Source: a virus
Length of the DNA stretch: 33,351 bases
Virus record (IMG/VR): IMGVR_UViG_3300039106_000453
Span: 1 to 33,351 of that record
Direction: 5' to 3' (one strand)
Of the stretch, positions 1-33,351 are shown piece by piece. The notes under the pieces are model-generated. The model did no database searches, had not been told where the DNA came from, and saw only the letters and a list, made by a program, of their open reading frames with translations. The translations under genes were made by a program, and so were the position numbers. Each line of letters opens with the position of its first letter. Position 1 is the first letter of the stretch.

Positions 1-2
1 AA

Positions 3-515
3 ACGGGACTTAATATTAATTTAGTTCAAAATTCATTATCAGATAAAATTAAAATTGCTTTTTCACTTGTAAATAAAAATGCTACTAGTTACACTAATCC
101 AGATAGTTTAAAAATTATTTTAGAATTTATTGATAACAACAACAAGTATGCACGATCTTTAATTACTGTTACTGATGGTGATGTAGGAATTAATTTTAAT
201 ACTAATCGTTATATTGTAAAAGAAAAAACATTATCAGATTTTACACAAGAAACAGGATTTTCGTGGCAATATGTAAATTCTTTAAAAATATATTCTTGTG
301 TTGTAACTTCAAATTTAGTAGTAGACACACACTATATTGCTTTTGATGCAATTAGATTTGATAACGTAAGTACACAAAATCCATTATATGGATTGGTTGG
401 ATATACCGTTGTTAAAAATACAAACGGTCAAACAATTGCTAAGTCTCCAAACACAAACAATTATGTTGAGTTTAGAATGGCACTAGACGTTGGAACTATT
501 GGAGATATTCCATAA
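3..515 (+). CDS. C-terminal part of a phage tail/baseplate-type protein (5' truncated)
   Basis: This frame is open from the left edge to a TAA at 513-515, and its true start lies outside the window. The visible 170 residues are rich in Asn, Thr, Val and Ile with alternating hydrophobic residues, as expected for a beta-rich virion protein. No catalytic motif is visible. The stop overlaps the ATG of the next gene by one base, and the next two products look like tail-tip or receptor-binding proteins, so a minor tail protein is the likely role. That role is inferred from context and composition only. Confidence 0.6.
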   Translation, partial: TGLNINLVQNSLSDKIKIAFSLVNKNATSYTNPDSLKIILEFIDNNNKYARSLITVTDGDVGINFNTNRYIVKEKTLSDFTQETGFSWQYVNSLKIYSCVVTSNLVVDTHYIAFDAIRFDNVSTQNPLYGLVGYTVVKNTNGQTIAKSPNTNNYVEFRMALDVGTIGDIP

Positions 516-958
516 TGGTAGATGCAAATATTAAAAAAATAAAAATATTAAATAAAGATTTACCACCAATCAATACATCAAACCAGCATGTATTAAGATA
601 TAGAATAATTTCTGATGATAGAAACAGGTCTTCTGAGTGGTCATCAGTTTACCTTGTTCCTTCTTACCCTATCGTGTCAATTTCTGGGAATATAAATAAA
701 GTTGGAGTTACAGCAGCACCTGCTGGATTTTTTTCTGTTTCTTGGACAGATACTAAGCCAAGACCAAAGTATGATGTTTTTGTTAAATTTGATAATGCAG
801 CGTCTTATTCATATCATGGAACAGCAACTGGAAATGTATATACTTTTCCAAATACTGGAACAATAAATGTACGAGTAGCCGTTCAACCAGAAGGAATTTC
901 AAAAATAAGGACTGTTGCTTTAACTCTTTTTGAGTCTGCTGTAACAGCAATACCATAA
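515..958 (+). CDS. Putative minor tail / receptor-binding-associated protein
   Basis: A 147-residue protein whose ATG overlaps the previous stop (TAATG), which suggests translational coupling. It is beta-rich. A middle part (about residues 50-145) reads like an Ig- or FN3-like sandwich, with 'FFSVSWTDTKPRPKYDVFVKF' resembling the strand pattern of such domains, then repeated Tyr/Val/Thr strands. There is no signal peptide or membrane segment. Its place between two other probable tail proteins supports a structural role. The family is not recognised, and host-binding specificity cannot be read from the sequence. Confidence 0.5.
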   Translation: MVDANIKKIKILNKDLPPINTSNQHVLRYRIISDDRNRSSEWSSVYLVPSYPIVSISGNINKVGVTAAPAGFFSVSWTDTKPRPKYDVFVKFDNAASYSYHGTATGNVYTFPNTGTINVRVAVQPEGISKIRTVALTLFESAVTAIP

Positions 959-964
959 GTTAAA

Positions 965-973
965 TGATATAAT
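965..973 (+). promoter_or_regulatory. Possible extended -10 element (TGATATAAT)
   Basis: The 9-mer TGATATAAT is identical to two other extended -10 candidates in the window, at 24552 and 27371. It lies 9 bases before the ATG at 983, and a GGAGG ribosome binding site sits between them at 974-978. If transcription started at the usual distance the site would be lost from the mRNA, so this may be chance in A+T-rich DNA. Confidence 0.25.
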
Positions 974-982
974 GGAGGAATA

Positions 983-1426
983 ATGGGAAAATTAATCGTG
1001 CCACAAAGAGGGCAACCGCTAGATGTTTCGTACATGTACGATATTGTTCAGGCTTTAAATGAACTTCAAGACCAGGTTGGGTCTACTACTTTAGATTTGC
1101 TTAAAATTGTTCAAAAGGATAACACCTCAAATACTACAAAAATGAACAGATCATCAGCATTTGGCATTACTATACCAGCAATTACTCCACAAAAGGTTGA
1201 AGCAAATAAACCGTACCCAGTGTCAGTTACATTTTCACCTAATTTTAAATCAACACCAATAGTAGTTGCTACTCCCTTTAATGCTGGAAATACAGAAGCA
1301 GGAAGAAGTGTTTCCGTTGTTCTCACAAAAGTGTCAAAAGATAATGCCTTGTTTGCAATAACTTTTACTGTGGCAGGAGAAGCAACAGTTGATTTAAATG
1401 TTTTTGCTATGGGAATACCTTTTTAG
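983..1426 (+). CDS. Putative tail-tip / receptor-binding protein with lectin-like C-terminus
   Basis: A 147-residue protein with GGAGG 5 bases before its ATG. The N-terminal 45 residues contain a short amphipathic helix typical of a trimeric attachment segment. Residues about 60-147 form a compact beta domain with the pattern 'VTFSPNFKSTPIVVATP', a Gly/Ala/Ser loop, then three strands ending 'FAMGIPF'. This pattern resembles the H-type-lectin-like beta domains found at the tips of phage fibres, where the conserved 'F...F...P.V' strands form the sugar-binding trimer. It is the last structural-looking gene before the regulators. The lectin similarity is a by-eye impression; the tail assignment is moderately sure. 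Confidence 0.5.
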   Translation: MGKLIVPQRGQPLDVSYMYDIVQALNELQDQVGSTTLDLLKIVQKDNTSNTTKMNRSSAFGITIPAITPQKVEANKPYPVSVTFSPNFKSTPIVVATPFNAGNTEAGRSVSVVLTKVSKDNALFAITFTVAGEATVDLNVFAMGIPF

Positions 1427-1614
1427 TGAAGTGTTTAAGGTGTAATGGCAAGGTTTTAGTTGATAGGCAATATAGTACAAAAGAGCATATAGAAGTATAT
1501 TGCATAATTTGTGGTAAAAGAAAATTTTATCATCCACCAGATAGCAGTAAAGAGGGATCATGGATTCTACAACAGGAAATATTGAGAGCCAAAACTACAA
1601 TCAGTCACCTATAG
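1426..1614 (+). CDS. Small zinc-ribbon protein
   Basis: A 62-residue protein starting at GTG, with the previous gene's stop and this start sharing one base (TAGTG). It has two Cys-x2-Cys knuckles, CLRC at residues 3-6 and CIIC at about 26-29, so it should bind one zinc ion. The C-terminal tail is helical and overlaps the next gene by 55 bases. The function is unknown. Such mini zinc ribbons are common in phages and may bind DNA, RNA or host polymerase. It is one of six small Cys-rich proteins in this window. Confidence 0.6.
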   Translation: MKCLRCNGKVLVDRQYSTKEHIEVYCIICGKRKFYHPPDSSKEGSWILQQEILRAKTTISHL

Positions 1615-2102
1615 TTTCAGGCAATAAAACTATTTGGTTTTTAAATAATGATTTAGTTAAAGTACATCATAAAAATAGATCTGATGGAATTGTTGCACTT
1701 TATAATATAAATAAAGATAGGATTGAAACTTGTTTTATTGCGGAGTTTAAAAAGAAAAGAGAAAAAGCATATACTATTGGTGAAACTGCTATACTTATTA
1801 ATAGACATAAAAAATATATTCCGACTCTTATTAAACGTGGAATAATTCCACCACCAATAGGATCTAGTATAGATGGAAAGCGTGGTTGGCAAATAAGATG
1901 CTATTACTCAGAAAGTCACATAAAGGAAATAAGGGACATATTGGCATCAATTCACATCGGTCAACCAAGAAAAGATGGTCTTATAACAAACAATATGACA
2001 CCTACAAAACAAGAGTTGACTCGCAGAATGGGTGATGGTATACTTACTTATACGAGAACTGAAGATGGGCGTTTCATTCCAATCTGGTCTGAATCCATCT
2101 AA
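1560..2102 (+). CDS. MerR/excisionase-like helix-turn-helix DNA-binding protein
   Basis: A 180-residue protein. The segment at about residues 70-105 ('AYTIGETAILINRHKKYI' followed by a Lys-Arg-Gly-Ile-Ile-Pro-Pro turn) matches a MerR or excisionase winged helix: a helix-turn-helix that starts with a sensing 'YTIGE' motif and leads into a wing. This is followed by 'GWQIRCYYSESHIKEIRD', which fits the wing and the next helix. The N-terminal 60 residues are beta-rich and unassigned. It sits between tail and replication modules, so it may regulate one or both. The start overlaps the zinc-ribbon gene; a later start would still keep the HTH. Confidence 0.6.
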   Translation: MDSTTGNIESQNYNQSPIVSGNKTIWFLNNDLVKVHHKNRSDGIVALYNINKDRIETCFIAEFKKKREKAYTIGETAILINRHKKYIPTLIKRGIIPPPIGSSIDGKRGWQIRCYYSESHIKEIRDILASIHIGQPRKDGLITNNMTPTKQELTRRMGDGILTYTRTEDGRFIPIWSESI

Positions 2103-2120
2103 CTACTGAATGGATGTAAA

Positions 2121-2327
2121 ATGGAAAACGATAATACTAAGGTTTCTGTAACTTTAGGCTACACACTTAATCTTGGAAACTTTCAATCACTAAGACTTGA
2201 TCTTGGAGTTGTTGATTCAAAGAAGAATGGTGAAACAACTAATGAGGCAATGGAACGTGTTTATAAGTTTGTTGAGGACAAACTAACTGATAAAATTAAT
2301 GAAGCAAAAGCAGAAATTTCTGAATAA
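2121..2327 (+). CDS. Small conserved phage protein with an NLGN strand
   Basis: A 68-residue acidic protein. It has an N-terminal beta hairpin containing 'YTLNLGNFQSLRLDLGV' followed by a long C-terminal helix. Small proteins with an 'NLGNYE'-type strand beside replication genes are, as far as I recall, common in actinophages, but I do not know a function. The stop shares one base with the next ATG (TAATG). A role in replication or nucleic-acid binding is suggested only by position. Confidence 0.5.
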   Translation: MENDNTKVSVTLGYTLNLGNFQSLRLDLGVVDSKKNGETTNEAMERVYKFVEDKLTDKINEAKAEISE

Positions 2328-2635
2328 TGGCAGATCGCAAAGACCGCATGGCTTTGCTTTCAAGGTATAGTAAATACCACAAAGAAAGATATGAAGTAAA
2401 GCCGTCAATGAATTTAAATGTTGAACAATGGGCAGCAGATGCTCTTATTGAGTCATATGGAATTCATGAGTGCTATGATATTTTAGAATATTACTTTAAG
2501 GTTACTGAAAATCCATCTTGGAATACTTTCGCATACCAAGCAGAAAAAATTATTAAGGCTAAAAAAGATAAAGATCAAGACGATAGTGAACGTGCAGAAA
2601 GAAGATTGATGGCAAAGGAGTGGCTCAATGGCTAG
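2327..2635 (+). CDS. Hypothetical protein coupled to the DnaB-like helicase (possible helicase accessory or loader)
   Basis: A 102-residue, mostly helical, highly charged protein with a Lys/Asp/Glu-rich C-terminus. Its last 8 bases overlap the helicase start at 2628. Helicase genes in phages are often preceded by a loader or adaptor of this size, which is the only reason to suggest that role. No P-loop, zinc site or HTH is visible. The pattern 'ALIESYGIHECYDILEYYF' is a helical region resembling phage proteins that recognise replication partners, but the family is not identified. Confidence 0.5.
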   Translation: MADRKDRMALLSRYSKYHKERYEVKPSMNLNVEQWAADALIESYGIHECYDILEYYFKVTENPSWNTFAYQAEKIIKAKKDKDQDDSERAERRLMAKEWLNG

Positions 2636-3854
2636 TGTTGAATCAAAAGTATTAAATGCAGTTTTAAAAGATAAGCAGATTCATGTTTTGCTACAGGCAA
2701 ATATTGATGGGCTTTTGAGAACACACTTAGATGTTTGGACATTTATTAGAAAATACTTTGAAGCCAATAGTTCCGTACCTCCAGTATCTTTAGTGATTGA
2801 AAAGTTTAGAGATTTTGAAGTAGTTGAAGACATTGGGGCAACAAAGCATCATCTTTCAGAACTACAAGGAGACTATTTAAATGATAGTCTTAAAACAATT
2901 TTAAGATCTGCAGCAGGAGAAGTCCAAAGCGGTAATTCAGTAAATGCTTTAGATTCTTTAATTACCCAAACTTCAGAACTTAAAAAGAATACATCATCTG
3001 TTAGAGATATTGATGCTACTGATTTTGAGTCTGCTGCTGCATACTTTGATCATTTGCGTAAAATGGAAGAGGCTGGAGTTACAGGCATTAAAACTGGCTT
3101 GCCAGGATTTGATAACTACCTTCCAAGTGGTATCGCTCCAGGCCAACTGGGAGTGTTTTTAGCCTATCCAGGCATTGGTAAGTCATGGCTTGCTTTGTAT
3201 TTTGCGGTACAGGCATGGAAGCAAGGAAAGACTCCATTGGTAATCAGTCTTGAAATGTCTGAAACTGAAGTTAGAAATCGTGTATTTACAATTATGGGCG
3301 AAGGTCTTTGGTCTCATAGAAAAATTAGTCAAGGTCATGTTGAGCCAGATACATTTAAAACTTGGCATAAGGATAGAATTGCTGGTAAAAATCCTTTTCA
3401 TATTATTTCAAATGATCAAGGTGGAGAAATTAGTCCTTCAGTTTTACGTGGAAAAATAGATCAATATCGTCCAGATTTTGTTATTGTTGATTATTTACAG
3501 TTAATGAGTCCAAATCAAAAATCAGACAATGAAACTGTAAGAATGAAGAATTTATCTCGTGAACTAAAGTTGATGGCTATTTCAGAGGAAGTACCAATTA
3601 TTGCTATTTCTTCTGCTACACCAGATGATGTAAATGATCTTAGTAGTGTTCCTACGCTTGGTCAAACAGCATGGTCTAGACAGATTGCCTATGATGCTGA
3701 CTGGGTTATTGCACTTGGAAGGGCAACCAACTCAGATATTATTGAGTGTGCCTTTAGAAAGAATCGTAATGGATTTATGGGCGAGTTTTTGGTTCAGGTA
3801 GATTTTGATAAGGGATACTATCGCTATAAGGATTATGAAGATAAGGCGTTATAA
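2628..3854 (+). CDS. dnaB: DnaB-like replicative DNA helicase
   Basis: A 408-residue hexameric 5'-3' helicase that would unwind the phage fork. The N-terminal helical domain (1-145) is short. A RecA-type ATPase follows: 'TGLPGFDNYLPSGIAPGQLGV' leads into Walker A AYPGIGKS at 179-186, the 'ISLEMSETEVRNR' motif typical of DnaB, Walker B with Asp288 in 'VIVDYLQLM', and a Gln/Ser sensor region near the end. It overlaps the upstream gene by 8 bases and is followed by a protein of unknown function and the primase, the usual helicase-primase arrangement. A circadian-clock KaiC-like protein is the alternative, but 'EMSETEVRNR' and 'DYLQLM' favour DnaB. Confidence 0.93.
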   Translation: MASVESKVLNAVLKDKQIHVLLQANIDGLLRTHLDVWTFIRKYFEANSSVPPVSLVIEKFRDFEVVEDIGATKHHLSELQGDYLNDSLKTILRSAAGEVQSGNSVNALDSLITQTSELKKNTSSVRDIDATDFESAAAYFDHLRKMEEAGVTGIKTGLPGFDNYLPSGIAPGQLGVFLAYPGIGKSWLALYFAVQAWKQGKTPLVISLEMSETEVRNRVFTIMGEGLWSHRKISQGHVEPDTFKTWHKDRIAGKNPFHIISNDQGGEISPSVLRGKIDQYRPDFVIVDYLQLMSPNQKSDNETVRMKNLSRELKLMAISEEVPIIAISSATPDDVNDLSSVPTLGQTAWSRQIAYDADWVIALGRATNSDIIECAFRKNRNGFMGEFLVQVDFDKGYYRYKDYEDKAL

Positions 3855-3855
3855 T
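3850..3855 (+). promoter_or_regulatory. Candidate -10 element for a leaderless start at 3861
   Basis: A perfect TATAAT ends 5 bases before the GTG at 3861. The expected transcription start would fall on or next to the start codon, giving a leaderless mRNA. No ribosome binding site is visible before the GTG, which fits. No clear -35 is seen. The same geometry occurs at 12414, 20252 (reverse strand) and 27374. Confidence 0.4.
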
Positions 3856-3860
3856 ATAGT

Positions 3861-4202
3861 GTGTCCCTTCATCATAAGCCTATAAAATGTTTTAAACTAG
3901 ATGGCAACATCAAAGATGAGTCAGATATTCTTAGATTAAAAGAAGAATACCTTAGTATATTAGTAATACAAATGAGAGAGTGTGCATATGTCCCAAGAAT
4001 TGACATAGAGCCAGACTTTACGATATACTATAACAGTAATAAAGACTGGTTTGAGTTTAAATTGACGGTATACGGAATATACGTAGGGAAAAAGAATATA
4101 AAATGGATGATCGCAGCAGACGGGTACAAGCCGATATATACACAGAAGATCAAGTTAAAAGAGTTCTCATCGGCTCTGGAGTCACAATACAATCAGAAGT
4201 AG
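3861..4202 (+). CDS. Hypothetical protein overlapping the primase gene
   Basis: A 113-residue protein starting at GTG with no ribosome binding site but with TATAAT 5 bases upstream. The N-terminus is helical and the C-terminal half is beta-rich ('FTIYYNSNKDWFEFKLTVYG'). Its last 100 bases overlap the primase gene in another frame. I do not recognise the family. Its position between helicase and primase suggests a replication-related role. Confidence 0.55.
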   Translation: MSLHHKPIKCFKLDGNIKDESDILRLKEEYLSILVIQMRECAYVPRIDIEPDFTIYYNSNKDWFEFKLTVYGIYVGKKNIKWMIAADGYKPIYTQKIKLKEFSSALESQYNQK

Positions 4203-5047
4203 ATTCTGACTATATTATTTTTTGTCCATATCATAATAACAATAGAACTCCTGCTGGAGAAGTATCAAAAGAAAGTGGATTATTTTTCTGTTTTGGATGC
4301 CAGCAAACCGCTACATTGCAAGAGATAGTAATGAAGATGAGCAACAGATCATATTTTGAAAGTTTGCGGTATATAAAAAGTAAAGAGCAAGAATCTGATA
4401 TTACTCAAATAGTAGCAAAACAACTATATACCCCACCAACATTTGTACAGTATGACGAAGTTATTATTAAGAGACTGAATTCACAAGCACTTGAATCTCC
4501 AAGAGCAATGAGATACTTTGAAGGAAGACTTGTAACCAAGTCATCAGTTAGTAAATTTAATTTAGGATATTCTGAGAAACAAGATATGGTTACAATTCCA
4601 GTTCACTCTCCAGAAGGAATGGTGATTGGTTTTGTTGGCAGAAGTCTTGAAGGAAAAGATTTTAAGAATACTCCAGGACTTCCAAAAAGTAAAACATTAT
4701 TTAATTTGCATAGAGTAAAGGCAAATGATAAAGTCTATGTTGTTGAATCATCATTTGATGCCATAAGATTAGATCAAGTTGGAATGCCAGCAGTGGCTAC
4801 TCTTGGTGCGACTATTTCAAAAAATCAAGTGGAGTTGTTGGAGAAATACTTTAACGAGATTTATTTGATAGCAGATAATGATGAAGCAGGAAAGTCAATG
4901 TCTAAGAAAATGATTGATAAGTTAAAGTCAAGGGTATCAATAATACAATTAGATACTAAGTATAAAGATATCGGAGATATGCAGGACTCTGATATAATTA
5001 AGTTAAGCAATTCAATTGATAATTCTATATTAGAAATGTTGAGGTAG
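4103..5047 (+). CDS. dnaG: DnaG-like DNA primase
   Basis: A 314-residue primase that would make RNA primers for lagging-strand synthesis. A CHC2-type zinc finger uses Cys41, His44, Cys63 and Cys66 (CPYH ... CFGC). A TOPRIM domain follows, with the conserved Glu in 'VYVVESSFDAIRL' and the Asp pair in 'IYLIADNDEAGKS'. The protein is about half the length of cellular DnaG because it lacks the C-terminal helicase-binding domain, which is usual in phages. The start at 4103 is needed to keep the helix before the zinc finger, so the 100-base overlap with the upstream gene is probably real. It ends two bases before the next ATG. Confidence 0.93.
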   Translation: MDDRSRRVQADIYTEDQVKRVLIGSGVTIQSEVDSDYIIFCPYHNNNRTPAGEVSKESGLFFCFGCQQTATLQEIVMKMSNRSYFESLRYIKSKEQESDITQIVAKQLYTPPTFVQYDEVIIKRLNSQALESPRAMRYFEGRLVTKSSVSKFNLGYSEKQDMVTIPVHSPEGMVIGFVGRSLEGKDFKNTPGLPKSKTLFNLHRVKANDKVYVVESSFDAIRLDQVGMPAVATLGATISKNQVELLEKYFNEIYLIADNDEAGKSMSKKMIDKLKSRVSIIQLDTKYKDIGDMQDSDIIKLSNSIDNSILEMLR

Positions 5048-5049
5048 TT

Positions 5050-5574
5050 ATGAGCGTAAAAAATGTATTTGATTCTGTTAAGGAAGATTCAACAATTATT
5101 GATGTTTTTATGGAAAATAAAAAACGGTATATGATGATGCTTTCATTTGCACAAGAAGTATTGCGAGAGGCTTCGTCATTGTCTCCACAAGATAGAGAAA
5201 TTATTGCAGCATATACATCATATCTAAATGGATGTAGATATTGCTATGGATCCCATCGTCTTTTTGCAGAATCAATAAATGCTGAGATTGAGGTTTTAGA
5301 TGGCGGTATTCAATCAACTCCAAATAGATTAACTTCAATTTTTAATTTAGTAGAACAACTAACTAAGCATCCAGCAAGTATGACTAAGAAATTATATGAT
5401 GAATGTTATGAGGCTGGATTTACACAAGAACAAGTCAAAGATGCTGTTGCAGTTTGTTCTGCTTTTAATTTCTTTAATAGAATTGTTGAAGGTCATGGAG
5501 TTCAGGAAAATTCTGAATCTTGGGCACCTGCTGCAGAACAAATTAATAAAGTTGGTTATGATCAGAGATATTAA
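5050..5574 (+). CDS. AhpD-like / carboxymuconolactone-decarboxylase-family protein
   Basis: A 174-residue all-helical protein. The hallmark segment 'YTSYLNGCRYCYGSHRLFAE' holds Cys62, Cys65 and His69, the redox Cys-x2-Cys plus His of AhpD-type peroxidases. In known members the pair reduces peroxide with a lipoyl or thiol donor. A GAGGTAG ribosome binding site precedes the ATG. The gene lies directly after the primase and overlaps the halogenase by 17 bases, so the two are probably made together. It might remove peroxide leaking from the reduced-flavin halogenase or protect the cell during infection; both are inferences. A related peroxidase-like subfamily without peroxidase activity is also possible. 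Confidence 0.85.
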   Translation: MSVKNVFDSVKEDSTIIDVFMENKKRYMMMLSFAQEVLREASSLSPQDREIIAAYTSYLNGCRYCYGSHRLFAESINAEIEVLDGGIQSTPNRLTSIFNLVEQLTKHPASMTKKLYDECYEAGFTQEQVKDAVAVCSAFNFFNRIVEGHGVQENSESWAPAAEQINKVGYDQRY

Positions 5575-7021
5575 AAATGTTGTAGTTGTTGGCGGTGGAA
5601 CTGCTGGATGTTTAAGTGCTCTTCTATTAAACAAAAGGTATCCGAAGTTAAAAATAACAATGGTGCGAAGTAAACAAATAGGAGTTCTTGGGCCTGGTGA
5701 AGGGTTAACAACAAACATACATAAGGTTTTTAAAGATTTAAAAATTGATGTTGAAGATGTAATTAAGTATACAAATGCAACTATCAAAAATGGTGTTGTG
5801 TTTTCTGGATGGAACAAAGAAAACAAATCATGGTTTCATGGATTCAACAATATTTTTGATAGTAATATTTTTTACAATAATCACAACACTCTTAAACTTT
5901 GTAATATAGCAATGCAAGAGCATGGAAATTTAGATTCTATTAATTTAAATGCACAGATATCTTATAAAAATAAAATTCATTCAATTAATAGTAAAAAAGA
6001 ATACTCATTACATTTAGATGCAAAACTACTTGGAGATTTTTTAGAAAATGAAGTAGTTAAAAAAAATATAGAAATTATTGATGCTATTGTTGTTGACACC
6101 AAAACAAACAATAATGACGACATTGTGGAATTATCACTAGACAATGGAACAAGCATTAGTTTAGATTTTTTAATTGATGCATCTGGTTTTTCTAGATTAT
6201 TTTTAGATAATGTTTATAATGTTGAGTGGGTTGACACATCTAATTTTCTTCCAGCCACTTCAGCAATTGCCTGCAAACTTCCTTTAGATGGTAAAGAAGT
6301 TCCATATACACAAGCAATTGCAATGGATTATGGTTGGGCATGGAAAGTTGCACTACAAAATAGGTATGGTTGTGGATACGTTTATGATAATAAATATATT
6401 AATGAAGATGATGCAATAAAAGAAGCATATAAATTTTTTGGAAAAGATTTAGAAATTATAAAAACTTTTAACTTTACTCCAGGTTATGCAAAAAAAATAT
6501 TAATAAACAATTGTTTAGGTATAGGACTTTCAGCATCATTTTTTGAACCAATGGAGGCTACTGCAATAGCAGGAATGATTAATGCATTATATTTGTTTTT
6601 AGATAACTATTTCTATAAATATATTAATAATACTATTACTGATATAGAAATAGATCATTTTAATGATTTAAATGAAAGAATGGCACAGGCAATAACATCA
6701 TATTTGTATATGCATTATGTTACAAATAAAACTAATACCAATTTTTGGTCAGAATTTTTATTAAAACATCCAATGCCAGAGTATGAATATCATAATATAA
6801 AAAGATTTATTGAGGATATGGAAACAAACAAAAAAGATTTTTCTTACATAATGCAACCACCTTCCTGGCTACTGTATAGTTGGATATCTTTATATGCTGG
6901 AAATAGTTTTAAAATTTCTAAAGATTCATTTGACAAAAATGAATTGGAAGAGTATACTAAAATAGTAGAAAAAATCAATAATGCTGCAGAACAGTATGAT
7001 GATTTTAAAATAACAATATAA
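5558..7021 (+). CDS. Flavin-dependent tryptophan-halogenase-like protein
   Basis: A 487-residue FAD-dependent halogenase of the PrnA/RebH type. Such enzymes use FADH2, O2 and halide to make hypohalous acid, which a lysine delivers to an indole substrate. Visible features: FAD-binding GGGTAG at 12-17; GPGEGL at 45-50; Lys77 in 'ATIKNGVVFSGW' at the place of the catalytic lysine; Trp260-x-Trp262 in 'GWAWKVALQNRYGCGYVY'; and 'FFEPMEAT' with Glu333 at the place of the catalytic Glu. The usual Pro of W-x-W-x-I-P is Ala265. The start at ATG 5558 gives the flavin fold directly at the N-terminus; longer starts run through the AhpD gene. The substrate is unknown. The gene looks more A+T-rich than its replication neighbours, which suggests acquisition. 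Confidence 0.88.
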   Translation: MIRDIKNVVVVGGGTAGCLSALLLNKRYPKLKITMVRSKQIGVLGPGEGLTTNIHKVFKDLKIDVEDVIKYTNATIKNGVVFSGWNKENKSWFHGFNNIFDSNIFYNNHNTLKLCNIAMQEHGNLDSINLNAQISYKNKIHSINSKKEYSLHLDAKLLGDFLENEVVKKNIEIIDAIVVDTKTNNNDDIVELSLDNGTSISLDFLIDASGFSRLFLDNVYNVEWVDTSNFLPATSAIACKLPLDGKEVPYTQAIAMDYGWAWKVALQNRYGCGYVYDNKYINEDDAIKEAYKFFGKDLEIIKTFNFTPGYAKKILINNCLGIGLSASFFEPMEATAIAGMINALYLFLDNYFYKYINNTITDIEIDHFNDLNERMAQAITSYLYMHYVTNKTNTNFWSEFLLKHPMPEYEYHNIKRFIEDMETNKKDFSYIMQPPSWLLYSWISLYAGNSFKISKDSFDKNELEEYTKIVEKINNAAEQYDDFKITI

Positions 7022-7035
7022 AAAAGGAGAATAAT

Positions 7036-7692
7036 ATGAGCGTAGTAAAGGGACTAAAAAACATCAACGCCCTGCTCGACAAACCAAAATACGATGAAAA
7101 CTCACCAAAGGTAAGATGGCTTAAACTTGCTGATGGACAATCAGTAAAGATTCGCTTTATTGAAGAACTAGACGAAGATTCTGCAAATTATAATGCATCT
7201 CGTGGATTATCTCTAGTTGTCAAAGAGCACGTAAATCCAAAAGACTACAAGCGCAAAGCAGTAGACACTATGGATACAGAAGGTCGTGACTGGGCAGAAG
7301 AAATGCACCGTAAGGATCCAAAGGCTGGATGGCGTGGTCGTCTCCGCTTTTACTGTAACGTATTAGTTGATGATGGAATTGAAAAACCATATGTAGCCAT
7401 TTGGTCTATGGGAATTAGCAAGCAATCATCTTTTAATACTATTCGTGAGTATGCACTTGAGACTGGCAGTATTTCAAATGTTGTATGGAAGATGAAGCGT
7501 AATGGTCAGGGAACTGAAACAAATTACACAATGATTCCAGCAGCACCAGATAAGGAGCCATTTGACTGGACTGGTATTGAACCATTTCCACTAGAACTTG
7601 CACTTCGCAAAGTTCCTTATGCAGAGCAAGAAGCCTTTTATTTAGGCTTTGACTCACCATCAACTACTTCATCAACCAACACAGATTGGTAG
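7036..7692 (+). CDS. Probable single-stranded DNA-binding protein
   Basis: A 218-residue protein with a strong AAAAAGGAG ribosome binding site and more G/C-ending codons than its neighbours, as expected for abundant expression. The core has beta strands with aromatic and basic residues ('VRWLKLADGQSVKIRFIEEL', 'RGRLRFYCNVLVDD', 'YVAIWSMGISKQSSFNTI') that fit an OB fold. A Ser/Thr-rich tail ends in acidic-aromatic 'TDW', like the partner-binding tips of phage SSBs such as gp2.5 and gp32. Position directly before DnaE supports the call. No zinc site as in T4 gp32 is visible. Confidence 0.7.
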   Translation: MSVVKGLKNINALLDKPKYDENSPKVRWLKLADGQSVKIRFIEELDEDSANYNASRGLSLVVKEHVNPKDYKRKAVDTMDTEGRDWAEEMHRKDPKAGWRGRLRFYCNVLVDDGIEKPYVAIWSMGISKQSSFNTIREYALETGSISNVVWKMKRNGQGTETNYTMIPAAPDKEPFDWTGIEPFPLELALRKVPYAEQEAFYLGFDSPSTTSSTNTDW

Positions 7693-7693
7693 T

Positions 7694-10600
7694 ATGAACT
7701 ACGTAGGATTGCACGTACACACTCATTATTCCTTATTCGATGGAATTGCAACTCCAGAAGAATATTTAAGTCGTGCCGTAGATCTTAAAATGCCAGCATT
7801 GGCAATAACAGATCACGGCACACTTTCAGGGCATCGTGAATTTTATCGTACCGCAAAATCCAAAGGCATTAAGCCAATTCTTGGGCTAGAAGGATATATG
7901 TGTGCAGACATCTCTGATAAAAGAGATAAGTCTGAAAGAGAAGGTCAGCAAGATCTTGTTTATAATCATATTATTCTTCTAGCAAAGAATCAGATTGGTT
8001 TAGATAATTTAAATAAAATTAGTGAACTTTCATGGACTGATGGATTTTTTAAGAAACCAAGATTTGATTTTGAAATACTTGAAAAATATCGTGAAGGAAT
8101 TATTGTAACCTCTGCATGTCCAAGTAGTGTAATTGTAAAAGCATTAGAAGAAAATGAATTTGCTATTGCAAAGAAACATATTAAATGGTTTAAGAATAAC
8201 TTTGGTAATGATTACTATATTGAAGTAATGCCACATAATACCCCAGAAATAAATAAGTCTTTGATTGAACTTGCAGATGAATTTGAAGTTAAGGTTGTAG
8301 TAACCCCAGATTGTCATCATTCGGATACATCACAAAAAGAGATTCAAGAATTTAAATTGTTAATGAATACTCATGGCAAGGTTAATAAAGAAGCCACATA
8401 TGAAAAGTCTAAAAAGAAAACAAATATGATGGAAAGACTTGATTATTTATATGGCGAAGATCGTCAAATTACTTTTAACAAGTTTGATATACATTTATTA
8501 TCATATGATGAGATTAAACTAGCAATGGAAAAACAGGGGATAGATAGACCAGATATATATTCAAATACATTGCTATTAGCAGATACAGTAGAAGACTATG
8601 ATATTCAAGATGGACTTGATCTACTTCCAGTTCAATATAAAAGTCCAGATAATGAGTTAGAAAAAATTGCATTTGAAGGACTAGAACTTAAAGGTTTGCA
8701 AGATAATAAAGAATATGTTGACAGACTAAATGAAGAATTAGAAATTATTAAGAATAAAAAGTTTGCACCATACTTTCTAGTTGTTCAAAGTATGATTGCT
8801 TGGGCTAAAAAAGAAGGCATTATGGTTGGTCCAGGTCGTGGATCATCTGCTGGATCTTTAGTCTGTTTCACACTTGGAATTACTGATATTGATCCAATCA
8901 AATATGGACTTCTATTCTTTCGATTTATTAATCCAGAACGAAATGATTTTCCAGATATTGATACAGATATTCAAGATACTCGTCGTGAAGAAGTAAAAGA
9001 TTATTTAGTTAGACAATATAGACACGTTGCTTCTATTGCTACCTTTTTATCATTTAAAGATAAAGGTGTAGTTAGAGATGTTGCTCGTGTATTAGACATA
9101 CCTCTTTCTGATGTTAATAAAGTATTAAAACTTGTTGATACTTGGGATGAATACTGTTATTCAAAAACAACATTATGGTTTAGAGAAAAGTATCCAGAAG
9201 TAGAAATTTATGGAGATCAATTGCGAGGACGTATTCGTGGAACTGGAATTCATGCTGCAGGAGTTGTAACAAGTAAGAATCCAATTTTTAGGTATGCACC
9301 TTTAGAAACACGATCATCTCCAGGATCTGATGAAAGAATTCCAGTTGTTGGTGTTGATATGGAAGAGGCAGAAAGAATTGGATTAATTAAGATTGATGCA
9401 CTTGGATTAAAAACTCTTAGCGTTATACAAGATGCCATTGCAGAGATTGAAAAAAATCATTACAAAAAAATTAATTTATTAGAGATTGATTTAGAAGATC
9501 CTAAAGTTTATGAAATGATCTCAGATGGATATACCAAAGGAGTTTTTCAGTGTGAGGCTGCACCATACACTAACCTATTAGTTAGAATGGGTGTAAAGAA
9601 TTTAAATGAACTTGCTGCATCGAATGCTCTTGTTCGTCCTGGCGCAATGAACACTATTGGCAAAGACTATATTGCAAGAAAACATGGTAAACAAAATATT
9701 GATTACCTAAATAAAGTTATGAAACCAATTACAGTTGATACATATGGTTGTGTTTTGTATCAAGAGCAAGTTATGCAAGCCTGTGTTGAACTTGGTGGAA
9801 TGACTATGGCAGAAGCAGATAAGGTACGTAAAATTATTGGAAAGAAGAAAGATGCTAAAGAATTTGATCAGTTTAAAGAAAAGTTTGTTAATGGTGCTTC
9901 TAAGTACATTAGTCCTAATTCTGCTTTGGATTTATGGCACGACTTTGAAGCACATGCGGGATATTCGTTCAATAAGTCTCATGCGGTTGCTTACTCTACG
10001 GTCTCGTATTGGACCGCTTGGTTAAAGTATTATTATCCACTTGAATTTATGTTTGCACTTTTAAAAAATGAAAAGGATAAAGATGGCAGAACTGAATATC
10101 TTATTGAAGCGAAAAGAATGGGGATTAGTATTAAGTTACCTCACATTAACGATTCGGATATGGATTTTAAAATTGAGGGTAAGGGTATTAGATTTGGTCT
10201 TAGTTCTATCAAATATATATCTGACAAGATTGCAGAAAGATATATTCAAGCACGACCATTTACTTCATATAAACAACTTGAAGAATTTACCTTTACAAAA
10301 GGAAATGGAGTAAATAGCAGAGCCTTGCAGTCATTGAGAATTACAGGTGCTGCCACTTTTCCTGATAATCCAAGAAATGATCAAGAGATTAAAGAAAATT
10401 TATATGAATATTTAAATCTGCCAGAATTTAATATGACAGTGCCAACACAGTATCACTCATTTATTCAATCAACAGAAGAGTTTGAAGAAAAAGGATCTTT
10501 TATTTTAATGGGAATGATTAAGTCAATTAAAAGAGGAACAGGATGGTCTCGTGTTGATGTCCTAGATAAAACTGGGTCAGTTGGAATTTTTGATGATGAG

Positions 10601-10969
10601 AATACTACAATTGAGATTGGTAAAACATACCTACTACTAGCATCAGACAATAGGATTGTTTCTGCCATTCCAGTTGATGAAATTAAAACTTCGCCAAATG
10701 CATTAGTTAGATTTTTAAATTATAAACAACTGCCATTTGCAGAAGAAGAGATGTTTGTGGTATCCTTTAAACCAAGAACAACAAAGGCTGGAAAGAAGAT
10801 GGCATTATTAACATTAGCAGACTCATCAAGAGATTTGCATTCTGTAACAGTATTTCCAACATCTTTTGCAAAAGCCTACATGCATATTAAAGAAGGAAAT
10901 ACTTATAAATTTGATTTTGGAAAAACAAAAGACGGAACTAGAACTTTGGAGGATGTACATGTCAGTTAG
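7694..10969 (+). CDS. dnaE: DNA polymerase III alpha subunit (DnaE) with intact PHP domain
   Basis: A 1091-residue C-family replicative polymerase. The PHP domain keeps all nine metal-ligand positions known from mycobacterial DnaE1: His7, His9, Asp16, His41, Glu66, His92, Cys142, Asp206 and His208. This suggests built-in 3'-5' proofreading. The palm has 'GPGRGSSAGSLV' and the catalytic Asp pair in 'NDFPDIDTDIQDTRRE', with the third Asp in 'IKIDALGLKTL'. A helix-hairpin-helix region ('SRALQSLRITGAA') and a C-terminal OB domain follow. ATG 7694 is chosen because it gives a PHP strand immediately; the longer frame runs through the SSB gene. It overlaps the RecA-like gene by 11 bases. No separate epsilon or clamp gene is seen. 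Confidence 0.97.
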   Translation: MNYVGLHVHTHYSLFDGIATPEEYLSRAVDLKMPALAITDHGTLSGHREFYRTAKSKGIKPILGLEGYMCADISDKRDKSEREGQQDLVYNHIILLAKNQIGLDNLNKISELSWTDGFFKKPRFDFEILEKYREGIIVTSACPSSVIVKALEENEFAIAKKHIKWFKNNFGNDYYIEVMPHNTPEINKSLIELADEFEVKVVVTPDCHHSDTSQKEIQEFKLLMNTHGKVNKEATYEKSKKKTNMMERLDYLYGEDRQITFNKFDIHLLSYDEIKLAMEKQGIDRPDIYSNTLLLADTVEDYDIQDGLDLLPVQYKSPDNELEKIAFEGLELKGLQDNKEYVDRLNEELEIIKNKKFAPYFLVVQSMIAWAKKEGIMVGPGRGSSAGSLVCFTLGITDIDPIKYGLLFFRFINPERNDFPDIDTDIQDTRREEVKDYLVRQYRHVASIATFLSFKDKGVVRDVARVLDIPLSDVNKVLKLVDTWDEYCYSKTTLWFREKYPEVEIYGDQLRGRIRGTGIHAAGVVTSKNPIFRYAPLETRSSPGSDERIPVVGVDMEEAERIGLIKIDALGLKTLSVIQDAIAEIEKNHYKKINLLEIDLEDPKVYEMISDGYTKGVFQCEAAPYTNLLVRMGVKNLNELAASNALVRPGAMNTIGKDYIARKHGKQNIDYLNKVMKPITVDTYGCVLYQEQVMQACVELGGMTMAEADKVRKIIGKKKDAKEFDQFKEKFVNGASKYISPNSALDLWHDFEAHAGYSFNKSHAVAYSTVSYWTAWLKYYYPLEFMFALLKNEKDKDGRTEYLIEAKRMGISIKLPHINDSDMDFKIEGKGIRFGLSSIKYISDKIAERYIQARPFTSYKQLEEFTFTKGNGVNSRALQSLRITGAATFPDNPRNDQEIKENLYEYLNLPEFNMTVPTQYHSFIQSTEEFEEKGSFILMGMIKSIKRGTGWSRVDVLDKTGSVGIFDDENTTIEIGKTYLLLASDNRIVSAIPVDEIKTSPNALVRFLNYKQLPFAEEEMFVVSFKPRTTKAGKKMALLTLADSSRDLHSVTVFPTSFAKAYMHIKEGNTYKFDFGKTKDGTRTLEDVHVS

Positions 10970-11972
10970 CGTAGAAGATGTTTTAGCATTATTAGATCCT
11001 AAACTTAGAAAACGTTTAGGAACTGGAGAAGGAATTAATTTTGAATACCAGCCCACACCTAGTTATGGCCTTAATAAGGCTTTAGGCGGTGGTCTGCCAT
11101 ATGGAAGACAAGTTTTGATCTGGGGCAGCAAGTCAAGTGCAAAGTCTTCTATGTGCCTACAAATGATTGCTATGGCACAAGCAGAAGGAAAAGTATGTGC
11201 ATGGATTGATTCTGAGATGTCATATTCAGAAGACTGGGCGATTAAACTTGGAGTAGATCCTAAAAAACTAATCTACTCACAAGCAAGAACTATTAGTGAT
11301 ATGGTGGACGTTGGGGTTGGACTCATTAATGCTGGAGTTGATTTAATTGTCATTGATAGTATTACATCAATGCTTCCTGCTATTTACTTTGAAAAAGATA
11401 CAGAGGATATGAAGGCTTTAGAAAATACAAAACAGATTGGGGCAGAATCTCGTGACTTTAGCAACGCTTGGAAAATGCTTAATTACGCTAATAATAAAAT
11501 CAAGCCTACTTTGCTTGTTCTTATTTCTCAGTCTCGTAATAACATTAATGCTATGTATACTAGTCAGCAGCCTTCTGGTGGTCAGGCTACTAAGTTTTAT
11601 TCCTCATGTGTTATTAAGTTATTTTCATCGGAATCTGATAATCAGGCAATCAAAGGAAAAATTAAAGTAGGAGATAAACTTATTGAAGAAAAGATTGGTA
11701 GAAAAATTAGATGGGAGTTGCAGTTTTCTAAAACTTCTCCTGGTTTTCAGTCTGGAGAGTATGATTTTTACTTTAGAGGTGATGCTCTGGGTATTGACAA
11801 AGTAGGTGATCTTGTTGATACAGCAGAACAAATGGGTATGGTAAACAGAACTGGTGCTTGGTATCAACTTGATGATGGCACAAAAGTTCAGGGTAGAGAT
11901 GCATTTATTGAAAAGGTAACAGAAGACTTAGAATTACAAAAACAGTTAAGGTTAAAGGTAGAAAGTGCCTAA
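10959..11972 (+). CDS. RecA-like recombinase with altered P-loop
   Basis: A 337-residue strand-exchange ATPase for recombination-dependent replication and repair. The ATG at 10959 has GGAGG ending 6 bases upstream; the earlier in-frame ATG at 10953 directly abuts that site. The sequence 'YGLNKALGGGLPYGRQVLIWG' leads into a P-loop G56-S-K-S-S-A61-K62-S63-S64, where Ala61 replaces the Gly expected before Lys. Walker B is 'VDLIVIDSITSM', and 'LISQSRNNI' with a Gly-rich loop fits L2. The C-terminal DNA-binding domain is short. UvsX-like proteins are the nearest alternative. It may still bind ATP despite the P-loop change. Confidence 0.88.
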   Translation: MSVSVEDVLALLDPKLRKRLGTGEGINFEYQPTPSYGLNKALGGGLPYGRQVLIWGSKSSAKSSMCLQMIAMAQAEGKVCAWIDSEMSYSEDWAIKLGVDPKKLIYSQARTISDMVDVGVGLINAGVDLIVIDSITSMLPAIYFEKDTEDMKALENTKQIGAESRDFSNAWKMLNYANNKIKPTLLVLISQSRNNINAMYTSQQPSGGQATKFYSSCVIKLFSSESDNQAIKGKIKVGDKLIEEKIGRKIRWELQFSKTSPGFQSGEYDFYFRGDALGIDKVGDLVDTAEQMGMVNRTGAWYQLDDGTKVQGRDAFIEKVTEDLELQKQLRLKVESA

Positions 11973-12141
11973 TCCTTTTTCTACATATAACGGAAAGTTT
12001 TATTGTCAAAAGTGTAATGAAGAAGTTTTAATTTGTAGGCTATGGTCTGAAACTAAGGATGTGACATGGATGTGTTCTAAAAAACATATTTCTAAGGTAT
12101 CTTTAGTTCCCAAAAATAAAAAGGATTATCAAGATGAGTGA
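11965..12141 (+). CDS. Zinc-ribbon microprotein (58 aa)
   Basis: A short GTG-start frame overlapping the end of the RecA-like gene by 8 bases and the next gene by 8 bases, so it fills an otherwise empty gap of about 160 bases. The product has 'FYCQKC' and 'WMCSKKH', a Cys-x2-Cys plus Cys-x3-His set, and a basic Lys-rich C-terminus. This is consistent with a single zinc site binding nucleic acid. Function unknown. The coupling and the cysteine spacing make it a probable real gene. Confidence 0.6.
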   Translation: MPNPFSTYNGKFYCQKCNEEVLICRLWSETKDVTWMCSKKHISKVSLVPKNKKDYQDE

Positions 12142-12418
12142 GAGATCTGAATCAAAAAGAATAGGTGCTAAGCAGCATAAGAATAGTGGTAGAAATACTC
12201 ACAAGGGAGATGCCACCTGGAACAATTTTACAGTAGATTTTAAAGAGGTTGGAAAATCATTTACTCTCAATCAGAAGGTTTGGGCTAAAGCCGTTACAGA
12301 CGCTATTAAAAATAACAATGACCCAGCCATAATTGTTGTTATTGGCGAGGGTACAAATAAGGTCAGACTTGCAATAACTGAATTAGCAATACTTGAACAG
12401 TTTGTAGATGGTGTATAA
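12134..12418 (+). CDS. Hjc-like PD-(D/E)XK Holliday-junction resolvase or endonuclease
   Basis: A 94-residue protein. After a basic N-terminus the order is 'NSGR', 'KGDATW', then 'FTVDFKEVGKSFTL' and a helix-strand end ('AIIVVIGEG'). This is the order of small PD-(D/E)XK nucleases: Asp in GDA, Asp-x-Lys in DFK and a downstream Ser. Archaeal Hjc and phage relatives cut four-way junctions, and the position after RecA fits. A second resolvase of RuvC type is encoded at 14542, so one of the two may have another substrate. The N-terminus overlaps the zinc microprotein. Confidence 0.7.
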   Translation: MSERSESKRIGAKQHKNSGRNTHKGDATWNNFTVDFKEVGKSFTLNQKVWAKAVTDAIKNNNDPAIIVVIGEGTNKVRLAITELAILEQFVDGV

Positions 12419-12419
12419 T
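12414..12419 (+). promoter_or_regulatory. Candidate -10 element for a leaderless start at 12426
   Basis: A perfect TATAAT is followed by exactly 6 bases and the ATG at 12426. The predicted transcript would begin at or next to that ATG. No ribosome binding site precedes the ATG. The site lies at the very end of the Hjc-like gene. No -35 hexamer is convincing. Confidence 0.4.
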
Positions 12420-12425
12420 AGTATT

Positions 12426-13118
12426 ATGGACACAGGATACGCACCAAAAAATAAGATAGTTCCACATATTATAAAAAATTTCTTTAGTGATGAAGAAGTA
12501 GAAGTTTTGCTTGCAATAGTCAAGTATCAAAAAAATGCTAAAGATCTACCTGAATTTCATGCCCCAATAGTTTTACCAAAAATGGCACGAATGCAAATAG
12601 AACTTATGTACCCAGAACATATACGTAAAAAACTTGAAATATTTGCTTCAAATATGGTTGGAGAAGAAGTATTTATGTCTCACAACAGTTACTTGAGTTA
12701 TAATGAAGATCATAGTCCAGGAGTAAATCCAAGATTGCCACCACACTATGATTCAGATAATTATTTTAGCAAACTAACTTTGGACTATCAACTAGATAAA
12801 AATATTGATTGGCCAATAGTTATTGAGGATAAAACTTTTAATCTTCAGTATGGAGATCTTCTTGTATTTTGGGGTGCTGGACAAGCACACTGGAGAGAGC
12901 CTGTATTATTTAAAGAAGGAGATAATACTGAGGTTTTGACAATGCATTTTTCAACTCTAAAAGATTTTCTAGAATTAGATGGTCCTGCTAGAGCACCAGA
13001 AAAAAGAGAAGCAAGACTTGCTAGTTGGCAAGCAGATCCAGTATTTGCAAAGTACAACCAAGATTTTGGTGATAAACAAAATTTTATAAATAAAATAAAA
13101 GAAAACAACAACAATTAA
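12426..13118 (+). CDS. 2-oxoglutarate/Fe(II)-dependent oxygenase (first of three)
   Basis: A 230-residue cupin-fold oxygenase. Numbered from ATG 12426, the Fe ligands are His107 and Asp109 ('PHYDSDNYF') and the distal His155 ('QAHWREP'). Strand patterns ('LQYGDLLVFWGAG', 'EVLTMHFST') fit the double-stranded beta-helix. A start at 12408 is also possible, adding six residues; 12426 was preferred because TATAAT lies 6 bases before it. Substrates of phage members include nucleobases, peptides and small metabolites; none can be assigned here. It lies in the replication module, which makes a nucleic-acid or protein hydroxylation role possible. Confidence 0.8.
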   Translation: MDTGYAPKNKIVPHIIKNFFSDEEVEVLLAIVKYQKNAKDLPEFHAPIVLPKMARMQIELMYPEHIRKKLEIFASNMVGEEVFMSHNSYLSYNEDHSPGVNPRLPPHYDSDNYFSKLTLDYQLDKNIDWPIVIEDKTFNLQYGDLLVFWGAGQAHWREPVLFKEGDNTEVLTMHFSTLKDFLELDGPARAPEKREARLASWQADPVFAKYNQDFGDKQNFINKIKENNNN

Positions 13119-13128
13119 AAAGGAACAA

Positions 13129-13434
13129 ATGAATCAAAACAGTACGACATTAGAACAATTAAATGATCTATCAGATATTGCAGAGTATATGGAAGATGAA
13201 GATCTTACAACTGCACTCACTATGATTGCTAAACTTATTATTAAACCAGATATTCCAATTCAGGTAGCAACATTGGAAATTGTTAGGCTTCAGGCTATTG
13301 CTGCTAAATTAGCACTAAAAGCAACTTGGATGGCAAATGTTGACAAAAGTAACAGGGGAAAGAAAAACATTTACTATACTGCAGCAGAATCAGTAAACAA
13401 TTTAGTATCAGCACTAAAATATATCACCAGATAG
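13129..13434 (+). CDS. Hypothetical helical protein
   Basis: A 101-residue protein predicted to be all-helical, with an acidic N-terminus ('DLSDIAEYMEDEDLTTAL') and a basic C-terminal half. An AAAAAGGA ribosome binding site precedes it. No motif is recognised. It lies directly before the Cas4/RecB-like nuclease and could be a small partner of it. A TATACT hexamer at its stop codon may start transcription of the next gene. Confidence 0.5.
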   Translation: MNQNSTTLEQLNDLSDIAEYMEDEDLTTALTMIAKLIIKPDIPIQVATLEIVRLQAIAAKLALKATWMANVDKSNRGKKNIYYTAAESVNNLVSALKYITR

Positions 13435-13462
13435 TGTATACTTATATAAACAAAGGAATATA

Positions 13463-14278
13463 ATGACTAAAAGTTTACTACAACAAGTAATGGTAAAACA
13501 GGCTAAATCAGAAAGTAATATAGACACAAAAGCCTTAGTTGAGGCTATTGAAAAAGGATATCTTGTAGGTCGTGATAAAAAGTTTGTTCAAAAGAAAACA
13601 TTTGCTCCGTCAACAATTGCTTATGGGTTTGGTGAGTGTGCCAGATATTGGTACTTAGCCTTTGATGGAAATGAGTTTGATGATCTAACTACTCCGTTTT
13701 CTGCTGCAAATATGGGTAATGGTACTTTATCTCATGGAAGAATTCAGGATGCAATTCTTAATTCTGGAATAGCAAAAGTATTTACTGATGAAAAGACTGG
13801 CAAACCAACAACTGAATTTAAAATTAGTAATCAAGATCCTCCAATCTTTGGATATGGAGATGGTATTTTGATTATTAATGATGAAGAAGTTGTGTTGGAA
13901 ATTAAAACATGTGGAGAAGAAGCGTTTCAGTATTATAAAAGAATGAATAAGGCTAAAAAAGGTCATCTTATTCAAATACTTTTGTACATGAAAATTCTTA
14001 AGAAGAAAGATGGAGTGCTACTATATGAAAATAAAAATAACCATGAACTTCTTGCAATTCCAGTAAGCGTAAATGATTACTATAGACAATGGATAGACAA
14101 TACATTTAACTGGTTAAGAACAGTACGTAAGGCTTGGGAGGATAGAACTCTTCCTAATAAAAACTACCGTGCAAATTCAAAAATTTGTAAAAGTTGTCCA
14201 GTTCAAAAGGCATGTTCAGATGCAGGCTCAGGAGTAATTAAAATTGCTCCCTTAGAGGGATTAAGTGAAGCCTTGTAG
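13463..14278 (+). CDS. Cas4/RecB-like PD-(D/E)XK exonuclease with Fe-S cluster
   Basis: A 271-residue nuclease. Active-site residues are His91 ('LSHGR'), Asp133 ('GYGDGIL'), Glu146 and Lys148 ('VLEIKTC'), and Gln171/Tyr175 of the QhxxY motif ('HLIQILLYM'). Four cysteines fit a 4Fe-4S site as in Cas4 and AddB: Cys59 ('GECARYWY'), then Cys242, Cys245 and Cys251 near the C-terminus ('CKSCPVQKAC'). Phage proteins of this type resect ends for recombination. No CRISPR array or cas1/cas2 lies in the window, so adaptation is not implied. It overlaps the next gene by 14 bases. Confidence 0.88.
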   Translation: MTKSLLQQVMVKQAKSESNIDTKALVEAIEKGYLVGRDKKFVQKKTFAPSTIAYGFGECARYWYLAFDGNEFDDLTTPFSAANMGNGTLSHGRIQDAILNSGIAKVFTDEKTGKPTTEFKISNQDPPIFGYGDGILIINDEEVVLEIKTCGEEAFQYYKRMNKAKKGHLIQILLYMKILKKKDGVLLYENKNNHELLAIPVSVNDYYRQWIDNTFNWLRTVRKAWEDRTLPNKNYRANSKICKSCPVQKACSDAGSGVIKIAPLEGLSEAL

Positions 14279-14555
14279 TTGGTGTGATAATGAGTTTGTG
14301 GCTACAGTAAGTTATCAAATTTACTGTAGTCCATACTGCAGATCAGAAGCAACAAAAATAAAAATTGCTACAAAACAAGTATTAAATAAAAGAAAAAAAA
14401 GAATTGGTAAAGATAGAAAGTGTTCAAGGGGATGCGGAACTACACTCTCAGCATATAATGATGCCAACTACTGTCCTAATTGTACAATTGATATTAAAGA
14501 ATTACAAAAAATGTTAAAACAAATAAAAGGATATATTAAGTATGAGCAAGAATAA
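14265..14555 (+). CDS. Small protein with two zinc knuckles
   Basis: A 96-residue protein with a GTG start inside the nuclease gene. An N-terminal 'CSWC ... YCSPYC' unit and a C-terminal 'CSRGC ... YCPNC' unit flank a very basic linker ('KQVLNKRKKRIGKDRK'), so it probably binds two zinc ions and nucleic acid. Its stop overlaps the start of the RuvC-like gene by 14 bases. Its role is unknown; placement between a nuclease and a resolvase suggests recombination or transcription control. Confidence 0.6.
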   Translation: MKPCSWCDNEFVATVSYQIYCSPYCRSEATKIKIATKQVLNKRKKRIGKDRKCSRGCGTTLSAYNDANYCPNCTIDIKELQKMLKQIKGYIKYEQE

Positions 14556-15132
14556 ATGGGGATTAGAAATAAAACCAAAAAAAATATGTGCTATTGATGC
14601 CAGTACTAATAGTTTTGCATTTGCTTTATTTAATAATGATACCCTTGAAACAGTTGGAAAAATTAATTTTGAAGGAAATACAAACTATGAAAAAGTTATG
14701 GATGCATGTAATAAAACTAAATTATTTTTAGATTACTATGGAGGTTTTGAGGCTATAGTAATTGAGCACACAGTTTTTATGAATTCTCCAAAGGTTGCTG
14801 CAGACTTAGCCCTTGTTCAAGGAGCATTGCTAGGAGCAGCAGGATTGACTGGAACAAAGATTATAGGAACAGTTTCTCCAATAACCTGGCAAAATTTTAT
14901 TGGAAATAAAAAAATTGATAAAGATGAGAAGTTTTCCATACGATCAGCAAATCCTGGAAAGTCAGAGTCTTGGTATAAAACCTATGAAAGAAACTTACGC
15001 AAAGAAAGAACAATAAGATTTGTTAATATGCAGTATGATAGATCTATCATAGATAACGACATAGCAGATGCTTGTGGAATTGGTCATTGGGCTATAAAAA
15101 ACTGGGATAAAGCAATAGGGGTTGACAAATAA
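14542..15132 (+). CDS. RuvC-like Holliday-junction resolvase
   Basis: A 196-residue RNase H-fold endonuclease. The acidic residues are Asp19 ('ICAIDASTNS'), Glu75 ('IVIEHT'), and Asp173 and Asp176 ('NDIADACGIGHWA'). These four positions match the RuvC catalytic set. It would resolve recombination or packaging intermediates before the terminase acts. An AAGGATATATTAAGT leader provides a weak ribosome binding site. Length is near that of bacterial RuvC. Confidence 0.88.
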   Translation: MSKNKWGLEIKPKKICAIDASTNSFAFALFNNDTLETVGKINFEGNTNYEKVMDACNKTKLFLDYYGGFEAIVIEHTVFMNSPKVAADLALVQGALLGAAGLTGTKIIGTVSPITWQNFIGNKKIDKDEKFSIRSANPGKSESWYKTYERNLRKERTIRFVNMQYDRSIIDNDIADACGIGHWAIKNWDKAIGVDK

Positions 15133-15136
15133 CAGT

Positions 15137-15292
15137 ATGGCTGCTAAACTATATACATCAGAAGTCTTTATGCGTAAACGATATGTTATGGATAAAAAGA
15201 CTCCAGAAGAGATTGCTAAGGAGTGTGGATGTACAGTGGAAACTGTTTATGTATACCTTGCAAAATTTGGATTAAGGAAGTCTAAACGATGA
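15137..15292 (+). CDS. Helix-turn-helix microprotein (51 aa)
   Basis: A short ATG frame starting 4 bases after the resolvase stop. It ends inside the next start (ATGA overlap at 15289-15292). The core 'TPEEIAKECGCTVETVYVYL' is a clear helix-turn-helix of the sigma70 region 4 or resolvase type, followed by a basic tail. It likely binds DNA. It may act with the terminase as a packaging or late-gene regulator, given its position; that is inference. Confidence 0.7.
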   Translation: MAAKLYTSEVFMRKRYVMDKKTPEEIAKECGCTVETVYVYLAKFGLRKSKR

Positions 15293-15534
15293 GCGATCAT
15301 TTAAAGATTACAGTTGATCAGGTTAGTCACCCACAGCACTACACAAGTGACCCATCTGGTATTGAATGTTTACAGATTACTAGACATAGAAACTTTAATA
15401 TTGGAAATGCCATTAAGTATCTTTGGAGAGCAGGATTAAAAAACGAAGATAAGCATGTTGAAGACTTAAAGAAAGCAATTTTTTATATTCAAGATGAAAT
15501 CTATAGAATTGAAGGATTAAATAATGGCAACTGA
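15289..15534 (+). CDS. DUF3310-family protein
   Basis: An 81-residue protein with the family pattern 'VSHPQHYTSDPSGIECLQI' then 'FNIGNAIKYLWRAGLK' and 'EDLKKAIFYIQDEI'. DUF3310 members are common in phages and are often near nucleotide-metabolism or replication genes. Their function is unproven. It overlaps the previous microprotein by 4 bases and the terminase small subunit by 11. Confidence 0.85.
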   Translation: MSDHLKITVDQVSHPQHYTSDPSGIECLQITRHRNFNIGNAIKYLWRAGLKNEDKHVEDLKKAIFYIQDEIYRIEGLNNGN

Positions 15535-16060
15535 AGTAGAACTTATTGAACATTTAGATCAAATAAATAAAGTAGTAGAAGAATATTTAAAGGGTAGTGA
15601 TCCAACTAAAATATCAAAAGACTTAAGTATGCCTAGAGTTAGAGTTGTTGCACTTATTAATGAGTGGAAGGTCATGGCTTCTGCCAATGATGCAATTAGG
15701 GGCAGGGCAAAAGAGGCATTAGCAGCAGCAGACCAGCATTATGGCAAGTTAATTTCTAAAGCCTATGAAGTTATTGATGAGGCTGGATTAAATAATAATC
15801 TTGGAGCAAAAACTAATGCAATTAAACTAGTATTAGATATTGAATCAAAAAGAATTGACATGTTACAAAAAGCGGGTTTGTTAGAAAATAAAGAGTTAGC
15901 AGAAGAAATTTTAGAAGTAGAACAAAAACAAGAAGTATTGATTGGAATCTTACGTGATATTGCTTCTGAATATCCACAAGTAAGAGATGAAATCATGAAA
16001 AGGCTATCATCTATTGCTAAAGACAATGAGGTAATAACAATTGTCCACGATGTTCAATGA
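15524..16060 (+). CDS. Putative terminase small subunit
   Basis: A 178-residue helical protein. An N-terminal helix-turn-helix ('YLKGSDPTKISKDLSMPRVRV') is followed by a long helical region and a C-terminal helix. It overlaps the large subunit. The small subunit recognises the packaging site and feeds DNA to the large subunit. The assignment rests on position, size and the HTH, since small subunits diverge strongly. Confidence 0.7.
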   Translation: MATEVELIEHLDQINKVVEEYLKGSDPTKISKDLSMPRVRVVALINEWKVMASANDAIRGRAKEALAAADQHYGKLISKAYEVIDEAGLNNNLGAKTNAIKLVLDIESKRIDMLQKAGLLENKELAEEILEVEQKQEVLIGILRDIASEYPQVRDEIMKRLSSIAKDNEVITIVHDVQ

Positions 16061-17828
16061 GTTTCTAGAAGTACTTGAAGATAATAATTTTTTAGAGGTT
16101 CCAGTAGATGCAAAAACATTTATTGAATCTCCAAATTATTTAGGTCAACCACCATTATCAAAAATACAATATGAAATTGTTGAAGCAATGAGTCAGATTT
16201 ATAAAAAAGAAGATTTAGAAAAACTTATGGGAACAGTAGAGGGAGCAAAATATTATGACAAATACACTAAAAACGAAATTATTCTACAACTTGGGAAGGG
16301 TAGTGGCAAAGACTTCACTTCAACTGTTGCTTGTGCCTATATTGTCTATAAGTTATTATGCCTTAAAGATCCCGCAAGGTATTTTGGCAAACCTTCGGGG
16401 GATGCTATTGACCTTATTAACGTCGCTATCAACGCACAACAAGCGAAAAACGTTTTCTTCAAAGGGTTCAAAACCAAAATAGAAAAGTCTCCTTGGTTTG
16501 CTGGTAAGTATAATGCCAAAGCAGATTCTGTTGAATTTGATCAATCGATTACAGTTTATTCTGGACACTCAGAAAGAGAGTCTCATGAGGGTTTAAACTT
16601 GTTGCTTGCAGTTCTTGATGAGATCTCTGGATTTGCTTCTGAAGTTGGAACTGGTAATGAACAAGGCAAGACTGCAGAAAATATTTATAAAGCGTTTCGT
16701 GGTTCTGTAGATTCTCGTTTTCCAGATCTTGGAAAGGTTGTTTTACTTTCTTTTCCAAGATATCCAGGAGATTTTATATCAGAAAAATATGATAGCGTAA
16801 TTGCTGAAAAAGAAATTGTTGAGAGAACTCATAAATTTATTTTAAATCCAGAATTAGGAGACACTCCAGACAATTCTTTTGAAATTTCTTGGGAAGAAGA
16901 TTATATTATTTCATACAAGTTTCCAGGAATTCTTGCATTAAAAAGACCAACGTGGGAAGTAAACCCAACTAGAGACATTGAAGATTTTAAACTTGCATTC
17001 TACACAGACTTAGGTGATGCAATGATGCGTTTTCTTTGTATGCCAACATTCTCATCTGATGCATTTTTTAAACAAAAAGATAAGTTAGTTAAATGTATGA
17101 CATTAAGAAATCCATTAGACTCTAATAAAAGGTTTGATGAATCTTTTAAACCAGATCCAGATAAAGTATATTATATACATGCAGACCTTGCACAAAAGCA
17201 TGATAAGTGTGCTGTTGCAATTGCACATGTTGATAAATGGGTTAACATACAGGTTATTAAAGATTATCAACAGGTTGCTCCAGTTGTAATTGTAGATGCC
17301 GTTGCATGGTGGGAGCCAAAAATTGAGGGGCCAGTAAACTTATCTGAAGTAAAGCAATGGATTATTAATTTAAGAAGACAAGGGTTTAATATTGGTGTTG
17401 TTTCATTTGATAGATGGCAATCTTTTGATATTCAAAATGAGTTAAAGGCTGTTGGAATGAGAACAGACACAGTTTCAGTTGCTAAAAAACATTATGAAGA
17501 TTTGGCAATGATGGTTTATGAAGAAAGAGTTGCAATGCCACAGATTGACTTATTGCTTCAAGAACTTTCTGAGTTAAAAATTATGAAAGGTAACAGAGTA
17601 GACCATCCACGTAAATCATCTAAAGACTTAGCAGATGCAGTTTGTGGTGCAGTTTATGGAGCAATTGCCCATACACAAAAAGATTTAAACTTAGAAATTG
17701 ATGTACATACTTGGGGTAGTGCTGCAAAAGAAAGAAATAGACAAGAGTTTCAACAAAGAGAAGAAAGACGTAATATGCAGATGCCAAAAGATGTTGAAGA
17801 GTTTTTAGGAAAGTTTAATTTACTGTAG
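16050..17828 (+). CDS. terL: Terminase large subunit
   Basis: A 592-residue packaging motor. The ATPase has Walker A G82-K-G-S-G-K87 and Walker B Asp190-Glu191 ('AVLDEIS'). The RNase H-like nuclease has Asp379 ('HADLAQKHD'), Asp454 ('SFDRWQS') and Asp526/Asp529 ('SKDLADAVCG'). Numbering is from ATG 16050. A TTG at 16041 with GAGGT 8 bases upstream is a serious alternative start adding three residues. Unlike most phages, no portal or capsid genes follow within the window; exported and accessory genes come next. Confidence 0.96.
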   Translation: MFNEFLEVLEDNNFLEVPVDAKTFIESPNYLGQPPLSKIQYEIVEAMSQIYKKEDLEKLMGTVEGAKYYDKYTKNEIILQLGKGSGKDFTSTVACAYIVYKLLCLKDPARYFGKPSGDAIDLINVAINAQQAKNVFFKGFKTKIEKSPWFAGKYNAKADSVEFDQSITVYSGHSERESHEGLNLLLAVLDEISGFASEVGTGNEQGKTAENIYKAFRGSVDSRFPDLGKVVLLSFPRYPGDFISEKYDSVIAEKEIVERTHKFILNPELGDTPDNSFEISWEEDYIISYKFPGILALKRPTWEVNPTRDIEDFKLAFYTDLGDAMMRFLCMPTFSSDAFFKQKDKLVKCMTLRNPLDSNKRFDESFKPDPDKVYYIHADLAQKHDKCAVAIAHVDKWVNIQVIKDYQQVAPVVIVDAVAWWEPKIEGPVNLSEVKQWIINLRRQGFNIGVVSFDRWQSFDIQNELKAVGMRTDTVSVAKKHYEDLAMMVYEERVAMPQIDLLLQELSELKIMKGNRVDHPRKSSKDLADAVCGAVYGAIAHTQKDLNLEIDVHTWGSAAKERNRQEFQQREERRNMQMPKDVEEFLGKFNLL

Positions 17829-17833
17829 TCGGT

Positions 17834-17863
17834 TTGACGCAGATTCTATATATCTGCTATAAT
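17834..17863 (+). promoter_or_regulatory. Strong sigma70-type promoter for the exported coiled-coil protein
   Basis: TTGACG at 17834-17839 and TATAAT at 17858-17863 are separated by 18 bases. A TG at 17855-17856 makes an extended -10. Transcription should start near 17870, just before a short inverted repeat, CCAA-CAGG-TTGG at 17874-17885, that could cap the mRNA. It is the best consensus promoter in the window. Confidence 0.8.
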
Positions 17864-17914
17864 AGAATTCTAGCCAACAGGTTGGATAAAAATATGAGAA
17901 ATAAGGAGAAATGG

Positions 17915-18946
17915 ATGAAATCATTCAATAAGATCGCCCTAACTGTGTCTGCAGCACTTTTGGGTTCAATGGCAGTAGTAGCGCCAGCACATGCTAACGT
18001 TCCTACAGTTGCAGTAACCGTTAATGCAGCAGTAGACAACGATGCTAACACAATCGCAGGTGCAGCAGTTGCTACAGTCCCTGCAGATAATAAGGTTGAG
18101 GCAGCAGATGCAGTTAAGTTTGCTCTCACAAACATTGTTGCAGGAACTTCTGTTGTAGTTACAACAGCAAAGGCCAGCGTAGTTTCAGCGCTTCATACTG
18201 CAACAGTTCCAGTAACATCAAAGTCTGGATCAAACACTCTTACTATTAATGTTGGTACTGGTACTACAGCAGAGTTTTTTGTTTATACAACAACTACTGA
18301 AGTTGGAACTGTAACAATTGTTAATGGCCCAAACACTCTTACATATTATGTAAAGGGTACAGCAGGTGCAGCATATAATCTTGATGCAACAGTCAAGTCT
18401 GATGTTAGCACTGCAAGCATTGTAGAAAATACAATTAAGATTACAGATGTTTTTGGTAATATTGTTGGTGGAACTACTCCAACAATTACTGTCATTGGTG
18501 CAACCATTGAGGCTGCTGCTACCGCATCTGATGCTACAACTGGTCTTTCAAAGTTTAGCGCTAAGTTCCCAGCAATTGCTGGTCAATCAGCAATCAGCAT
18601 TGCTCTTCCAGTAGTACCTACTGATGTAGAAGGTCTTGATGTTGCAAAGAAATCAACCGTTAAGTTTGTTACTGTTTCAGATCTTGCTTCTGAAGTGACA
18701 GCACTTAAGGCAGTTGCTGCAAAGGCTACTGAAGAACTTTCTGCAGAAAAGACTGCACATGCAAAGACAAAAGCAGAACTTGCTCAGGCTCTAGGTACTG
18801 TTGATCTTGTACAAAAGACTTCTGCAATGGCAAAGTCTACATTTGATGCAGAACTAGCAAAAGCAAAGGCTGACCTTGCAAAGGCACAGGCAGAACTTAA
18901 GGCTCTACAAAAGAAATATGCTTCTCTTCTAAAGAAAAAGAAGTAA
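17915..18946 (+). CDS. Exported protein with C-terminal coiled coil
   Basis: A 343-residue protein. ATG 17915 has AAGGAG 6 bases upstream and gives a textbook Sec signal peptide (residues 1-27, ending APAHA). An Ala/Thr/Val-rich beta region follows (about 28-250), then a heptad-rich coiled coil (about 254-335) and a Lys-rich end. It has its own promoter and terminator, so it is probably monocistronic and highly expressed. Codon use is richer in G+C than in neighbouring genes, as in abundant proteins. There is no cell-wall anchor. Virion proteins rarely carry Sec signals, so it probably coats or modifies the host envelope during infection. The family is not recognised. Confidence 0.75.
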   Translation: MKSFNKIALTVSAALLGSMAVVAPAHANVPTVAVTVNAAVDNDANTIAGAAVATVPADNKVEAADAVKFALTNIVAGTSVVVTTAKASVVSALHTATVPVTSKSGSNTLTINVGTGTTAEFFVYTTTTEVGTVTIVNGPNTLTYYVKGTAGAAYNLDATVKSDVSTASIVENTIKITDVFGNIVGGTTPTITVIGATIEAAATASDATTGLSKFSAKFPAIAGQSAISIALPVVPTDVEGLDVAKKSTVKFVTVSDLASEVTALKAVAAKATEELSAEKTAHAKTKAELAQALGTVDLVQKTSAMAKSTFDAELAKAKADLAKAQAELKALQKKYASLLKKKK

Positions 18947-18962
18947 ATAGTCCAACACTTAG

Positions 18963-18992
18963 GGCAGGGTAACATAAGTTCCCTGCCTTTTG
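18963..18992 (+). terminator. Rho-independent terminator
   Basis: GGCAGGG at 18963-18969 pairs perfectly with CCCTGCC at 18981-18987 across an 11-base loop, followed by TTTTG. It lies 17 bases after the exported protein's stop and isolates that unit from hsp20. Confidence 0.85.
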
Positions 18993-19001
18993 TGTTATAA
19001 T
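18993..19001 (+). promoter_or_regulatory. Extended -10 promoter of hsp20
   Basis: TGTTATAAT is a perfect extended -10 directly after the terminator. The expected transcription start is near 19008, giving a leader of about 50 bases. No good -35 is visible. The 9-mer is identical to the one at 20291. Confidence 0.6.
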
Positions 19002-19010
19002 AATATAGTA

Positions 19011-19056
19011 TCTGCCTAACGGGGATATAAATTAACTCGCTGAAAAGGAGAAAGAA
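19011..19056 (+). promoter_or_regulatory. Possible ROSE-like RNA thermometer in the hsp20 leader
   Basis: TCTGCCT at 19011-19017 can pair with the ribosome binding site AGGAGA at 19046-19051 as six base pairs with one bulged G. CGGG at 19020-19023 can pair with CTCG at 19036-19039 inside it. A bulged-G anti-Shine-Dalgarno of this kind is the hallmark of ROSE thermometers that control small heat-shock genes. The structure was built by hand, without free energies. Confidence 0.45.
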
Positions 19057-19473
19057 ATGGTAACAACGTTCGCTATGGATCTTTTTAAAGATCCTTTTTT
19101 TATTGGATTTAATCGGGAATTAGATAGATTAAACCAAGCACATTCAATTAATGCAGGTGGATTTCCACCATATGATCTACTTAAACTAGATGATGATAAT
19201 TATACTATCACTCTAGCAGTAGCAGGATTTAGCAAAGAAAGCCTTGATATTGCGGTAGATAAAGGAACATTAATTATCAAGGGAGAACAAACAACAGTAA
19301 CAGATGCAGAAGTATTACATAAAGGAATCGCTGCTCGTAAGTTTACTCGTTCATTTGCTCTTGGTGAATATATGGAAGTAACAACTGCTGATCTAACTGA
19401 TGGAATGTTGAATATTCAAGTTACACGTAATGTTCCAGAAGAAAAGAAACCGAAATCAATTAAAATCAAATAG
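19057..19473 (+). CDS. Small heat-shock protein (Hsp20/IbpA-like)
   Basis: A 138-residue ATP-independent chaperone. The N-terminal arm is short. The alpha-crystallin domain runs from about 38 to 125 with 'YTITLAVAGFSKESLDIAV', 'GTLIIKGEQ', 'KGIAARKFTRSFALGEYMEV' and 'DGMLNIQVTRNVPEEKKPKSI', an arrangement typical of IbpA. The C-terminal Ile-Lys-Ile fits the oligomerisation I-x-I motif. AAGGAG lies 6 bases before the ATG. Phage Hsp20 genes are known from cyanophages and may help virion assembly. It is likely transcribed from its own promoter. Confidence 0.93.
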   Translation: MVTTFAMDLFKDPFFIGFNRELDRLNQAHSINAGGFPPYDLLKLDDDNYTITLAVAGFSKESLDIAVDKGTLIIKGEQTTVTDAEVLHKGIAARKFTRSFALGEYMEVTTADLTDGMLNIQVTRNVPEEKKPKSIKIK

Positions 19474-19489
19474 GTAGTATAATATAATT

Positions 19490-19550
19490 CTGCACCCCGT
19501 CACTGGGGAGTCGCAGATTGACCTGAGTAAGTCGATAAACTGCTCATCTT
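19490..19550 (+). ncRNA. Candidate small structured RNA between convergent genes
   Basis: TATAAT at 19478-19483 is followed by TCTGC (19489-19493), CCCC-gtcact-GGGG (19495-19508) and GCAGA (19513-19517). These form a two-part hairpin with a perfect lower and upper stem. A second possible pairing, TGAG 19524-19527 with CTCA 19543-19546, is followed by TCTTTT. G+C content is clearly higher than around it, and no reading frame fits. It may instead be the 3' end of the hsp20 mRNA. No known RNA family was recognised. Confidence 0.4.
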
Positions 19551-19569
19551 TTAAATTAAAATACTTTTA

Positions 19570-20244
19570 TTATGAATTTCTTTTGATGTATATCTCATGA
19601 AACCCAAGATCATTTAAAACTATAGCATCAACAGACCAGTTCTGATTAAAATACAAAAATTCATTTACACTTTGAGATATTCCTACATGCACATCATAAT
19701 GAATGGCATCATAATTGATATAAGAAGTAAATCCTATAATCCCATTAATATTAATTAATTTAGAAAGATGTAATAAAAGATTTCTTATAAAAAATCTTTC
19801 CCATTCCATATCTACAAAGACAAAATCATATTTTTTATTTAAAGTAGGAACTATATCTTTTGCATCTCCTTTTATAGTGTTTATATTTGGGTGATAAGAA
19901 AATCTATCTTTTATATATTCTTCATGGGTTAATAAACTGTTTTTTGGAGCAGGATCCCCTGTTTCTCGAACGCCTTTAGCATTATTATATAAGTCTACAA
20001 GATCTGCACTTTTAGCATTTGTTATATCTATAAACATTTGAGCGCTTTGTCCATAGGCGACACCCAACTCTAAATATGATATATTTTTATTTAGGGTTTG
20101 TGCGTATTGATATCTTGAAGTAAACAGTTTTGCATTATTTAATTGATCTTGAGATATTGGGATTGTTCTCTCAATTTCATAATCTTGATATTTTTCTTCT
20201 TTATTATCTTTTAGTGGTCCTCTTACTACCTTATTTCTAGCCAT
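19570..20244 (-). CDS. Class I SAM-dependent methyltransferase
   Basis: A 224-residue enzyme on the reverse strand. Motif I is 'YLELGVAYGQSAQMF', followed by 'ADLVDLYNNA' for the ribose-binding acid, 'INTIKGDAKDIVP', and 'YDFVFVDMEWER' for motif IV. This is the order of the Methyltransf_24/CmcI-like group, whose members modify sugars and small molecules. It is the only plus-to-minus island between 1 and 31 kb and is read from its own promoter. Its substrate is unknown. With glycosyltransferases at the right end it could modify glycans. Confidence 0.75.
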   Translation of the reverse strand: MARNKVVRGPLKDNKEEKYQDYEIERTIPISQDQLNNAKLFTSRYQYAQTLNKNISYLELGVAYGQSAQMFIDITNAKSADLVDLYNNAKGVRETGDPAPKNSLLTHEEYIKDRFSYHPNINTIKGDAKDIVPTLNKKYDFVFVDMEWERFFIRNLLLHLSKLININGIIGFTSYINYDAIHYDVHVGISQSVNEFLYFNQNWSVDAIVLNDLGFHEIYIKRNS

Positions 20245-20251
20245 GATTAAA

Positions 20252-20260
20252 AGTATATCA
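20252..20260 (-). promoter_or_regulatory. Extended -10 promoter of the methyltransferase
   Basis: On the reverse strand TGATATACT lies exactly 7 bases before the ATG at 20244, so transcription should begin on or next to the start codon. No ribosome binding site is visible, which supports a leaderless mRNA. Confidence 0.5.
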
Positions 20261-20290
20261 TATACTTAAAATACTTCATTTTTAATATAA

Positions 20291-20327
20291 TGTTATAATA
20301 TACTAGTCAACAATGTTGACCCAGGAG
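20291..20327 (+). promoter_or_regulatory. Extended -10 promoter, 5' hairpin and RBS of the PA14 protein
   Basis: TGTTATAAT at 20291-20299 predicts a start near 20306. There GTCAAC-aat-GTTGAC (20306-20320) forms a perfect 6-bp hairpin at the 5' end of the mRNA. AGGAG at 20323-20327 follows, 8 bases before a CTG. A 5'-terminal hairpin commonly stabilises mRNA. Confidence 0.6.
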
Positions 20328-20335
20328 AAGGGAAA

Positions 20336-22504
20336 CTGAAAAAACTATTTAGAGCATTAATTGTTTTAGGCCTTGTCGTAGGGTCTTTACTTTTTGGGCA
20401 CTCAGACAAAGCCCATGCTACAGAAGGATTAACTGCTCAAGTTTATAATGTTCAGGGTCAAAATAATGCTCCATATATTCCACAAGGAGCCTCTCCAATA
20501 TTTACAACAACTGTATCAAATATTGATTTTCAATGGGGTGGTGGCGCAGTTGCAGGAAGTAATCGGTCAGAAGATGTAATAGTTCGGTATACAGGATCAA
20601 TCTTAAGCAATACTACACAAGATATATCATTTTATGCACCAGCAGATGATGGAGTAAGACTATACATTAATGGTGTTTTAATAATAAATGACTGGTATGA
20701 CAAAGGTGGAGGCGGAACCATAAGTGAGCCAGTATCTTTTACAGCAGGAGTAGCCAAAACTATAGAATTAATGTATTACGAAAATGGTGGAGGTGCTTGG
20801 GTTCAATTAAATTGGGATCAATCTGGATCTATGGATATTATTCCAGCATCAGCCTTTACATCTCAAGCAGCCCCAGTAGTAAATACAATAGGGGCTCCAA
20901 GAAATCTAACAGTTGTAGACGGGGAAACCTCAACAGTCTTAACCTGGGAAGCCCCAAACACTGGAAATATTCAACCAGAAAGATACGCTATAAGTTTTAC
21001 TACTCAGGGTCAAAATGGCTGGGGTATTCCAACTGGAAATGTTGGTGGCCCTAACTCCCTCAATACAACAATAACAATTAGCCACTCATTACTTGAAAGC
21101 CTAATGCCAAGTGGAACAGTTTGGTCATTTCATATTAGATCAGATAATGACACACTACCTTTGTATTCTGAAAACTCAAATGTGGTTACATTAAAAATTG
21201 GAAAGACTCAAGCAGAAAAAGATGCTGATGCAGCAGCAATATTAGCAGCACAACAAGAATTAGATAGGCAATCATCAGCAAATATTGCTGTATCTGCATA
21301 CGAGAGTCAAACAGTTACTACCTTACAAGAAGTATCAGTTGCAGAAGGTTTGAAATTATTAGCAGATAGTGCAACAGCCATTGTGTTGAATCAAAATGTA
21401 AAATCATCTTTGCAATCAAGAATTGATATAAAACAATCTACAGTTTCTTCAGCAAAGGCAGCATTGACACAAGCAAAACTTGAGGCAGATGCTGCAGCAT
21501 TGATAGCACAACAAGCAGCAGAAGCACAAGCAGAAGCAGCAAGGCAGGCTGCGATTGCAGCAGAGACTGCAAGAATAGCAGCAGAACAAGAGGCAGCAAG
21601 GCAGGCTGCTTTAGCAGCACAAGCAGAGGCTGATCGCATAGCAGCAGAAGAGGCTGCAGCCAAAGCCGAAGCAGATAGGATTGCTGCAGAAGAAGCAGCC
21701 GCTGCAGCAGAAGCAGATAGAATAAAGGCTGAGGAAGATGCTGAAAAAGCCAAGGCAGAGGCAGAAGCAAAGGCTGAAGAAGATGCAAAGGCTGAGGCTG
21801 AAAGATTAGAGGCAGAAGCAGAAGCAATAAGACAAGCAGAGGAAGATGCAAAGGCTGAAGCAGAAGCAAAGAAGGCTGAAGAAGAGGCTGCAAAACAAGC
21901 AGAAGAAGATGCTAAAGCAGAGGCTGAAGCAGAGGCTAAAGAATTAGAAGAAGAAAAGGTTGCAGAAGAAGAAGCAAAAGCAGAGGAAGAAGAATTAAAA
22001 GAAATACTTGAAGATGCCAAAGACGGGAAAGAATTAACTGAAGAACAAAAAGAAATTCTTGTTGAGACATTGCTTAAAGACCTTAAGCCTGGAGAATCTA
22101 TTTCAGCAGAACAGGTACAAGCATCTGGAGTTTCATATTCAGACCTTCCACCTGAAACACCAATTGAGATTCGTACAGACGAAAATGGAAATGCATTGGT
22201 TATTACTGCAGAAGTTGCTGCAAATATAGAACTTGTACAAGATCCAGGAGCATTGTTAGAGGCAGCATTTACTGATCCAGGAGCAGCACTAGCAGCACTG
22301 GGAAGTATTGGTGCTGATATGACTGAGGAAGAAAGAGAAGAAGCAACAGACATGGTTGTTGCTACAGTAGTTGCAGCAGGTGCAGCAATCAATGCAGCAG
22401 CCGTTGCAGCAGGAGGAGCCACAGGTGGTAGCACAGGTGGCGGAGGAAGTTCTGGTGGTGGCGGAGCCAACTCACCAGGTTCAAGAGGAGGAAGAAGATG
22501 GTAA
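20336..22504 (+). CDS. Exported PA14-FN3-coiled-coil surface protein with CTG start
   Basis: A 722-residue protein. The frame opens after a stop at 20288-20290. No ATG, GTG or TTG suits; CTG 20336 has AGGAG 8 bases upstream and gives a complete signal peptide (1-28, ending KAHA). The first in-frame ATG (20771) would cut into the PA14 domain. PA14, a carbohydrate-binding domain, spans about 31-165 with 'FYAPADDGVRLYINGVLI' and 'VQLNWDQSG'. FN3 spans about 187-288. A TolA-like Ala/Glu/Lys coiled coil covers 290-560, then an acidic region and a Gly/Ser-rich tail (about 695-722). It is probably displayed on or across the host cell wall. Function is unknown. Confidence 0.8.
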   Translation: MKKLFRALIVLGLVVGSLLFGHSDKAHATEGLTAQVYNVQGQNNAPYIPQGASPIFTTTVSNIDFQWGGGAVAGSNRSEDVIVRYTGSILSNTTQDISFYAPADDGVRLYINGVLIINDWYDKGGGGTISEPVSFTAGVAKTIELMYYENGGGAWVQLNWDQSGSMDIIPASAFTSQAAPVVNTIGAPRNLTVVDGETSTVLTWEAPNTGNIQPERYAISFTTQGQNGWGIPTGNVGGPNSLNTTITISHSLLESLMPSGTVWSFHIRSDNDTLPLYSENSNVVTLKIGKTQAEKDADAAAILAAQQELDRQSSANIAVSAYESQTVTTLQEVSVAEGLKLLADSATAIVLNQNVKSSLQSRIDIKQSTVSSAKAALTQAKLEADAAALIAQQAAEAQAEAARQAAIAAETARIAAEQEAARQAALAAQAEADRIAAEEAAAKAEADRIAAEEAAAAAEADRIKAEEDAEKAKAEAEAKAEEDAKAEAERLEAEAEAIRQAEEDAKAEAEAKKAEEEAAKQAEEDAKAEAEAEAKELEEEKVAEEEAKAEEEELKEILEDAKDGKELTEEQKEILVETLLKDLKPGESISAEQVQASGVSYSDLPPETPIEIRTDENGNALVITAEVAANIELVQDPGALLEAAFTDPGAALAALGSIGADMTEEEREEATDMVVATVVAAGAAINAAAVAAGGATGGSTGGGGSSGGGGANSPGSRGGRRW

Positions 22505-22680
22505 GAGTAATAAAAAATATCCTAAAAGATATGGTAGACCAAGCATGGACCCTTCTCGGTATGTTTATTGCTTGGGTTGTTCTGGACGGAAGTGCAAAGA
22601 CTATTGTTGGCTATGGAATTATGGCAACAACTACTCTTTGGATAATTACAAGTCCAATCAGAAATAAAAAGGAGGAATAA
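22498..22680 (+). CDS. Small two-span membrane protein (holin-like)
   Basis: A 60-residue protein whose start lies 7 bases inside the PA14 gene. Hydrophobic spans are at about 16-34 ('AWTLLGMFIAWVVLDG') and 36-53 ('TIVGYGIMATTTLWIITS'), with a charged C-terminus. Two spans, small size and adjacency to another small membrane protein and a CHAP endolysin 2 kb downstream suggest a lysis role. No family is firmly recognised. Confidence 0.55.
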   Translation: MVRVIKNILKDMVDQAWTLLGMFIAWVVLDGSAKTIVGYGIMATTTLWIITSPIRNKKEE

Positions 22681-22682
22681 AA

Positions 22683-22973
22683 ATGGCAAGAGTAAAGCAA
22701 GTTGAAGAGCCTACCCAAGTTGGATCTGGAGCAATTGCAAGCATTAATAATATTATTATGCGTATTATTGCAGTATTTGCAGCATCTGGTCTAAGTGTTA
22801 TTGGTGCAGGTGCCGTTGTAGGCATCAGCACTTTTCATGCAGTAGTTCTTGCTGGTACACTAGGAGTAGCCACAGTAGTTGAAAAACTGGCTCGTGGATT
22901 TCTGGATGACGGCAAACTTACCATTGAAGAAATCAATAATGCGTTTTCTGCAGTGGATAAAAAGGGCAAATAG
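22683..22973 (+). CDS. Putative holin
   Basis: A 96-residue protein with AAGGAGGAA just before the ATG. One or two hydrophobic segments cover about 25-66 ('IIAVFAASGLSVIGAGAVVG' and 'FHAVVLAGTLGVATVV'), then an amphipathic region 'LDDGKLTIEEINNAFSAV' resembling an EF-hand-like turn. Proteins of this look are common in actinophage lysis regions. It would permeabilise the membrane for the endolysin. The holin call is by resemblance and context. Confidence 0.6.
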   Translation: MARVKQVEEPTQVGSGAIASINNIIMRIIAVFAASGLSVIGAGAVVGISTFHAVVLAGTLGVATVVEKLARGFLDDGKLTIEEINNAFSAVDKKGK

Positions 22974-22993
22974 GACATCCTAATCTGGGTTAT

Positions 22994-23023
22994 TTGACAC
23001 TCATACCCCATTGATGGTACAAT
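22994..23023 (+). promoter_or_regulatory. Promoter of the proteasome-like gene
   Basis: TTGACA at 22994-22999 and TACAAT at 23018-23023 are 18 bases apart, and TGG before the -10 makes it extended. It predicts a start near 23030, inside the inverted repeat at 23003-23049. Confidence 0.75.
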
Positions 23024-23049
23024 TGATTTACGTGCTATCAAAGGGGTAT
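23003..23049 (+). repeat. 13-bp inverted repeat enclosing the promoter -10 and covering the RBS
   Basis: ATACCCCATTGAT (23003-23015) and ATCAAAGGGGTAT (23037-23049) are reverse complements at 12 of 13 positions with 21 bases between. The left arm lies in the -35/-10 spacer; the right arm contains the AAGGGG ribosome binding site before GTG 23052. It could be an operator or an RNA hairpin in read-through mRNA. Confidence 0.7.
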
Positions 23050-23051
23050 TT

Positions 23052-23576
23052 GTGACTTGTATTGTTGCTGTTCGTAAAGAAGATAAAATTTATATGTCTG
23101 GTGAACGTGGTGTGTCTGATGATGATATTATTCTTCAGTCTTCCAGTCCAAAGGTTTGGCAAACTGGACCATATCTTTTTGGATATGCTGGTAGTATGGA
23201 TGGGGATAGAATCAGACACAACTTTAAACCTTCCGCACCAGTTGGTAATAATTTAGAAAAATTTATGTACACCAAATTTATAAAAGAATTAAGAGATTTT
23301 TATAATGAGTGGTGGGTTGATGTAACAAAAGATTCTGATTTTGGAATGATAATTTGTGTTAAAGGAAAAATATTTGAACATGAGGCTGGAGATATGTCTT
23401 TGACTCAATACAATCAAGACTATTTAGTTATGGGCTCAGGTGGTTCTTATGCATTAGGATACTTACACGCTACAGAAAATCAAAAAGATGCTCGCAAAAG
23501 ATCTATTAATGCAGTTCAATCTGCTATTAAATTTTCTACATCATGCCTTGGTCCAGTAGACACAGTTAGCATTTAA
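23052..23576 (+). CDS. Proteasome/HslV-like Ntn-hydrolase peptidase
   Basis: A 174-residue protein starting GTG-ACT, giving Met-Thr. After Met removal the catalytic Thr is residue 1. In that mature numbering Glu17 ('SGERG') replaces the usual Asp17, and Lys33 ('SSPKVWQ') is exactly at position 33. 'LVMGSGGSYALGYLHA' matches the HslV/proteasome beta loop with its conserved Ser near 129. The length is like HslV. It has its own promoter and an unusual inverted repeat. No ATPase partner is nearby. It could process phage or host proteins; this is inference. A self-assembling Anbu-like peptidase is an alternative. Confidence 0.72.
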   Translation: MTCIVAVRKEDKIYMSGERGVSDDDIILQSSSPKVWQTGPYLFGYAGSMDGDRIRHNFKPSAPVGNNLEKFMYTKFIKELRDFYNEWWVDVTKDSDFGMIICVKGKIFEHEAGDMSLTQYNQDYLVMGSGGSYALGYLHATENQKDARKRSINAVQSAIKFSTSCLGPVDTVSI

Positions 23577-23585
23577 GGATAAAAT

Positions 23586-23795
23586 ATGACCATGAATCAT
23601 TTAAATAATGATGACTTATCATCAGAAGAAAAAGAATTTGGCATTTGGCTTACGAACGGTATTGAAAGAGGTTGGGTAAGCGATCCTTATTGTCATACCC
23701 ATGATGGTGGATATCAGTTTATGAGTGAAGAAGAAATAGAAGAATGGGAAGAAGGAGGAGATCCTTGTGAACATGTTGTCAGGATTTTTATATAA
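23586..23795 (+). CDS. Small acidic protein of actinobacterial phage type
   Basis: A 69-residue protein. The middle 'GWVSDPYCHTHDGGY' and the end 'EWEEGGDPCEHVVRI' match a pattern I recall from actinobacterial and actinophage proteins ('CxTHDG ... GDPC'), possibly a metal site of Cys and His. AAGGATAAA precedes the ATG. Function unknown. It ends just before the tRNA. Confidence 0.6.
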   Translation: MTMNHLNNDDLSSEEKEFGIWLTNGIERGWVSDPYCHTHDGGYQFMSEEEIEEWEEGGDPCEHVVRIFI

Positions 23796-23804
23796 TGAGA
23801 TTTT

Positions 23805-23875
23805 GCCTCTTTAGCATAGTGGCAGTGCTTCCGCCTTGTAAGCGGATGGCGTAAGTTCGATTCTTACAAGAGGCT
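23805..23875 (+). tRNA. tRNA-Thr (anticodon TGT)
   Basis: The acceptor GCCTCTT (23805-23811) pairs with AAGAGGC (23868-23874). The D stem is GCA/TGC. The anticodon stem TCCGC/GCGGA encloses CTTGTAA with anticodon TGT (reads ACA). The T stem is GTAAG/CTTAC with loop TTCGATT. CCA is not encoded. In an A+T-rich phage ACA is a frequent codon, so the tRNA probably supports translation. Confidence 0.92.
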
Positions 23876-23890
23876 CAATATGTTTATTTA

Positions 23891-23899
23891 TGATATACT
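23891..23899 (+). promoter_or_regulatory. Possible extended -10 promoter after the tRNA
   Basis: TGATATACT lies 16 bases after the tRNA, with GAAGGG before the ATG of the oxygenase at 23924. The same 9-mer is used upstream of the methyltransferase on the other strand. No -35 is clear. Confidence 0.4.
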
Positions 23900-23923
23900 T
23901 ATTAGAAACAGAAGGGTATTATT

Positions 23924-24559
23924 ATGCAAAAAGAGCATAAGTTTTTTGAAAGATTTTTAGATAATGATCTTGATAAATTAAAAGGTTTTTTGCTTAAAAC
24001 TTACGATGAAATGCAAAATCAACAAATTAAAGGGATTACTCCAGTAGATCCTAAATCAGATAAATGGGTTGAGTCTCAAAGCCTTTCCACTATAAAGTGG
24101 AGAGAGTATAATGTTTTTCAATTTTATAATGCAGAACTTCATAATGTATACACAAATCTTTCTGAGTTAGTGCATGAGGCATGTGACTACTATGAAATAG
24201 ATTTTAAAAAACAAAAATTTTTTGCTCAAGGCTGGTTTAATATTAATCAAACAGGGGCAGGAAAGTTAGATTACCACGATCACGGAACTCCAGGCGCTCC
24301 AAACTTTCATGGCTACTATTCTGTAAATGCAGAGCCATCGATAACTCATTACAAACTATTCAATGATCCTTCACGAATTGTTGACAATGTAAATAAAAAT
24401 AACAGGCTAATAGTTTCAGAAGTAGGTCATCCACATGCTATGGGCGATTGGGATTGGTCTGGACCAAGAATTACCATTGCGTACGATGTTCAGCCTTTAG
24501 AGGTATTGCTTGCTGCAGGAAAGACTATACCAGAGCAGCACTGGATCCCAATGATATAA
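23924..24559 (+). CDS. 2OG-Fe(II) oxygenase-like protein (second of three)
   Basis: A 211-residue protein. The core 'KLDYHDHGTPGAPNFHGYYS' gives His118 and His120 as metal-ligand candidates. The distal 'EVGHPHAMGDWDWSGPRITI' has His169/His171 and an Arg for the 2OG carboxylate. This matches the putative oxygenase group (HxH ... SG-Y-Y) common in marine phages rather than the classic HxD type. Substrate unknown. Confidence 0.65.
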   Translation: MQKEHKFFERFLDNDLDKLKGFLLKTYDEMQNQQIKGITPVDPKSDKWVESQSLSTIKWREYNVFQFYNAELHNVYTNLSELVHEACDYYEIDFKKQKFFAQGWFNINQTGAGKLDYHDHGTPGAPNFHGYYSVNAEPSITHYKLFNDPSRIVDNVNKNNRLIVSEVGHPHAMGDWDWSGPRITIAYDVQPLEVLLAAGKTIPEQHWIPMI

Positions 24560-24560
24560 T
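24552..24560 (+). promoter_or_regulatory. Extended -10 promoter for the endolysin
   Basis: TGATATAAT overlaps the last codons and stop of the oxygenase gene (ATG ATA TAA). It predicts a start near 24567, 20 bases before the endolysin ATG, with AAAGGAG in between. This would let lysis be timed separately. Confidence 0.5.
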
Positions 24561-24586
24561 ATATAACACAAACAAAGGAGAATAAA

Positions 24587-25186
24587 ATGGCAGAAAAAGG
24601 TACAGTAGAAGCAATTATTGAAGTTGCTAAAAAAGAAGTTGGAACTATTGAAGGTCCAAAAGATAATGAAACAAAGTATGGTAAATGGACGGGCGCAAAC
24701 TTCCTTCCTTGGTGTCAGTCTTTTGTTTCATGGTCTGCATTTACATCTGGATTAGATTCAAAGAAATATCCAAAGTCTGCTTCAACAGTAGCAGCGTCAG
24801 ATTGGTTTAAGAAAAACAAACGTTGGGCAGATGCTCGTAACGATGATCCAACACCTGGAGACTGGATTTATTTTGATTTCCCAGATGATGGAGTAAATCG
24901 TATTTCTCACGTAGGTCTATGTATTAAGAACAATGGCGATGGAACTATTCAAACTATTGAAGGAAATACTGCTGGATCTGCTAAAGGAGATCAACGCAAT
25001 GGCGGAATGTGTGCCGAAAAAACAAGGGCATACGTAAAAGATAACAAGAAGAAATTAGTCAATACTATTGTTGGCTGGGGTCGTCCAATTTATAAAGGTG
25101 AAGAGGCAACTCCACTTGAAGTAAAACTAGAACGCCCAGTAGCCAAGAAAGTTGCAAAGAAGGCTGTAAAAAAGGCATCGAAATAG
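24587..25186 (+). CDS. CHAP-type endolysin
   Basis: A 199-residue peptidoglycan amidase or endopeptidase. The CHAP triad is visible as Cys in 'FLPWCQSFVSW' (about residue 44), His in 'NRISHVGLCI' (about 107), and the polar residue in 'TIEGN' (about 125). There is no signal peptide, so export depends on a holin. A Lys/Ala-rich tail ('KKVAKKAVKKASK') replaces a known wall-binding domain and may bind acidic wall polymers. AAAGGAG precedes the ATG, and its own promoter is likely. Confidence 0.85.
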   Translation: MAEKGTVEAIIEVAKKEVGTIEGPKDNETKYGKWTGANFLPWCQSFVSWSAFTSGLDSKKYPKSASTVAASDWFKKNKRWADARNDDPTPGDWIYFDFPDDGVNRISHVGLCIKNNGDGTIQTIEGNTAGSAKGDQRNGGMCAEKTRAYVKDNKKKLVNTIVGWGRPIYKGEEATPLEVKLERPVAKKVAKKAVKKASK

Positions 25187-25380
25187 TGAAAATAAGTAGA
25201 AGTGCACAAAAAACTATATCGTGGCAATTTGTACATATAGGTTTTGTTTATGGAATGATTTATTTGTTTACTCGTGAATGGGAGTATGCTGGTTTGGGCG
25301 CTCTTGGCTATATAGCCTGGGAGTCTTCAGCATACTACATTCATGAAAGAGTATGGGAAAGGTTTGCACCTAAAAAATGA
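25186..25380 (+). CDS. DUF2061-family membrane protein
   Basis: A 64-residue protein starting at GTG that shares one base with the endolysin stop (TAGTG). It has the DUF2061 pattern: N-terminal basic 'SAQKTISWQF', two hydrophobic spans, and the C-terminal 'YYIHERVWERF' signature. Function is unknown in bacteria. Coupling to the endolysin suggests it helps lysis or alters the membrane. Confidence 0.8.
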   Translation: MKISRSAQKTISWQFVHIGFVYGMIYLFTREWEYAGLGALGYIAWESSAYYIHERVWERFAPKK

Positions 25381-26009
25381 TAGCAAAAATTATTTTAACA
25401 TTATTTCTAATTTCATTAACTCCAAGTGTTGCAACAGCGTCACAGCCTATTAAATATAGTTCCATAGATGTTGCTATAAAAGCGCTTAAAGTTGCCCCAG
25501 AATCTCGTACAGGATATGTGAGAACTAAGTTTAAGCATTGGGTTGGAGTTGGAAATGGATGTGATTCACGTAAGGCAGTAATTATTTCAGAAGCATCTGT
25601 TAAACCAAAGGTGGAGCCTGGATGTAAAATTATTGGCGGTGAATGGAACAGTATTTATGATAATGTTAAAGTAATTGATGCTGCAAAATTAGATGTAGAC
25701 CATATGGTACCACTAGCAGAAGCATGGGACTCAGGAGCATCTGCATGGGACGATAAAAGACGTGAGTTATATGCAAATGATCAAACCGATAAAATACATC
25801 TTATAGCCGTAACAGGTGCTTCAAATAGGTCAAAATCAGATAGAGATCCATCAGAATGGATGCCGTCAAATAAAGCATATCATTGTCAGTATATTGCAAA
25901 TTGGGTATCTATTAAAATTAGATGGTCTTTATCTGTAGATGAAAAAGAACTTCTAGCAATTAAATCTATTAAATGCCCTAAACTTAAAATAACAATACCA
26001 TCACTTTAG
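25377..26009 (+). CDS. Secreted HNH nuclease (DUF1524/GmrSD-like)
   Basis: A 210-residue protein with an ATGA overlap with the previous gene. It has an N-terminal signal peptide (about 1-21, 'IILTLFLISLTPSVATA'). The HNH core is 'LDVDHMVPLAEAWDSGASAW' with the catalytic His, followed by 'YANDQTDKIHLIAVTGASNR' and 'SDRDPSEW'. Conserved cysteines in the exported part could form disulfides. Secreted nucleases of this type occur in actinobacteria, where they act on external DNA. Here it could scavenge DNA or cut the DNA of competing phages at the surface. Confidence 0.85.
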   Translation: MIAKIILTLFLISLTPSVATASQPIKYSSIDVAIKALKVAPESRTGYVRTKFKHWVGVGNGCDSRKAVIISEASVKPKVEPGCKIIGGEWNSIYDNVKVIDAAKLDVDHMVPLAEAWDSGASAWDDKRRELYANDQTDKIHLIAVTGASNRSKSDRDPSEWMPSNKAYHCQYIANWVSIKIRWSLSVDEKELLAIKSIKCPKLKITIPSL

Positions 26010-26018
26010 GATTAAATT

Positions 26019-26204
26019 ATGCCCAAATATGATTACAAATGTAATGTTTGTACTCTTAATTTTATTCAAGAAAGATCTATGTTAGAGGATGAACCTGTTT
26101 ATTATTGTGAAAAATGTAAAGGGGTTTTGACTAGACAATATACTCCTTTTGGTGTACAATTTAATGGTAAGGGTTTTTATTCCACCGACAATAAGAGGGT
26201 ATAA
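26019..26204 (+). CDS. FmdB-like zinc-ribbon protein
   Basis: A 61-residue protein with the FmdB pattern: 'MPKYDYKCNVC' and 'YYCEKC' give two Cys-x2-Cys knuckles, and the end 'GVQFNGKGFYSTDNK' is the usual 'FxGxGFYxTD' tail. FmdB proteins are called regulators, but their role is unsettled. It ends one base before the next ATG. Confidence 0.85.
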   Translation: MPKYDYKCNVCTLNFIQERSMLEDEPVYYCEKCKGVLTRQYTPFGVQFNGKGFYSTDNKRV

Positions 26205-26205
26205 T

Positions 26206-26466
26206 ATGAATAAGATGTTTGCTAAAGACAAAATAGAAGATAGAGTATGGCTTTTAACGGCAACAGATAGATGCGATAAGTGTTCTGCACAGGCATATGT
26301 ATCAGTAACTGGAGTCAATGGAGAATTAATGTTTTGCGGTCATCACTATAACAATATTATGAATGATAAAGTTGGACGTGAAAAAATGATGGCCTATGCT
26401 TATTCTTTTGTAGATGAGCGAGAAAGGCTTATTGAGAATAGGCTAAAAGGCGAATCGTATCAGTAA
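26206..26466 (+). CDS. DUF7455-like small zinc protein
   Basis: An 86-residue protein. 'TATDRCDKCSAQAYVSVTGV' and 'LMFCGHHYNNIM' give Cys-x2-Cys and Cys-x2-His, the pattern of an actinobacterial small protein family (DRCDxCxAxA ... FCxHH). The start at 26206 is chosen over an upstream frame that would run through FmdB; AGAGGG lies 5 bases before it. Its stop overlaps the next start. Function unknown. Confidence 0.75.
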   Translation: MNKMFAKDKIEDRVWLLTATDRCDKCSAQAYVSVTGVNGELMFCGHHYNNIMNDKVGREKMMAYAYSFVDERERLIENRLKGESYQ

Positions 26467-27041
26467 TGTTTATTCAAGATGAAAATTTCTTAACATATGA
26501 AGAGCAGGTTGACTTTGCTAATCAAATTTTTTCAAACTATCAACCAAACTGGAAGGTTTGGAGAGCCTTAGAAATAATGAATATTCCAGGGCAAAGAGAA
26601 AAACTACCAAAGTCATTAGTACTAGCGACACCTGATTCCTATAATACATTTCAAGTTGTGCAAGATTTAAATAATAATGAATATGAATATGTATTTAGTA
26701 AATTTTGTGATAAACATAATATTAAGCCTAAAACTATAATTAGGGCTAGAATAAATATTTTAACCAAGTCTGATTATGATAACTATAATTATCCACATGT
26801 TGATAATGCAATTCCACATGATGTATTTCTATATTACTTTAATTCTGCAGATGGAAATACCGTTATCTTTGATAAAAAACTTGGAGACGATATTTCCAAT
26901 CCTAAAGATTTACCAGTTTTACATTCTGTAGAACCCAAAATGGGTACTGCAATAAAATTTGACGGTAGATATTACCATTCATCTACATCACCAAAAGAAT
27001 CACAAATTAGATGTATTCTTAACATTGACTATAGGGAGTAA
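26466..27041 (+). CDS. 2OG-Fe(II) oxygenase (third of three)
   Basis: A 191-residue oxygenase with His111-x-Asp113 ('YPHVDNAIP') and distal His171 ('RYYHSSTSPKESQIRCIL') followed by Arg about ten residues later for 2OG. This is the complete HxD...H...R set. Strands 'DVFLYYFNSADGNTVIFD' fit the jelly-roll core. It is a typical prolyl-hydroxylase-like phage oxygenase. Its substrate cannot be assigned. Confidence 0.82.
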   Translation: MFIQDENFLTYEEQVDFANQIFSNYQPNWKVWRALEIMNIPGQREKLPKSLVLATPDSYNTFQVVQDLNNNEYEYVFSKFCDKHNIKPKTIIRARINILTKSDYDNYNYPHVDNAIPHDVFLYYFNSADGNTVIFDKKLGDDISNPKDLPVLHSVEPKMGTAIKFDGRYYHSSTSPKESQIRCILNIDYRE

Positions 27042-27043
27042 AA

Positions 27044-27373
27044 ATGAGTGAAGATAAAATAACTTTTGAAATTCTAGTGGAGTCTGGAGCCATAGAATTT
27101 GCTGGAGTAGATGAAGATGGAGAAATGATATACAACTTTACAAACAAGTTAAAAGACATTGCTCCAGAGTTATTTGAATTGCATTTAAATCAATTGAATT
27201 CAGACATTATGCATTTATGGGAAAAAGGATTTGTTACTTTAAATCTTTTAGAAGATAACCCTACTGCTAAATTAACAGAAAAAGCATATGATTTGTTTGC
27301 AATTGATACAGAACTTGATGATCATTATAGGTCTACACTAAAGGAACTAAAAAGAATCTTTAGCGAACAGTGA
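27044..27373 (+). CDS. Hypothetical acidic protein
   Basis: A 109-residue, strongly acidic and helical protein. The start 'ITFEILVESGAIEFAGVDED' and 'LWEKGFVTLNLLEDNPTAKLT' have the feel of a small winged-helix or a replication-fork protein, but no family is recognised. It starts two bases after the oxygenase stop with GGGAG upstream. Confidence 0.5.
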   Translation: MSEDKITFEILVESGAIEFAGVDEDGEMIYNFTNKLKDIAPELFELHLNQLNSDIMHLWEKGFVTLNLLEDNPTAKLTEKAYDLFAIDTELDDHYRSTLKELKRIFSEQ

Positions 27374-27379
27374 TATAAT
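27371..27379 (+). promoter_or_regulatory. Extended -10 promoter giving a predicted leaderless mRNA at 27386
   Basis: TGATATAAT uses the TGA stop of the previous gene as the TG of an extended -10. Six bases separate the hexamer from the ATG at 27386. No ribosome binding site lies between, so the mRNA should be leaderless. Confidence 0.5.
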
Positions 27380-27385
27380 TAAAGT

Positions 27386-27802
27386 ATGATGAATAACCTG
27401 TTGGTTTCGTTATTGACAATGTACGGAATTTGGGCTATACTTTATACAGTAAGAAAAAATGAAGCAAAAGTTTTACCAAAAATTAAATATAGCCAGACAA
27501 GGATACACAATATTATTTCTCAGTTTCTTCCAGAAGGAATAGAAATAGAAAAAGTATCTCAGTCTACCATACTAAGAGAACAAAATACTGTGCGAGTTTT
27601 AGTTACTGGTCCTACTGCATACTGGGTAAAAAATAATGTTTTTTATGAAGCAGATGTAGAAGAAGGAGAAGTAGATAAAGAAAGTGCTAGAGTTATAGAT
27701 TTTTTTAATATGGAAGAAAAGCAAATGACAAAAATGTTAGATATCCTAGATCACCTAAAGAATGGAAATAGAAATGAAGGTCGTAGTACAGGGAACAACT
27801 GA
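27386..27802 (+). CDS. Hypothetical protein with N-terminal membrane segment
   Basis: A 138-residue protein with a hydrophobic N-terminal segment (about 4-22, 'LLVSLLTMYGIWAILYTV') and a soluble, charged remainder. It overlaps the next gene by 29 bases. No family is recognised. The segment may anchor it to the membrane. Confidence 0.55.
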   Translation: MMNNLLVSLLTMYGIWAILYTVRKNEAKVLPKIKYSQTRIHNIISQFLPEGIEIEKVSQSTILREQNTVRVLVTGPTAYWVKNNVFYEADVEEGEVDKESARVIDFFNMEEKQMTKMLDILDHLKNGNRNEGRSTGNN

Positions 27803-28124
27803 GTTTAACGAATACTCTATTTTTCTTCGTTGCATGGGTGTAATGATGTCAGATCTTAAAGAAACAGAAAACGAATTTATAGTTTATTCTTTGGGTCCAT
27901 CACAAATAAATAGTTTTGTTTCTGAATTTTGTAATGTTTCAGAAAGAAACCTAAAGGCTAGGGGGATTAAAATTAAACATATAAATGTTCATCATACTTG
28001 GTTTGAAGAAAATTTACATGAAATTAATTATTTTTCCTATCTTTCAAAACCAAATCAACCACTATCAAATATGGCTAAACTTGCACAGACGCAAGATTTT
28101 CAATTTGCCGTATTTCAATATTAA
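27774..28124 (+). CDS. Hypothetical protein
   Basis: A 116-residue protein, alpha/beta in look ('MKVVVQGTTEFNEYSIFLRC'). ATG 27774 gives a natural beta-strand start; ATG 27762 adds four residues and is an alternative. No motif or neighbour clue points to a function. A Lys/Asn-rich centre and a Phe-rich end are all that can be seen. Confidence 0.45.
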   Translation: MKVVVQGTTEFNEYSIFLRCMGVMMSDLKETENEFIVYSLGPSQINSFVSEFCNVSERNLKARGIKIKHINVHHTWFEENLHEINYFSYLSKPNQPLSNMAKLAQTQDFQFAVFQY

Positions 28125-28133
28125 GGAGTTTTT

Positions 28134-28349
28134 GTGATTGTAAAAAGTTTAGAACAAATGGAAAAGATAGTATCAAATAATAATAGACTTTCTTGGATTG
28201 GTTGGGATGTTATTGAATTGATACCATCTAAAACTGCTATGTTTGAAAATAATGGTGTATATAAAAATAACACATGGAGTATTCAAAAAACATATAAATC
28301 TGATCGTAATGGTTGGAACATACCAGATAAGTATAAAGTAAATGAATAA
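28134..28349 (+). CDS. Hypothetical small protein
   Basis: A 71-residue protein starting at GTG with AAGGAG 6 bases upstream. It contains 'RLSWIGWDVIELIPSKTAMF' and a basic, aromatic C-terminal half ('WSIQKTYKSDRNGWNIPDKY'). Its stop overlaps WhiB by 8 bases. The family is not recognised. Coupling to WhiB hints at a shared regulatory role. Confidence 0.5.
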   Translation: MIVKSLEQMEKIVSNNNRLSWIGWDVIELIPSKTAMFENNGVYKNNTWSIQKTYKSDRNGWNIPDKYKVNE

Positions 28350-28623
28350 ACACTTATGGAAAGAGTCTGCTGCTTGTAAAGATTTTGACACTAATTTATT
28401 TTTTGATAAATATGAAGAGACTCCTGATATTAGACATGGTATTGATAGTGTATGTTTAAAATGTCCAGTTGCATCAACTTGTTTTGCTGTTGGAATATCA
28501 CAAAAAGAATATGGAATTTGGGGCGGTATTTATTTAGATAAAGGAAAAATATCTAGAGAGTTTAATAGCCATAAAACAAAACAAAAATGGTCTGAAATAT
28601 GGCAGAATTTGACAATGAGGTAA
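28342..28623 (+). CDS. WhiB-like iron-sulfur transcription regulator
   Basis: A 93-residue WhiB protein. Cys12, Cys38, Cys41 and Cys47 form the Cys-Xn-Cys-X2-Cys-X5-Cys 4Fe-4S site, and 'GIWGG' at about 58-62 is the family's turn. WhiB proteins exist only in Actinobacteria and their phages and bind the primary sigma factor. The phage TM4 WhiB blocks host WhiB2 and causes superinfection exclusion, so this one may redirect host transcription or block division. It strongly supports an actinobacterial host. Confidence 0.92.
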   Translation: MNKHLWKESAACKDFDTNLFFDKYEETPDIRHGIDSVCLKCPVASTCFAVGISQKEYGIWGGIYLDKGKISREFNSHKTKQKWSEIWQNLTMR

Positions 28624-28624
28624 A

Positions 28625-28855
28625 ATGTACACAGATGCAATGAAACGGGCTGTTAGATCTATTACTCCACCAAAAGGATTTGGCGTAGATATTATTGACA
28701 ATGAACATTTTATTACAGTAAGAGCAGATGAAGCCAGTTTTATGAAGTTATTTGACAGGGATAAAAGGCTTGCTGTAGAATATATGGTAAGAGTTAAAAA
28801 AGCCTTAGAAGAAAACGGTGCGATAGTCATGCTAGTTAGGACTGGTGGAAAATGA
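28625..28855 (+). CDS. Hypothetical protein
   Basis: A 76-residue alpha/beta protein with GAGGTAAA before the ATG. It contains a beta hairpin 'VDIIDNEHFITVRAD' and a basic helix ('SFMKLFDRDKRLAVEYMVRVKKALEE'). Its stop overlaps the kinase-transferase fusion (ATGA). The family is not recognised. Confidence 0.5.
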   Translation: MYTDAMKRAVRSITPPKGFGVDIIDNEHFITVRADEASFMKLFDRDKRLAVEYMVRVKKALEENGAIVMLVRTGGK

Positions 28856-29607
28856 TTATACAGATAATTGGTATTCCTGGATCTGGTAAAACCACGTTAG
28901 CAACAAAACTATCTTCTAGAATTAATGCTATTCATATTAATGCTGATTATGTTAGGTCAACCATTAACTCTGATCTAGGATTTTCTATAGAAGATAGAAT
29001 AGAAAATGCTCGTAGGCTTGGTGCTATTGCAAAGATGTTATCAGAACAAGGTCAGATTGTAGTTGTAGATTTTGTTTGCCCTACCGAAAAAACAAGAGAT
29101 GCTTTTGGTAAACCAGATATTTTAATTTGGATGGATAGAATTAAAGAAGGAAGGTTTGAAGACACAAATAAACTTTGGGAAGACCCCATTCTTTATGATG
29201 AGTCTTTTGACAGCACAACAGAAGCAGATGATAGGGTACAATACATTATAGATAAGTATAATTTACCAGACTGGAAAGCCCCTACAACGTTAATGTTAGG
29301 TCGTTACCAGCCTTGGCATGAGGGTCATCATGCATTATACTTTGAAGCAAAGAAAAGAACAGAACAGGTGGTGCTTGGTGTTAGGGATACTCAAGGGACT
29401 AGCGAAAAAGATCCGCTTTCTTATAAAGAAGTTCGGGGATATATTAGCAAAGATGCCAGTTTAAAATCTGCATTTGTAATCAAAATGCCTAACATAACGA
29501 ATATAGTTTATGGACGAGATGTTGGATATAAAATTGAACAGGTTGGTTTAAATAAAGATATAGAAGCAATCTCTGCTACACAAAAAAGAAAAGATTTAGG
29601 TCTATGA
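28852..29607 (+). CDS. Fused P-loop kinase and nucleotidylyltransferase
   Basis: A 251-residue two-domain protein. The N-terminal P-loop kinase (about 1-145) has GIPGSGKTT at 7-15 and looks like adenylylsulfate (APS) kinase. The C-terminal domain (about 146-251) is a nucleotidylyltransferase with G-R-Y-Q-P-W-H156-E-G-H159 (HxGH) and I240-S-A-T-Q-K-R246 (the ISxTxxR motif), as in NMN adenylyltransferases. Known NadR has the reverse order. It may act in NAD salvage, or in sulfate or sugar nucleotide activation. NAD rebuilding is a known phage counter to NAD-depleting defences, but that is inference here. Confidence 0.82.
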   Translation: MIIQIIGIPGSGKTTLATKLSSRINAIHINADYVRSTINSDLGFSIEDRIENARRLGAIAKMLSEQGQIVVVDFVCPTEKTRDAFGKPDILIWMDRIKEGRFEDTNKLWEDPILYDESFDSTTEADDRVQYIIDKYNLPDWKAPTTLMLGRYQPWHEGHHALYFEAKKRTEQVVLGVRDTQGTSEKDPLSYKEVRGYISKDASLKSAFVIKMPNITNIVYGRDVGYKIEQVGLNKDIEAISATQKRKDLGL

Positions 29608-29726
29608 TTATAAAAAAAATTATATGTAAATTTAAAGGTCATACTATTGTAGATGCTGGATCTTGTCCATTTACTGGCAAAACGTATGAAGCATGTACAC
29701 GTTGTAATTTAATTAGGCCTATTTAA
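29604..29726 (+). CDS. Cys-rich microprotein (DUF1660-like, 40 aa)
   Basis: A 40-residue frame overlapping the previous stop by 4 bases and the next ATG by one base (TTTAATG). It has 'IICKFKGHTIV', 'SCPFTGK' and 'ACTRCNLI', an arrangement like the DUF1660 phage proteins with a zinc knuckle. No ribosome binding site is visible, so translation is probably coupled. Confidence 0.6.
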   Translation: MIIKKIICKFKGHTIVDAGSCPFTGKTYEACTRCNLIRPI

Positions 29727-30229
29727 TGCAAACATTTCTTCCATCTAGCAACATTTCATATTCCGCAAAATCTTTAGATAGTAAGAGACTCAATAAACAA
29801 ATTCTTGAAGGGTATCAAATCCTTAAAGTATTGTCAGGAGAGTCTCCATCTGGAGCATGGCGCAATCACCCTGCAGTGCTTATGTGGAAGGGCTACGAGA
29901 CTGGGCTATGGTCTTATATACAGCACATGATAACAGAGGCTAAGGTTCGTGGTATTAAGACAATAAACAATGAGAACAATCTTAATGATCTTAAAGCAAA
30001 ATGTTCGGGTAGATGGGGAAAAACTCCACCAATGTTCTGGCTTAATGACAATAAAGTAATGCGTATTACAACAACACATAAAGCAAATCTATTTAAAAAA
30101 GATCCTATTTTTTATAGTCAATACCAATATGCAACAAACAGTCCATATAACAAACCATGTTGTGATGGATGTAGTTACTATTGGCCAACACATGCACAAA
30201 GAAATGAGTTGTTAAATGCAAATAATTAA
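29726..30229 (+). CDS. MSMEG_6728/pyrimidine-dimer-glycosylase-like protein
   Basis: A 167-residue protein. The start 'MQTFLPSSNISYSAKSLDSK' followed by 'RLNKQILEGYQILKVL' and 'WRNHPAVLMWKGYE' matches an actinobacterial family annotated as pyrimidine dimer DNA glycosylase-like (MSMEG_6728). If active it would start repair of UV damage, useful in sunlit water. The family name does not prove the activity. Conserved His/Trp residues are present. C-terminal Cys residues ('CCDGCSYYW') may bind metal. Confidence 0.65.
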   Translation: MQTFLPSSNISYSAKSLDSKRLNKQILEGYQILKVLSGESPSGAWRNHPAVLMWKGYETGLWSYIQHMITEAKVRGIKTINNENNLNDLKAKCSGRWGKTPPMFWLNDNKVMRITTTHKANLFKKDPIFYSQYQYATNSPYNKPCCDGCSYYWPTHAQRNELLNANN

Positions 30230-30617
30230 TTTAATCATTTTTACTGGTTTGTTTTTAAGTATATGCGTAATTGTATCTTTATCATATAAGATATATTTAT
30301 TAAGAAATGCATTAGAGCAATCTGTTTTAGATAACAAAGTTGTTTCTTCAGTTGCAGAGACATTAAAAGAACAATTAAATATTGTTAAAGATCAAACAGA
30401 GGATGCACAAGAACATTTTATAAAATTTTTATCAGACTCCAGACAGGTTGCATTTGATTATATTGAAACATCAATTGCTTCAATTAATGATATTATTTTA
30501 TATTGTGAACAACAGATTGATCAGCCCAAGTTAGCAGACCTATACTCAGATGCAAAATTAAAATTTATTTTAGAAAAACTTAAACCCATAGTTGAGCAAA
30601 ACTTAAAAGATTTATAG
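30216..30617 (+). CDS. Membrane-anchored coiled-coil protein
   Basis: A 133-residue protein overlapping the previous gene by 14 bases. The N-terminal span (about 3-26, 'IINLIIFTGLFLSICVIVSL') is followed by an acidic coiled coil (about 30-75) and helices. It has a topology like phage lysis accessory or superinfection proteins, but no family is recognised. Confidence 0.6.
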   Translation: MQIINLIIFTGLFLSICVIVSLSYKIYLLRNALEQSVLDNKVVSSVAETLKEQLNIVKDQTEDAQEHFIKFLSDSRQVAFDYIETSIASINDIILYCEQQIDQPKLADLYSDAKLKFILEKLKPIVEQNLKDL

Positions 30618-30627
30618 CAATATAGGC

Positions 30628-30633
30628 TATAAT
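30628..30633 (+). promoter_or_regulatory. Candidate -10 of a short monocistronic unit
   Basis: TATAAT lies 23 bases before the ATG at 30657, with a strong AAAGAGGTGA ribosome binding site between. A terminator follows the gene. The sequence GCTATAATAG is shared with the strong promoter at 17834-17863. Confidence 0.5.
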
Positions 30634-30656
30634 AGTATATAGAAAGAGGTGATTAA

Positions 30657-30950
30657 ATGAATCAAGCACAATTAAAGGCTATGGCAGCCTCATACGGACG
30701 TTCTGTTCTTGCAGGTGTAGTAGCACTTTATACCGCTGGAGTTACCGATCCAAAGGACATGTGGGCTGCTCTAGTGGCTGCTCTTGTTCCAGTCGTACTT
30801 CGTGCAGCAAATCCAAAAGATAAGTCTTTCGGAAAGTTTGATGCAGTTGCAAAAGATGTTGACGATGCAATGAAGAATATAAAGCCAGTAAAAAAGACTG
30901 CTAAAAAGTCTGTTAAGAAATCAACACCTTCTAAAAAAGTTGTAAAGTAG
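30657..30950 (+). CDS. Holin-like or nucleoid-like small protein with basic tail
   Basis: A 97-residue protein. The first half has hydrophobic segments ('RSVLAGVVALYTAGV' and 'WAALVAALVPVVLRAANPKD'), then a Lys-rich C-terminal tail (about 75-97) made of KKTAKK/KKS repeats. Similar 'AGVTDPKD ... ALVPV' proteins are common in phages and are often called membrane or holin-like. The tail resembles that of the endolysin in this window. It has its own promoter and terminator. Confidence 0.55.
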   Translation: MNQAQLKAMAASYGRSVLAGVVALYTAGVTDPKDMWAALVAALVPVVLRAANPKDKSFGKFDAVAKDVDDAMKNIKPVKKTAKKSVKKSTPSKKVVK

Positions 30951-30962
30951 TTACACTTAATT

Positions 30963-30994
30963 AATAGGGATGGGTAATTCTGTCCCTATTTTTT
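30963..30994 (+). terminator. Rho-independent terminator
   Basis: AATAGGGA at 30963-30970 pairs perfectly with TCCCTATT at 30983-30990 over a 12-base loop and runs into six Ts (30989-30994). It lies 12 bases after the preceding stop. Confidence 0.85.
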
Positions 30995-31009
30995 ATATAA
31001 AGGAAATTT

Positions 31010-31699
31010 ATGAATTTTGTGTATATATGCAAAGATGGCGACAATGAAGAACTTAGGTATTCAATTAGATCAGTTGTAAAAAATACTGATAACCCAAAAA
31101 TTTGGGTAGTTGGTGGAAAACCAGATTGGTATATTGGCAATTATATTTCAGTATTACAAGATCAACATAAGTATCAGAATGCACTTAATAATCTTAAGGC
31201 TGCTTGTGCCTCTGAAGAAATACCTGAAGACTTTATCTTGATGAATGATGATTTTTATATTACAAATAAAATAAATGAAATAAAAATATATAACAACGGT
31301 TTACTTTCAGATCAAATAAGTTCATATCATAGTGTTGGCCATAGATCAACTTATTTAAATAGATTAGGAAAAACATATTCTTACTTACAAAAAAGAAACA
31401 TACTTAATCCTATTAGTTATGAACTTCATGTTCCAATGCCGATGGAAAAAAGTAAATTAATAACAATTCTTGAAGAGCAGTACTCAACACTTTGGAGATC
31501 AAAGTATGGAAATTTGTTTAACATTGGTGGAGAAACGGTCAAAGATGTAAAGGTTCATAAAAGTGGCGCAATGCGTTCATTGTCACATAATGAAAACGAA
31601 GAGCATATTCCTTATTTGTCTAGTGCAGATACCTCTTTTAATTATCTTTTAGATTTTTTAACAAAAAATTTTCCAGATAAATCTATATATGAGAAATAA
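31010..31699 (+). CDS. Putative glycosyl/phosphosugar transferase (Stealth-like)
   Basis: A 229-residue protein with AAAGGAAA before the ATG. The segment 'DFILMNDDFYI' (about residues 75-85) has the 'NDDF' core of Stealth CR2-type and GT-A sugar transferases, where the acidic pair binds metal and sugar nucleotide. It is followed by 'YELHVPMPM', also seen in such phage proteins. It may modify host or virion glycans. It ends 17 bases inside the convergent glycosyltransferase gene. Confidence 0.65.
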   Translation: MNFVYICKDGDNEELRYSIRSVVKNTDNPKIWVVGGKPDWYIGNYISVLQDQHKYQNALNNLKAACASEEIPEDFILMNDDFYITNKINEIKIYNNGLLSDQISSYHSVGHRSTYLNRLGKTYSYLQKRNILNPISYELHVPMPMEKSKLITILEEQYSTLWRSKYGNLFNIGGETVKDVKVHKSGAMRSLSHNENEEHIPYLSSADTSFNYLLDFLTKNFPDKSIYEK

Positions 31700-32723
31700 T
31701 ATCTAAATATTTTTGTTGAAGTTCATTAACAGAAAAATTATCTATTCCTATTTGCAAGGCTTTTTCTTTTATCATTTTTTTATCTTTGTTTTCAATATAG
31801 TTATCAATAAGCGAAGCCAATTCTTTTGGATTTCCCGCATAAACATCTACAAGTGATTTAGTTTGAAATGTTTCTATATGCTCAGCATGAAAAAGCCATT
31901 CTTGTGGAAGAATTTTATTATTTGGAGATATGTTTGGCATAAAAACTGGCAGGGCACTAAGTAAAGACTCGTTCATTGGCAAACATAATCCAGCATATCT
32001 TCTTGGTAAAATCATAGCGTCAAACCCATCATACATATCTTCTCTATTTTTTACATTAACTTTGTTTATTGTTACTCTTGGATCATTGCTAGAAAAATCT
32101 GGAAAATTTTGTGCAGCAATAACTAGTTCGTAATCCGCTTTTGAGTATTGCAACATATCAAGTATTGTTTGAGTACCATTTCTATCTTTGTTTGCTAATT
32201 TTCCACCTACATGCAACAACCTATTATGATTTCTAGATAAATTGTTATTCTTTACATTTTCAAATAATTTTGGATCAGTTGGTGGTGGTAGATGCATAAT
32301 TTTACATCTTCCATCTACCATTTTTTCTACTTGATCTATATTCCATAAACTTGGAGCAAGAAGAATGTCTGGTAAATCCTCGGATGGATTTGCCATATTT
32401 CTTAAAAATTCAAAATTATATTGAAGAATTGTTTTAATTCCTCTGCGTCTTGCATAGTGTAAAAATTCTGGATAATAAAAAGTTTCACAACTTAAGACAA
32501 CATCCAACCCTTCTAAAAATTCTATAACTTCTAACTTTTTAGGAAATCCTCTTACTGTTTTAATTACGTTATAATCTTTGTACCATTCTGGATGTTGAAG
32601 ATTATTATTAAAAGGGTGAGAATCTATTAAAAGAATCTTGCTTGGATTTAACATTTTAGTTAGTTCTAAAGTTTGATAACCCAATCCAGTGTTATCTGAT
32701 CTAGCAATAATTCCAATTTTCAT
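31683..32723 (-). CDS. Glycosyltransferase (GT4-like, GT-B fold)
   Basis: A 346-residue protein on the reverse strand. The N-terminus 'MKIGIIARSDNTGLGYQTLE' and the C-terminal 'RLLHVGGKLANKDRNGTQTI' plus 'DAMILPRRYAGLCLPMNESL' follow the GT-B order; the last matches the GT4 nucleotide-sugar region with its Glu. It could transfer a sugar to host wall glycans or a phage component. It overlaps the upstream gene by 4 bases (ATGA), so the two form an operon. Confidence 0.78.
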   Translation of the reverse strand: MKIGIIARSDNTGLGYQTLELTKMLNPSKILLIDSHPFNNNLQHPEWYKDYNVIKTVRGFPKKLEVIEFLEGLDVVLSCETFYYPEFLHYARRRGIKTILQYNFEFLRNMANPSEDLPDILLAPSLWNIDQVEKMVDGRCKIMHLPPPTDPKLFENVKNNNLSRNHNRLLHVGGKLANKDRNGTQTILDMLQYSKADYELVIAAQNFPDFSSNDPRVTINKVNVKNREDMYDGFDAMILPRRYAGLCLPMNESLLSALPVFMPNISPNNKILPQEWLFHAEHIETFQTKSLVDVYAGNPKELASLIDNYIENKDKKMIKEKALQIGIDNFSVNELQQKYLDIISHI

Positions 32724-33351
32724 TCAGTATACCCCCATACATCATCGTCTGATGTAAACTTTCTTGTTCCTTTACGTCCATCTAAATGATATGATCTTTT
32801 AATTCCATTTTCTGGATGATATATCCAAAGTTTATGTATATTCCAACCGTCTTCATTAAACAAATTGTCTGGAATCATATCGGTTTGAATTCTTCCATGA
32901 ATAATATCTTCTATAAAATAACATTCTTTAGTATGCGGTAAAATCACTTCCCTATAATAAGTTACTAAAGAAAGGTGTGGTCTTTGACTCCATTGTGCTG
33001 TTTGTAAAAAGTTTCCAACATGATCAAACATTAAATGATTATGTGATTCTGGAATAGATTCTTCAAAATGAAACCTAATAGTTTTTGCTTGTTGAAATTC
33101 TAACATGTCAAGGCATTCTTCCCAATTAATTTCTTTATTAGTTACAAGTGGTGTGTCTCCTTCAACATATAACAAAACAGAGGTATTTATTAAGTTTATT
33201 GTTTCTTTCATCATAGTTGATTGGTGGCTATGTTTATCAAAAATTATAGGAAGAACATTATTCCACTCATGTAAACATTTCCATAAAACTCTATTTTTAA
33301 ACTCATCATAATCATTTTTTCTATTTAGTCTTTCTTCTCTTAGTCCATCAA
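32720..33351 (-). CDS. Glycosyltransferase-like protein, N-terminus beyond the right edge (partial)
   Basis: The reverse-strand frame stays open to the window edge: 45 more codons lie before the first in-window ATG pair at 33214. The true start is outside. Visible features are 'LLYVEGDTPLV', like the metal-binding strand of GT-A transferases, then an alpha/beta region and a His/Trp-rich C-terminus ('NIHKLWIYHPENGIKRSYHL'). Its stop overlaps the GT4-like gene. The family call is tentative. Confidence 0.6.
   Translation of the reverse strand, partial: DGLREERLNRKNDYDEFKNRVLWKCLHEWNNVLPIIFDKHSHQSTMMKETINLINTSVLLYVEGDTPLVTNKEINWEECLDMLEFQQAKTIRFHFEESIPESHNHLMFDHVGNFLQTAQWSQRPHLSLVTYYREVILPHTKECYFIEDIIHGRIQTDMIPDNLFNEDGWNIHKLWIYHPENGIKRSYHLDGRKGTRKFTSDDDVWGYTE

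Follow-up and report, generated by a model that had tools for sequence, protein, structure and literature searches.

Results

Genes and features at the locus

The window, which is the whole stretch of DNA analysed here, is a viral contig of 33,351 bases with 34% G+C. Its DnaE-type polymerase is closest to those of Streptomyces phages, e.g. BillNye (55% identity), and the sole isolate with a match to its holin-like gene is Actinomycetia phage DSL-LC01, which came from a lake. This match covers only part of the gene, and no HslV-like peptidase is annotated in the viewed stretch of DSL-LC01. On the basis of the polymerase and the lake isolate, the host of the contig phage is likely to be an actinobacterium, probably of freshwater. 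Elsewhere in the window we noted a tryptophan halogenase-like gene among the replication genes (5396-7021; phrog_2928, E 2e-97), a tRNA-Thr (anticodon tgt; 23805-23876) lying between the peptidase region and the gene for the CHAP endolysin, and a GmrSD C-terminal (HNH-type) nuclease domain in the protein encoded at 25377-26009.

At the locus under study, a 577-aa gene is followed by a 60-aa membrane protein gene, a 96-aa holin-like gene, a gap of 20 nt, the hexamer TTGACA, a hairpin and a peptidase gene that starts with GTG. The three genes upstream of the hairpin overlap or almost touch, and therefore RNA of the holin-like gene will extend into the hairpin if nothing stops it at that point. 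The features are as follows:

22683-22973, + strand: holin-like small membrane protein gene, 96 aa (272 relatives; stop codon 20 nt before the -35)
22994-22999, + strand: -35 hexamer TTGACA (promoter scan; kept in relatives)
23003-23020, + strand: left arm of the hairpin, located in the promoter spacer and, at its end, in the first three bases of the -10 (fold, relatives)
23015-23023, + strand: extended -10 TGGTACAAT, with TACAAT at 23018-23023 (scan; relatives keep TGnTA..T)
23021-23031, + strand: hairpin loop (fold)
23030, + strand: predicted transcription start A23030, the 7th base after the -10 (from spacing)
23032-23049, + strand: right arm of the hairpin, which includes the Shine-Dalgarno (SD) sequence (fold, relatives)
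23040-23046, + strand: SD sequence AAAGGGG (SD accessibility tests)
23052-23576, + strand: HslV/proteasome-like (Ntn hydrolase) peptidase gene, GTG start, 174 aa (phrog_1040, 5ovu)

The label 'holin' comes from the preliminary description and from the character of the sequence, with no family model behind it; the PHROG match of the product is phrog_26427, which is annotated 'nuclease'. The peptidase was assigned by profile matches to phrog_1040 (E 4.4e-19, residues 1-174, i.e. the whole protein) and to the proteasome homologue of PDB entry 5ovu (E 1.5e-6). A Thr follows the initiator Met, and this MT start is invariant across the alignment. A second promoter-like sequence, TAGACA-N17-TAAAAT, lies at 23557-23585, across the 3' end of the peptidase gene and immediately ahead of the ATG of the small gene that follows; in near-complete relatives, a TTGACA-N17-TATACT/TATAAT counterpart is located about 565 bp downstream of the hairpin promoter.

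The promoter spacer pairs with the SD sequence of the peptidase gene

The promoter is of the sigma70 type, TTGACA-N18-TACAAT with a TG at 23015-23016 ahead of the -10, and it ranked first of 32 promoter-like matches when 7 kb were scanned. The hairpin takes its left arm from the -35/-10 spacer of this promoter. The preliminary description had reported two 13-bp arms with 12 matching pairs, and we found exactly this between ATACCCCATTGAT (23003-23015) and ATCAAAGGGGTAT (23037-23049); the figure was an understatement, since the pairing extends inward to reach 17 bp within 23003-23049. The stem consists of 7 bp (23003-23009/23043-23049), an A/A mismatch and 10 bp (23011-23020/23032-23041) that include G-U pairs, and it closes an 11-nt loop. 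Its fold of -23.6 kcal/mol (z = -5.4) was matched by none of 200 shuffles. Both the -10 and the start had been placed in the loop, which holds for the start predicted by spacing, A23030, and for the second half of the -10, while 23018-23020 belong to the inner stem. The ribosome binding site lies in the right arm as had been described, with the SD sequence at 23040-23046 inside 23032-23049.

Several other 57-nt stretches in the window fold equally well or better, and thus the hairpin is unusual by its position and not by stability alone. Among 212 promoter-like sites in the window it has the strongest spacer/leader duplex, at -26.1 kcal/mol against -15.2 kcal/mol for the next, and the peptidase SD was the most occluded of the 46 gene starts tested in the window. 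Further copies of the arms in the window did not exceed chance expectation, and a search of the window with the Rfam 15 covariance models returned the tRNA as the sole match and no known cis-regulatory RNA family.

The architecture is kept in relatives with very different sequences

The peptidase and the holin-like protein served as queries to gather relatives from viral contigs, and a promoter-plus-start pattern added further ones; this added set was selected for the promoter and not for the hairpin. An exact search of the viral contigs for the left arm plus -10 of the window gave no matches, because the relatives differ in sequence. After removal of duplicates, 149 distinct promoter-bearing leaders of orthologous genes remained. 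These were bimodal: 109 had a spacer/leader duplex of -17 kcal/mol or stronger, the cut-off by which we defined hairpin carriers, and about 38 were essentially without a duplex. The latter are distinct orthologous leaders that have the same promoter and no hairpin although a co-directional gene ends directly upstream, and therefore a mask would be dispensable in those phages.

The carriers split into many sequence families, and the architecture is kept despite very different sequences. The arms read ATACCCC/GGGGTAT in the family of the window, GACCCCTTTA/TAAAGGGGT in that of L004, GCCCTCTC/GAGAGGGC in that of L082, CTCATGCCTACC/GGTAGGCATGA in that of L206 and AAAGCCCCC/GGGGGGTTTT in that of L302. 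In all families the promoter spacer contains the left arm, the loop the predicted start and the right arm the SD, and the base of the stem lies -4 to +8 nt from the start codon. Two near-complete relatives have one such site per genome (-24.8 and -24.2 kcal/mol, against means of -6.5 and -6.9); the same design was found at none of their other promoters, and a hairpin-free relative had no such site.

Pairing with the spacer covers the SD closely. Tabulation of 95 unique sequences showed that 98% of the G residues located 5-16 nt ahead of the start codon are paired with the spacer, and in the families of L202 and L206 the stem covers the AUG as well. In carriers, the predicted unpaired fraction of the SD was 0.04 in the read-through RNA versus 0.52 in the RNA started locally, compared with 0.41 versus 0.58 in the hairpin-free relatives; the value in the window was 0.14. 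The hairpin, its overlap with the promoter and this difference in predicted SD accessibility, as well as the covariation described below, are computational observations.

The pairing is under selection at the RNA level

Since MAFFT misplaces the right arm when aligning across families, cross-family covariation was assessed by arm swapping and by position tables. When arms were swapped over 13 clusters, own partners paired at -27.0 kcal/mol and foreign ones at -16.9 kcal/mol, and none of 20,000 permutations reached the observed sum. Each position of the spacer occurs with several Watson-Crick and G-U pair types. Compensatory series were also seen among close relatives of the window: columns 11/55 read T-A in L031, C-A in L013 and C-G in L015, and columns 20/46 read G-C in L031, G-U in L011 and A-U in L059. 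Chance, or selection for other features only, could appeal to the strong hairpins elsewhere in the window and to the sparse covariation within the window clade alone, which amounts to two pairs; it is hardly credible in view of the swap test, the 109 distinct carriers and the compensatory series, and the covariation already refutes it.

The type of mismatch tolerated bears on whether the pairing acts in RNA or in DNA. When the outer stem was aligned with equal cost for all mismatches, we counted 78 G-U against 16 A-C, or 56 against 11 by distinct contexts. This excess of G-U has p = 1.6e-6 against an expected G-U share of about 0.55 from the base composition of the arms, with contexts that are not fully independent. 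Taken with the arm swaps, the sequence comparison indicates that the pairing is under selection and that this selection is at the RNA level.

The preliminary description had offered a repressor operator as an alternative, in which the inverted repeat flanking the -10 would bind a repressor, dimeric or tetrameric, that acts on the peptidase promoter. The repeat does overlap the promoter, and co-evolution of repressor and operator sequences is conceivable. However, this reading fits the data worse than RNA pairing, as the arm families (ATACCCC, GCCCTCTC, GACCCCTTTA, CTCATGCCTACC) have no half-site in common, and G-U is favoured over A-C on the mRNA strand, a bias for which a DNA operator has no reason. 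Moreover, the pairing includes 98% of the SD guanines, and the presence of the hairpin depends on the upstream gene and not on the regulated one (see below). We regard an operator as very unlikely.

The hairpin follows the upstream gene and can be handed to a new downstream gene

Where a holin-like gene lies directly upstream, 99 of 100 leaders had the hairpin, versus 4 of 41 where the upstream gene is another one. The peptidase gene tree implies about 15 changes of hairpin state, and in eight independent supported pairs the holin-like neighbour went in the same direction in 7.3 on average (median p 0.016), which suggests that the identity of the upstream neighbour matters for hairpin presence. 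Part of this link could be physical linkage, with the left arm about 20 nt behind the holin-like gene. We rejected the idea that any co-directional transcription from upstream is accompanied by the hairpin, as hairpin-free relatives also follow co-directional genes (for a CHAP-type endolysin and for a 118-aa membrane protein).

The proximity to the holin-like gene, 16-20 nt in nearly all carriers, would suit a hairpin that stabilises the holin-like operon RNA at its 3' end or serves in its processing, such as an exonuclease block or an RNase III site, with masking of the SD as a side effect. Such a role leaves the inclusion of the SD unexplained, since the SD is always in the right arm and the stem base is near the start codon in all families. 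It also does not fit loci that retain the hairpin without an intact holin-like gene directly upstream: in L214 an Hsp20-like gene stands in place of most of the holin-like gene and the hairpin persists, as it does behind an unrelated membrane protein gene in L131, L163 and L186. We therefore give a 3'-end function very little credence, marginally less than an operator.

In L048, L053, L054, L044 and L050 an extra gene is inserted between the hairpin and the peptidase gene. The promoter and left arm are kept in these loci (L048 and L055 are identical there), and the right arm of the inserted gene still pairs at -21 to -25 kcal/mol, with a changed sequence in L048, L050, L053 and L054. The displaced peptidase gene has an ordinary SD and no hairpin. 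The inserted gene, which encodes 236-238 aa (L048:3364-4074, L044:3365-4081), has thus taken the promoter and hairpin over from the peptidase; that of L048 gave no confident family match. A natural loss of one arm was found in L188, where the -10 and right arm are kept, and the -35 and left arm are replaced by an unrelated upstream gene.

Transcription termination as an alternative to masking

The main and most serious rival, one absent from the preliminary description, is that the hairpin works as an intrinsic terminator of the upstream operon, perhaps a partial one, into which the next promoter is embedded: RNA polymerase coming from upstream would stop at a short U run once the hairpin has formed, and local RNA, which lacks the left arm, would be continued. 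This would account for the association with the upstream gene, and 3-4 U often follow the right arm. Leaders with the hairpin have 3.9 U of 9 on average versus 2.7 in those without, and a d'Aubenton Carafa-type score was positive in 53 of the 109 leaders, so that termination is possible in about half of the relatives. In the window, however, the score is negative (-6.5), as it is in the leaders of L202, L206, L302, L113, L174 and L297, and a terminator scan with loops of 3-8 gave no terminator-like match at the hairpin site. The stems of L202 and L206 cross the AUG with no U run behind them, and hairpin-free leaders can share a U-rich linker, e.g. GAGGGGTTTTTGCATG in L126. Furthermore, the right arm of a terminator need not be the SD, yet 98% of the SD guanines are paired. 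Termination in place of masking hence appears unlikely to us, more plausible as it is than the operator or the 3'-end hairpin; termination and masking could also act together, both silencing read-through.

A probable read-through translation mask

We consider it fairly likely, judging from sequence comparison, that the element serves to mask read-through RNA from translation and that it is organised around the sigma70-type promoter behind the holin-like gene. Read-through RNA from the upstream fibre/membrane-protein/holin-like operon would carry both arms and form the 17-bp hairpin, which would hide the SD, and in some relatives the AUG too, leaving the first gene of the next unit untranslated. 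This masked first gene would usually be that for the HslV-like peptidase. Locally started RNA would begin in the loop without the left arm; with a leader of about 22 nt, in which the SD is open, it would be translated. Peptidase synthesis would in this way depend on the local promoter and be independent of transcription in the neighbouring operon. We infer the start site, the read-through, the reduced translation and any difference in timing. Masking of read-through RNA had been put forward in the preliminary description, and it gains support from the covariation of both arms in 109 leaders, the G-U excess, the constant placement of the predicted start within the loop, the pairing of the SD guanines and the transfer of the hairpin to the inserted gene.

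In phage T4, hairpins that sequester the ribosome binding site on transcripts initiated upstream are known for e, soc and I-TevI/II/III, and also for segB and for mobE of Aeh1 (reviews PMC3014915, PMC2988022). The comparison with e, soc and I-TevI had already been drawn, and as an analogy of mechanism it holds: the SD and/or AUG would lie in a helix on long transcripts, and the promoter is placed such that its transcripts, from the predicted start, would lack the 5' arm and be translatable. The type of promoter differs. T4 promoters of this kind are late and the masked RNAs early or middle, whereas here we found a sigma70-type TTGACA-N18-TACAAT with TG, that is, with a -35, a spacer and an extended -10. 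A further difference from T4 is that the -35/-10 spacer itself serves as the left arm, and that the fibre/holin-like operon would be the source of the masked RNA. The element would work like the T4 masks but lacks one defining feature of that set.

A similar logic operates in IS10/Tn10, where the inverted repeat at the end of the element sequesters the transposase start in external read-through RNA, and RNA from the element's own promoter lacks the 5' arm. The resemblance lies in the predicted sequestration of the start in read-through RNA and in the predicted absence of the 5' arm from locally started RNA. However, IS10/Tn10 guards a transposon against any neighbour, whereas the hairpin studied here sits in a fixed phage gene order and is linked to one upstream gene. 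As for the peptidase, the HslV-family peptidases (phrog_1040) of Salmonella, Aeromonas and Vibrio phages belong to the same protein family, with at most 32% identity between the window-type peptidase and the phrog_1040 isolates in the collection.

As a wider and more tentative proposal, about which we are rather doubtful, the element may act as an insulator that is widespread in phages: a promoter of the housekeeping type would drive a gene, and its spacer would at the same time serve as the antisense arm that pairs with the SD of this gene. A single short sequence would then start the next operon and keep read-through RNA of the fibre/holin-like operon silent; the peptidase would probably be switched off during transcription of the latter, in reverse of the T4 timing. 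A mask at this locus would extend the T4-style two-start mask of the ribosome binding site to unrelated uncultivated phages, probably of freshwater actinobacteria, on strong comparative evidence from more than 100 sequences and not from a single case. It would also suggest a hypothesis on the role of the peptidase, namely that a proteasome-like peptidase must stay off the transcripts of the fibre/lysis operon. The arm loss in L188, the insertion of the L048 type and the hairpin-free orthologues with the same promoter are natural experiments that make the mask directly testable, and the leaders are short enough for reporter use in laboratory bacteria.

A diverged peptidase family with a start codon close to the -10

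A second, diverged peptidase family was represented by 12 loci (L077, L078, L079, L083, L085, L090, L091, L095, L099, L100, L106 and L109), with about 32-36% identity and no visible SD. In all 12 the ATG lies exactly 6 nt past a TATACT/TACAAT -10, as expected of a leaderless start at the 7th base, and this is the same spacing as that of A23030. From this arrangement, the mRNAs of the diverged family are likely to be leaderless.
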